DNA of 47,543 bases, from assembly GCA_035543055.1 (NCBI GenBank), contig DATKKJ010000036.1, positions 1 through 47,543 of the forward strand, in the 5' to 3' direction. Shown one piece after another: positions 1-47,543 of the stretch; the stretch's first letter is position 1, and every line of letters starts with the position of its first letter. The DNA comes from Terriglobales bacterium. Its GTDB lineage: Bacteria; Acidobacteriota; Terriglobia; Terriglobales; Acidobacteriaceae. Made by a program: the position numbers and the translations under genes. Under the pieces are notes generated by a model. The model was not told where the DNA came from, searched no databases, and saw only the letters and a list, made by a program, of their open reading frames with translations.

Positions 1-17
1 GCGGCCCATGTTCCTCA

Positions 18-33
18 GCGGCTAAAGCCGTGC
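18..33. repeat. GGCTAAAGCC-type palindromic repeat (partial)
   Basis: The segment GCGGCTAAAGCCGTGC is a short palindrome. The same core recurs between genes near 17.2, 25.35 and, in variant form, 40.9 kb, so it looks like one member of a dispersed repeat family. The rest of 1-95 shows no supported gene. Confidence 0.4.
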
Positions 34-95
34 GGTTTCCCAGTTATCCCCTGCGGGCCTAAAGGCCTGCTCCACCCCGCGGACGCAGAAACTGC

Positions 96-123
96 TTGTT
101 TTACTTGAACTTTCTGCCATAAT
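96..123 (+). promoter_or_regulatory. possible sigma70-like promoter of ftsK
   Basis: A TTGTTT box (96-101) and a CATAAT box (118-123) are separated by 16 nt, upstream of the ftsK leader. The -10 box matches the consensus at five of six positions; the -35 box is weaker. This is inferred from sequence only. Confidence 0.3.
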
Positions 124-152
124 CAGCGTGGCTCTGGCGTACTTCGTGGAAT

Positions 153-186
153 CTCAACAAGCTAAGACATTTTTGTCTTTGTTGAG
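153..186 (+). promoter_or_regulatory. stem-loop in the ftsK 5' leader
   Basis: CTCAACA (153-159) pairs with TGTTGAG (180-186), and AAGACA (164-169) pairs with TGTCTT (174-179) around a TTTT loop. The two stems are separated by a 4-nt bulge on the left side. The 3' arm runs into the GAGGA sequence (184-188) that is the best ribosome-binding candidate for the ATG at 202, so folding could partly hide it. Confidence 0.45.
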
Positions 187-201
187 GACGAATACGCCAA
201 C

Positions 202-2577
<2,376 letters not shown>

Positions 2578-2730
2578 AACCTTAACCGCCGAGAACGCCG
2601 AGATCGCGGAGAGGATTTAGGCCACGGGTTTACGGATTTTCACGGATTCAGAGCCGCTTCTATCCGTGAGCATCCGTGAAATTCGTGGCCTTTCTTTTCT
2701 CTGCGTTCTCTGCGATCTTTGCGGTCAAAT
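2578..2730. repeat. nested palindromic repeat, probable bidirectional terminator
   Basis: The space between convergent ftsK and the acyltransferase/synthetase gene is filled by an imperfect inverted repeat. An inner arm at 2620-2647 (starting GGCCACGGGTTTACGGAT) pairs with 2662-2690 (ending AAATTCGTGGCC). An outer pair of AACCGCCGAGAACGC-like and GCGTTCTCTGCGATC-like sequences continues outward. The right side is followed by TTTCTTTTCTC. The structure could terminate transcription from both sides and looks like a dispersed genomic repeat. Confidence 0.6.
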
Positions 2731-5049
2731 TCAGCTGCTGGCGGCCAGGACGACCTCGGCGCGCTCCCGCGCGATCTGGCGCACCCGGCCCAGGTCGATC
2801 TTCCCCGTCCCCAGGTAAGGCAGCGCTTCCACGCGGTAGAACTGGTTGGGACGAGGCTTCCACAGCGCCGGCAGGTCTTCGTCGGCGAGGCGATCCAGAA
2901 CGACCTTGAGCTCCTCGTCGCCGAGCGTGTGCAACACGGCCAGGCGCTCGCCCTTCCTCTCGTCATGGACAGCGGTGACGGCAAAGGTCTGCTCGGTCAC
3001 GCCGGCGAGCCCGTGCAGGATGTCCTCGATCTTCAAGTGGGGCACCATCTCCCCGCCCATCTTGCTGAAGCGGCTGAGCCGGTCCGACATGGTGAGGAAG
3101 CCATCTTCGTCGAGCGCAGCGATGTCGCCGGTGATGTACCAGCCGTCGCGGATGACCTCCGCGGTCTTGTCCGGCCGCCCGAAGTAACCCAGCATGACGT
3201 TCGGCCCCTTCACCAGCAGCAGGCCGGACTCGCCCAGCGGCAGCGGCTCCATGGTCTCCGGGTCCACGATCTTGACACTGATGCCCGGCAGCGGGTGCCC
3301 GATCTTGCCGCGCTTGGTGCCCACCTGGCGGAAACCCGGCTCGCGGTACTCGCGGCAGTTCACCGCCACCACCGGCGCGCATTCGGTGCAGCCGTAACCT
3401 TCGAGCGGCGCCAGGCCGTATTGCTCCTCGAAAGCGTCGGCCACGCGCGTGGGAAGCTTCTCCGCGCCCACGATCATGTATTGCAGCGAGCTGAACTCCT
3501 CCCGGGTGCAGCGACGCATGTAGGTCTGAAGGAAGGTTGGGGTCGCCACCAGCAGCGTGCAGCGGTACTTCTCGGTCAACTCGCCGACCGCTCGGGCGTC
3601 GAGCGGGTTGGGATGGTAGATGCTGCCGATACCCAGCACCGGCGGCAGCCACAGCAGGACGGTGTAGCCGAAGGCGTGGAACAGAGGAAGGATGCTCATC
3701 ACCCGGTCGTGCTTGTTGAGCATGAACACCTGCCCCATCTGGTCGATGTTGCTGACGATGTTGAAGTGCGTCAGCATCACGCCTTTGGGCTCGCCGGTGC
3801 TCCCGCTGGAAAAAATGACGGTAGCCAGATCGTCGAGATTGGGTGAGAAAGTCAGCCCGCCGAGCGCCTTCTCGATGGCCTGCACGGGGAAGGTCCATGC
3901 CATCAGCGCCGCCATCAACTTCTCGTGCAGCCTGGGCTTGGCCGCCACCTCCTCCAGCAGCACCATGCCCGGCAGCTTCAGCGGGACTTTCTCCAGGAAC
4001 GCGCGCGCGGTCACCACCGTCCTTACGCCCGCCTGTTCCATGCACCGGGTGATGGTGCTCTCCGATGTCGTGTAGTTCAGGTTGACCGGGATCTTGCCGG
4101 TCAGCGAGGCGGCGAAGTTGACCAGCGCGCCGCCCACGGTCGGCGGCAGCAGGATGCCGACGAAGCGCTGCCCTTCCCAGACTCTCTGCAGCCGTCGCGC
4201 CAGGTAGATGCTCTTGATGAGAGCGGAGATGAACGTGACCCGCGGCGTGCTGGCGTCCGCCATCAGCAGGCGGAAGGGATGGCGGCGCGCCCCGCGCACC
4301 AGCGATCGCGGCAGGGTACGCATCTTCTGCTTGCGGTGCTGGTAGGCCTCGGTCGCCAACTCCTGCACCGCCTGCCGGACCTCGTAAGACCTGGACGCGG
4401 GCGGCATGGGACGTCCGAAGCTCACGCCGACGTCGTAGGGGATCTGCCAGGGGATCTTCCACAGGAAACGGCCTTGGTCGAAGCTGAAGATCGAGCCCCA
4501 GGCGCCGTCCAGGTGGACCGGGATGATGGGGGCATCCACGCCTTTGGCTACGCGCTCGAAGCCGCGGCGGAACGGCAGCATGTGCCCGATGCGCGTGATC
4601 TGCCCCTCGGCAAAGATGCAGACCAGGTCACCATCCAGGACGGCCTGGCGGGCCTTGCGCAGCGCCTGGATCATGTCGCGCGGCCGCAGCTCCGAGGAGA
4701 TGGAGATGGCCCGAGTCATGCGCGCCCACGGGTTCACCACCGGATGGTCGTAGATGCCTTTGTACATCACGAAGCGCACCTGGCGTCGAGTGGCGGCGGT
4801 CAGGAGCATACCGTCGAGGAACGAAAGATGATTGCAGACCAGCAGCGCGCCGCCGCTGGCGGGCACGTTGTCACCCCCCGTGACCCGCAGGCGGTACACG
4901 GTGTGGGTCAGGAGCCAAAGGAAGGCACGCAGCAGCCAGTGGGGCAGCACCGACAAGGCCTGCCCCAGCGCGATGAAGAAAAGGCTCCCCAGTCCGTCGG
5001 GACGGGGGTCGGCGGATCGATCCGAGGCCGGCTGGAACGCTTCTGTCAT
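2731..5049 (-). CDS. aas: acyltransferase / acyl-ACP (acyl-CoA) synthetase fusion, Aas-like
   Basis: Two-domain phospholipid enzyme of 772 residues. The N-terminal part is a PlsC-type acyltransferase with the HX4D motif NHLSFLDG (around residue 72) and an FAEGQITR block (around 150). The C-terminal part is an AMP-binding acyl-activating enzyme with SSGSTGEPKGVMLTH (around 415), a YGCTE block, the TGD motif and the catalytic-lysine region LGTGKIDLGR near the end. In known Aas proteins this pair reacylates 2-acyl-lysophospholipids at the inner membrane, using acyl-ACP made in situ. A hydrophobic stretch at about 22-50 fits membrane association. The usual partner transporter lplT is not next to it. 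The ATG at 5049 is the first good start. Substrate preference (acyl-ACP or acyl-CoA) cannot be read from sequence. Confidence 0.9.
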   Translation of the reverse strand: MTEAFQPASDRSADPRPDGLGSLFFIALGQALSVLPHWLLRAFLWLLTHTVYRLRVTGGDNVPASGGALLVCNHLSFLDGMLLTAATRRQVRFVMYKGIYDHPVVNPWARMTRAISISSELRPRDMIQALRKARQAVLDGDLVCIFAEGQITRIGHMLPFRRGFERVAKGVDAPIIPVHLDGAWGSIFSFDQGRFLWKIPWQIPYDVGVSFGRPMPPASRSYEVRQAVQELATEAYQHRKQKMRTLPRSLVRGARRHPFRLLMADASTPRVTFISALIKSIYLARRLQRVWEGQRFVGILLPPTVGGALVNFAASLTGKIPVNLNYTTSESTITRCMEQAGVRTVVTARAFLEKVPLKLPGMVLLEEVAAKPRLHEKLMAALMAWTFPVQAIEKALGGLTFSPNLDDLATVIFSSGSTGEPKGVMLTHFNIVSNIDQMGQVFMLNKHDRVMSILPLFHAFGYTVLLWLPPVLGIGSIYHPNPLDARAVGELTEKYRCTLLVATPTFLQTYMRRCTREEFSSLQYMIVGAEKLPTRVADAFEEQYGLAPLEGYGCTECAPVVAVNCREYREPGFRQVGTKRGKIGHPLPGISVKIVDPETMEPLPLGESGLLLVKGPNVMLGYFGRPDKTAEVIRDGWYITGDIAALDEDGFLTMSDRLSRFSKMGGEMVPHLKIEDILHGLAGVTEQTFAVTAVHDERKGERLAVLHTLGDEELKVVLDRLADEDLPALWKPRPNQFYRVEALPYLGTGKIDLGRVRQIARERAEVVLAASS

Positions 5050-5111
5050 CGCATGGCCGCCGTCAGGAGTGAAGCTCCTGTGGCGCTAGTGCTTGAGATT
5101 CTAGCTGGAAA

Positions 5112-5127
5112 TGTGACGCCAGTCACC
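5112..5127. promoter_or_regulatory. CRP/FNR-like palindrome upstream of the phosphofructokinase gene
   Basis: The sequence TGTGACGCCAGTCACC has the form TGTGA-N6-TCAC, a near match to the CRP-family consensus. If the CATAAT at 5149-5154 is the -10 box, the site is centred about 41.5 nt upstream of the predicted start point, the usual position of a class II activator. A closely similar site lies at 39534. Binding is inferred. Confidence 0.4.
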
Positions 5128-5193
5128 GTTGGCGCCGCTCCCTGGGCGCATAATGTAGAGTTGGCCATTCATCCAGATTCATAGGAGTGCAGT

Positions 5194-6264
5194 ATGAAGA
5201 TCGGCATTCTGACGGGCGGCGGCGACTGCCCGGGCCTGAACGCGGTGATCCGCGCCGCGGTCCGCAAGGGCATCTTTCATTACGGCGACGAATTCATCGG
5301 CTTCCTGGAGGGTTGGCGTGGCGTGCTGGAGGACAAGACCGTCCCTCTCGGCCTGAACGAGGTGGCCGGCATCCTGCCCCGCGGGGGCACTATTCTGCGC
5401 ACCTCGCGCACCAATCCCGACAAACACCAGGGCGGGGTCGGCCGGTGCGCCGAGAACCTGAAAAAGCACGAGATCGACGCCCTGATCGCCATCGGCGGCG
5501 ACGACACCATGCGTATCGCCACCAAGCTCTGCGAGCTGGGCCTGAAGGTCGTGGGCGTGCCCAAGACCATTGACAACGACCTGAGCGGCACCGACTTCTG
5601 CTTCGGCTTCGACACCGCGGTCAACGTCGCCACCTCCGCCATCGACCGCGTTCATACCACCGCCGAGGCCCATGCCCGCGTCATGGTGGTCGAAGTCATG
5701 GGACGCGACTCCGGCTGGATCGCCATCTACAGCGGGCTGGCGGGCGGCGCCGACGTCATCCTGGTGCCGGAGCGGCCCTTCGATATCGAAGAAGTCACCG
5801 CGGTCATCCGCAAGCGCTACGAGCGCGGGCGGCTGTTCAGCATCGTGGTGGTGGCCGAGGGAGCGAAGCTGGCCACCGACGTGGACCCGTCGCATGGCGC
5901 GGCCGTGGTCACGGAATTCGGCAAGGACGAGTTCGGCCATGTGCGGCTGGGCGGCATCGGCAACGTGCTGGCCCGCGAGATCGAGAAGCGCACCGGCTTC
6001 GAGACCCGCACCGTGGTGCTCGGGCATATCCAGCGCGGCGGCTCGCCCAGCGCCTTCGACCGCGTGCTGGCCACGCGCTACGGCATGGCGGCCATCGACG
6101 CCATCCATCGCAACGAGTTCGGGATGATGATGGCGCTGCGCGGCACCCAGATCGTTTGCGTCCCGCTCAACGAGGACATCCTGCGCACCCGCTACGTGGA
6201 CCAGGAGCTGGTGGAGGTCGCCCTCGGCCTGCACGACAAGCTGGTGAAAGACACGGTCAGTTAG
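5194..6264 (+). CDS. pfkA: 6-phosphofructokinase, pyrophosphate-type active site (mixed-substrate PFK group)
   Basis: Phosphorylates fructose 6-phosphate to fructose 1,6-bisphosphate, the committed glycolytic step; the pyrophosphate-linked form works in both directions. The 356-residue protein has the PFK N-terminus KIGILTGGGDCPGLNAVIR, the catalytic loop PKTIDNDLSGTD (123-134) and the substrate-binding MGRDSGWIA block. Residues 101-104 are GGDD, where ATP enzymes usually have GGDG or GGEG. Position 124 is Lys (PKTIDND), where the E. coli ATP enzyme has Gly. In characterised PFKs this Asp/Lys pair marks pyrophosphate use, so PPi is the likely phosphoryl donor; this is inferred from family knowledge. 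The ATG at 5194 follows a good AGGAG. Upstream are a CRP-like palindrome and a possible -10 box. The gene is monocistronic, with a clear terminator. Confidence 0.95.
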   Translation: MKIGILTGGGDCPGLNAVIRAAVRKGIFHYGDEFIGFLEGWRGVLEDKTVPLGLNEVAGILPRGGTILRTSRTNPDKHQGGVGRCAENLKKHEIDALIAIGGDDTMRIATKLCELGLKVVGVPKTIDNDLSGTDFCFGFDTAVNVATSAIDRVHTTAEAHARVMVVEVMGRDSGWIAIYSGLAGGADVILVPERPFDIEEVTAVIRKRYERGRLFSIVVVAEGAKLATDVDPSHGAAVVTEFGKDEFGHVRLGGIGNVLAREIEKRTGFETRTVVLGHIQRGGSPSAFDRVLATRYGMAAIDAIHRNEFGMMMALRGTQIVCVPLNEDILRTRYVDQELVEVALGLHDKLVKDTVS

Positions 6265-6284
6265 GGTTTTCGCGGATGTTCAGC

Positions 6285-6306
6285 GGCGGGTTTCCCGCCT
6301 TTTTTT
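6285..6306 (+). terminator. intrinsic terminator of the phosphofructokinase gene
   Basis: GGCGGG-TTT-CCCGCC forms a six-pair stem followed directly by seven T residues (6300-6306), 20 nt after the stop codon. Confidence 0.85.
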
Positions 6307-6370
6307 GTCCACACCGCGATGGCGTTGGTACAATGTCGCGCGCAGAGTCCGAGCCCGGAGGAGAGTTCCC

Positions 6371-7348
6371 ATGAAGCGAGTGGTAAGAGTAGGGGTCGTG
6401 GTGCTGGTCGTGTCGCTGCTGGCGCAGGCGGCCGAAACCCGCAAGAAGCGCCTGGCAATCATGGACTTCGAATACGGCACGGTGCGCACGGCGGTGGCCG
6501 GGATCTTCGGCACCGATGTGGACGTGGGCCGCGGCATCCGCGACCTGCTGGTGAAGTACCTGGTCAAGGACGGCACTTATTCCGTGATCGAGCGCGCCGC
6601 CCTGGACAAGATCCTGCAGGAACAGAACTTCTCCAATAGCGACCGCGCCAATCCCAGCAGCGCCGCCAAGATCGGCAAGCTGCTGGGCGTAGACGCCATG
6701 GTCTTCGGCAGCATCACCCAGTTCGGCTACGACACCAAGAAGACCCAGGTCGGGGGCGGAGGAGGCGGCTGGGGCGGCTTCGGGCTCGGCGGCTTCTCCC
6801 ATAAGAAAACCAAGGCCATCGTCACCGTGGACGCCCGGGCGGTGGATATCGATACCGCGGAGATCCTGGTGGTCGCCGACGGCAAGGGCGAGTCTGCCCG
6901 CGAGAGCACTTCCATGCTGGGCAGCGGCGGAAGCTGGCGCGGATGGGGCGGCGGCAACGTGGACTTCGGCTCCAGCGACTTCCAGAACACCATCCTGGGC
7001 GAAGCGGTGAAGGCCGCCACCGAACAGATGGCATCGTCTCTCATCCAGGGCGCCGACAAGCTGTCGGCCCGCACCATCACCGTCGAAGGCCTGGTGGCGT
7101 TCGTGGACCGCGGCACGGTGGTGCTCAACGTGGGCGCCAAGTCGGGACTGAAGGCCGGCGACCAACTCTCCATCGAGCGGGTGACGCGCGAGATCAAGGA
7201 CCCGGCCACGGGCAAGGTGCTGCGCCGCATGAGCGACAAGATCGGGGTCATCCAGGTCACCTCCACCGACGACAACTCAGCCGAGGCCAAGATCGTCAGC
7301 GGCTCCGGCTTCAAGGTCGGCGACATGGCCAAGACCACGACCCAGTAA
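6371..7348 (+). CDS. CsgG/HfaB-family secreted protein
   Basis: Member of the CsgG family (curli secretion channel and holdfast anchor relatives). The 325-residue product begins with a short basic signal sequence and hydrophobic core (MKRVVRVGVVVLVVSLLAQA). The conserved core follows: LAIMDFEYGTV near residue 34, a VDVGRGIRDLLVKYLVKDG block, YSVIERAALDKILQEQNFS, and GKLLGVDAMVFGSITQF. A Gly-rich insert lies at about 122-140. The C-terminal third resembles a FlgT/CsgG C-terminal beta domain (VLNVGAKSGLKAGDQLSIER). No lipobox Cys is seen, so it may be periplasmic rather than lipid-anchored. No csgA/B or other curli genes are nearby, so a role in amyloid export is not supported. The ATG at 6371 has GGAGGA just upstream, which favours it over longer readings. 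Confidence 0.8.
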   Translation: MKRVVRVGVVVLVVSLLAQAAETRKKRLAIMDFEYGTVRTAVAGIFGTDVDVGRGIRDLLVKYLVKDGTYSVIERAALDKILQEQNFSNSDRANPSSAAKIGKLLGVDAMVFGSITQFGYDTKKTQVGGGGGGWGGFGLGGFSHKKTKAIVTVDARAVDIDTAEILVVADGKGESARESTSMLGSGGSWRGWGGGNVDFGSSDFQNTILGEAVKAATEQMASSLIQGADKLSARTITVEGLVAFVDRGTVVLNVGAKSGLKAGDQLSIERVTREIKDPATGKVLRRMSDKIGVIQVTSTDDNSAEAKIVSGSGFKVGDMAKTTTQ

Positions 7349-7350
7349 TG

Positions 7351-7405
7351 CTTGTGGCCCGGCCGTGTCGGCCGGGCTGCACGGGCGACACGCCCGTGCC
7401 ACACA
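7351..7405. repeat. double-hairpin palindromic repeat after the CsgG-like gene
   Basis: CCCGGCCG-TGT-CGGCCGGG (7358-7376) and GCACGGGCG-ACA-CGCCCGTGC (7379-7399) are perfect hairpins side by side, enclosed by CTTGTGGC and GCCACACAAG. The whole could fold as a three-way junction. It looks like a REP-type element and may also end the upstream transcript. Confidence 0.55.
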
Positions 7406-7470
7406 AGACGAGAGGCCGGCGGCAGCCGGCCATTTCTTAGGCCAGCTGTGCGACATATCCAGCACCCCCT

Positions 7471-7536
7471 ACCCCCTCCCCCCTGGTCTGTCGAAACAAA
7501 GGAGTTAGGGGCAAGAATATGTCAGATATGTTGACC
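7471..7536 (+). repeat. C-rich repeat copy A (left flank of AT-richer patch)
   Basis: Contains a CCCCCTCCCCCCTGG-like block followed by GAAACAAAGGAGTTAG and a divergent tail. A second copy in the opposite orientation lies at 9165-9224. The two copies form inverted flanks around 7.5-9.2 kb. Confidence 0.55.
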
Positions 7537-8030
7537 CTTCGCTCCGCTCAGGGTCTCGACCGTGGGAGTCAGGAGTCAGGAGTCAGGAGTCAGCGGCTCG
7601 GGACGACGAGTTGTCAAAGAACGGCGGCTGCACGCAGCAGCGGCGGCGCCCTTCGGCTTCACCTCAGGGCAGGCTTTAGGCCGCTACAGACAGAGTAGCA
7701 AATCGTCAAGTTGTGGACCTGGAGGTCGAGAACGCGAACAACAGCGGAATCAATGACTTGCGGAGGGCGGTAAGATGGGACTTGCTATTGCTTAAAGCTA
7801 TAAATGAGACGACTAAGTGGTTCGCTTATAAGGGCTTGGCGGGATGCGCAGTAGAGTGAGACGAAAGGAGAATAATGAAGAAATCTTGTTCCTAACCCAG
7901 GCAAGCAAAACCAGCTTGCCTGGGGCACCCCCTCATAGTGTGGGCCCGCCTTCCAAGAGCCGTGTACTCATTCGATGGCTTGGGTTTAGACTTCACGCTT
8001 CCCATCGTACGCCCATTGAGGAACCCTCCA
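7537..8030. other. intergenic stretch without a supported gene
   Basis: Holds four tandem copies of GGAGTCA (7565-7592) and a 10-bp inverted repeat (CCCAGGCAAG 7896-7905 with CTTGCCTGGG 7915-7924). Base composition turns AT-richer than the flanks from about 7.75 kb. Open frames here lack ribosome-binding sites and conserved character, so no gene is called. Confidence 0.5.
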
Positions 8031-8294
8031 ATGAAGGACGACATATCTCTCCAGATGGTCAAAATTCTCCGCTCACAACGCGACCGGATAAACTGCCTTG
8101 AGGATTCTGTACAGGCATTAAAGATGGTGATTTCTCGTATGTCCGGAGCAGATGCTCGAGAAGCATTTGCTGGTTTTGCTGGTCTAGAGCATCAATTTCG
8201 TGAAGCTCGCACAGGACACCAAGAGCGCGACCAACTAGACGCTCTGATTGAACTCGCGGATCGCGGGAAAACAACCGACGAAATAGACGCCTAG
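8031..8294 (+). CDS. hypothetical protein, 87 aa
   Basis: Not recognised. The ATG at 8031 has a GAGGA-like site about 8 nt upstream, and the stop lies 6 nt before the next gene, so the two are probably cotranscribed. The product is hydrophilic, rich in Asp, Arg and Gln, and predicted mostly helical (residues 10-60 could form a short coiled coil). It has no signal peptide, membrane segment or Cys motif. Base use is AT-richer than the surrounding genes, as in its neighbour, which fits a transferred segment. A longer reading from further upstream is possible but has no ribosome-binding site. Confidence 0.5.
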   Translation: MKDDISLQMVKILRSQRDRINCLEDSVQALKMVISRMSGADAREAFAGFAGLEHQFREARTGHQERDQLDALIELADRGKTTDEIDA

Positions 8295-8300
8295 CCACCA

Positions 8301-9089
8301 ATGCAGCAGCGAATACTAGACTCACTTTCTTCTGCGGGCTCACGTCTGAAGATTGAACGGGCCGAAAAACACATCCGCGACATCAATGCCCTGCTTGAGG
8401 AATTTGTCGCGTCTGATTTTTACTCCGTCGAAATCGAAACGAATGGGCATTGCTGCCCCAACTACCTGCGATTTCACATTGACACTTCCGGATTCCGCCT
8501 GGACATCGCAGCGGTCGTCATTGGAGACGCCCTGCACAATCTGAGAAGTGCTTTGGATCTTCTCTACTACGCGGCCATTTTGGAATGCGGTGGGCGGCCA
8601 ACCAGGTGGACACGGTTCCCAGTTTTCGACACGGGGAAGGACGTTGAAAACAAACTTAGAGAGGCTCTGAAGAAGAAGCAGATTACTACCGGAATTCAGG
8701 AGCTTCTTCTCGATACGATAAAACCTTACGAGGCTGGGAATTACGCCCTCTGGGCCGTAAACGAGTTGAACATTACGGACAAACACCAACTCCTCATTCC
8801 AACTCTCCAGCTTATGCGGTTTGTCGGTATCTGCCTTGAGGACGAGAAAGGCGACGTGGTCATGGAAGATACCGCGTACTTCATGGACACTTCGGGAAGG
8901 GTGAGATTGGATCAGGAGCTGGATTGTCGAACTATCACACTCACAGATAAGGGCCATGCTGCCGCTACGATAATGTTCAACATTGGCCTGCCCTTTCAGG
9001 CACAAGCGGTTATTCCAACTCTCCATCAACTTGTGGAAGTAGTTTCTGGCGTCGTTGAGTCTTTCCGGCGGGCTGGATTCGTAAAGTAG
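8301..9089 (+). CDS. conserved-type hypothetical protein, 262 aa
   Basis: No function is assigned. The 262-residue protein has an N-terminal helical region, then the block VIGDALHNLRSALDLLYYAAIL (79-100, partly hydrophobic), and later an LNITDKHQLL motif near residue 157. The GDALHNLRSALD and LN-x-DKH pair is, from memory, typical of a scattered family of uncharacterised bacterial proteins that often sit in variable regions. No signal peptide or clear membrane span is seen. It follows the 87-aa gene by 6 nt. Codon and base use are AT-richer than the chromosome around it. A role in defence or a toxin-antitoxin pair is possible from the setting, but nothing in the sequence shows it. Confidence 0.72.
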   Translation: MQQRILDSLSSAGSRLKIERAEKHIRDINALLEEFVASDFYSVEIETNGHCCPNYLRFHIDTSGFRLDIAAVVIGDALHNLRSALDLLYYAAILECGGRPTRWTRFPVFDTGKDVENKLREALKKKQITTGIQELLLDTIKPYEAGNYALWAVNELNITDKHQLLIPTLQLMRFVGICLEDEKGDVVMEDTAYFMDTSGRVRLDQELDCRTITLTDKGHAAATIMFNIGLPFQAQAVIPTLHQLVEVVSGVVESFRRAGFVK

Positions 9090-9164
9090 CGCAGTGGCCA
9101 AAGCACACTCCCGCTACCATCGCGCACAGTTCCGCTATGTAGTGTCAATCGTTCCGGCAGGAGA

Positions 9165-9224
9165 ATCCGACATTTGGATCTCAAGAGCTAACTCCTTTGT
9201 TTCAACAAACCAGGGGGAGGGGGT
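9165..9224 (-). repeat. C-rich repeat copy B (right flank, inverted)
   Basis: Read on the minus strand this is a CCCCCTCCCCCTGG-type block followed by GAAACAAAGGAGTTAG, matching copy A at 7471-7536 in inverted orientation. Its end touches the stop codon of the MFS gene. Confidence 0.55.
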
Positions 9225-10564
9225 CAGTCCGACGCCGGGCTGGGCATTTCGCGGGCGATCTCGCCGTGGGGAGTGGTGCCGGTGAGCTCTTCGGCGGGGA
9301 CGCCGCCGGCGGCCTGCTGGGCGACGATCAACTGCCGGACCTCGGGGCGCAGGGCGGGCAGGTGCAGTCCGAAGGCGATGCCGCCTGCGATGCACACGCC
9401 TCCGCCCAACGCGACTGTGACGGGGGCGCTGAGTCCGTGGGCCAGGGCGCCGGCCAGCAGCGCGCCGAAGGGCGCCATGCCCATGAACATCATTGAATAG
9501 AGGGCCATGACGCGGCCGCGCAGATGGTCGGGCACCATGGCCTGGATGAGGGTGTTGGACGACGCCATCTCCACCATGAAGGCGAAGCCGGTGGGCAGCA
9601 GCAGGGCCGCGGAGAGCCAGAAGCTGCGGGAGAAGGCAAACAGGATCAGGCTGGCGCCAAAACCGATGGCAGAGGCCGCGACCCACGAGCCCAAGCCCTT
9701 CAGTCCGCGGCGGCTGGCCAGGGTCAGGGCGCCGATCATCGCGCCCACGCCGGTGGCGCCCATCAGGATGCCAAGGCCGCGGGCCCCGCCGTGCAGGACC
9801 TGGTCGGCGAAGATGGGCATGAGCACGGCATAGGGCATCCCCATCAGGCTCATCAGGCCGAGCAGCAGGAGCAGGGCGCGGATGGGGCCGGTGCGGGCGG
9901 AGTACTGGAACCCTTCGACGATGTGGGCCAGGGCGGAATCCGCGCCGCGGGCGCGGATGAGCGGGCGGATATTCATCAGCAGCAGTCCGGCGATGACGGC
10001 GATGTAACTGACAGCGTTGGCGAAGAAGCACCAGCCCTCGCCGATGGCGGCGACCAAGATGCCGGCCACCGCCGGCCCCACGATGCGCGCCCCGTTCACC
10101 ATGGAAGAGTTCAGGGCGATGGCGTTCATCAGGTCGTCCTTGCCCACCATGTCCACCACGAAGGCCTGGCGCACCGGGATATCGACGGCGTTGACCACCC
10201 CCAGCAGCGCCGAGAGTACGAAGATGTGCCACACCTTGATGGCGCCGAGCAGGGTCAGGGCGGCGAGGGCAAAGGCCAGCAGCATGGCGGCGGTCTGGGT
10301 GGCGATGACGACGCGGTGGCGATTGTGGCGGTCGGCGATGGCCCCGCCGAAGGGTCCGAAGACAAAGACCGGGAACTGGCTAGCGAATCCCACCATGCCG
10401 AGCAAGAGCGCGGAGCCGGTCAGGCGATAAACCAGCCAGGACTGGGCCACCGACTGCATCCAGGTGCCGACCAGGGAGATGAGCTGCCCGCCGAAAAACA
10501 GCCGGAAATTGCGGTGACCGAGGGCGCGGAAGGTGGCGGCCAGGCGGGACGGCTCAGGTTGCAT
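9224..10564 (-). CDS. MFS efflux transporter (EntS-like, MFS_3 family)
   Basis: Major facilitator protein with about 12 hydrophobic segments, probably a drug or siderophore exporter of the EntS/MFS_3 type. The N-terminal part has the block FRLFFGGQLISLVGTWMQ before helix 1-2, and the inter-helix loop GGAIADRHNRHRVV stands for the MFS motif A (GxxxDRxxRR). The helix-5 region INGARIVGPAVAG-like (written here VNGARIVGPAVAG) is typical of this family. The ATG at 10564 gives 446 residues and a normal N-terminus; a TTG at 10636 would add 24 residues of low-complexity sequence and is less likely. No cognate regulator or biosynthetic genes lie beside it, so the substrate is unknown. Its 3' end abuts repeat copy B. 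Confidence 0.9.
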   Translation of the reverse strand: MQPEPSRLAATFRALGHRNFRLFFGGQLISLVGTWMQSVAQSWLVYRLTGSALLLGMVGFASQFPVFVFGPFGGAIADRHNRHRVVIATQTAAMLLAFALAALTLLGAIKVWHIFVLSALLGVVNAVDIPVRQAFVVDMVGKDDLMNAIALNSSMVNGARIVGPAVAGILVAAIGEGWCFFANAVSYIAVIAGLLLMNIRPLIRARGADSALAHIVEGFQYSARTGPIRALLLLLGLMSLMGMPYAVLMPIFADQVLHGGARGLGILMGATGVGAMIGALTLASRRGLKGLGSWVAASAIGFGASLILFAFSRSFWLSAALLLPTGFAFMVEMASSNTLIQAMVPDHLRGRVMALYSMMFMGMAPFGALLAGALAHGLSAPVTVALGGGVCIAGGIAFGLHLPALRPEVRQLIVAQQAAGGVPAEELTGTTPHGEIAREMPSPASD

Positions 10565-10645
10565 CGCGGGATCAGCCGGTGCGGTCGGACTCACTCGATA
10601 TCGCCCTCGAACATTGGATGCACCGTGTCCCCGCAAGAATGCAGC

Positions 10646-11884
10646 CTACTTCTTCCCCGGTCGCTTGCCGGGAAGGCCCGCTGGGTTCTCATGGGTGCGT
10701 TCGCGATAGCCGCCGCGCAAGCCGCTGGCCAAGCCGACGGAAGAGTCGCCAAACTTGTCGCGGAGGCGGTCGGCGGCGGAGAGAGCCTGTTTCCAGCGGT
10801 CGTGGCGCTGGCCGTCCAGCAGGTCGAGTTGGCCCTGGCTGCTGCTGAACCCGGAGGTGTGCACACCTAGCAGACGGACCAGGGTCCCGGTGGACCAGTT
10901 GGCGCGAAAGAGCGTCCGGACGTGCTCGAAGAGCTCGGTATCGAGCTGAGTGGCGCTCGGAAGAGTGTGGGCGCGGGTGATGGTGGAGAAGTCGGCGTGG
11001 CGGAGCTTGAGCTGGACGGTGCGGGCGAAGAGCTTGTGCTCGCGCAGGCGGCGTCCCACCAGCTCGCAGAGGTGAGAGAGGACGGATTCCAGTCGCTCCT
11101 GGTCGGCGGTGTCGTGGCTGAAGGTGTGCTCGTGGCTGATGGACTTGGGGCCCACGTCCTCGCCGACCTCGGAGTCGAACCAGCCGCCGGCATCCTCGCC
11201 GCGGGCCTTCCCGGCCAAGGCCAGGCCCCACTTGCCGAAACGCTCCTCGAGAAAGGAATCGTCAAGGCGGGTGAGATCGCCGACGCGGTGGATGCCGAGA
11301 TCATGCAGCTGCTTCTCGGTGACCTTGCCGACACCAGGGATTTTGCGGACGTCAAGCGGCGCCAGGAAACGGGCTTCCTGGCCGGGGAGGATCCACAACA
11401 AGCCGTTCGGCTTGGCCTGCTCGGACGATACCTTGGCCACCAACCGCGAAGCGGCGATGCCGATGGAGCAGTTGAGGCGGGTCTCACTCTTGACCGCCTG
11501 GTGGAGCGCGTCCGCGGCCCGCAGCGGGGAGCCGTGCAGGCGCTCGGTCCCGGTCATGTCGAGGTAGGCTTCGTCGATGGAAGCCATCTCCACCTGCGGA
11601 GAGAAGTTGCCGAGCACCTTGTAAACCTTTCCCGACTGTTCCCGATAGCGGTCGGGGTGACCGTCGAGGAAGATGGCGTGGGGACAAAGCTTGTATGCCG
11701 TGCGCAGAGGCATGGCGGAATGGACGCCGAACTTGCGGGCCTCGTAGGAGGCCGCCGAGACCACGCCACGCTCGTTGGGGCGGCCTCCGACCACCACCGC
11801 CTTTCCCTTAAGCGAGGGGTCATAGAGCTCTTCGACCGAGACGAAGAAGGCGTCCATGTCCACGTGGAAGATGGTGCGCTGCAC
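10646..11884 (-). CDS. dinB: DNA polymerase IV (Y-family)
   Basis: Error-prone Y-family polymerase for translesion synthesis. The 412-residue product starts VQRTIFHVDMDAFFVSVEEL and carries the catalytic acidic residues in FHVDMDAFF and in ASIDEAYLDMT. It also has the SIGIAASRLVAKVSSEQAKPNG palm/fingers block, the helix-hairpin-helix IPGVGKVTEKQLHDLGI, and a little-finger domain. The GTG at 11884 is chosen because homology begins there; the open frame runs on to 12757 but that part is antisense to the dioxygenase gene. The C-terminus ends in a basic Gly/Lys tail without a clear beta-clamp QLxLF motif, although GQLDLLDGQ near residue 360 is a candidate. No recognisable LexA box is seen upstream. 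Confidence 0.93.
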   Translation of the reverse strand: MQRTIFHVDMDAFFVSVEELYDPSLKGKAVVVGGRPNERGVVSAASYEARKFGVHSAMPLRTAYKLCPHAIFLDGHPDRYREQSGKVYKVLGNFSPQVEMASIDEAYLDMTGTERLHGSPLRAADALHQAVKSETRLNCSIGIAASRLVAKVSSEQAKPNGLLWILPGQEARFLAPLDVRKIPGVGKVTEKQLHDLGIHRVGDLTRLDDSFLEERFGKWGLALAGKARGEDAGGWFDSEVGEDVGPKSISHEHTFSHDTADQERLESVLSHLCELVGRRLREHKLFARTVQLKLRHADFSTITRAHTLPSATQLDTELFEHVRTLFRANWSTGTLVRLLGVHTSGFSSSQGQLDLLDGQRHDRWKQALSAADRLRDKFGDSSVGLASGLRGGYRERTHENPAGLPGKRPGKK

Positions 11885-11893
11885 CCTTGTAAA

Positions 11894-11921
11894 GTACAGA
11901 GTACAGAGTGCGGAGTACAGG
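11894..11921. repeat. short tandem repeat, GTACAGA unit
   Basis: Four imperfect 7-bp units (GTACAGA, GTACAGA, GTGCGGA, GTACAGG) directly upstream of the dinB start. It could be a slippage-prone spacer in the promoter or leader of dinB; no function is shown. Confidence 0.45.
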
Positions 11922-12028
11922 GGGATCGCCCTGCCGTTGAAGGCGTGCCCTTCCGCCCTCGTGTAACATAGTCCGGCTTGCGGGGAGCGGCCGGGAACGG
12001 CCGTGTCTGTGGGAAAGCGGGGGTGTGA

Positions 12029-12763
12029 TTGTACGAAAAAGACCAGACCAAGCCGATCCTGCCTGGCCAGGGGGCGTCCGATTACGAGCGGTATCTGAGG
12101 ACCGACGACCTGTTGGCGTTGCAGAAACCGCGGGAGGAGATGCTCCACCCCGATGAGCTGACCTTCCAGGTCACGCACCAAAGCTCGGAGCTGCTGATGA
12201 AGGCGGCGGCGTGGGAATTGGAACGGGCGCGGGAGTACGTCGAGCAGGGCGACTACGGGAATGCGTCGCGGCTTATCCGGCGGTCGAACCGGGAGCTCGA
12301 CTTCCCCATCGACATGCTGCACATCCTGGAGACCATCACACCCTACGAGTACCACGTGATCCGCGCCGGGCTGGGGCACGGCAGCGGGCTGGACTCGCCG
12401 GGATTCGTGGCCCTGCTGCACATCGGGCCGCGGCTGGGAGAGGCGTTCTTCGCCGAATTGGCGAAGGCCGGGCTGAGCCCGGATGAGCTGTACCGGCGTC
12501 ACGCCGAGTTCTTCGGCCTCCATGAGCTCGCCGAGCAACTGCTGGAATTCGATTCCCGTATGCAGCTCTTCCGCTACAAGCATCTGAAGCTGGCGCAGCG
12601 GATCATCGGCGGGCAGGTGGTCGGCACCATGGGAACGCCGGTGGAGATCCTGAAGCAGCGGATGGAGCACGGAGTGCTGTACAAGCCGCTGTGGGACGTG
12701 CGCAACGAGATCACGGCGAAGATGAATGCCGCGCTGGAGAAAGAGACCCAGGGACATGGCTGA
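12029..12763 (+). CDS. tryptophan 2,3-dioxygenase-family protein
   Basis: Heme dioxygenase family, whose classical members open the indole ring of tryptophan to N-formylkynurenine. The 244-residue product has the N-terminal block DYERYLRTDDLLALQKP, the distal-His motif FQVTHQSSELL, the ILETITPYEYHVIRAGLG region (with the substrate-binding Arg) and the proximal-His block YKHLKLAQRIIG. The usual GTGGTSG loop reads GTMGTP here, so substrate specificity may differ. Start: TTG at 12029, because an in-frame stop lies directly upstream and no earlier ATG exists. It is followed 61 nt later by a fumarylacetoacetase-family gene and a homocitrate-synthase-like gene on the same strand. No kynureninase or kynurenine monooxygenase is nearby. 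A plain kynurenine pathway role is therefore uncertain. Confidence 0.8.
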   Translation: MYEKDQTKPILPGQGASDYERYLRTDDLLALQKPREEMLHPDELTFQVTHQSSELLMKAAAWELERAREYVEQGDYGNASRLIRRSNRELDFPIDMLHILETITPYEYHVIRAGLGHGSGLDSPGFVALLHIGPRLGEAFFAELAKAGLSPDELYRRHAEFFGLHELAEQLLEFDSRMQLFRYKHLKLAQRIIGGQVVGTMGTPVEILKQRMEHGVLYKPLWDVRNEITAKMNAALEKETQGHG

Positions 12764-12824
12764 TCGCCGGGATCGCCGTGATTCGCCGAGATCGCCGTCA
12801 TCAAGACCGGACCAAGGAAGAGGA

Positions 12825-13844
12825 ATGAAGCTCGTAACCTTTGAAGATGTCTTGAAACGACGACGGATTGGTGTGCGTGCACCGGGCGGCGAGATCGTGG
12901 ACCTGACCGCCGCCTATGCCTTTTATCTCAGGGACGTGGAGAAGAGGCAGGACGCAGCGCAGGCGGCGGAGAAGCACGTTCCACCCAACATGCGGAAGCT
13001 GTTCATGGAAGGGGCGGTCGAGGACGCCCGCAAGGCTTTCGACTACGCCGTCCGGCAAGGGCCGGAGGCACGGGGTCCCGTGGGCGAGCGCATCTTCTAT
13101 CCGGCGAAAGAGGTCACGATCAAGGCGCCCATCATCCCGCGCAAGTTCTTCCATACCGCGGGCAACTTCCGCGAGCACCACGAAGAGGCGCAGAAGGCCG
13201 GCTTTTCGCATCCGGTGCTGCCGTGGATCGTCTTCTTCCAGAACATCGACGCCATCGTGGGGCCGGACGAGCCGGTGGTCTATCCATCGCACCTGACCCA
13301 GGAGGTGGATTACGAGCTGGAGCTGGCGGTGGTGATCGGAAAAACCGGCAAACATTTCACGGAGCAGGAAGCGCCCGACTACATCGCTGGCTACGTCATC
13401 TTCAACGACGTGACGGCGCGGGACATCCAGCGCCGGGAGATGAAATCAGGTGTCTTCAGTTTTTGCAAAGGTATCGACACGTTCTGCCCACTGGGGCCGC
13501 ACATCGTCACCGCCGACGAGATCCCGGACCCGCACAACCTGGCGATGGAACTGCGGGTGAATGGCGAGGTGCGCCAGCGTTCGCATTCCTCCAAGATGGC
13601 GGTGAAGATCCCGCAGATCATCGCGCATTATTCGGCGATGGGCTATAGCGCGGGCGACGTGCTCTCGACTGGAACGGTGTCAGGGGTAGCGGCGTTCAGC
13701 GGCGATCCCAAGGCCTGGTACCTGAAGCCGGGCGACGTCATGGAGTGCGAGATCGAGAAGATCGGCGTGCTGCGCAACCCGGTGATCTCGTGGGAGGAGG
13801 CACACGGCGGGCCTCCGCCCAAGGTCGCGAGGGCGACATCCTGA
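12825..13844 (+). CDS. fumarylacetoacetate hydrolase (FAH) family protein
   Basis: FAH-family enzyme, which hydrolyses or decarboxylates 2-oxo acids of aromatic breakdown using a Mg/Mn centre. The 339-residue product has an N-terminal domain (1-100) and a C-terminal catalytic domain. Visible family motifs are PRKFFHTAGNFREHHEEA, the acidic metal residues in VDYELELAVVIGK, GYVIFNDVTARDIQ, KGIDTFCPLGPHIV, and STGTVSGV near the end. The exact reaction (fumarylpyruvate, acylpyruvate, ureidoglycolate or similar) cannot be fixed from sequence. The ATG at 12825 is preceded by GGAAGAGGA. Upstream, 12764-12800 holds four GATCGCCG-like direct repeats. The gene stops 1 nt before the next start, so the two are cotranscribed. 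Confidence 0.88.
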   Translation: MKLVTFEDVLKRRRIGVRAPGGEIVDLTAAYAFYLRDVEKRQDAAQAAEKHVPPNMRKLFMEGAVEDARKAFDYAVRQGPEARGPVGERIFYPAKEVTIKAPIIPRKFFHTAGNFREHHEEAQKAGFSHPVLPWIVFFQNIDAIVGPDEPVVYPSHLTQEVDYELELAVVIGKTGKHFTEQEAPDYIAGYVIFNDVTARDIQRREMKSGVFSFCKGIDTFCPLGPHIVTADEIPDPHNLAMELRVNGEVRQRSHSSKMAVKIPQIIAHYSAMGYSAGDVLSTGTVSGVAAFSGDPKAWYLKPGDVMECEIEKIGVLRNPVISWEEAHGGPPPKVARATS

Positions 13845-13845
13845 T

Positions 13846-15036
13846 ATGACGGGCAAGATCTGGACCAGCGAACTGAACCGCAGGCCGGGGGTGCGGCCGG
13901 AGTTCGCCTATACCGGCCCAGTGCGGTTCTACGATACGACGCTGCGCGACGGCGAACAGACCGTGGGTGTGGTGCTTACGCCGCAGCAGAAGCTGGAGAT
14001 CGCCCGCAAGCTGGATGAGCTGGGGGTCGGCCGCATCGAGGCCGGGTTCCCGCGAGTCTCGGCCGACGACGCGGAAGCCATTCGCCTGGTCTCGCAAGCC
14101 GGGCTGAAAGCTGAGGTGTGGGGCTTTGCGCGGGCGGTGACTGCCGACGTCGAGGAGCTGATCAAGCTTGGGGTCAAAGCGACGGTCATCGAAGCCCCGA
14201 CCAGCGACCTGAAGCTCAACGCCTACGGCATCGGGCGCGAGCAGGTGCTGGAGCGGGTGGGCAATGCCATCCGCTTCGCGAAGAAACATGACATCCGTGT
14301 CGCGTTCTTCGCGGTCGATAGCACCCGGGCGGAACCGGAATTCTTGCGCCAGGCATACTCCAGGGCGATCGAGGCGGGCGCCAGCGAGATCGTGGTGGTG
14401 GACACCATCGGGGTGTGCGGGCCGGAGGCGGTGTTCCACCTGGTGAGCCAAGTGCGCTCGTGGGTGGGGCCGGAGATGCCCATTCACTTCCACGGACATA
14501 ATGATTTCGGCATGGCGACGGCGAGCGCGGTGGCAGCAGTGCGCGCGGGCGCCAGTTGGATCCAGGGGACGGTCAACGGGATGGGCGAACGGGCGGGGAA
14601 TGCCGACCTCGCGGAGGTCGCGCTGGCTCTGCAGTGCGTCTACGACGTGCCCGTTGAATTGAATCTGGCCAAGGCGCGGGAGGTCTCGGAGACGGTGCGC
14701 CGGCTGGCCGGATATCAGCTCGAGCCGTGGAAGCCGGTGGTCGGCGAGACGCTCTTCATGCGCGAGAGCGGCGCCGTCGCCACTCAGTTCCACATCCCCG
14801 AAGCCATCGAACCCTATTCCTCGGAGCTAGTGCAGGCGAGGCGTGAGCTGGTGCTGGGCAAGAAGAGCGGGCTGGATTCCATTGAGATCAAGGCGAAGGA
14901 GCTGGGGCTGCACGTCGCGCCGGAGCAGCGTCCAGCATTGCTGGCGGCAGTAAAGCAGCGCGGCATCGAGAAGCGGGGGCTGGTGACGGACGAGGAATTT
15001 CGAGAGATGGTCGGCCGTCTCGGGGCGAGAAGCTAG
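13846..15036 (+). CDS. homocitrate / 2-isopropylmalate synthase-family protein
   Basis: Acyl-CoA:2-oxo-acid condensing enzyme of the HMGL-like TIM-barrel family. The 396-residue product has the signature [15 protein letters not shown] near residue 28, [14 protein letters not shown], the metal-binding [13 protein letters not shown] block near 217, and the signature [15 protein letters not shown]. The C-terminal 120 residues are shorter than the LeuA regulatory domain, so it resembles NifV, AksA or CimA-like proteins rather than full LeuA. No nif or leu genes are nearby. The ATG at 13846 lies 1 nt after the FAH stop. With the dioxygenase and FAH genes it forms a three-gene unit of unknown purpose. 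Homocitrate synthase, citramalate synthase and isopropylmalate synthase remain open. Confidence 0.85.
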
Positions 15037-15058
15037 CGCCCTCCTCGACCAGAACCGC

Positions 15059-15964
15059 TCAGCTGGCGATGTCGGAGCGGGCGCGGCGGGCGTACTCCAG
15101 TTGCACTCCCAGACATTTCGGACACACGCCATGGGAGAAGCGCGCGGGTGAGTACTTGGTGACGAATTCTTCCAGGGGCATCCATCCCCCCTTGCCGCGG
15201 CCTTTGCGGGCGTCGTCGCGGACCGAGCCGCAGACGGCGCAGGTGGGTAGGATGGATTCGTAGAGCTCCAGGCGCTGATGGAAACGGCGGCTGCGTTCCA
15301 CCAGCATCAGCACCATGCTGACGGTCATCATGGTCTCGCAAGCGCCGTCGAGCAGAAAGAGGTCCTGGCGGAACAGGCTGAATCTCTCCCAGCCGCCGAT
15401 CAGGACGGCATTCCACGCTTCGATCGCCTTCACCACCGCAAATGCGGCACAGGACCAGGTGACCAGGCGGGCTCCCCGCGATCGCTCGTAGTGCAAGTAA
15501 CGAGCCACCATGAAGGCGCCGTAGAGGTAGGCCGCCCCCTCGGCCGAGGAACGAGCCAAGGAACGAACGGCGTAACTCAGGCGGACATCACCACGCAACA
15601 GGAAGGAACAGAGGAAGACCAGCAGGCCCATCCAGATGGCGCCCATCAGATACACCTGGCGCAGCTTGGGCCCGGGCCTCCCCCGGAGGCGCAGTGACAG
15701 GGCGCCCATGAAAAGAGAGGCGACCTGCAGGAAGGTCAGCAGCAGCGAAATGCAGATCAGAAGCCACTTCGCGGGTTCCCGGGAGAGGTTACGGTCGAGC
15801 GCGAACCAGGAGCAGGCGAGCGCCATGCCAAAGAAGATCCAGGCCCTCATCCAGAATGCGAAGAAGGCGGTGGCGGCGTACATCTTGAGGAGCACCATCA
15901 GGGCGACCAGGAAGGCGGTCAGGGACAGTTGCCAGAGGATCCAAAGGCGCAGCGAGTCAAGCAT
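15059..15964 (-). CDS. multi-pass membrane protein with Cys-rich C-terminal domain
   Basis: About seven hydrophobic segments over the first 200 residues are followed by a helical linker (LVERSRRFHQRLELYESI) and a terminal domain of about 55 residues. That domain has two CxxC pairs, CAVCGSVRDD and CPKCLG, plus FSHGVCPKC. The same Cys-rich tail ends many bacterial sensor proteins (PAS or response-regulator types) and looks zinc-binding, so a membrane sensor is a reasonable guess. No kinase, GGDEF or HAMP motif is visible. The start is uncertain: the ATG at 15964 gives 301 residues, the ATG at 16030 adds 22 residues, and longer readings run antisense into the LLM gene. It converges with the plus-strand homocitrate-type gene. 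Confidence 0.6.
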   Translation of the reverse strand: MLDSLRLWILWQLSLTAFLVALMVLLKMYAATAFFAFWMRAWIFFGMALACSWFALDRNLSREPAKWLLICISLLLTFLQVASLFMGALSLRLRGRPGPKLRQVYLMGAIWMGLLVFLCSFLLRGDVRLSYAVRSLARSSAEGAAYLYGAFMVARYLHYERSRGARLVTWSCAAFAVVKAIEAWNAVLIGGWERFSLFRQDLFLLDGACETMMTVSMVLMLVERSRRFHQRLELYESILPTCAVCGSVRDDARKGRGKGGWMPLEEFVTKYSPARFSHGVCPKCLGVQLEYARRARSDIAS

Positions 15965-16106
15965 GGAGGCACTCGCGAATCCAGCCGCACTCTGTGTGCC
16001 AAAGCAGAAGCGGTAAGCGGCTGCTGCCATAGGACTTGAGTGCCGACTGCGAGAATCGGTCGGGCCAAAACCGGACTTCGACGCGTTGCTGGTGCCGAAA
16101 TGGGGC

Positions 16107-17207
16107 TCAGCGGCCCTGGCCGACGCCGTACGGGCGGAAGTGAGGCAGGACCGCTTCTCCGAACAGGCGCGCCTGCTCTTCGCGGTTCTCGCCCCAGATC
16201 TCGAGCAGGATATTGGTGCAACCGGCCTGGCGGTATTCTTCAATGCGCCGGATACACTCCTCGGGCGTGCCGGCGATGGCGCAGGCCTTATCGAGGATGG
16301 AGTCGGTGACGGCCTGGGCGGCGGCCTTGCGCCCGCCGCGTTCCATGGCGTCGGCGATGGGCTGGAGCTCTTCGAAGGTCAGGTTGGCGCTTTGCAGCAG
16401 CACGTCGGCCGAGCCCTTGATGTTCTGCACCTTGTTAGCCAGGTACATGGCGGCCATCTCACGAGCGCCTTCCTTCCCCCTCTTTGAGTCGCGGTCGATC
16501 GACCCTACGATGACCGAGCCGAGGTCGAGCGCGCTGGGATCGCGGCCGGCCTTGCGCGCGCCTTCTTCCATGTTCTGGCGGGAATAGCGCACGAAAGCCG
16601 GCGTCGTGATGCTGGCGGTAAGCAGGCCGTCGGAAGCCGGGTGGGAGCCGGCCAACTTCTGAAGCACCGGACCGGTCCCGGCAACGTACATGGGGATGCG
16701 CTCGCGGCGCACGTGGGCGTCCGCCTTCAGTGCTGGTGCGTAGGCCTGGAAAGCCTTGCCGTCGTACTTCACCTCGCGGCCATCGAGCACCTCCTTCACG
16801 ATGTCGAGGCTTTCCCGCATGACGATGGCTGGGCCGACCTCTTTTCCCTTCTCTCCCTCTCCGATCTCCTTCATGAAGATCTTGGAGGCGCCCAGGCCAA
16901 GAATGAAGCGGCTCGGGCCGGCAGCGTCCTGGAGGACGCGGGCTTCCATGGCGATCTGTACCGGATGGCGGGTGTAGGGCGAGATGATGCCCCAGCCGAT
17001 GGCGATCCGCTTCGTTTCGTGCGCGATGACGGCGGTCATGGCGGTGGAGGAGCGCGCTTCCATGCCGTGCTTGCGCCACCACGGGTAGGCTTCGGCCAGC
17101 CAGAAGATGTCGAAGCCGGCGGCGTCGCAAGCCTTGGCCATGCGCACGGTCTGGTCCAGCGGCTCCATGCTCAGTTGCAGAACGCCGATACGGAAGGGGA
17201 CGGGCAT
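16107..17207 (-). CDS. LLM-class (luciferase-like) F420-dependent oxidoreductase
   Basis: TIM-barrel flavin/deazaflavin oxidoreductase of the bacterial-luciferase superfamily; many relatives, such as Mer and Fgd, use F420. The 366-residue product has IGVLQLSMEPLDQTVRMAKACDAAG-type N-terminal strand and helix, the FWLAEAYPWW loop, IAIGWGIISPYTRHPVQIAMEA, and FILGLGASK. The C-terminal half includes IPMYVAGTGPVLQKLAG. F420 rather than FMN is inferred from family and from the F420 operon 10 kb away; it is not shown by a single residue. The ATG at 17207 has GAGGAGAAG just upstream. It is the last gene of the leftward operon that starts with the hydroxylase subunits, separated from the ketopantoate-reductase-like gene by 84 nt that contain two palindromic repeats. 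Confidence 0.88.
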   Translation of the reverse strand: MPVPFRIGVLQLSMEPLDQTVRMAKACDAAGFDIFWLAEAYPWWRKHGMEARSSTAMTAVIAHETKRIAIGWGIISPYTRHPVQIAMEARVLQDAAGPSRFILGLGASKIFMKEIGEGEKGKEVGPAIVMRESLDIVKEVLDGREVKYDGKAFQAYAPALKADAHVRRERIPMYVAGTGPVLQKLAGSHPASDGLLTASITTPAFVRYSRQNMEEGARKAGRDPSALDLGSVIVGSIDRDSKRGKEGAREMAAMYLANKVQNIKGSADVLLQSANLTFEELQPIADAMERGGRKAAAQAVTDSILDKACAIAGTPEECIRRIEEYRQAGCTNILLEIWGENREEQARLFGEAVLPHFRPYGVGQGR

Positions 17208-17217
17208 CTTCTCCTCA

Positions 17218-17270
17218 GGGGCTAAAGCCCAAATCTCTACTGGCCTGAACGGCGCGGCTAAAGCCGCGCC
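17218..17270. repeat. two GGCTAAAGCC-type palindromes
   Basis: GGGGCTAAAGCCC (about 17218-17230) and GGCGCGGCTAAAGCCGCGCC (17251-17270, a 9-bp perfect stem around AA) lie in the gap between two genes of the leftward operon. Confidence 0.6.
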
Positions 17271-17291
17271 ACAACAAACCATCGCAACAGA

Positions 17292-18212
17292 TCAGGGGTC
17301 GGTGAATGAATGCTCCAAACCTTTGATCAACTGCCACACAGCTTTATTCAGCGGCGTGGGGACACGCAGCTTCTCGCCCCACTGCACGATGGCGCCATTC
17401 ATGAAGTCGACTTCGGTCTGCCGCCCGGCCTCCACGTCCTGGAGCATGCTGGCCTTGTGCTTGCCGGGGGCATTGGCTCCCTTCTGCACGAGAGCACGCG
17501 GGTCGCCATGCAGGGTGATGTCCTGAGCGCGGGCCACGGCTTCGCCTTCACGGATCAGCGCTTCGAAGAGATCGCCGGTCGGGCCAAGGCGCGTCGCCGC
17601 GCCATGATGCAGCCGAGTGAGCGCACCCACCGGATTGGTAGCGGCGTTGAAGATGAGCTTGGTCCATTGGGCGCCGCGAGCGTCGTGCAGCACGATGGTG
17701 TTCATGCCGGAGCGGGTCATCAGGGCGCCCAGTTGCTCCACCAGGTCCATGGGCGTGCCGCTGGGCTCGAAGGGGCCGATCCAGGTGTCGCCCTTGATGT
17801 CGTAGCCGACATGCCCGGGCTCGATCAGGTGGCCAGCGGGGAAAGTGGTGCCGCGAATCACGTAGCGAACGTGCTCGGCGATCAGCTCCTCGTTCCCTAC
17901 CCCGTTCTGCACCGAGCACACTGCGCTGTTGCCATCGAAGACCCGTGCGACCTGCTTGATAGCAGTGGCGGTGTGGATGGCCTTGGTGGCCACGATGCCG
18001 AAATCACAGCGCGGGATCCCGGCCGGGTCAGAGGAGGCGCGAAGGCGCGCTGTGAAGTCTTCGGCGCCGCTGACGCAAAGGCCCGAGCGGTTGATGGCGT
18101 CCACGTGCGGCTGGCTGACGTCGTAGGCCCAGACTTCGACGCCGTCGAGACGCGCCAGGTGCGCGGCGAAGAGACTCCCCACTGCTCCGCAACCGACGAC
18201 ACAGATTCTCAT
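17292..18212 (-). CDS. ketopantoate reductase-family protein (paralogue 1)
   Basis: PanE/ApbA-fold NAD(P)H dehydrogenase. The 306-residue product begins with the Rossmann motif ICVVGCGAVGSLFAAHLA, followed by FGIVATKAIHTATAI and CSVQNGVGNEELI. The C-terminal domain has the catalytic Lys in QWTKLIFNAATNPVGALT and the Glu in TEVDFMNGAIV. Classical PanE reduces 2-dehydropantoate for CoA synthesis. Here the gene sits in a catabolic-looking operon and has a paralogue four genes upstream in the same operon, so a different 2-oxo- or 2-hydroxy-acid substrate is likely. The ATG at 18212 lies 17 nt after the M24 stop. Which cofactor it prefers is not clear. Confidence 0.85.
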   Translation of the reverse strand: MRICVVGCGAVGSLFAAHLARLDGVEVWAYDVSQPHVDAINRSGLCVSGAEDFTARLRASSDPAGIPRCDFGIVATKAIHTATAIKQVARVFDGNSAVCSVQNGVGNEELIAEHVRYVIRGTTFPAGHLIEPGHVGYDIKGDTWIGPFEPSGTPMDLVEQLGALMTRSGMNTIVLHDARGAQWTKLIFNAATNPVGALTRLHHGAATRLGPTGDLFEALIREGEAVARAQDITLHGDPRALVQKGANAPGKHKASMLQDVEAGRQTEVDFMNGAIVQWGEKLRVPTPLNKAVWQLIKGLEHSFTDP

Positions 18213-18229
18213 AAGTACTCGGTACTCAG

Positions 18230-19396
18230 TTAACTTCTCCTAGTGCGAGTGGTTCCCTCTTCCTGAGGAGCCCGCTCGCTGCCATCGAAAAACTTCCATT
18301 CGATGCTGCTCAGGTTTTCGCCTTCCTTGCGGCCCACGCGGAAGGTGTCCTGGGTGTAAAGACAGACAGCGCCATCCTGATCCACTACTTGAGGATGCAG
18401 GGAAAAGGTCATGTTTTCCTTGAGCTCAATGCTGGTGTTGGCGCCGATCGCCGGATGCTCGATCATGGTGAGCCCGATGGAGTGCCCCGAAAGATGTCCC
18501 AGGGAGAAGCCGTGGCGGGCGAAGGTATCGGCGACCGCCTGGTGCACGGTGGAAGCCAGTTCTCCCTCGCACAGGAGGAGTCGCGCCGCCTCCATGGCTT
18601 CTGGGTACGCCGCCTTCATCCGGCGAGTGCGCTCGCTCGGCTTGCCCTGGATGAGTGGACGCGAGAATTCGACCCAGTAACCGGTCGCATCGGTGATCTC
18701 CAGGGAATAGAGCAAGAGGTCGTCGGGGCCGACGATGCGGTGGCCGGGGACCTTGAAGGCGGCTTCCGCTTCACCGTTGGCCCCGGAGAGCAGGATGTTC
18801 ATCATGCGCGGGCCGGCGCCGCGAGCGAAGAAGCACTCGACCGCCGGAGCCATGATCTCGGCCTCGGAGCGTCCCGGACGGTAGGCCTTGACCAGGGCCC
18901 AGAAACCTTCCTCGATGATGTCCATGGCCTCGCGCACCTGAACGAGTTCTTCTTCGCTCTTCACCGCGCGCGCCATGTCGAAGTGGAAGTCGAAGGGGAG
19001 CCACTCCGCGCTTCCCTGCACCAGCTCGCGGAAGTCGCGCACCGGCATGATGTGGTCGAGTCCATAGACGCCCACGCGCTTCCACTTCTTGTCGTCGGCT
19101 TTCTCGCGGAGCCAGCGGCCCGGCAGGTCGGGCCAGACCTGGTTGCGCACCCAGGGCTTCTTCTTGTCGCCGATCCAGCGGGCCTCGCGGGGGAAGATGA
19201 GCGTGGGTTCGCCCTCCATCGGCAGCAGGACGTAAGCATAACGATGGACGATCTCGAAGCCGGAGACGTAGCGGACCGCGCCTTCAAAGCCGGCGTACTG
19301 GTTGCCGCACACCAGCAGCGCGTCCACGTTCTGCTTCTCCATGGTGGAGCGCAGAACCCGGTAGCGGCGGGCGATCTCGGCTTGCGATGGGAACAT
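18230..19396 (-). CDS. M24-fold protein with degenerate metal site (creatinase-like)
   Basis: Pita-bread fold (peptidase M24) protein of 388 residues with a creatinase-type N-terminal domain (about 1-170). In metal-dependent relatives the ligands are two Asp, one His and two Glu. Here the first Asp region reads LLLYSLEITDATGYW, with Ser in the Asp position. The second reads WVEFSRPL, with Glu in place of Asp. The His is kept in SGHSIGLTMIEHP. The two Glu sites read FSLHPQV and YTQDTFRV. Four of five ligands thus differ, as in creatinase, which works without metal. It may cleave a guanidino, amide or lactam bond rather than Xaa-Pro peptides. The ATG at 19396 lies 6 nt after the M20 stop. Alignment is by eye, so exact ligand matches need confirming. 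Confidence 0.85.
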   Translation of the reverse strand: MFPSQAEIARRYRVLRSTMEKQNVDALLVCGNQYAGFEGAVRYVSGFEIVHRYAYVLLPMEGEPTLIFPREARWIGDKKKPWVRNQVWPDLPGRWLREKADDKKWKRVGVYGLDHIMPVRDFRELVQGSAEWLPFDFHFDMARAVKSEEELVQVREAMDIIEEGFWALVKAYRPGRSEAEIMAPAVECFFARGAGPRMMNILLSGANGEAEAAFKVPGHRIVGPDDLLLYSLEITDATGYWVEFSRPLIQGKPSERTRRMKAAYPEAMEAARLLLCEGELASTVHQAVADTFARHGFSLGHLSGHSIGLTMIEHPAIGANTSIELKENMTFSLHPQVVDQDGAVCLYTQDTFRVGRKEGENLSSIEWKFFDGSERAPQEEGTTRTRRS

Positions 19397-19402
19397 CAGG
19401 GC

Positions 19403-20671
19403 CTACGATTCCACCCCGCAGATCTCGGCTGCGGCCAGGGCGTATACCTTGGTGATGTCCACCAGTGTCTGGATGGCGACCTTCTCGCCGTCGGCATCGC
19501 GCGGGCCGCTGGACGGGCCGTAATTCAGCGTCGGGATGCCGTAGCGCGACAGCACCGAGGCGTCGGAGCACCACAGGACGGTGTCACGCTGCGGCGCGCG
19601 GCCCAGCACCCGCTTGTGGCAGGACTCCACGGCTTTCACCATCTCGTGGTCCGGGCTGATGCTCGCCCCGGGCACGGAGACGTAACTCTCGAACTCGATG
19701 CCGTGATCGGGAAATCTCTTCTGCAGCTGGCGGACGAGATCGCGAAGCTGATGGCGCGCTTCGGTCATCGGCATCCGCGGCGGCACACGGACATCGAGGA
19801 ACAAGTCCGCCGTGGGTGGCGTCCGGCTGGCGCGCCAGGGGTCGCCGGCGCGCAGGCTGCCCAGGTTGATAATGCCGCGGTGCCCGCCGAAAGCGGTCTT
19901 CTTCGCCCAGTCCTCGGCGAACTTCAGCACCTCGCCCATGACGTCGTGCATGCGGCGGAGGGCGTTCTGGTTCTCGCGGCCCTCGGCGAAGGCGGTGTGC
20001 ACGTACGGTCCCTTGGTCGTGAAGCGCACCCACAAGGAACCGCTGTGCTCGAGCACCAGCTTCATGTCGGTGGGTTCGCCCAGGATGCACATGTCGGGCA
20101 GGATGCCGTGGTTCACCAGGTAGTGCGAGCCGGCGCCATACCCGCGGTATTGCCGGCCGCGGTACTCGCCCCACTGCGACTTCTCGATCTCGCCGGCAAC
20201 GCAGCCGATGATGACGTCGCCGGTAAGCTTAAACCCCGCCTGCATCAGAGCCTTGACGGCGTGGGTGTAGCAGACCAGCGCGCCCTTCATGTTGTAGATC
20301 CCGAGGCCATAAATGTAACCGTCGCGCACAATGGCGTGCGGCTTGTATCCGATGCCGGGCAGGAAGGATTCTTTGCCGGTGTTGGAGGTATCCATGTGTC
20401 CGTTGAACATGAGATTCTTGCCCCGGCCATGGCCCTCCCAGCGCGCGATCACGTTGGCCCGCCCCTCCTCGACCTCCTGCCAGGTCACGTTGAGTCCGAG
20501 TTCGTCGAAGGCGCGGCGCATGTACTCGGCCATGGCGAGTTCCTCGCCGGTGGGGCTGGCGATATCCACGACATCGCAGGACATCTTCACAATGTCGGCT
20601 TCGCGGACTTCGGCGAGGATGCGATTCACCTGCCGGGGAGTGAGCGCTTTCTGTTGTGCGGCCTTGGGCAT
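19403..20671 (-). CDS. M20-family amidohydrolase/deacylase with altered metal ligands
   Basis: M20/ArgE/DapE-fold hydrolase of 422 residues, a family that removes acyl or carbamoyl groups from amino acids with a two-metal centre. The first ligand motif GHMDTS is intact and so is GEPTDMKLV. The dimerisation domain block VHTAFAEGRENQNAL is also present. The usual bridging Asp (GRGxxDMKGG) is Asn here, in YGLGIYNMKGAL. The general-base region reads GEIEKSQ rather than DEE, and the final His ligand region reads GPRDADGEKV with no His. So at least two classical ligands are replaced, and activity may be changed. Start: ATG at 20671; a GTG at 20683 would add four residues and sit 3 nt after the preceding stop. 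Its place between two M24 genes suggests steps in one hydrolytic route. Confidence 0.85.
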   Translation of the reverse strand: MPKAAQQKALTPRQVNRILAEVREADIVKMSCDVVDIASPTGEELAMAEYMRRAFDELGLNVTWQEVEEGRANVIARWEGHGRGKNLMFNGHMDTSNTGKESFLPGIGYKPHAIVRDGYIYGLGIYNMKGALVCYTHAVKALMQAGFKLTGDVIIGCVAGEIEKSQWGEYRGRQYRGYGAGSHYLVNHGILPDMCILGEPTDMKLVLEHSGSLWVRFTTKGPYVHTAFAEGRENQNALRRMHDVMGEVLKFAEDWAKKTAFGGHRGIINLGSLRAGDPWRASRTPPTADLFLDVRVPPRMPMTEARHQLRDLVRQLQKRFPDHGIEFESYVSVPGASISPDHEMVKAVESCHKRVLGRAPQRDTVLWCSDASVLSRYGIPTLNYGPSSGPRDADGEKVAIQTLVDITKVYALAAAEICGVES

Positions 20672-20686
20672 TCGTCTTTTCACAAG

Positions 20687-21898
20687 TCAGGTTGAGTGAG
20701 TCTTACTGAGAATGCGGAAGTCGTCAGGATAGCGGCAGAGCTTCTCGTTGCCGTCCTTTTTCAGCAGGAAATTGTCCTCCAGGCGCAAGCCACCGCCTCC
20801 GGGCCAGTAGATCCCGGGCTCGATGGCCAGCACCATGCCCTGCCTCATGGTGCCTTTGCCGGCCTGGTGCGCGTACGGCGGTTCGTGGGCCCGCGCCCCC
20901 ACGCCGTGGCAGACCGGGTGCGACGGCTGACCCGGATAGCCTCCTTCGGCGATGCGGGCGCGGATCGTGCGGTCGAGCTCGGGGAACTCCGCTCCGTCCT
21001 TGGCATAGGCAATCGCCTCATTGAACACCTTCAACAGGAGGTCCAGGAGCTGGTTGTATTCCTTCGTCAGCTCGCCGATGCAGACGTTCTTGGTCAGATC
21101 GTTCCAGTATCCGTCCACGCAGACCCATATCTCGAACAGGGTCGGCTCGTGTTCGACAACGGGGCGGTCGCGAGTGGCGGTAAAGGTCGCGATGCCCTTG
21201 CCCGACCACACCAGGGTAAACGCGCGGGCCATCTCCACCTTGCCCTTGTAGCCGACGCCGGTGCCGTGGACGTAGCCTTCGAAGAGCGCAGCCACTTCGC
21301 TCTCCTTCATCCCGGACCTCATGCGCTCGCGAGTGTGGTCCATGGCCTCGGCGGCCAGTTCGTTGGCCAGGCGCATGCGTTCGATCTCCTGGTCGGTCTT
21401 GATGGCGCGGGCGTCCACCAAGAGCGGCGTGGCATCCGCCACCTGCCCCATCTTGGCACGGAAGGTGTCGAAGTAGGTCTGGGAATAGACAGTGGGCTCG
21501 CCTACCATGCGGTCGGCGGACTGAGTGCCCTGGGTCAGCTCCATGCCGACCTTATCGGTCCAACCGTTCTTGCGCAGGACCTCCACGCACAGGTCCACGC
21601 AGCGGAAGTTCGGGGGCCGGGGGTCCTTTTCGTCATATCCCTTGAAGAGCTGGATGTTCTTCGTCCAGGCGGTGCGCTCGGCATCGGCAAGCTGGGGCTC
21701 GATGACGCACAGCACCGGGTCGCCTTCGCGTGGGAAGACGACCGCATCGTATCCCTTCATGCACCAGTAATTCGTCAGATAGAGGACGTTGTCGGGGGCG
21801 CGGCAGACGAGAGCCGACAGGTCCTGCTCCTTCATGAGAGAGTGGACGCGCGCCAGCTTCAGGCGATCGACGGGCCAGGAGGAGGTCGTGGGTGTCAT
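20687..21898 (-). CDS. M24-family aminopeptidase/amidohydrolase
   Basis: Second pita-bread-fold protein of the operon, 403 residues, with a creatinase-type N-terminal domain (LVCRAPDNVLYLTNYW) and an M24 catalytic domain. The ligand set is better kept than in its paralogue. The first Asp position is Glu (LFEIWVCVDGYWND), the second Asp is present in NDLTKN, the His in CHGVGARAHEPPY, and both Glu residues in LAIEPGIY and GLRLEDNFLL. Metal-dependent hydrolysis is therefore plausible. Prolidase, ectoine-hydrolase-like and related activities all occur in this family; the operon context favours a small amide or lactam substrate over peptides. The ATG at 21898 overlaps the stop of the preceding gene as ATGA, so translation is probably coupled. 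Confidence 0.88.
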   Translation of the reverse strand: MTPTTSSWPVDRLKLARVHSLMKEQDLSALVCRAPDNVLYLTNYWCMKGYDAVVFPREGDPVLCVIEPQLADAERTAWTKNIQLFKGYDEKDPRPPNFRCVDLCVEVLRKNGWTDKVGMELTQGTQSADRMVGEPTVYSQTYFDTFRAKMGQVADATPLLVDARAIKTDQEIERMRLANELAAEAMDHTRERMRSGMKESEVAALFEGYVHGTGVGYKGKVEMARAFTLVWSGKGIATFTATRDRPVVEHEPTLFEIWVCVDGYWNDLTKNVCIGELTKEYNQLLDLLLKVFNEAIAYAKDGAEFPELDRTIRARIAEGGYPGQPSHPVCHGVGARAHEPPYAHQAGKGTMRQGMVLAIEPGIYWPGGGGLRLEDNFLLKKDGNEKLCRYPDDFRILSKTHST

Positions 21899-22866
21899 TT
21901 GGCCACCCGGTAGCTGTCGAGAGCGTGCTTGGCTGCGGTCTTGCGAGCGTCGCTCTCCCATTCCCAGGAGAGTTCCCTGCCCTTGATGAGCTGGTACATT
22001 GCAGTGTGCCGGGGTGCGGGCACGCCGAGGCGCACAGCCTCGCGGGCGATGGCGCCGCAGAGGAAGTCGATCTCGGTGGGCTGGCGGTGGCGGACGTCAT
22101 AGAGCATCGAGGTCGGATGGTCGGTCTGGCAGCCGATGCGGTTCATCTCCCAGGGGTCGTCCTGCAGCCGAATCCCGGCGGCGGCGGCCACGCTCTTGCC
22201 CTCCTCGATCAGCTCTTTCATCAAGTCGCCGACGAACCCTTCGGCAAACTCGCGGCAGTGCGGCAGGTCGGTCAGCGCCGATACGGCGTTGACCGACGCG
22301 TTGAAGATCAGCTTTGACCACTGCGCCGGGCGGCAATCCTCGAGCGCCTCGGCTTTGAGGCCGCCGGCAACGATCAGGTCGGCCGCCTCCTTCACCGTGG
22401 AGAAGGGTGTGCCGGTCGGTTCGAAGGGGCCGAGCCAGGTGGGAGTGTCGAGCTCGTATTGCACATGGCTGTCGCTGTGCCGCGTGCCGCTCATGAAGGT
22501 GCAGGCCCGGATGATCTTGCCGCGGGTGAGCGCCGCCAGGATCTCTTCGCTGCCCAGTCCATTCTGCGCCGAGATGATCGCGCCGCCGTCGAACAGGTGG
22601 CCGACCGGCCGGAACGCCTCCGCGGCCTGCGTCGCCTTGGTGGCGACGATGCCCAGATCGAAGTGTGGCAGGCGGTCGGGGCGGGTTTCCGCGTTCACCT
22701 GCACGGTGAAATCGTGCGTCCCGGAGACGCGCAGGCCGCGCTCGTCGAGCGCGTGGGCGTGCTCCTCCCGGCGCACCAGGCACCACACTTCGGCCACGCG
22801 CGCCAGGTGCGCGGCATACAAGCTGCCGATGGCGCCCGCGCCGACGATGCAGACCTTCTTCATCAT
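21895..22866 (-). CDS. ketopantoate reductase-family protein (paralogue 2)
   Basis: PanE/ApbA-fold dehydrogenase, 323 residues, clearly paralogous to the gene at 17292. It has the Rossmann motif VCIVGAGAIGSLYAAHLA, the FDLGIVATKATQAAEAF block and SAQNGLGSEEIL. The catalytic Lys lies in QWSKLIFNASVNAVSALT and the Glu in PTEIDFLCGAI. The Asn that normally follows the Glu block is Cys here, a visible difference from paralogue 1. Two such enzymes in one operon suggest successive or stereospecific reductions of hydroxy or oxo acids, perhaps with NADPH. The start ATG at 22866 overlaps the TGA of the molybdenum subunit gene, and the stop overlaps the M24 start, so the three genes are tightly coupled. 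Confidence 0.85.
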   Translation of the reverse strand: MMKKVCIVGAGAIGSLYAAHLARVAEVWCLVRREEHAHALDERGLRVSGTHDFTVQVNAETRPDRLPHFDLGIVATKATQAAEAFRPVGHLFDGGAIISAQNGLGSEEILAALTRGKIIRACTFMSGTRHSDSHVQYELDTPTWLGPFEPTGTPFSTVKEAADLIVAGGLKAEALEDCRPAQWSKLIFNASVNAVSALTDLPHCREFAEGFVGDLMKELIEEGKSVAAAAGIRLQDDPWEMNRIGCQTDHPTSMLYDVRHRQPTEIDFLCGAIAREAVRLGVPAPRHTAMYQLIKGRELSWEWESDARKTAAKHALDSYRVAK

Positions 22867-25325
22867 GCGGTCGCCCGCCTCGCGATCTTGACGTTCTGAT
22901 ATCTCTGCCCGGTACGGGCCCGTTGCAGCGCGTGAAACAGGCTGCTGCCGGTGTTATGCGAATCGTCGATGATGATGCCCTGGTCGTAAAGCGCGTCCTG
23001 GAGCGCGGCCGAGATGGCGTGGATGGGCGCGGCGCCGCCTTCGCCCATCCCCTTGGCGCCGCTGTAGGTGTGGGGCGACGGCGTCTCGATGGTCCCGTAC
23101 TTGATGAGCGGCATATTCATGGCGGTGATGGGCGTGTAGTCGCTGAAGGTGCCGGTCAGCAGGTTGCCGGACTCGTCGTAGGCACAGGTCTCCATCAGGG
23201 CGGCGCCGATGCCATGGGCCGTTGCCCCGTGCACCTGACCCTCCACTATTAGCGGGTTGATGACTGTGCCGCAGTCGTCGATGGCAACGTAGTCGAGGAT
23301 GGCGGGCACGCAGGTGTCGCGATCGACTTCCATGACCGCGATGTGCAATTGGGACGAGTAGGTCAGCGTGAGGTTGCCGAACTTGGTCTTGACGTCGGGC
23401 AGCTTGAAGGGCGCGCGCCAGATGTAGCGGCAATTCAGCGTGAGCTCGTAAAGCTCCTCGGGCAGGATGGCCGAGTTGGTGTTCACGATGTTGGCCAGAC
23501 CGATATAGGGGATCATCTTCTCGGTGCCGCGTACGCGGACCAGACCACCCTGCTCGTTGTATCCCAGCTCCAAGTCATCCTCTTTCGCCTGCAGCGCAAA
23601 GGCAGCCAACTTCAGGATCTCCTTCTTCAGCTTCTGCGCGGCGCCATGGACCGCGGACAGGCCGGAGACCGCGAACTGGCTGGCATAGGTGCCGGTAAAA
23701 CCGGTGTGGACGTTGCGGTCGGTGTCGAAGCCGGCGCGCACCGTGACCTGGTCGGGATGGATGTTGAGCACATCGGCGACCACCTGCGACGCCACCGTTT
23801 CGTGTCCCTGGCCTTGCGGCACGGAGCCCACCGCGACCACCACTTCTCCGAACATATCGAGCTTGACGTTGGCGGCCTGGGAATTACCGCTGAAGGGCGC
23901 ATCCGGGTTGACGATGCGTGATTGGCCGAAGTTGTTGGTGCCGGAATCGAGCGTGGTACCGATGCCGATGCCGATCATCCGGCCTTCTTTTTTCGCCTCG
24001 GCCTGGCGCTTGCGCCAGCCATCGTAGTCGATGAGTTTCTTGGCCAGCGCCAGCATGCCGGGATAATTCCCCGAGTCGTAAACGCAGCCGTTGGGCGTGG
24101 TGTAGGGGAATTCGCCAGGTTGGATGTAGTTGCGCAGGCGCATCTCGTCGGCGGGAATGCCGAGCTCGTGGGCGCAGATGTCCACACAGCGCTCCAGGAA
24201 CCAGAGGTGCTGCATGCGGGAGTATCCGCGGTTGGGGCCGACCGGCGTCTTGTTGGTCACCACCTGGGTGAACTCGATGCGGGCGTTCTTGAAGCGATAG
24301 GTGGCGGGAAAGACCTGCGACCAGATCACCGCGCCCAGCGGTTCGTAGCGCGGAAAGGCGCCGCAGTCGTCGAGGTGCTTGGAGGCGACGGCGGTGATCA
24401 CGCCCTTTTCGTCGAGCGCGATGCGGGTATCACGGAAGGTGCGTTCGTTGCCGTGGGCGCTGGAGTTCATGTGCTCGGAGCGGGTCTCGCACCACTTGAT
24501 CCAGCGTCCGCCGGCCTTGCGCGAGGCCAGCGCCGCGATCGCCATCTGCGGATAGTTGTTGATCTTGATGCCGAAGCTGCCGCCGATGTCGAAGGTCTCG
24601 ACCCGGATCTGGTCGATGTGGACGCCCAACGCGGGCGCCAGCAGCTGCATGCCGATGGTGGGGAAGGAATTATTGCATTGGAAATAGATGCGGTCTTCCT
24701 TGACGTCCCACTTGGCGATGATGACGTTGTTCTCCAGCGGGGTGGAGGAGAAGCGGTGGAAGTGCATGCGGTCGATCTCGACCACGTGGGCGGCTTCGCG
24801 GAAGGCCTTGTCCACGTCGCCGAACTCCCAGGCGCCGTTCCAGATCACGTTGGAGCCCGCCTCTTCGTGCACGACGCTCTTGTCGGTGGCGGCGAACTCA
24901 GCGTCGATCACCGGCTGCAGCGGCGTGTACTCGACTTGCACGAGCTCGGCTGCGTCTTCGGCGACGTAGCGCGACTCGGCCACGATGGCGGCCACGGGCT
25001 CGCCCTGGTAGCGCACCTTGCCTCGGGCCATGGGCAAGTCCTGGATCCTGCCGCAAACGCCGGGGCCGATCTCCATGAAGGGCGAACACAGGCCCGCGCC
25101 GAGCTCCTCCCCGGTCAGGGTGCAGATGACGCCGGGCAAAGCGGCCGCCGCCGAGACGTCAACCCGGTCGATGCGAGCGTGGGCGTAAGGTGAGCGCGCC
25201 AGCCGCATGTGGAGGCAGCGTTCGGGCTTCAAGTCGTCGATGAACTTGCCCCGGCCGCGCACCAGGCGCGCTTCTTCCTTGCGCTTGAGCGGCTTGCCGA
25301 CCCAGTGTTCCTTTTCCTTACCCAC
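22863..25325 (-). CDS. xanthine dehydrogenase-family molybdopterin-binding subunit
   Basis: Large (Mo) subunit of a xanthine-oxidase-family hydroxylase, which puts water-derived oxygen on an electron-poor carbon such as a ring or aldehyde carbon. The 820-residue product has the small a/b-hammerhead N-terminal domain (about 1-120) and two Mo-cofactor domains. Visible are GGSFGIKINNYPQMAIAAL, the loop VGPNRGYSRMQ near residue 360, PQGQGHETVASQVVADVL, and the catalytic Glu in GMGEGGAAPIHAI near residue 760. The loop is neither AYRCSFR (form I CO dehydrogenase) nor AYRGAGR (form II), so CO is not supported as substrate. The GTG at 25325 is preceded by GGGAG and starts where homology begins; the frame upstream to 25403 is a repeat. 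The gene overlaps the next by 4 nt. Confidence 0.92.
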   Translation of the reverse strand: MGKEKEHWVGKPLKRKEEARLVRGRGKFIDDLKPERCLHMRLARSPYAHARIDRVDVSAAAALPGVICTLTGEELGAGLCSPFMEIGPGVCGRIQDLPMARGKVRYQGEPVAAIVAESRYVAEDAAELVQVEYTPLQPVIDAEFAATDKSVVHEEAGSNVIWNGAWEFGDVDKAFREAAHVVEIDRMHFHRFSSTPLENNVIIAKWDVKEDRIYFQCNNSFPTIGMQLLAPALGVHIDQIRVETFDIGGSFGIKINNYPQMAIAALASRKAGGRWIKWCETRSEHMNSSAHGNERTFRDTRIALDEKGVITAVASKHLDDCGAFPRYEPLGAVIWSQVFPATYRFKNARIEFTQVVTNKTPVGPNRGYSRMQHLWFLERCVDICAHELGIPADEMRLRNYIQPGEFPYTTPNGCVYDSGNYPGMLALAKKLIDYDGWRKRQAEAKKEGRMIGIGIGTTLDSGTNNFGQSRIVNPDAPFSGNSQAANVKLDMFGEVVVAVGSVPQGQGHETVASQVVADVLNIHPDQVTVRAGFDTDRNVHTGFTGTYASQFAVSGLSAVHGAAQKLKKEILKLAAFALQAKEDDLELGYNEQGGLVRVRGTEKMIPYIGLANIVNTNSAILPEELYELTLNCRYIWRAPFKLPDVKTKFGNLTLTYSSQLHIAVMEVDRDTCVPAILDYVAIDDCGTVINPLIVEGQVHGATAHGIGAALMETCAYDESGNLLTGTFSDYTPITAMNMPLIKYGTIETPSPHTYSGAKGMGEGGAAPIHAISAALQDALYDQGIIIDDSHNTGSSLFHALQRARTGQRYQNVKIARRATA

Positions 25326-25338
25326 GAACTCTCCCGAA

Positions 25339-25376
25339 GCAGGTCCCTCACGGCTAAAGCCGTTCGGGATGACATC
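25339..25376. repeat. GGCTAAAGCC-type dispersed repeat inside an operon
   Basis: This copy, with core TCACGGCTAAAGCCGTTCGG, matches the right arm of the repeat at 40972-41009 almost base for base. It sits between coxG-like and Mo-subunit genes, so it would be transcribed as part of the operon mRNA and could form a hairpin there. Confidence 0.65.
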
Positions 25377-25815
25377 AAGCCAGTGCCGATTGCAGGCCGT
25401 CAATCAGTTTCTGCACGTTCTTCTTCGCCAGTGGCTCCAGCAGCCCGCCGGCCAGCGAAGTGAGGCGGCCGAAGACCTGGGCCTCGCCCGCCCATGCCAC
25501 CTTGGTCCCATCGGGCGCTTCGGCCAAGTCAAAGCCCGCAACCAGGGTGGTGCCTCCGCCGGCGACATCGCCTTTGCCTTCGTATTTTGCCCGCCGGGGC
25601 CGCTCGGCCTCCGCCAGGCGCATCTTCACGTCCGCCGTGCCCTTGATGTAGGAAACGCCGACGTTCACCTTGATCGTGAAGTTCTGCGGGTCCTGCACGC
25701 TGAGCCCGCGGAACTCAGGCATCAGCGGCCCGAAGCGGTTGGGGTCGGTGAGGAAGTCGAACACCTCCTCCGGACGTTTCTTCACGGTGAATTCCCCGCC
25801 GAATCTAATCGCCAT
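25375..25815 (-). CDS. CoxG-like SRPBCC protein
   Basis: Member of the CoxG/SRPBCC (START-like) fold, about 146 residues. CoxG is thought to help assemble or anchor molybdenum hydroxylases at the membrane. The start MAIRFGGEFTVKKRPEEVFDFLTDPNRFGPLMPE is the typical SRPBCC N-terminus, and AGEAQVFGRLTSLAGGLLEPLAKKNVQKLI is the typical C-terminal helix with the GRL block. The ATG at 25815 overlaps the [2Fe-2S] subunit gene by 11 nt, which supports this start over longer readings. It is located between the small and large hydroxylase subunit genes, an order also seen in other cox-type clusters. Confidence 0.85.
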   Translation of the reverse strand: MAIRFGGEFTVKKRPEEVFDFLTDPNRFGPLMPEFRGLSVQDPQNFTIKVNVGVSYIKGTADVKMRLAEAERPRRAKYEGKGDVAGGGTTLVAGFDLAEAPDGTKVAWAGEAQVFGRLTSLAGGLLEPLAKKNVQKLIDGLQSALA

Positions 25816-26302
25816 GCTGGCTCGCCCTCGTGGCTGCGGCCGCATCGGCGACCGCCTTGAAGATGTTCTGGTATCCGGTGCAGCGGCACGTGTTCCCGGC
25901 AATACCCTTGCGGATGTCCTTGTCGCTCGGCCGCGGGTTGCGGGAGAGCAGATAGGCGCCGGAGATCAGCATGCCGGGAGTGCAGTAGCCGCATTGCAGG
26001 CCGTGGTCGTTGATGAAGGCCTGTTGCAAGGGATGCAGGTGCCCGTCCGTAGTCAATCCCTCGACGGTGGTGATCTCGGCGCCGTCGGCTTGCACCGCGA
26101 ACATGGTGCACGACTTCACCGTGACTCCGTTGAACAGGACGGTGCAGGCGCCGCAATAGGTGGTGTCGCACCCCACGTGGGTGCCGGTGAGATCGAATTC
26201 ATCACGCAGCAATTCGACCAGGAGCAGGCGGGGCTCGACGCTGGCGGAATACTCATTGCCATTGACCCTAAGCTTGATGGCGACGGGCTGGGGCTCAGGC
26301 AT
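25805..26302 (-). CDS. xanthine dehydrogenase-family [2Fe-2S] subunit
   Basis: Small iron-sulfur subunit (CoxS type), 165 residues, passing electrons from the molybdenum site to FAD. The N-terminal ferredoxin-like cluster uses the Cys residues in GCDTTYCGACTVLFNG with a fourth in VKSCTMF. The second cluster uses GLQCGYCTPGML and NTCRCTGYQNI. All eight Cys ligands of the family are present. The ATG at 26302 lies just inside the 3' end of the FAD subunit gene and gives the usual MPEPQPVAIKLRVNG-like start. The overlap with both neighbours (8 and 11 nt) indicates translational coupling and equal supply of subunits. Confidence 0.94.
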   Translation of the reverse strand: MPEPQPVAIKLRVNGNEYSASVEPRLLLVELLRDEFDLTGTHVGCDTTYCGACTVLFNGVTVKSCTMFAVQADGAEITTVEGLTTDGHLHPLQQAFINDHGLQCGYCTPGMLISGAYLLSRNPRPSDKDIRKGIAGNTCRCTGYQNIFKAVADAAAATRASQHGD

Positions 26303-27188
26303 AAAGGTGGCCCCCTTCGACGCCATCGCCACGGGCGCGTCGATCGGCGAGCTGGATCGCGCGCCGGGTCAACGCCGCGACCAGTTGGCGCTTGTACTCC
26401 GCACTGCCCCGCATATCCGGCTGCGGGTCCGCCGCGGCGCGTGCCGCCTCCGCCGCGGCCCCGATGGCTTTCGGGCCCACCGCCTGGCCGCGAAGTGCGT
26501 TCTCCGCTTCACGGGCACGGATCGGGGTCAGCCCAACGGCGCTGAGCACGATGGCAACATCGCTGCACACGCCGTCCTGCAACGCGAGTTGCACGCCCAC
26601 GGCGGCACTGGGATAGACGGGCGCAGCGCGCTTGAAGGCCAGATAGCAGCCTCCGGAGCTCTTGGGCGGCACCTTGACCACGATCTCGCTGATCAGCTCG
26701 TCGTGCGCCAGCACGGTGGTGTAGGCATCGGTGATGAACTCCGGCAGGGGCACGGTGCGATCGCCGCGCGGGCTGACGCAACGCACCTCGGTGGCGAGTG
26801 TCAGCAGGCACGCCGCCCAGTCACCGCTGGGATCGGCTTCGGCGACGGAACCGCCGATCGTCCCCCGGTTGCGCACCTGGACATCGGCGATCCCGGCGGC
26901 GCAGTCGTGCAGGATGGGGATCGCCGCTGCCGCCGGTGAATCTTCGATCTCGGCGTGGCGGGTCAGGGCGCCGAAATGGAGGGTCCCGTTCTGCTGCTTG
27001 ATGAAGGAAGTACCCGGGATGAAGTTCAGGTCCACCAGGTGGGCCGGGTTGGCGAAGCGAAGCTTCATCAGCGGGATGAGGCTTTGCCCTCCGGCCAGCA
27101 GCTTGGCTTCGTCGCCCAGGCTGGCCAGCATGCTCGTCGCTTCCTTCAGCGAACTGGCGCGGTGGTACTGGAATGCGCGCGGATACAT
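26295..27188 (-). CDS. xanthine dehydrogenase-family FAD-binding subunit
   Basis: Medium subunit (CoxM type), 297 residues, carrying FAD. The first FAD motif appears as LLAGGQSLIPLMKLRFA near residue 34 and the second as NRGTIGGSVAEADPSGDW near residue 110. The C-terminal CO_deh_flav_C domain starts near residue 180. As the first gene of the leftward operon, it starts with ATG at 27188 after an AGGGG sequence. The order FAD, [2Fe-2S], CoxG, Mo subunit is that of a three-subunit hydroxylase with its accessory factor. The substrate is unknown. Confidence 0.93.
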   Translation of the reverse strand: MYPRAFQYHRASSLKEATSMLASLGDEAKLLAGGQSLIPLMKLRFANPAHLVDLNFIPGTSFIKQQNGTLHFGALTRHAEIEDSPAAAAIPILHDCAAGIADVQVRNRGTIGGSVAEADPSGDWAACLLTLATEVRCVSPRGDRTVPLPEFITDAYTTVLAHDELISEIVVKVPPKSSGGCYLAFKRAAPVYPSAAVGVQLALQDGVCSDVAIVLSAVGLTPIRAREAENALRGQAVGPKAIGAAAEAARAAADPQPDMRGSAEYKRQLVAALTRRAIQLADRRARGDGVEGGHLYA

Positions 27189-27368
27189 AGTCCCCTGTTT
27201 GCCCCCATCCCCGGCGAGCGGGCAGCCATTCTAATCCAGACGACGGTTACTGCGCCCGCGAGAACCGGCGGCCAAACCCGGGCTCGGCCGCTCCGCAACC
27301 TGCCGACAGAAAGCAGTCCGTGTAAAATAAGCGCCCCCATGGGTGCGCCAACTTGCCAGGCCGGGTCG
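27189..27368. promoter_or_regulatory. divergent promoter region between the hydroxylase and F420 operons
   Basis: About 180 nt separate the two divergent operons. On the plus strand TAAAAT (27323-27328) is a good -10 candidate; its -35 region is weak. An ATG at 27339 is also in frame with cofG and would give a nearly leaderless mRNA. No regulator gene or clear operator palindrome was found here. Confidence 0.35.
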
Positions 27369-28529
27369 ATGGCTCGATTGCTTGCGGACATCTCCCAGGG
27401 TCTTCCCGTCGGTCGGAGAGCGGCATTCCAGTTGATCAATTGTGCTGACGAAGACCTTCCCGCCTTACTCGCGGCTGCACGGACTCTGAAGGAGAGGTTC
27501 CGTCCCGGGGTGGTCACGTACTCGCGCAAGGTCTTCCTGCCGCTGACCAATCTGTGCCGTGACTATTGCCGATACTGCGCGTTTCGCAAAGATCCTGGGC
27601 AAGTGGGCGCACATACGATGACCCCGGACGAGGTCCTGGCAATCGCGCGCGCCGGTGAGAAGCTCGGATGCCGCGAGGCACTCTTCAGCCTGGGCGACAA
27701 GCCGGAGTTGCTGTTCCCCGAAATGCGCGCCACCCTCGAGCATCTTGGTTACAAATCCACGCTGCACTATCTGGAAGCGATGTGTGCGCTGGTGTTGCGC
27801 GAGACCCGGCTGCTGCCCCACGCCAATCCGGGCCTGATGAGCGGGGAATGGATCGAGCGCCTGGCGCGATACTGTCCCAGCCTTGGCCTGATGGTGGAGA
27901 CAACGGCGGAGGCGCTCCTGCGTCCCGGCGGAGCACACGACCAGGCGCCCGACAAGGTGCCCGCGAGGCGCTTCCAAGTCCTGGAGGAGGCGGGCAAACG
28001 CAGCGTACCCTTCACCACCGGCCTGCTCATCGGCATCGGCGAGACCCGCGAAGACCGCGTGAATACGCTGTTCGCCATCCGCGCTATGCATCAGCGATAT
28101 GGACATATCCAGGAAGTGATCGTGCAGAATTTTCGCTCGAAGCCCGACACCCCCATGAGCTCCTGGCCGGAGCCCAGCCGCGGCGAGATGCTGCGTACCG
28201 TGGCCGTGGCGCGGCTGATCCTGCAGGACATGAACCTGCAGGCTCCGCCCAATTTATCCTCTCCTGACTACTCTGAACTGTTGCAGGCGGGCATCAACGA
28301 CTGGGGCGGCGTGTCACCGCTCACGCCGGACCACATCAATCCGGAAGCCCCCTGGCCGCAGTTACAGGACCTAGAAGCGCGCACCGCTGAGGCCGGCTGC
28401 TGCTTGCGCCATCGGCTGACCGTGTATCCTGAGTTCCTTCCCAAAGTCCTGAGCCGCGGAGGCTTGCTGGCAGAGCGCGTCTCCGCAGCCATCGACGACG
28501 AGGGTTACGCGCGGGGAGCAGCGGCATGA
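27369..28529 (+). CDS. cofG: 7,8-didemethyl-8-hydroxy-5-deazariboflavin synthase, CofG subunit
   Basis: Radical SAM half of FO synthase, which builds the deazaflavin ring of coenzyme F420 from a tyrosine-derived and a pyrimidine precursor together with CofH. The 386-residue product has the radical SAM cluster CRDYCRYCAF (CX3CX2C) near residue 60, the EALFSLGDKPE block, and HANPGLMSGEWIERL. The C-terminal SSPDYSELLQAGINDWGGVSPLTPDHINPE region is typical of CofG. It is a separate protein, unlike the fused FbiC of Actinobacteria. Start: ATG at 27369, with AGGCCGGG upstream; an in-frame ATG at 27339 is an alternative. The stop overlaps the next start (ATGA). Confidence 0.93.
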   Translation: MARLLADISQGLPVGRRAAFQLINCADEDLPALLAAARTLKERFRPGVVTYSRKVFLPLTNLCRDYCRYCAFRKDPGQVGAHTMTPDEVLAIARAGEKLGCREALFSLGDKPELLFPEMRATLEHLGYKSTLHYLEAMCALVLRETRLLPHANPGLMSGEWIERLARYCPSLGLMVETTAEALLRPGGAHDQAPDKVPARRFQVLEEAGKRSVPFTTGLLIGIGETREDRVNTLFAIRAMHQRYGHIQEVIVQNFRSKPDTPMSSWPEPSRGEMLRTVAVARLILQDMNLQAPPNLSSPDYSELLQAGINDWGGVSPLTPDHINPEAPWPQLQDLEARTAEAGCCLRHRLTVYPEFLPKVLSRGGLLAERVSAAIDDEGYARGAAA

Positions 28530-29491
28530 TCGTTGTCATCACCGGCGGCACCGGGGGCGCAAAGTTCGTCCAGGGCATACAGTCGTGCATGCCGCCTGAA
28601 GAGCTGACATGCGTCGTCAATACCGGCGACGACTTGCTTTGCTGGGGACTGCACATCTCTCCCGACCTCGACTCGATCACCTACGCCCTGGCCGGCCTGC
28701 TCAGCAAGCAGCGCGGATGGGGCGTGGAGGGCGACACCTTCGAGTGCCTGGAGGTGATGAAAAGGCTGGGAGCGCCCGCCTGGTTCCAGCTCGGCGACCG
28801 AGACCTGGCGCTGCACATCAGCCGCACCGCGATGCTCGCGGCCGGCAAGACACTGAGCGCGGCCACGGCTGCGATCGCCGGCTCATTCGGCATCCGCTCG
28901 CGCATCCTGCCGATGGCAGACGCGCGGGTCGAGACCCGCATTGCCACCGACCACCGCGAGCTGAGCTTCCAAGAGTACTTTGTGCGCGAACGTTACCAGG
29001 TGCCGGTGCACGCGGTGCGGTTCGAGGGCGCGGCGACGTCCAAGGCTGCGCCCGGTGTCGTGGATGCGATCCTCTCCGCCGACGCCGTGCTCATCGCGCC
29101 CAGCAATCCGATCACCAGCATCGGACCGATCCTCGCCATCCCGGCCATCAAGCAGGCACTGCAGGCCACGGCTGCTCCCGTCGGGGCGGTCAGCCCGATC
29201 GTCGGTGGGGCAGCGGTCTCCGGTCCCGCCGGCGAGCTTATGGCATTGCGCAGCCTGGAGGTCTCGGGAATGGGGATCGCGGCCGCCTATCGTGACTTCC
29301 TGGATGTGCTGGTCCTTGACGAACGAGACGCTCACCTTGTTCCGCTGGCAGAAAAGCTAGGTCTGGGTGTGCTCTGTACTAATTCGCTCATGAAGACTGA
29401 CGGGGACAAAGCGGCGCTGGCGCAAGCCGCGTTGCAGGCGACTCTGGCTTCGCGGTCGAAACTGAAGCCGGCCGCAGCGGTGCAACGATGA
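28526..29491 (+). CDS. cofD: 2-phospho-L-lactate (LPPG) transferase, CofD/FbiA
   Basis: Joins FO to the activated lactate or phosphoenolpyruvate unit to make F420-0 (or dehydro-F420-0). The 321-residue product starts with the family motif VVITGGTGGAKFVQGI. It has the NTGDDLLCWGLHISPDLDSITYALAG block (typical of CofD) and SNPITSIGPILAIP near residue 195, the FO-binding region of known enzymes. The start ATG overlaps the cofG stop and the stop overlaps cofC, so the three are coupled. Confidence 0.95.
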   Translation: MIVVITGGTGGAKFVQGIQSCMPPEELTCVVNTGDDLLCWGLHISPDLDSITYALAGLLSKQRGWGVEGDTFECLEVMKRLGAPAWFQLGDRDLALHISRTAMLAAGKTLSAATAAIAGSFGIRSRILPMADARVETRIATDHRELSFQEYFVRERYQVPVHAVRFEGAATSKAAPGVVDAILSADAVLIAPSNPITSIGPILAIPAIKQALQATAAPVGAVSPIVGGAAVSGPAGELMALRSLEVSGMGIAAAYRDFLDVLVLDERDAHLVPLAEKLGLGVLCTNSLMKTDGDKAALAQAALQATLASRSKLKPAAAVQR

Positions 29492-30144
29492 TCCTGATCC
29501 CGGTCAAAGACCTGCGCGAAGCCAAGCAGCGACTGGGCGAGGTGCTATCGCAGGAACAGCGGACGCTGCTGGCCGAAGCCATGCTGACCGACGTGGTTGA
29601 AGCGGTCCTGGGCTGGAAGCAGCATCCACCGGTCGCGCTGGTCACCAGCTATCCCTTCGCCATCAGACTGGCTCGTGACTGCGGCTTCGACGTCATCGAG
29701 GACCGTGAGAACCCGGGCGAAACCGGCGCCATCGCCATGGCCACGCGGGTCGCCCTCGAGCGCGGAGCCCGGGAGACTTTGGTCCTGCCCGGCGACATGC
29801 CACTGCTCACGACCGCGGAACTGGAAGCGGTCTATGCGGCGGCGCCCCGGCAGGGCGTAGTGCTGGTTCCGTCGGCCGACCGGCGGGGCTCCAACGCCGT
29901 CTTGCGCCGTCCCGCCGACCTGATTCCCCTGCGCTTCGGCAATGACAGCTTCGTCCCCCACCTCAACGCCGCCCGCGCCACCGGCAAGCAGGTGGTGGTG
30001 CCGGAGTTCGAGGGCATCGGCCTGGACGTCGATACCCCGGCCGACCTCGCGGCGCTGCTCTCGTTGCCTACCCGATCGCGCGCCCAGCTTCTGCTGGAGT
30101 GGTGGAAGGTCGCGGAACGCTTGGCCCATGCGCAGAGTGCCTGA
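29488..30144 (+). CDS. cofC: 2-phospho-L-lactate (or PEP) guanylyltransferase, CofC
   Basis: Activates phospholactate or phosphoenolpyruvate with GTP for CofD. The 218-residue product has the start MILIPVKDLREAKQRLGEVLS, typical of CofC, with the nucleotide-binding LVLPGDMPLLT motif near residue 98. RGSNAVLRRP and FGNDSF(V)PH blocks complete the family pattern. Whether it uses phospholactate or PEP is not clear from sequence; bacterial enzymes studied so far mostly use PEP. It overlaps cofD by 4 nt and cofE by 17 nt. Confidence 0.93.
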   Translation: MILIPVKDLREAKQRLGEVLSQEQRTLLAEAMLTDVVEAVLGWKQHPPVALVTSYPFAIRLARDCGFDVIEDRENPGETGAIAMATRVALERGARETLVLPGDMPLLTTAELEAVYAAAPRQGVVLVPSADRRGSNAVLRRPADLIPLRFGNDSFVPHLNAARATGKQVVVPEFEGIGLDVDTPADLAALLSLPTRSRAQLLLEWWKVAERLAHAQSA

Positions 30145-30898
30145 GAGCGGCGAGGTGCGGGTGATCCCGGTCCACGGCATGCCCGAGATCGCGCCGGGCT
30201 CTGCCCTGCTCGACGAGATCCTGCGTGCCAGCCGGCGTCAACGCAGCCCGCTGCGTGCCGGCGACATCCTGGTGGTGACCCATAAGGTGGTCTCGAAGGC
30301 AGAGGGCGGACTGGTCGAGCTGGCGCAGGTAAAGCCGTCGGCGCGCGCCAAAGCCTGGGCCCGGCGATACCCGGTGGACGCCCGCGCGATCGAGCTGGCC
30401 TTGCGCGAGGCGGGCCGCATCGTCCGCATGAAAAAAGGCGTGCTCATCACGCAGACCCGAAGCGGCCTGGTCTGTGCCAACAGCGGCGTGGACTTGTCGA
30501 ATGTGGATGGCGGGAAGTCGGTTGTGCTGCTGCCCCGCAATCCGGACCGCTCCGCCGCGCTTCTGCACCGCGATATAAGAGCGAAGACCGGGCTGCATGT
30601 GCCGGTGATCATCACCGACTCCTTCGGCCGGCCGTGGCGCGAGGGGCTGACGGAGGTTGCGATCGGAGTGGCGGGCATGAAGCCGATGCGCGATCTGCGC
30701 CGGCGGCGCGATCCGTACGGCTACAAGTTGCGCGTGAGCCTGGAGGCGGTAGCGGATGCGCTGGCCGCAATGGCCGGCGCCGCCTGCGGAAAACTTTCGC
30801 GTTGCCCTGCGTGTATCATTCGGGGGTTCTCGTACGAGCGCGGCCGGGGATGCGCAAGCGACCTCGTCCGTCCCTCCGAACGAGACCTGTTCCGATGA
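30128..30898 (+). CDS. cofE: coenzyme F420-0:L-glutamate ligase, CofE
   Basis: Adds gamma-linked glutamates to F420-0. The 256-residue product has the start RVIPVHGMPEIAPGSALLDEIL, then LVVTHKVVSKAEG near 56, ITQTRSGLVCANSGVDLSNVDG-type residues, VIITDSFGRPWREGLTEVAIGVAGM, and the C-terminal YERGRGCASDLVRPSERDLFR block. The short length means it lacks the nitroreductase-like C-terminal domain of FbiB, which reduces dehydro-F420 in mycobacteria, so that step must use another enzyme if the PEP route operates. The ATG at 30128 overlaps cofC; the stop overlaps cofH as ATGA. Confidence 0.94.
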   Translation: MRRVPESGEVRVIPVHGMPEIAPGSALLDEILRASRRQRSPLRAGDILVVTHKVVSKAEGGLVELAQVKPSARAKAWARRYPVDARAIELALREAGRIVRMKKGVLITQTRSGLVCANSGVDLSNVDGGKSVVLLPRNPDRSAALLHRDIRAKTGLHVPVIITDSFGRPWREGLTEVAIGVAGMKPMRDLRRRRDPYGYKLRVSLEAVADALAAMAGAACGKLSRCPACIIRGFSYERGRGCASDLVRPSERDLFR

Positions 30899-32112
30899 CC
30901 ATGAACAGATTCATACCACTGGATCGTTTCTTCGAAGTCGGATGGCAACAGGCCGTTTCCCGCGCGTCGGCGCCGGTGCGTGCCACGTTGGAAAAAGTGC
31001 TGTCAGAGGCCGACGGCGGCACGCTGAAGCGTGAGGAGTGCCGGTTGCTGGCTTTTGCCAAAGACGACGATCTGATCGCGCTCCTGGCATGCGCCGACCG
31101 CCTGCGTGAGCAGATCGTGGGCGACGTCGTGACCTACGTCGTCAACCGCAACATCAACTTCACCAATGTGTGCTTTGTGGGGTGCAAGTTCTGTGCCTTC
31201 GCCGTCGGCCCGCGCGATGCGGATGCGTACTTCCTGAGCCCGGAGGAGGTCGCCATCAAGGCGGTCGAAGCGTGGGAGCGCGGCGCCACGGAGGTCTGTA
31301 TCCAAGGCGGCCTGCCTCGCAACCTCCATCCCTTCTACTACCGTGACCTGCTGCACGCGGTGAAGACGGCGGTACCGGAAATCCATATCCATGCCTTCTC
31401 TCCGATGGAGATCGCGTACGGCGTAGAGCTCACGGGGATGCGCCTGCGCGATTATCTCGCCATGTTGCGAGACAACGGACTCGACACCCTTCCTGGCACG
31501 GCGGCGGAGATCCTCGACGATGAAGTCCGCCACGTGCTCTCCGCGAACAAGCTGAGCACGGCGCAGTGGCGCGAGGTGGTCACCACTGCTCACCAGCTCG
31601 GTATCCGCAGCACCTCGACCCTGATGTATGGCCACCGCGAGACGCCCGAGCACTGGGTGAACCAGTTGCTGATGCTGCGCGACATCCAGCGCGAGACTGG
31701 CGGCTTCACCGAGTTCGTGCCCCTGGGCTTCGTCCACCAGAACACGCTGCTATTTCACCAGGGTCTGTCGCGTGCGGGACCGACCCTCGAGGAGCATTTG
31801 AAGATCCATGCTTTGGGCCGCGTGATGCTGGCGGGCGCCATCCCCAACATCCAGGTCTCGTGGGTGAAGCTGAGCCGCGAAATCTCCCAGCTCTGCCTGC
31901 GGGCCGGGGCCAACGACTACAGCGGTACGCTAATGGAAGAGAACATATCGCGGCTGGCGGGCGCTACCTCCGGCCAGTATCTCAGCCCGGCGGAGCTGCA
32001 GGAGCGTATTCTTGAGCTGGGGCGCATCCCCGCCGAACGCAATACAACGTACACCCGGATCCGGCGTATCCCTGTCGTCCCCGAAGCGGCGCGCGAGGCG
32101 CTTCCGGCATGA
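30895..32112 (+). CDS. cofH: FO synthase, CofH subunit (radical SAM)
   Basis: Second radical SAM half of FO synthase; CofH makes the tyrosine-derived intermediate used by CofG. The 405-residue product has the cluster CFVGCKFCAF (CX3CX2C) near residue 98, preceded by VTYVVNRNINFTNV. Further family blocks are CIQGGLPRNLHPFYY, IHIHAFSPMEI, and AEILDDEVRHVLSANK. STLMYGHRETPEHWV and GANDYSGTLMEENISR lie in the C-terminal half. The ATG at 30895 overlaps the cofE stop as ATGA, which decides it over the ATG two codons later. The stop likewise overlaps npdG, so the operon is fully coupled. Confidence 0.95.
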   Translation: MTMNRFIPLDRFFEVGWQQAVSRASAPVRATLEKVLSEADGGTLKREECRLLAFAKDDDLIALLACADRLREQIVGDVVTYVVNRNINFTNVCFVGCKFCAFAVGPRDADAYFLSPEEVAIKAVEAWERGATEVCIQGGLPRNLHPFYYRDLLHAVKTAVPEIHIHAFSPMEIAYGVELTGMRLRDYLAMLRDNGLDTLPGTAAEILDDEVRHVLSANKLSTAQWREVVTTAHQLGIRSTSTLMYGHRETPEHWVNQLLMLRDIQRETGGFTEFVPLGFVHQNTLLFHQGLSRAGPTLEEHLKIHALGRVMLAGAIPNIQVSWVKLSREISQLCLRAGANDYSGTLMEENISRLAGATSGQYLSPAELQERILELGRIPAERNTTYTRIRRIPVVPEAAREALPA

Positions 32113-32849
32113 GAGGTCCGATCGCCATCGTCGGCGGTACCGGACCGGAAGGGCGCGGCTTGGCGCTGCGCTGGGCGCGCGCCGGCAAGCACGTGATTAT
32201 CGGCTCGCGCGACGCCGAGCGCGCCCGCACCGTCGCCCAGGAGATCTCGACCCTGGCCGGCGACAAGGCGCGCGTCGAAGGCATGGACAACGCATCCGCC
32301 GTGAAGACCAGCCGGACGGTGGTGCTGACCATCCCTTTCACCGCACAAGCCGACACGCTGAAGCAGCTCAAGGACAGCTTCGTCCCCGGCGCGGTGGTGG
32401 TAGACACCACGGTCCCGCTGGCGGCAGGGATCGGTGGAAAACCGACACGGACGCTGGGCGTCTGGCAGGGATCCGCGGTCCAGGCCACGGCGGAGCTCCT
32501 GCCGGAAGGTGTGAAGCTGGCCGCGGCATTCCAGAACATCGGCGCCAAGGCCCTGCTCAGCGACGGGCCGGTGGAGTGTGACGTGATGGTGTGCAGCGAC
32601 GATCCCCACGCGAAGGAAGTCGCCAGCGAACTGGCCCGCGCCATTCCCGGGGTGCGCGCCATCGACGGCGGCAAACTGGAGAATGCGCGCACCGTCGAGC
32701 AACTCACCGCTCTCCTCATCCAGATCAACATGCGCTACAAGAGCCACTCCGCAGGTCTGCGGGTGACGGGCCTCGGCATCCCCGAACCGGAGTACCGGCC
32801 CCATACGAAAGGAGCGTCCCATGGCAAAGATCCCGGAAAAGTTCCTTGA
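32109..32849 (+). CDS. npdG: NADPH-dependent F420 reductase family protein
   Basis: Fno/NpdG-type oxidoreductase, which moves hydride between NADPH and F420. The 246-residue product starts with the Rossmann motif IAIVGGTGPEGRGLALRWA (the family GGTGxxGxGLA pattern), followed by VIIGSRDAERA, in which Ser-Arg after the second strand fits NADP. The VVLTIPFTAQADTLK, VVDTTVPL and AAFQNIGAKAL blocks are typical. The gene overlaps cofH by 4 nt and runs 29 nt into the PPOX gene. Its place in the operon suggests that the cell reduces F420 with NADPH, the usual source when no Fgd (F420-dependent glucose-6-phosphate dehydrogenase) is present; none is visible in the window. Confidence 0.9.
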   Translation: MRGPIAIVGGTGPEGRGLALRWARAGKHVIIGSRDAERARTVAQEISTLAGDKARVEGMDNASAVKTSRTVVLTIPFTAQADTLKQLKDSFVPGAVVVDTTVPLAAGIGGKPTRTLGVWQGSAVQATAELLPEGVKLAAAFQNIGAKALLSDGPVECDVMVCSDDPHAKEVASELARAIPGVRAIDGGKLENARTVEQLTALLIQINMRYKSHSAGLRVTGLGIPEPEYRPHTKGASHGKDPGKVP

Positions 32850-33216
32850 TCTCTTCAACAAGAAGGCGTTCGGCAGCCTGGGGACCCTCATGCCGGACGG
32901 CAGCCCGCAGGTGACGCCAGTCTGGGTGGACTGCGAGGGCGACACCGTGCTGGTGAACACGGCCAAGGGAAGGCAGAAGGACAAGAACATCCAGCGCGAC
33001 CCGCGAGTGGCGGTCACGCTCATCGATCCCGACAATCCCTACCGGTACGTCGAGATCCGCGGCCGCGTGGTGGAAGCCACCGACAAGGGCGCCAAGGACC
33101 ACATCGACAAGATGGCCAAGAAATACCTGGGCGTGGACAAGTATCCGTACGCGCAGCCCGGCGAGCAGCGCCTGCTGCTGCGCATCCGGCCGGAGCATGT
33201 CAGCAGCATGGGCTGA
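32821..33216 (+). CDS. PPOX-class F420-dependent (or flavin) enzyme
   Basis: Small split-barrel protein of the PPOX/FDOR superfamily, 131 residues. The start [34 protein letters not shown] is typical, with [24 protein letters not shown] as the cofactor-binding strand pair and [23 protein letters not shown] as the following block. Many members of this subgroup (FDOR-B) bind F420 and reduce quinones, biliverdin or other conjugated molecules. Last gene of the F420 operon, so F420 is the likely cofactor. The ATG at 32821 has AGGAG six or seven nt upstream. Its stop lies 1 nt from the stop of convergent hisA. Confidence 0.88.
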
Positions 33217-33217
33217 G

Positions 33218-33892
33218 TCAGATCTTGATCCGGCCGGTGTAGATGGCAATGCCGACCACGGCGTCCACGCCCATGCGCTCCAGCTCTTCGATCTGCTCCT
33301 CGCTATTGATGCCCCCGGCCGCGATCAAAGGCTTGCGCGTGGCCCGGCGAAGGGCACGGACGACATCCATCGGGATCCCCTGCAGCAATCCCTCGCTGTC
33401 CACGTGAGTGTAGAGGAACGCGGCGCACCAGGGCTCCAGGGCGCGCATCATCGTTTCCGCGGGTACCGCGGTCGGAGTGCGCCACCCGTGGGTCGTTACC
33501 GTCCCCTTTTTCGAATCCACCGCAAAGACCAGATTCTCGACCCCAATGTCGGCCGCAGCTTGCTTTGCGAATTCGATGTTGATCTCGCCGTCGCGGAGCA
33601 AGGCCGAACCGAAGATCACCCGCTTTGCGCCGAGCCCCAGTACCTCGCGTGCGCCCTCGATGGAGCGGATGCCGCCCCCGACCTGGCAGGGCAGTCGCTG
33701 TGTGAACTGCTTCAGCAGCGTGCGGTTGCTGCCGGTGCCCATGGCGGCATCGAGATCGATCAGTTGGACCAGCGGAAACTTCGAGAACCGCTCGATCCAC
33801 GGCTCGAAGTCGTCGAATTCCAGCGCCTTCTTCTCGCCCTGCACCAGCTGGACGATGCGCCCGCCCATCAAATCGATGGAAGGGATCAGCAC
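33218..33892 (-). CDS. hisA: phosphoribosylformimino-5-aminoimidazole carboxamide ribotide isomerase
   Basis: ProFAR isomerase, fourth step of histidine synthesis. The 224-residue (beta/alpha)8 protein starts [18 protein letters not shown], with catalytic Asp in PSIDL. The second catalytic Asp lies in VFAVDSKKG, and the phosphate-binding motifs [11 protein letters not shown] and [10 protein letters not shown] are visible. It is slightly shorter than the usual 240 residues. GTG start at 33892, overlapping the hisF stop by 7 nt. It is the last gene of the his operon and follows hisF, the reverse of the common A-F order. Confidence 0.95.
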
Positions 33893-34647
33893 GGCAGCCT
33901 CACCGGCACCCCGGCCGCGCGCAGCTCTTCCTTCAGATCGGTGATGCGATTCAGCCCGAAGTGGAAGATGCTGGCGGCGAGCGCGGCATCAGCCCTGCCC
34001 CGGGCGAAGACCTCGACGAAATGCTGCGGGCCGCCCGCGCCGCCCGATGCGATGATCGGGATGTTAACCGCCTCTGACACGCGTGACGTCAACTCGCACT
34101 CGAAGCCCGCTCCGGTGCCATCGCGGTCCATCGAGGTGAGCAAGATCTCGCCCGCGCCTCGCTGCTCCGCCTCGCGCGCCCATTCCGAGGCGCGGCGGCC
34201 GGTCGGCTTGCGTCCGCCGCTGATGTACACCTCGTAGTCGTCGCCGACGCGCTTCGCGTCCACCGCCACGATCACCGCCTGCGAGCCGAAGCGCTCGGCG
34301 ATGCGCGTGATCAACGAGGGATCGGCGACCGCGGCAGAATTGATCGAGACCTTATCCGCCCCGGCGTCGATGATCCCGGCAGCGTCTTCCAGAGATCGGA
34401 TGCCGCCTCCGACCGTGAAGGGGATGAACAGCTCGCGCGCTGCGCGGCGCACCGCGTCGATGAGGGTCTTGCGACCCTCGTGCGTCGCCGTGATGTCGAG
34501 CAGCACGACCTCATCCGCCCCGGCACGACTGTGGGCGGCGGCCAGTTCCGCCGGGTCTCCGGCATCGCGCAGCTCCTGGAACTGAACGCCCTTCACCACG
34601 CGTCCACGGTCGACGTCCAGGCAGGCGATGATGCGCTTGGTCAGCAT
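33886..34647 (-). CDS. hisF: imidazole glycerol phosphate synthase, cyclase subunit
   Basis: Cyclase half of IGP synthase, 253 residues. Start [23 protein letters not shown]; catalytic Asp residues in CLDVD and IVAVDAKR. The phosphate-binding sequences [11 protein letters not shown] and [11 protein letters not shown] mark the two half-barrels, and [11 protein letters not shown] is conserved. It forms a complex with HisH, encoded directly upstream with a 7-nt overlap. The ATG at 34647 is chosen because homology begins there; the frame is open further upstream but antisense-like in composition. Confidence 0.97.
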
Positions 34648-35225
34648 GCGAGAAAGTTCTTCAGGATCTCGAGGCCGGTGTCGCCGGATTTCTCGGGATG
34701 GAATTGCACGCCGAAAACGTTGTCGCGCTCCACTGCCGCCGCGAACGGCCCGCCATAGTCGCAGTCGGCGATCGTTCCCTCGCACAGCGGCGCGCGGTAG
34801 CTGTGGGTGAAGTAAACGAAGGCGCCCGTCGGGATGCCGGCCAGCAGCCGTGACCCGTCGCGGACAGAGATCTGGTTCCAGCCGACGTGCGGCGACTTCA
34901 CGCCCGGGGGAAATTTCGACACCTCGCCCGCGAAGAGCCCGAACCCCGAGATCCCCGGCGCCTCCGTGCTTCCGGCGAACATCCACTGCAGACCGACGCA
35001 GATGCCGAGGAACGGCTTGCCACGCCGGATCGCTGCCGTGATGGGCAGCCTCAATGGGTCGAGTGCTCTTGTGGCCGCAAAGTGCCCGACCCCGGGCAGC
35101 ACGATGCGCTCAGCCTGGGCGATGACGCCTGCGTCCGAGGTGATGACGGACTCGCCCCCTACCCGCTCCAGCGCCTTCTTCACCGAGGCGATGTTCCCCG
35201 CGCGGTAATCGACGATGGCGATCAC
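34641..35225 (-). CDS. hisH: imidazole glycerol phosphate synthase, glutamine amidotransferase subunit
   Basis: Supplies ammonia to HisF. The 194-residue class I glutaminase starts [18 protein letters not shown]. The nucleophile Cys is in [11 protein letters not shown] near residue 79, and the His and Glu of the triad in [12 protein letters not shown] near the end. GTG start at 35225 overlaps the hisB stop as GTGA. The order H-F allows coupled synthesis of the two subunits. Confidence 0.97.
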
Positions 35226-35809
35226 AGCAGTCCTTTCGTGCTGGGCAGCACCCGGCGCATGCGGCGGTCCCGCCAGCAGGCCGCGCGCAGGGCCCGGGCG
35301 AAAGCCTTGAACAGTACCTCGATCTTGTGATGGCTGGAGCGGCCGTATTGCACCCGGGCGTGGACGTTGGCGCGAGCACCTCGGGCGAAGCCGTCGAAGA
35401 AATCGTGGACCAGCTCTGCCTGCAGATCGCCCACCAGCCGGGCGCGGACTCTCGTCTCCACCACGGCGGTGGCGCGGCCACCGAAGTCCACCGCCGCCAG
35501 GCCGAGCGTCTCGTCCATGGGCATCAGGAAGTACCCGGCGCGGAGGATGCCCTTCTTGGCGCCGAGCGCGCGGTCAAACGCCTCTCCCAGCGCGATGCCG
35601 ACATCCTCGACCGTGTGGTGCTGGTCCACATCCAGGTCGCCCGTAGCCTCAAGCTTCAGGTCGAACCCGCCGTGCCGTGCGAACAGCTTCAGCATGTGAT
35701 CGAAGAAGCGGATGCCGGTCGAGACCTGGTAACGTCCGCGGCCATCGACGTTCAGCGTGACCCGGATGTCGGTTTCATTCGTCTTGCGGTGCAGCGTGGC
35801 TTTTCTCAT
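35222..35809 (-). CDS. hisB: imidazoleglycerol-phosphate dehydratase
   Basis: Monofunctional IGP dehydratase, 195 residues, without the phosphatase domain of the E. coli HisB. The metal-binding duplicates are clear: [33 protein letters not shown], and in the second half [17 protein letters not shown] and [19 protein letters not shown] separate histidinol-phosphate phosphatase is therefore needed and is not in the window. ATG at 35809 overlaps the hisC stop as ATGA. Confidence 0.97.
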
Positions 35810-36879
35810 GCCGACACCTTCGCGCTCTTCAGTTCGGCCATCACCGCCCGCAGCGCCGCGATCAGCCGGTCGGTCTGCTCCCTTGAGCCCAGAGTCATGC
35901 GCACGCAACCCTGGCACCCGGGATCACTGGAACGGTCGCGGACGAGAATGCCTCGTTCCCGCATGGCCCCCACGAATCGCCCGCTCTCGGCGCCGATCAA
36001 TGCCAGCACGAAGTTGGCCTGGCTCGGCCAGTACCTCACGCTGAGCTCGGCCAGCTCCTTCTCCAGGCGCTCGCGCCCGTGCCCGACCTCCGCGACATAA
36101 TCCCTGATGTACTCGCGGTCTGCCAGCGCCGCCGGCAGGCACGCCAAGGCAACGCCATTCACGTTGTACGGCGAGCTGACCCGGCGCACCATCTTCATCT
36201 GCTCGGCAGCACCGGCCAGCACACCGATGCGCAGACCGGCGAGACCATACGCCTTGGAAAACGTGCGGGCGACGAACAGGTTGGGCGCTGTGCTCGCCGC
36301 GTCCAGCACGGTCTGGCCGTAGAAGTCGAAATACGCTTCGTCCACCAGCAGCGCGGCGTCGGGCGCCGCAGCCGCGATCTTCAACAGGTCTTCCCTGCTG
36401 GCGGCGCGGCCCGTCGGGTTATTGGGATTGGCGAATGCAATCAGCCGCGTGCGGCCCGTGATCCTTGCCAGGACCTCCGCCGTTGGAAAAGCAAAGTCTT
36501 CCTTCGCCAGGACGGTGATCACGCGCGCCCCGGTCGCGGCGGCATAGATCTCGTACATCGAGAACGTAGGGACGGCGACGATGACCTCGTCCCCCGACTC
36601 CAGATAGGTCTCGCACAGCAGGTGGATCCCCTCGTCCACGCCGTTGGTGAGCAACACCTGCGCGGGCGCGATGCCCAGGAATTCGGCCACCGCTTGCTCG
36701 ACCGGCTCCCGCTCGGGATACTTCGCCAGGCGTTCGGGGTCGAGGTTGCGCAGGGCCTCCAGCACGCGCGGCGAGCAGCCCACGGTGTTCTCATTGAAGT
36801 CGAGGCGCAGGCCTTCGCGACCGCCCAGCGGCGGGTGGTATTCCTTCAACGTCCTGACGGCGGCGCGCGCGCTAAGCAT
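35806..36879 (-). CDS. hisC: histidinol-phosphate aminotransferase
   Basis: PLP-dependent class I/II aminotransferase, 357 residues. Start region [24 protein letters not shown] is typical of His[30 protein letters not shown] and [10 protein letters not shown] follow, then the PLP-lysine block [17 protein letters not shown]. It converts imidazole-acetol phosphate to histidinol phosphate. ATG at 36879 overlaps the hisD stop by 8 nt. Confidence 0.95.
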
Positions 36880-38119
36880 GGGCGCACCTCAAGCGGACAG
36901 ATTCCGCGTGCGCCCGCAGGCCCTCGGCCTCGGCCAGCGGCACCACCACCGGCGCGATCCCGGCGACGCCCTTCTTGCTCAATTCCTGGAAGGTGATCAG
37001 CTTCACAAAGTCGAAGACGCTCAGGCCGCCGCGGTACCGTGCGGCGCCGGCGGTAGGCAGCACGTGATTCGGGCCGGAAGCGTAATCGCCGGCCGCCTGC
37101 GGCGAGAAATCGCCGATGAAGATTGACCCCGCGTTGGTCACGAGCTCTGCGTTTTCGCGGCTCACGGTGATGTGCTCGGGCGCGATGCGGTTTGCCCACT
37201 CCATGGCTTGCGCCCGCGAACCCGCCAGCAGCGCGACTCCATTGGCTCGCAGCGATTCTTGGGCGATCGGATTCTCGGCCGCAAGGCTCGCGGTCTGCTC
37301 CGCCACGGAGTGCGCCAGCTTGAGATTCGTGCTGATGAATACTGCCAGAGCTTCCGGATCGTGCTCCGCCTGCGCCACCAGGTCGGCAGCGATGAAGCGC
37401 GCATCGCCTTCATCGGCGACAATCACCACCTCGGTCGGGCCCGCCAGCATGTCGATCGCGCAATCGAAGGCGACCAGCTTCTTGGCCGCGGTCACGTAGA
37501 GATTCCCGGGGCCGACGACCTTGTCCACACGCGGCACGCTCTTGGTGCCGTAGGCCAGGGCGGCGATCGCCTGCGCCCCGCCGGTGCGGTAGAACTCCCT
37601 CACGCCGAGCATCGCTGCCGCAGCCAGCGTCTCCGGCCGAGGATTGGGCGAAACCACCCGGATCTCATGCACGCCCGCGACCTGCGCCGGTATCACGGTC
37701 ATCAGCAGCGTGGAAGGCAGCGGATAGCGCCCGCCGGGAACGTAGCACCCGACCGAATCCAACGGACGGACGACCTGTCCCACCGCGACCCCGTCCGCTT
37801 CGCGCCGCCAAGGCTGCGGCCTCTGCCACTCGCAGAAGCGGCAGATGTTGGCCGCCGCCTTCTCCAGCGCCCGGCGAAACTCGAACGAGACCGAGTCCAA
37901 GGCCTGCTTCATCTCCGCCGCCGGGACGCGCAGTGCCTGCCTCGTCCGCAATCCGTCCCAGCGCTCGGCGTAGCGGCGCAGGGCGCGGTCGCCGGTCTTG
38001 CGCACATCTTCCACGATCTTTCGTACCCGGGGTTCGACCTGGTCCAGTTGGCTGCCGCGGCGCTCGAGTGCCACCACCCGCTTCTCCGCTGCCCGGCCTG
38101 TCAGGATGCGCAGCATCAC
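36872..38119 (-). CDS. hisD: histidinol dehydrogenase
   Basis: NAD-linked zinc enzyme for the last two steps of histidine synthesis, 415 residues. Conserved blocks include [37 protein letters not shown], and [13 protein letters not shown]. The metal and catalytic residues are in [12 protein letters not shown] and IAPEHITVS, and GPNHVLPT lies near the C-terminus. GTG at 38119 forms GTGA with the hisG stop; the next codon, ATG at 38116, forms TGATG. Either start is acceptable. Confidence 0.96.
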
Positions 38120-38985
38120 AGCACCACCTTGTTCAGCGGATACTCGACGATCCCAGTCGCATTCGCCGCTTTCAGCTTGGGGATCAGCTTCCAGGCCAGC
38201 GCTTCATCGATGATGGTGTTCACCGCCACCCACTCGGGGTCGCTCAGGGTCGCGATGGTCGGGCTGTTCAGCGCCGGCAGCACCGCGATCACCTGCTCCA
38301 GATCGGCCTTGCGTACGTTCAGCATCAGGCCCACCCGGCCCTGGGCGTCAATGGCGCCACGCAGCATCAGCGCCAGGTTCTCGATCTTTTGCCGCTTGCT
38401 GGACTCCTTCCACGCTTTCTTGTTGGCGATGATCTGGGTGTTGGATTCGAGCACGGTGTCGATGATGCGTAGCCGGTTGGCTCGGAGCGACGACCCGGTC
38501 TCAGTGACCTCGACGATGGCGTCGGCCAGCACCGGCGGCTTGACCTCCGTGGCGCCCCAGCTGAATTCCACCTGTACGGGCACGGCCTTCGCCGCGAAAT
38601 AATCTTTCGTGACATTCACCAGCTCGGTGGCGATGATCCGGCCCTTGAGGTCCTCGGCGCGCTTGTAAGCCGAATCTTCCGGCACGGCCAGCACCCAGCG
38701 CACTTTGCCCCGGCTCTGCTTGGCGTAAATCAGATCGGTGACGGCGATGACCTCGAGCCCGCTCTCCTTCACCCAGTCCAGACCCGTGAGCCCGGCGTCG
38801 AGTGCGCCGTGCTCGACGTAGCGCGCCATCTCCTGCGCCCGGATGAGCATGCACTCAATCTCCGGGTCGTCGGTGGTCGCCGAGTACGACCGCCCATTCG
38901 TGTAAACCTTTAAGCCTGCCGTCGCAAATAGCTGCAGCGTGGACTCTTGCAGGCTGCCTTTGGGGACGCCGAGACGCAGCTTCAC
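38116..38985 (-). CDS. hisG: ATP phosphoribosyltransferase, long form
   Basis: First and feedback-controlled step of histidine synthesis. The 289-residue length and the C-terminal ACT-like region (about 215-289) make it the long HisG, which does not need HisZ. Visible blocks are [48 protein letters not shown], and the PRPP-binding [16 protein letters not shown] start at 38985, preceded by GGAGGTGG, overlaps the hisI stop as GTGA; this is stronger than any upstream ATG. Confidence 0.95.
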
Positions 38986-39320
38986 CGGCCACCTCCGTTG
39001 AGCGGCAGGGGGCGCGTGAAGCAGGAGCGCGTGCCCTCGTGGCAGACCACGCCCTTGCCCTCCACCCGCACGCGCAGTAGCACGGTGTCGTGGTCGCAAT
39101 CGGTGGCGGCGGAGACGACCCGCAGGCGGTTGCCGCTGGTCTCACCCTTCACCCAAAGCCCCTTGCGCGTACGGCTGAAGAAGGTCCCATAGCCGGTGCT
39201 GAGGGTCCGCTCGTACGCCTCGCGGTTCATGAAGCCGAGCATGAGCACCTCGCCGGTCGCCTCGTCCTGCACGATGGCCGGCGCCAGCCCCTGCATCTTG
39301 TCGAAGTCGATGGTGGACAT
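38982..39320 (-). CDS. hisI: phosphoribosyl-AMP cyclohydrolase
   Basis: Opens the purine ring of PR-AMP. The 112-residue product has [33 protein letters not shown] and the metal-binding Asp/Cys block [11 protein letters not shown] with [10 protein letters not shown]. It has no HisE (pyrophosphohydrolase) domain and none is encoded in the operon, so hisE must lie elsewhere. First structural gene of the operon; ATG at 39320 has AAGGAACGGG upstream, just below the attenuator. Confidence 0.95.
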
Positions 39321-39337
39321 CACCCGTTCCTTTCCCC

Positions 39338-39377
39338 AAAAACACAAAACCCGCTGCGCTTTTCGCGTCAGCGGGTT
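39338..39377 (-). terminator. his attenuator terminator
   Basis: On the minus strand AACCCGCTG (39377-39369) pairs with CAGCGGGTT (39356-39348), extended inward by CGC/GCG around GAAAA. TTTTGTGTTTTT follows. The 5' arm can instead pair with GTCAGCGG (39424-39417) inside the leader gene, and that segment in turn with CGCTGAC (39467-39461), which gives the three alternative stems of a classical attenuator. Confidence 0.82.
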
Positions 39378-39402
39378 CGAACTTTATGAGTGCCGTCTTA
39401 GC

Positions 39403-39474
39403 CTAGGACCGCACCTCCGCTGACACGCTCGCCGCGTGGTGATGGTGGTGATGGCGATGGGTCAGCGTCTTCAT
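39403..39474 (-). CDS. hisL: histidine operon leader peptide
   Basis: A 23-codon reading frame, too short for ordinary gene finding, begins ATG-AAG-ACG-CTG-ACC and encodes MKTLTHRHHHHHHAAS at its start. Codons 6 and 8-13 are His, seven of eight consecutive positions, comparable to the seven-His run of the enterobacterial hisL. The stop (TAG, 39405-39403) lies 25 nt before the terminator's 5' arm and 83 nt before hisI. Ribosome stalling at the His codons when charged tRNA-His is short would free the leader segment 39424-39417 to pair with the terminator arm and let transcription continue. There is no strong ribosome-binding site; the predicted start point lies only a few nt upstream, so translation may be nearly leaderless. 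Confidence 0.85.
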   Translation of the reverse strand: MKTLTHRHHHHHHAASVSAEVRS

Positions 39475-39483
39475 TGCCCGTTC

Positions 39484-39512
39484 AGGGTAGCCGCGGGGGC
39501 AGGTGAAGTCAA
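39484..39512 (-). promoter_or_regulatory. candidate his operon promoter
   Basis: On the minus strand TTGACT (39512-39507) and TACCCT (39489-39484) are spaced by 17 nt. The -35 box matches five of six consensus bases; the -10 box is poor. The predicted start point is within a few nt of hisL. Confidence 0.35.
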
Positions 39513-39533
39513 AGGAAATTTGTCACTCTACCT

Positions 39534-39549
39534 TGTGACGCATGTCACG
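39534..39549. promoter_or_regulatory. CRP/FNR-like palindrome between his and thiolase genes
   Basis: TGTGACGCATGTCACG fits TGTGA-N6-TCAC and resembles the site at 5112 upstream of the phosphofructokinase gene. It lies about 64 nt upstream of the predicted his start point and about 126 nt upstream of the predicted thiolase start point. Binding is inferred. Confidence 0.4.
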
Positions 39550-39632
39550 CCGCAGCGAAGGGGCATGCCCGCGCATCCATGTAGTTGGCAAGAGGTACGG
39601 GCTGGCAGAGAATGCTGAGGCTCCGCCGGTAG

Positions 39633-39661
39633 GTGACTTACCCGGCCCAAGCTCCTACAAT
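39633..39661 (+). promoter_or_regulatory. candidate thiolase promoter
   Basis: GTGACT (39633-39638) and TACAAT (39656-39661) with 17 nt spacing lie 37 nt upstream of the thiolase ATG. The -10 box matches five of six consensus bases. Confidence 0.5.
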
Positions 39662-39697
39662 AGACAGTTCTTCGAGCATCGGAGAAGGAGAGTTCAT

Positions 39698-40909
39698 ATG
39701 GCCAAGCGCATTTATATCGCCGCCTACGACCAGTCGAAGTTCGGCAAGCTGATGGCGCTCACCGTCCCGCAGATCCTGCGCAACGCGGTCGAGTCCGTCT
39801 GCCGCAAGATCAGCGTCCAACCTTCGGTCATCGACGTCGGCTCGGTGGGCGCCGCCTGCGGCTTCACCCTCAACGAGCAGGGCCTGCTCTCCGGCCTGAT
39901 GGCCATGGTGCCCGGCCTCGAAGGCAAGCCCATCGAAGCCGTCGAGAACGCCTGCGCCTCCGGCGGCCAGGCCATCCTCTCCACCATCTACAAAATGCAG
40001 TTCGGGCTGGGCGACGTGGGCCTGGCAGTCGGTTACGAGAAGATGCGCGACAACGAAGGCAAGATGGACGGCAAGCTGGTGGGCAAGGTGCTCGGCTACT
40101 TCTCCCATCCCGACGAGCGTGAGGGCAAGACCTTCGTCTTCCCTCACCTGTTCGCCGAGGTCATGCGCGATTACATCAAGACCTGGGGCTCGAGCGAGGA
40201 GGAGCTGGCGCAGATCGCGGTCGCCGAGTACGGCAACGCCAAGTACAACTCCTGCGCCCAGATGAACAAGGTGCAGATCACGCTCGACCAGGCGATGAAG
40301 ATCGAGGGCATCAACCGCTACGTGGTGGACGGCCTGCCGCTGAAGACCTACGACTGCTCGCAGATCACCGACGGCTATGCCGCCATGATCCTGGCCACCG
40401 AGGAGGGCCTGAAGAAGCTCGGTGTCCCCAAGGCGGAGTGCGTGGAGATCGCCGGCTACGCCCAGGCTACCGATCCGCTGAAGAAGGAAGGTCGCGACGT
40501 CCTGAAGGCTGCGGGCGCCTACCGCGCCATGAATAAGGCCTACGAGATGGCCGGCGCCAAGCCTGCCGACGTCAACGTCGCCGAGGTCCACGACTGCTTC
40601 ACCGTCATGGGCGCCATCGGGACCGAGGTCATCGGCAAGGCGCAGCCCGGCAAGGGCGCGAAGTACTGGGTGGAAGGCAAGGCCAACGTGGGCGGCGAGT
40701 GCGCCATCAACACCTCCGGCGGGCTGATCGCCAAGGGACATCCGGTGGGCGCCACCGGCGTGGCCATGGTGGGCTGGGCAGCACAGCAATTGCTCGGGCG
40801 CGCTCCGCAGGAGCTCCAGCAGAAGGACCCGAAGCTGGCCGCGACGTTTAACATCGGCGGCCCCATCTGCGCCTCGGTGTGCACGGTGCTGCGCAGGGCT
40901 AGCGCCTAG
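39698..40909 (+). CDS. thiolase family protein (acetyl-CoA acyltransferase type)
   Basis: Thiolase-fold enzyme, 403 residues, of the SCP2-like/archaeal-type group rather than classical AtoB. The nucleophile Cys lies in VENACASGGQAIL near residue 88. The catalytic His regions are AEVHDCFTVMG and GGLIAKGHPVGATG. The C-terminal segment FNIGGPICASVCTVLRR carries two Cys, one at the position of the usual second catalytic Cys. Likely role: condensation or cleavage of acetyl-CoA or acyl-CoA. No HMG-CoA synthase or DUF35-type OB-fold partner gene is next to it. The ATG at 39698 follows GGAGAAGGAGAG, a strong ribosome-binding site. The gene stands alone between the his leader region and a REP-like hairpin. 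Confidence 0.9.
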   Translation: MAKRIYIAAYDQSKFGKLMALTVPQILRNAVESVCRKISVQPSVIDVGSVGAACGFTLNEQGLLSGLMAMVPGLEGKPIEAVENACASGGQAILSTIYKMQFGLGDVGLAVGYEKMRDNEGKMDGKLVGKVLGYFSHPDEREGKTFVFPHLFAEVMRDYIKTWGSSEEELAQIAVAEYGNAKYNSCAQMNKVQITLDQAMKIEGINRYVVDGLPLKTYDCSQITDGYAAMILATEEGLKKLGVPKAECVEIAGYAQATDPLKKEGRDVLKAAGAYRAMNKAYEMAGAKPADVNVAEVHDCFTVMGAIGTEVIGKAQPGKGAKYWVEGKANVGGECAINTSGGLIAKGHPVGATGVAMVGWAAQQLLGRAPQELQQKDPKLAATFNIGGPICASVCTVLRRASA

Positions 40910-40915
40910 AGATCA

Positions 40916-41008
40916 GTGTCATCCCGAGTGGGCTTTAGCCCCGAGGGACCTGCTTCTCCTGCAAGAGAAAAGCAGGTCCCTCACGGCTGAAGCCGTTCGG
41001 GATGACAC
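40916..41008. repeat. head-to-head pair of GGCTTTAGCC-type repeats
   Basis: GTGTCATCCCGAGTGGGCTT at the left end and GCCGTTCGGGATGACACC at the right end are inverted copies; the arms of about 40 nt meet near 40956-40970. The right half matches the repeat inside the hydroxylase operon (25339-25376). The whole can fold into one long hairpin. Confidence 0.7.
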
Positions 41009-41017
41009 CAAAAGAGA

Positions 41018-41043
41018 AAATGCGCCGCGAAAGCGGCGCATTT
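41018..41043. terminator. bidirectional intrinsic terminator
   Basis: AAATGCGCCGC (41018-41028) and GCGGCGCATTT (41033-41043) form a perfect 11-bp stem around GAAA. It is T-rich on both sides (TTTCTTCTTT on the plus strand, TTCTCTTTT on the minus strand), between the convergent thiolase and NTF2-fold genes. Confidence 0.85.
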
Positions 41044-41062
41044 CTTCTTTGCGTCCAAGTGC

Positions 41063-41401
41063 CTACCGTGTGTGTGTGATTTCCAATATCTTTCCGTCGC
41101 TGCGCCGAATCTTCGCCTCGGCTACTCCACCGTTGCATCGTCCTGCTTCGCAAATGCGCCGACCTTTACCGTCTGGGCAGCACAACGTGCCGTACACATG
41201 CCAGACCTCGCCGTCTAGCACGGCCCTAAGCGGCTTCTCATTTTCGATTTGCTTCTTTCCGTATATCTTGACGAGGGCAGGTTCGGCAATTTTGATGGCG
41301 GTTGCCTCATCCGGCACGCTTACATCACTTGGACTCGGGGCGGTCTGTGCCGCTACGATTAGCGCAAAGGACAGGAGTAACGCGAAAGTTACGGCTTTCA
41401 T
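41063..41401 (-). CDS. small secreted NTF2-fold (immunity-type) protein
   Basis: The 112-residue product has an N-terminal signal peptide (MKAVTFALLLSFALIVAAQT). The mature domain reads DEATAIKIAEPALVKIYGKKQI, then LDGEVWHVYGTL, and ends GGVAEAKIRRSDGKILEITH. This pattern recalls the NTF2-fold immunity protein family, whose members often protect against peptidoglycan-directed toxins. Four Cys at 74, 75, 84 and 89 (CCPDGKGRRICEAGRC) could form disulfides outside the cytoplasm. No toxin gene is adjacent, so an immunity function is not supported here beyond the family. Base composition is AT-richer than the neighbours. The ATG at 41401 is the first in frame. Confidence 0.7.
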   Translation of the reverse strand: MKAVTFALLLSFALIVAAQTAPSPSDVSVPDEATAIKIAEPALVKIYGKKQIENEKPLRAVLDGEVWHVYGTLCCPDGKGRRICEAGRCNGGVAEAKIRRSDGKILEITHTR

Positions 41402-41433
41402 AAAGACAACCTGAGAACCCGGAAGCAGCGGCC

Positions 41434-42180
41434 CTACTGCTGCTCTTCCCCCTTCTGCTTCACCCGCACCACCACGATCTTGGAGAACCCTTCAGAGAAG
41501 CTCGGGGGCTTCAGCTTGGCGGCCATGCGCCGCATGACGTCCTCCGGGACCATCCGCTCCCGCCGGCGGTTGCGTTCCATGCACGTTTCGATGGGCACAT
41601 CGAAGAACACCGCCTGCACCTCGTAGCCGAAGCCGCGCGCCATGTGGATCCACTGCTTGCGCTCCTTCGGATTCAGGTTGGTGGCGTCCACATAGTTCCA
41701 GGGCATGCGCGCCACCAGGCGCGCGCGCAGCAGCGAACGCAGGGTGGAGAACACCAGTCCCTGGTAGCGCTGCTCCTCGATGTCGTCGAAGAGCATGGTG
41801 CGCAGCAGGTCGCTGGAGAGCGGGGTCACGCCGCGGCGCTTGAACCAGGTGGTCTTGCCCGACCCGGGCAGGCCGATGGCCAGGATGACCACGCCCTTGG
41901 GCTTCTTCTTGGGTTGGGCGCCCATGGCGGCGGCAGGCGCGGCCGGGGGCATGGCCGGGGTCTCCGGCTGGGTCTCGACCTCGAACTTCTGCTCGCCCCG
42001 GCTGACCTCGGCGGACTTCCGCTCCTTCTCGAAGGCGTCGATATAGCTAGGCTGGAGGGGGGGTGGATTCCCCTGTTGCGGAGCTTCTTTTTCCTGGCCC
42101 ACCTTTCCGGTGGACTCGGTGTCCGACGGCACGCCCTTGCGCTTCCGCCGGCGCAGGCGGTCTCTCATCCACTTACGCAT
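41434..42180 (-). CDS. P-loop ATP-binding (polynucleotide kinase-like) protein
   Basis: The 248-residue protein has a basic N-terminus ([16 protein letters not shown]), a Pro/Ala-rich disordered part to about residue 90, and a C-terminal AAA_33-type kinase domain. Walker A is [15 protein letters not shown] near residue 103. The second region, [18 protein letters not shown], is typical of zeta-toxin/PNK-like kinases, as is [19 protein letters not shown] (lid). The substrate is unknown. An upstream GTG at 42198 is also in frame; the ATG at 42180 gives the natural-looking start. The gene is divergent from gapA and only about 30 nt downstream of the NTF2-fold gene start on the same strand, so the two may be cotranscribed. 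Confidence 0.75.
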
Positions 42181-42314
42181 ATGCGAGGCTTGTAACACAA
42201 ACCCCCGGCGCTCAGCAATCTCACCCGCGATTGCGCCTGCTTACCCCCGGTGTTAGCATTTTGAGTTTCGAAGTGGGCTTCATAACTCATCTGTATCATC
42301 GCCGGGAGGCGCTT

Positions 42315-43325
42315 ATGGCAATCAATGTCGGTATCAACGGATTCGGCCGCATCGGACGCAACATCCTGCGCACCGCCCTCAACGACAGCAACCTGGACTT
42401 CGTGGCCGTCAACGACCTGACCGACGCCAAGACCCTCGCCCACCTGCTGAAATACGATTCCGTGCTCGGCAACCTGCCCAACAAGGTCTCCCACGGAGCG
42501 GACTACATCGAGGTGGACGGCAAGCGATTCAAAGTGTTCGCCGAGAAAGATCCGGCCAAACTGGATTGGAAATCGGTGGGCGCCCAGGTGGTGGTCGAGT
42601 CCACCGGCCGCTTCACCGAGGCCGACAAGGCCAAGGCCCACCTGCACGACACGGTGAAGAAGGTCATCATCTCCGCCCCCGCCAAGGGCGAGGACCTCAC
42701 GGTCGTGCTCGGGGTCAACGAGGACAAATACGACCCCGCCAAGCACCACATCATCTCTAATGCTTCCTGCACCACCAATTGCCTGGCCCCGATCGCCAAA
42801 GTGGTGCACGACAACTTCACCATCCAGTCGGGCACCATGACCACCATCCACTCCTACACCAACGACCAGGTCATCCTCGACTTCCCACACAAGGACCTGC
42901 GCCGCGCCCGTGCCGCCGCCCTCTCCATGATCCCGACCTCGACCGGCGCCGCCAAGGCCATCCACCTGGTGATCCCCGACCTGAAGGGAAAGCTGGACGG
43001 CTTCGCCATGCGCGTGCCCACGCCCAACGTCTCGGTGGTGGACCTGGTCACCTTCGTGGAAAAGAAGACCACGGTCGAAGAGGTGAATGCGGCCATGAAG
43101 AAGGCCAGCGAGTCGGGCCGGCTGGCCAAGTACCTGGGCTACGAGGAGAACGAGCTGGTCTCCATGGATTTCCGTCACGACTCGCGCTCCTCCATCGTGG
43201 ACGCGCCGCTGACCCGCGTGGTCGCCGGCAACTGCGTGAAGGTGATCTCCTGGTACGACAACGAGTGGGGCTATTCCTGCCGGGTGCGCGACCTCATCAA
43301 TTTCCTCGGCAGCAAGGGCCTTTAG
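42315..43325 (+). CDS. gapA: glyceraldehyde-3-phosphate dehydrogenase
   Basis: Glycolytic GAPDH, 336 residues. Start [19 protein letters not shown], catalytic Cys in [12 protein letters not shown] near residue 155, the [14 protein letters not shown]-like (here [14 protein letters not shown]) region, and WYDNEWGYS at the C-terminus. [18 protein letters not shown] after the second strand fits NAD rather than NADP. The ATG at 42315 follows GGGAGG. First of a glycolytic set gap-pgk-macro-tpiA; between it and pgk lie two interleaved inverted repeats. Confidence 0.97.
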
Positions 43326-43332
43326 ACGGATC

Positions 43333-43413
43333 GGGCGATCCGGCCATCTTTGCCATCGAGCCAAGTTTCGGATCGCCCAACTTTCTTTCCACTTGTTCAG
43401 TTGGCTCGATGGC
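43333..43413 (+). promoter_or_regulatory. interleaved inverted repeats between gapA and pgk
   Basis: GGGCGATCC (43333-43341) pairs with GGATCGCCC (43370-43378), and GCCATCGAGCCAA (43352-43364) pairs with TTGGCTCGATGGC (43401-43413). Because the pairs interleave, they can form a pseudoknot or two alternative structures. TTTCTTT follows the first stem. A role in processing or attenuation between the two genes is inferred. Confidence 0.5.
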
Positions 43414-43428
43414 CCGATGGCTCGCTCC

Positions 43429-44640
43429 ATGAATAAGCTCTCGATCAAAGACCTCGACCTGAACGGCAAGCGCGTCTTCATGCGGGTGGATTTCAATGTC
43501 CCGCTCGATGAACACGGTAGCGTCACCGACGACACCCGCATCCGCGAGACCCTGCCCAGCATCGAGTACGCCCTGAAGCACGGGGCGCGTCTGATCCTGG
43601 CCTCGCACCTGGGCCGCCCCAAGGGCAAGCCGAATCCGAAGATGACCCTCAAGCCGGCCGGCGAACGCCTGCGCATCCTGCTAGACGAGAAGCTGGGGCG
43701 CGGCGCCAATGTCGGCTTCTCGCCCGACTGCGTCGGCGACCAGGCCAAGGAGCTGGCCTCGCGCCTGGAGAAGCACCAGACGCTGCTCCTGGAGAACCTC
43801 CGCTTCCACCCCGAAGAGGAAGCCAACGACGAAAAGTTCTCCAAGCAACTGGCGGAGCTCTGCGACCTGTACGTGAATGACGCTTTTGGCTCCGCCCATC
43901 GCGCCCACGCCTCCACCGCCGGCATCACCAGGTTCGTGAAGAAGAACGCCGCCGGCCTGCTGATGGAGAAGGAGCTCACTTATCTTGGCAAGGCCCTCCA
44001 CAATCCAGCGGAGCCATTCGTGGCCATCCTGGGCGGGGCCAAGGTCAGCGACAAGATCGCCGTCATCCAGAACCTGCTGCACAAGGTGAACACGCTGCTG
44101 ATCGGCGGCGGCATGGCCTACACCTTCCTGAAGTCGCAGGGCGCCAAGGTAGGTAAGTCGCTGGTCGAGGACGATAAGCTCGACCTGGCCAAGCGGCTGC
44201 TCTCCGACGCCAAGTCGCGTGGGGTGAAGCTGCTGCTCCCGGTGGACCACGTGGTCGCCACCAGCATGTCTGCCGATGCCCAGACCAAGATCGTGCCCGC
44301 CGACCATGCCCTGGGCGACGACCAGATGGCGCTCGACATCGGCCCCAAGACCGTCGCGCTGTTCGCCGCCGAGATCGACCGCGCCCGCACCATCGTGTGG
44401 AACGGGCCGATGGGCGTCTTTGAGATGGCGCCCTTCGCCCACGGCACGGTGAAGATCGCCCAGGCGGTAGCCGCCAACCGTGCCGCCACCTCGATCATCG
44501 GCGGTGGCGATTCGGTGGCTGCGGTGCAACAGGCCGGTGTCGCCGATAAGATCACCCACATCTCCACCGGCGGCGGCGCCTCGCTGGAGTTCCTGGAGGG
44601 CAAAAAGCTGCCGGGAGTAGAAGCGCTAACGGACAAATGA
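43429..44640 (+). CDS. pgk: phosphoglycerate kinase
   Basis: Makes ATP from 1,3-bisphosphoglycerate. The 403-residue product starts [27 protein letters not shown], with the substrate-binding RVDFNVP and [11 protein letters not shown] motifs, [14 protein letters not shown], and [15 protein letters not shown]. The nucleotide-binding GGAKVSDKI and [13 protein letters not shown] blocks complete the pattern. ATG at 43429; a GARS-extending ATG at 43417 is possible. No clear ribosome-binding site is seen, which fits control by the structured intergenic region upstream. Confidence 0.96.
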
Positions 44641-44648
44641 CGCCGCTT

Positions 44649-44717
44649 GGCGGGGCGTCTGAGCCCCGCCGGCGTCATCCTGAGGGGGCTTTGGCCCCGA
44701 AGGATCTCGCGTGCACT
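44649..44717. repeat. palindromic repeats between pgk and macro-domain gene
   Basis: GGCGGGGC-GTCTGA-GCCCCGCC (44649-44670) is a perfect 8-bp hairpin. It is followed by a GTCATCCTGAGGGGGCTTTGGCC-like copy of the dispersed repeat family that ends near the macro-domain ATG. Confidence 0.6.
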
Positions 44718-45269
44718 ATGCGAATCACCATCACTCCAACCCGCGCCATTGAGCTCGTCCAGGGCGACATCACCCGCGAGAGTGTGGACGCCATCGTGAA
44801 CGCCGCCAATCCCGACCTGCTTCCCGGGGGCGGGGTTTGCGGCGCCATCCATCGGGCCGGCGGACCGGAGATCGCCGAGGAATGCCGCCGCATTCGCCAG
44901 GAGAAGGGCCCGGTACGGACCGGCAGCGCAGTCGCCACCATGGGCGGAAAGTTGTCCCGGCACGTGATCCATGCCGTCGGGCCGGTGTGGCAAGGCGGAC
45001 GGCAGGGCGAGCCCGAAGCCCTGGCCGGCTGCTATCGCCAGTCTCTCCGCATCGCCGACGGCCTCAAGCTCCAGAGCATTGCCTTTCCCGCCATCTCCAC
45101 CGGCATCTTCGGCTATCCGGTGGCGGAGGCGGCGGAGATCGCGCTGAAGGCGGTCGCCGACTCGCTTCCTGCTCTCCAATACGTCGAACGAGTGCGCTTC
45201 GTCCTCTTCGACCAGTCCACATTCGATGCCTTCATTGCCGCGGCCCGGCGTGTTCCGGCCGCTTCCTAG
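44718..45269 (+). CDS. macro-domain protein (ADP-ribose/O-acetyl-ADP-ribose hydrolase type)
   Basis: The 183-residue product is a single macro domain. It has the start ITITPTRAIELVQGDITRESVDAIVNAANPDLLPGGGVCGAI, where NAANPDLLPGGGV is the ADP-ribose-binding loop of YmdB/MacroD-type hydrolases. HVIHAVGPVW and IAFPAISTGIFGYP (the second loop) are also present. Members remove ADP-ribose from proteins or deacetylate O-acetyl-ADP-ribose. It sits between pgk and tpiA in a glycolytic operon, an unusual place, and overlaps neither. The ATG at 44718 begins the homology; upstream frames are repeat sequence. Confidence 0.88.
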   Translation: MRITITPTRAIELVQGDITRESVDAIVNAANPDLLPGGGVCGAIHRAGGPEIAEECRRIRQEKGPVRTGSAVATMGGKLSRHVIHAVGPVWQGGRQGEPEALAGCYRQSLRIADGLKLQSIAFPAISTGIFGYPVAEAAEIALKAVADSLPALQYVERVRFVLFDQSTFDAFIAAARRVPAAS

Positions 45270-45277
45270 GATCGCGA

Positions 45278-46030
<753 letters not shown>

Positions 46031-46079
46031 ATAGGGCCTCTGCTATAATGAAACTCGCCCTTCGTGTCCGTCTGCGCGT

Positions 46080-46164
46080 GCGGAAGTGGTGGAATTGGCA
46101 GACACACCATCTTGAGGGGGTGGCGCCGAGAGGCATGCGGGTTCAAGTCCCGCCTTCCGCACCA
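46080..46164 (+). tRNA. tRNA-Leu (anticodon GAG)
   Basis: The acceptor stem GCGGAAG (46080-46086) pairs with CTTCCGC (46154-46160), with the CCA end encoded (ACCA to 46164). The anticodon arm CCATC-TTGAGGG-GGTGG places GAG at 46114-46116, and the T arm contains GGTTCAAGTCC. The long variable arm of class II tRNAs is present. Located 49 nt after tpiA and just before secG. Confidence 0.95.
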
Positions 46165-46235
46165 TCCGACCCCCGAAAACGGGCGAAGCTTAAGAGAAAG
46201 GTCAAGGCGCGTTTGCGCCCCGGGTTGTTTACAGC

Positions 46236-46607
46236 ATGGTCGTCCTGCTCACCATCCTTCACGTCATCGTCTGCTTCTTCCTGATCATCGTGGTGCTGCT
46301 GCAAAGCGGCAAGAGCGCCGACATCGCGGCCGCCTTCGGCGGCATGGGTAGCCAGACCGCCTTCGGTCCTCGTGGCGCCGCCACCGTCCTGACCAAGGCC
46401 ACCACCTGGGCCGCGATCATCTTCATGATCACCTCGCTGAGCCTGGCCATCATCGCCTCGAAGAAGCGCGCCGGCTCCATCCTCGGCGGCACCAAACCCG
46501 CGCAGACCCAGGGTCAGACCCAGCCCTCGGCGCCTCCGGCCCAGAACCCGGTGCAGGGCCAGCCGCAGCAGAACCGGCCCGTCGCCCCGCAACCCGCTTC
46601 GAAGTAG
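46236..46607 (+). CDS. secG: preprotein translocase subunit SecG
   Basis: Small SecYEG component, 123 residues, with two membrane segments (about 1-24 and 55-77) and the family motif [34 protein letters not shown] between them. The C-terminal 40 residues are Gln/Pro-rich and probably disordered, a longer tail than in E. coli. ATG at 46236. It follows tRNA-Leu by about 70 nt. No strong ribosome-binding site is visible; a simple AGG lies further upstream. Confidence 0.9.
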
Positions 46608-46637
46608 TCCCCAGTCACCGGTCGCCAGTTTTCAGAA

Positions 46638-46662
46638 AGCTTCGCCAGCGTGCGAGGCTTTT
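46638..46662 (+). terminator. probable terminator of secG
   Basis: AGCTTCGC (46638-46645) pairs with GCGAGGCT (46652-46659) with one G-U pair, followed by only four T residues. Confidence 0.5.
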
Positions 46663-46701
46663 CGTTATGCTGGACTGGCGACTGGCTACTGGCCACTGAC
46701 C

Positions 46702-47343
46702 ATGCTTATGATCCACGAGATCCTGGCCGTCGGGCCGCTGCAGTGCAACTGCTCCATCATCGGGGACGAGGCCTCCAGGGAGGCCATCGTCCTGGATCCC
46801 GGCGACGATGTCGAAGACGTGATGGAACTGGTGCGCCGCCATCAGCTCTCGGTCAAGCAGATCGTCATCACCCACGCCCACATCGACCATGTGGGTGGCG
46901 CCATGAAGCTCAAGCGCCTGACCGGCGCTCCCATCCTCATCAACCAGAACGACTACGCCCTGCTGAAGATGCTGGACGCGCAGGCAGGCTGGGTAGGCAT
47001 GAGGCCTCCCGGACAGGTGAAGATCGACCAATCCCTCGGCGAAGGCGACAAGGTGCGCGCCGGCGGGCTCACGGGCTCCGTGCTGTACACCCCGGGCCAC
47101 ACTGAAGGCAGCATCTGCCTCTATTTCCCGGCCGACAAGATGCTCTTCGCCGGCGACACGCTCTTCGCCGGCAGCATCGGGCGCACCGACCTGCCCGGCG
47201 GCTCCTACGACAAGATCATGGCCTCGCTGCATGGCCCGGTGCTCTCCCTGCCCGACGACACCATCGTCGTCCCCGGCCATGGCCCGCTCACCACCATCGG
47301 CGACGAGCGCGAGACCAATCCTTTTCTCCTGCGCCGCTCCTGA
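46702..47343 (+). CDS. metallo-beta-lactamase-fold hydrolase (glyoxalase II-like)
   Basis: The 213-residue MBL-fold protein has the metal motif THAHIDHVGG (57-66), a second ligand His in YTPGHTEGSIC, the bridging Asp in FAGDTLFAGSIGRTDLPGG, and the last His in VVPGHGPLTTIGDE. The N-terminal LQCNCSIIGDE and IVLDPGDD are typical of small glyoxalase II-like hydrolases. Activity on a thioester is likely, but the substrate is unknown; glyoxalase II proper also has a C-terminal helical domain that is absent here. ATG at 46702; a second ATG at 46708 is possible. Confidence 0.9.
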   Translation: MLMIHEILAVGPLQCNCSIIGDEASREAIVLDPGDDVEDVMELVRRHQLSVKQIVITHAHIDHVGGAMKLKRLTGAPILINQNDYALLKMLDAQAGWVGMRPPGQVKIDQSLGEGDKVRAGGLTGSVLYTPGHTEGSICLYFPADKMLFAGDTLFAGSIGRTDLPGGSYDKIMASLHGPVLSLPDDTIVVPGHGPLTTIGDERETNPFLLRRS

Positions 47344-47345
47344 GC

Positions 47346-47376
47346 AAATAAAGAATCCCCGGCGGAAACCGGGGAT
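47346..47376 (-). terminator. terminator between convergent genes
   Basis: ATCCCCGG-CGGAAA-CCGGGGAT (47355-47376) is a perfect 8-bp hairpin. On the minus strand it is followed by TTCTTTATTTG, so it best serves the minus-strand gene ending at 47401. Confidence 0.7.
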
Positions 47377-47400
47377 CGATGTTGACCCTGCGTGCGGCGC

Positions 47401-47543
47401 TTACATCCCGCCGCTGTTGTACATCTCGACGATCTTCGGCGAAACGTACTTCTCCGGGACTCTGAACTTGGGCGACTTCTTGGCGGCACGGAAGGCGGCC
47501 ATCGCCGCTTCCTGCAGTTTCGGGTCGCTGGCCCCGGCCAGGT
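47401..47543 (-). CDS. 3' end of an unknown protein (partial)
   Basis: A reading frame on the minus strand runs off the window end and stops with TAA at 47403-47401. The 46 visible residues (basic, Ala/Lys-rich, ending VEMYNSGGM) are not recognised. The frame is favoured over other frames because it ends just before a terminator with the right orientation. Confidence 0.55.
   Translation of the reverse strand, partial: LAGASDPKLQEAAMAAFRAAKKSPKFRVPEKYVSPKIVEMYNSGGM

Follow-up and report, generated by a model that had tools for sequence, protein, structure and literature searches.

A putative histidine leader-peptide attenuator, probably leaderless, upstream of hisI in Acidobacteriota

The hisI leader region and the operon behind it

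The window, the whole stretch of 47,543 nucleotides analysed here, comes from a Terriglobales bacterium of the Acidobacteriaceae and carries on its minus strand a histidine operon with the gene order hisIGDCBHFA (Table 1). The nearest named relatives of its hisI are a Terriglobia MAG (78%) and an Acidobacteriaceae MAG (70%). Because of the extent of the hisB profile match within its ORF, the true start of hisB is probably near 35809. Ahead of the operon the order is His-rich leader ORF, intrinsic terminator and hisI, with 82 nt between the leader stop and hisI and the strong terminator inside this gap.

An earlier reading of the sequence alone had placed the leader ORF, three pairing segments and a terminator ahead of hisI at this locus, and its coordinates all match base for base. 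This includes the cores of segment 2 (GTCAGCGG, 39424–39417) and segment 3 (CCGCTGAC, 39374–39367), which were checked exactly on the minus strand. The 23-residue peptide with seven His codons in eight positions that it described is likewise confirmed in the window. At 23 codons, the leader gene is small enough for ORF callers to miss easily; in a scan of the whole window it is the sole ORF of 8–61 aa with at least five His in eight residues. Twenty dinucleotide-shuffled windows gave a mean of 0.05 such ORFs, and none with at least six His, so a His run like this one greatly exceeds chance expectation for the window.

Table 1. Features of the leader region and of the his operon in the window.
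Feature	Position	Strand	Remarks
Leader promoter, −35 box	39507..39512	−	TTGACT; spacer 17, 5/6 consensus matches
Leader promoter, −10 box	39484..39489	−	TACCCT; ends 9 nt before leader ATG, 3/6 matches
Leader ORF	39403..39474	−	MKTLTHRHHHHHHAASVSAEVRS followed by stop; 23 codons, 7 His codons in 8 positions
Segment 1	39461..39467	−	CGCTGAC; can pair with segment 2 in the window
Segment 2	39417..39428	−	GCGTGTCAGCGG; putative antiterminator 5′ arm, inside leader ORF
Segment 3	39364..39374	−	CCGCTGACGCG; putative antiterminator 3′ arm and terminator 5′ arm
Intrinsic terminator	39338..39378	−	hairpin 39378–39347 and T-rich tail TGTGTTTTT 39346–39338
hisI	38982..39320	−	phosphoribosyl-AMP cyclohydrolase; first gene, preceded by AAAGGAAC; ATG at 39320
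hisG	38116..38985	−	
hisD	36872..38110	−	
hisC	35806..36879	−	
hisB	35222..35917	−	profile match covers residues 37–231 of ORF
hisH	34641..35225	−	
hisF	33886..34647	−	
hisA	33218..33892	−	best match TIGR00007, 162.9 bits, under cut-off 228.95

Distribution and coding signal of the leader

The set of relatives comprised 61 genomes, 48 of which have hisI: 28 of 37 in the window's family, 10 of 14 in the other family of the order and 10 of 10 in the rest of the class. An ORF with at least four His in eight residues lies before hisI in 28/28, 10/10 and 5/10 of these, respectively. A sixth leader from the rest of the class (L123) has three His, a good promoter and, by reading, a terminator. The four remaining hisI loci of the class have no leader (L127, L128, L129 and L122, the last with 275 nt of upstream sequence only); at L127 and L129 hisI stands closely behind what reads like hisF.

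A model of the element, R1, was trained on the 28 family members and one further locus (L032). It matches with E ≤ 1e-11 in all 28 hisI-bearing family genomes, every one a training member, and has no strong match in the nine family genomes without hisI (best E 2.8e-5). Three of the latter contain weak matches (E 2.8e-5 to 1.5e-4); on reading, these look like terminators or coding sequence, and no His leader accompanies them. These nine genomes, in which the search returned no hisI match (G002, G005, G008, G011, G012, G015, G023, G024 and G026, of 37 in the family), are possibly histidine auxotrophs or carry a different hisI; seven of them are at least 97% complete.

A wider sample of the phylum held 247 genomes and hisI in 150, 25 of them in the window's family and 125 outside it. 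R1 matches adjoin hisI in 25/25 of these family members, and 19 of the 25 are independent of the model, lying outside its training set. When further hisI loci were read, a leader was present in 12/12 from the family and in 19 of the 68 read among the 125 outside it. The 19 belong to seven families in which each locus read has a leader (f24, f33, f42, f53, f55, f67 and f71), and 49/68, from other families of the phylum, have no leader before hisI. Two further families include three genomes (L210, L211, L212) whose leader stands before hisG, not hisI, and the element was also found in other orders and another class of the phylum. The sequence-only reading had pointed to relatives that lose the His codons and keep the rest of the region; no hisI locus that we read has done so, the poorest being L123.

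Nine hisI loci named as acidobacterial include five with a leader (L032, L033, L034, L043, L048), three with none (L061, L085, L107) and one that lacks upstream sequence (L057). Among 71 hisI loci not so named, no ORF with at least four His in eight residues was found within 450 nt upstream (254 nt at L050), a weak control because hisI need not head those operons.

Once repeated leader ORFs and L033, whose contig equals that of L017 in length, had been removed, 77 distinct leaders were kept, L123 with its three His not among them. Their His codons comprise 275 CAT and 243 CAC in 70 patterns, and third base, number (4–9) and order all vary among leaders, which suggests that what is selected is the His residue and not an RNA motif. 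The leaders were chosen as His-rich, so the His count itself is no evidence. Besides the His leader of its hisI (L020), one relative (G006) has a second leader-like element on contig C150, away from hisI (L283). Its segment 2 and terminator resemble those of the His leader, yet it lacks a His run, and it is possibly a decayed or retargeted duplicate.

RNA pairing and the leader promoter

The terminator that had been proposed before hisI is strongly supported by folding: its stretch reaches −22.6 kcal/mol (z −4.4), and 0/200 shuffles are as good. When the whole window leader is folded, the 1:2 and 3:4 stems are both paired. The 2:3 helix forms if segment 1 is omitted, at −29.6 and a z of only −1.35, with 21/200 shuffles as good. 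The 1:2 helix (7 bp) does form, but its stretch is no stabler than shuffles (z −0.04). Folding of the region, the check that had been suggested, therefore strongly supports the terminator, yields 2:3 without segment 1 and gives 1:2 no more than shuffled stability.

Covariation of 2:3 and 3:4 was assessed in an alignment, A2, of 25 of the 29 aligned members. Four members (L014, L015, L027, L029) were excluded because their segment 2 departs most, and among these only L015 has its own 2:3 at p < 0.05. In the pair counts, which this exclusion favours, and with shuffle fractions that are not probabilities because related sequences are not independent, 92% of cells pair in the antiterminator 2:3 and 5 of its 11 pairs are doubly changed (1/500 shuffles). 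The 2:3 covariation score exceeds all 500 shuffles, and any of the five antiterminator measures is reached by at most 8/500. Slid versions of 2:3 pair just 26–46%, and one of them retains 3 doubly changed pairs and 5 doubly changed cells. In the terminator 3:4 of the same 25 sequences, 81% of cells pair and 8 of 13 pairs are doubly changed (0/500 shuffles); four of the measures are reached by 0/500 shuffles and the number of pair types by 147/500. Covariation across relatives, as had been proposed, is thus found for both stems.

Duplex energies, from which L115 was excluded for want of a terminator, point the same way more strongly inside the family than outside it. The leaders' own 2:3 duplexes average −21.5 vs −15.0 for shuffles in the family and −18.7 vs −15.1 outside it. 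They beat shuffles at p < 0.05 in 29/41 family leaders and 11/35 outside, 24/35 outside being not significant. When terminator arms were swapped between genomes, the mean duplex with segment 2 was −17.8 vs −20.5 for the own arm. On average 28% of swapped arms outpair the own arm, as expected because the sequences are related. A hairpin of −15 kcal/mol or lower with a T-rich tail follows 71/77 leaders vs 29/770 shuffled regions, and one of −8 kcal/mol or lower follows 76/77 vs 154/770; the terminator script found none at L115 and a weak one at L043.

The 1:2 stem behaves differently. It reaches p < 0.05 by duplex energy in 11/45 leaders and, as a contiguous helix, in 4/77, which is chance level, and we did not accept it as a conserved part of the element. 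Of the three competing segments in the earlier proposal, the 2:3 and 3:4 pairings show compensatory changes while 1:2 stays at chance over the 77 leaders, and for that reason the word "complete" that had been used for the attenuator overstates the case. The spacing of the parts is summarised by medians over the leaders: segment 2 begins 9 nt past the last His codon, the leader stop codon lies 11 nt past segment 2, and the hairpin begins 27 nt after the stop.

A promoter-like sequence ends close to the leader ATG. TTGAC lies 34–41 nt upstream of the ATG in 34/46 leaders, and a promoter with at least 9/12 consensus matches was scored in 52 of the 77; in 49/52 of these the −10 box ends 6–12 nt before the ATG. 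The exceptions are L023, which by reading fits with an upstream in-frame ATG, L174 and L189. At L010 no good promoter was scored, and by reading a GTG start fits. The window's own promoter has 8/12 matches (p 0.04 by shuffles), below the set of 52, and would place the transcript start, we infer, 0–5 nt from the leader ATG. Shine–Dalgarno (SD)-like pairing of −4 kcal or lower is present at 12/77 leaders vs 59/77 hisI starts, and such a promoter at 0/77 hisI starts. With the −10 gap of 6–12 nt and the rarity of SD-like sites, the leader gene is probably leaderless. This trait fits the phylum, since leaderless genes are predicted at 9.7–19.4% in three Acidobacteria (PMC3160421).

Attenuation model, alternatives and related leaders

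We interpret the element, with a probability of about 0.92, as a ribosome-mediated transcription attenuator of hisIGDCBHFA that would respond to charged tRNA-His. Conservation, the covariation of 2:3 and 3:4 and the tight association with hisI argue for this reading, and the proposal of a His leader-peptide attenuator far from the Enterobacteria, first made from the sequence alone, is supported on the same grounds. Transcription would start at the leader AUG or no more than a few bases from it, and ribosomes would consequently load onto the 5′ terminus of the growing transcript. With plentiful His-tRNA-His, a ribosome would pass the His codons, reach the stop codon and cover segment 2; judged by the footprint of a ribosome, one at the leader stop codon would cover part of this segment. 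Segments 3 and 4 would then pair as the terminator, ending transcription before hisI. With scarce charged tRNA-His, the ribosome is expected to stall in the His run and leave segment 2 free, which would pair with segment 3, prevent the terminator and let the operon be transcribed. Stalling, termination and the histidine response are all predicted from the arrangement of the parts.

Other readings of the same region can be weighed against this evidence. The ORF might encode a functional His-rich, metal-binding micropeptide that is a neighbour of hisI by chance, the hairpin being a plain terminator. Poly-His peptides do bind metals, and a further His-rich short ORF, in one genome (L218), has a start that by reading resembles a signal peptide. 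However, between relatives the leaders vary in N-terminal residues, length (17–32 aa) and exact His spacing but keep their place ahead of the his genes. Strong matches to the element are also missing from 9/9 family members without hisI, and segment 2 covaries with segment 3, which lies outside the ORF; we therefore consider a micropeptide very unlikely.

We give equally little credence to the idea that another sensor (a T-box, a riboswitch or a protein, for example HisR) controls termination and that the His run is incidental. In other phyla his genes are under T-box or HisR control (PMC9413887), but the Rfam search around the site (38900–39900) gave three matches at E ≤ 10, with no T-box among them and none over cut-off. 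No Rfam family passed its cut-off in 14 chosen loci either (sub-threshold at L030, Leu_leader 31.8 and Thr_leader 27.4 bits), and the His run stands before hisI in 28/28 hisI-bearing family members. One of the window's matches, Bp2_287 (18.1 bits, cut-off 70), covers this hairpin of the terminator on the other strand and was put down to the palindromic nature of the sequence. The least probable reading is that leader translation works by coupling or reinitiation on hisI instead of termination. For several phyla, Acidobacteria among them, it has been suggested that leader peptides allow reinitiation when the spacing is ~10–14 nt (PMC4833913), whereas in the window the gap from leader stop to hisI is far longer and holds the terminator, and hisI has an SD-like site of its own in 59/77 loci.

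The attenuator reading invites comparison with known systems. Enterobacterial hisL, represented in Rfam by RF00514 (His_leader, gathering cut-off 49 bits), shares the run of His codons, the terminator before the first his gene and an antiterminator that uses the 5′ arm of the terminator. It differs in that the acidobacterial operon begins with hisI, its 1:2 stem is not beyond chance and its leader is probably leaderless, which E. coli hisL is not known to be. RF00514 gave no match in the window at E up to 10 and passed its cut-off in 0/41 genomes, in a search that recovered its controls, E. coli among them. Below the cut-off it scored 20.6 bits in G013, on the leader before hisI, and at best 29.1 bits, at L210. 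The His leaders of Firmicutes (the B. cereus group, Peptostreptococcaceae with Lutispora, and Erysipelotrichales) are similar in their short leader and the terminator and antiterminator before the his operon, while belonging to another phylum and being likened here by description. They are reported in 17 genomes with 3–5 consecutive His codons, a terminator and an antiterminator, and His leaders are described in Proteobacteria and some Firmicutes (PMC9413887).

For the start of the transcript, the closest parallels are the trpL (rnTrpL) of Sinorhizobium meliloti (PMC7298713) and the ilvB leader of Corynebacterium diphtheriae (PMC5784534), whose 5′ ends are reported at the leader start codon. 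These contain Trp or Ile/Val codons, and their 5′ ends are reported where ours is deduced from the promoter. In 2010 leader-peptide systems were described as earlier known only in Proteobacteria and Actinobacteria, with Firmicutes added by the survey, and for Acidobacteria the predicted attenuators were said to be linked to hardly any function (PMC2965389). Our literature search, which covered few subscription papers, found no His attenuator described in Acidobacteria. The element would therefore belong to a familiar type of switch, in this phylum one for which no description was found, with the probably leaderless start as its distinctive trait. It offers a specific, testable regulator for a large and poorly studied soil phylum and adds a lineage to the question of whether leader-peptide attenuation arose repeatedly. 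A leaderless His leader, if true, would also allow a direct test of coupling without SD-led loading.

Weak R1 matches pointed to further candidate attenuators in relatives, and the downstream genes were confirmed by family models at eight loci. Short ORFs rich in Phe, Tyr and Trp (e.g., MHRSVASRFWYYRSGGRGVS) with a terminator-like hairpin lie upstream of DAHP synthase genes, in relatives from the order (L286, L289, L291, L292, L296) and, from a PF00793 search, in the window's family (L305, L326/L335, L325/L338, L333). The DAHP synthase gene is confirmed by a family model at L286 and L292, and these ORFs are candidate aromatic attenuators. The window's own genome has four DAHP synthase loci, and no aromatic leader there met the threshold. 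At two other loci, Cys-rich short ORFs (MPVSCRCRACACCQSAEGCDLG at L288 and MCCCHAAIGGCVSPELNGS at L295) with a terminator-like hairpin precede cysD and a sulfate adenylyltransferase gene. These are candidate cysteine attenuators, reminiscent of the Cys-rich upstream ORFs of mycobacteria (PMC4633059). In another acidobacterial family, MMIAATFNRYYWWYR and a terminator-like hairpin stand before a trpE-like gene (L220; best model trpE_most, on a partial ORF under the cut-off), a candidate Trp attenuator. Short ORFs with two Trp in eight residues occur upstream of trpE at 5 of 25 loci (16 from the family and 9 from the order), with no convincing terminator near any of the five.

It is conceivable, at somewhat under even odds, that Acidobacteriota use a repertoire of leaderless leader-peptide attenuators as a main route of amino-acid sensing. 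This would comprise His leaders at hisI or hisG, aromatic-rich leaders at DAHP synthase, Trp leaders at trpE and Cys-rich leaders at cysD and sulfate adenylyltransferase. Ribosomes would bind directly to the start codon at the 5′ end of the emerging transcript, and leader loading would set the default without a conserved 1:2 pause hairpin.

A last group of hairpins lies near asd-like genes. Reading 25 such loci by eye gave no clear leader, and at one of them (L253) a terminator-like hairpin is present just before the gene. In other families, the asd-like genes at four loci (L216, L221, L222, L225) stand a short distance behind terminator-like hairpins similar in sequence, and asd is confirmed by a family model at L216 and L222.
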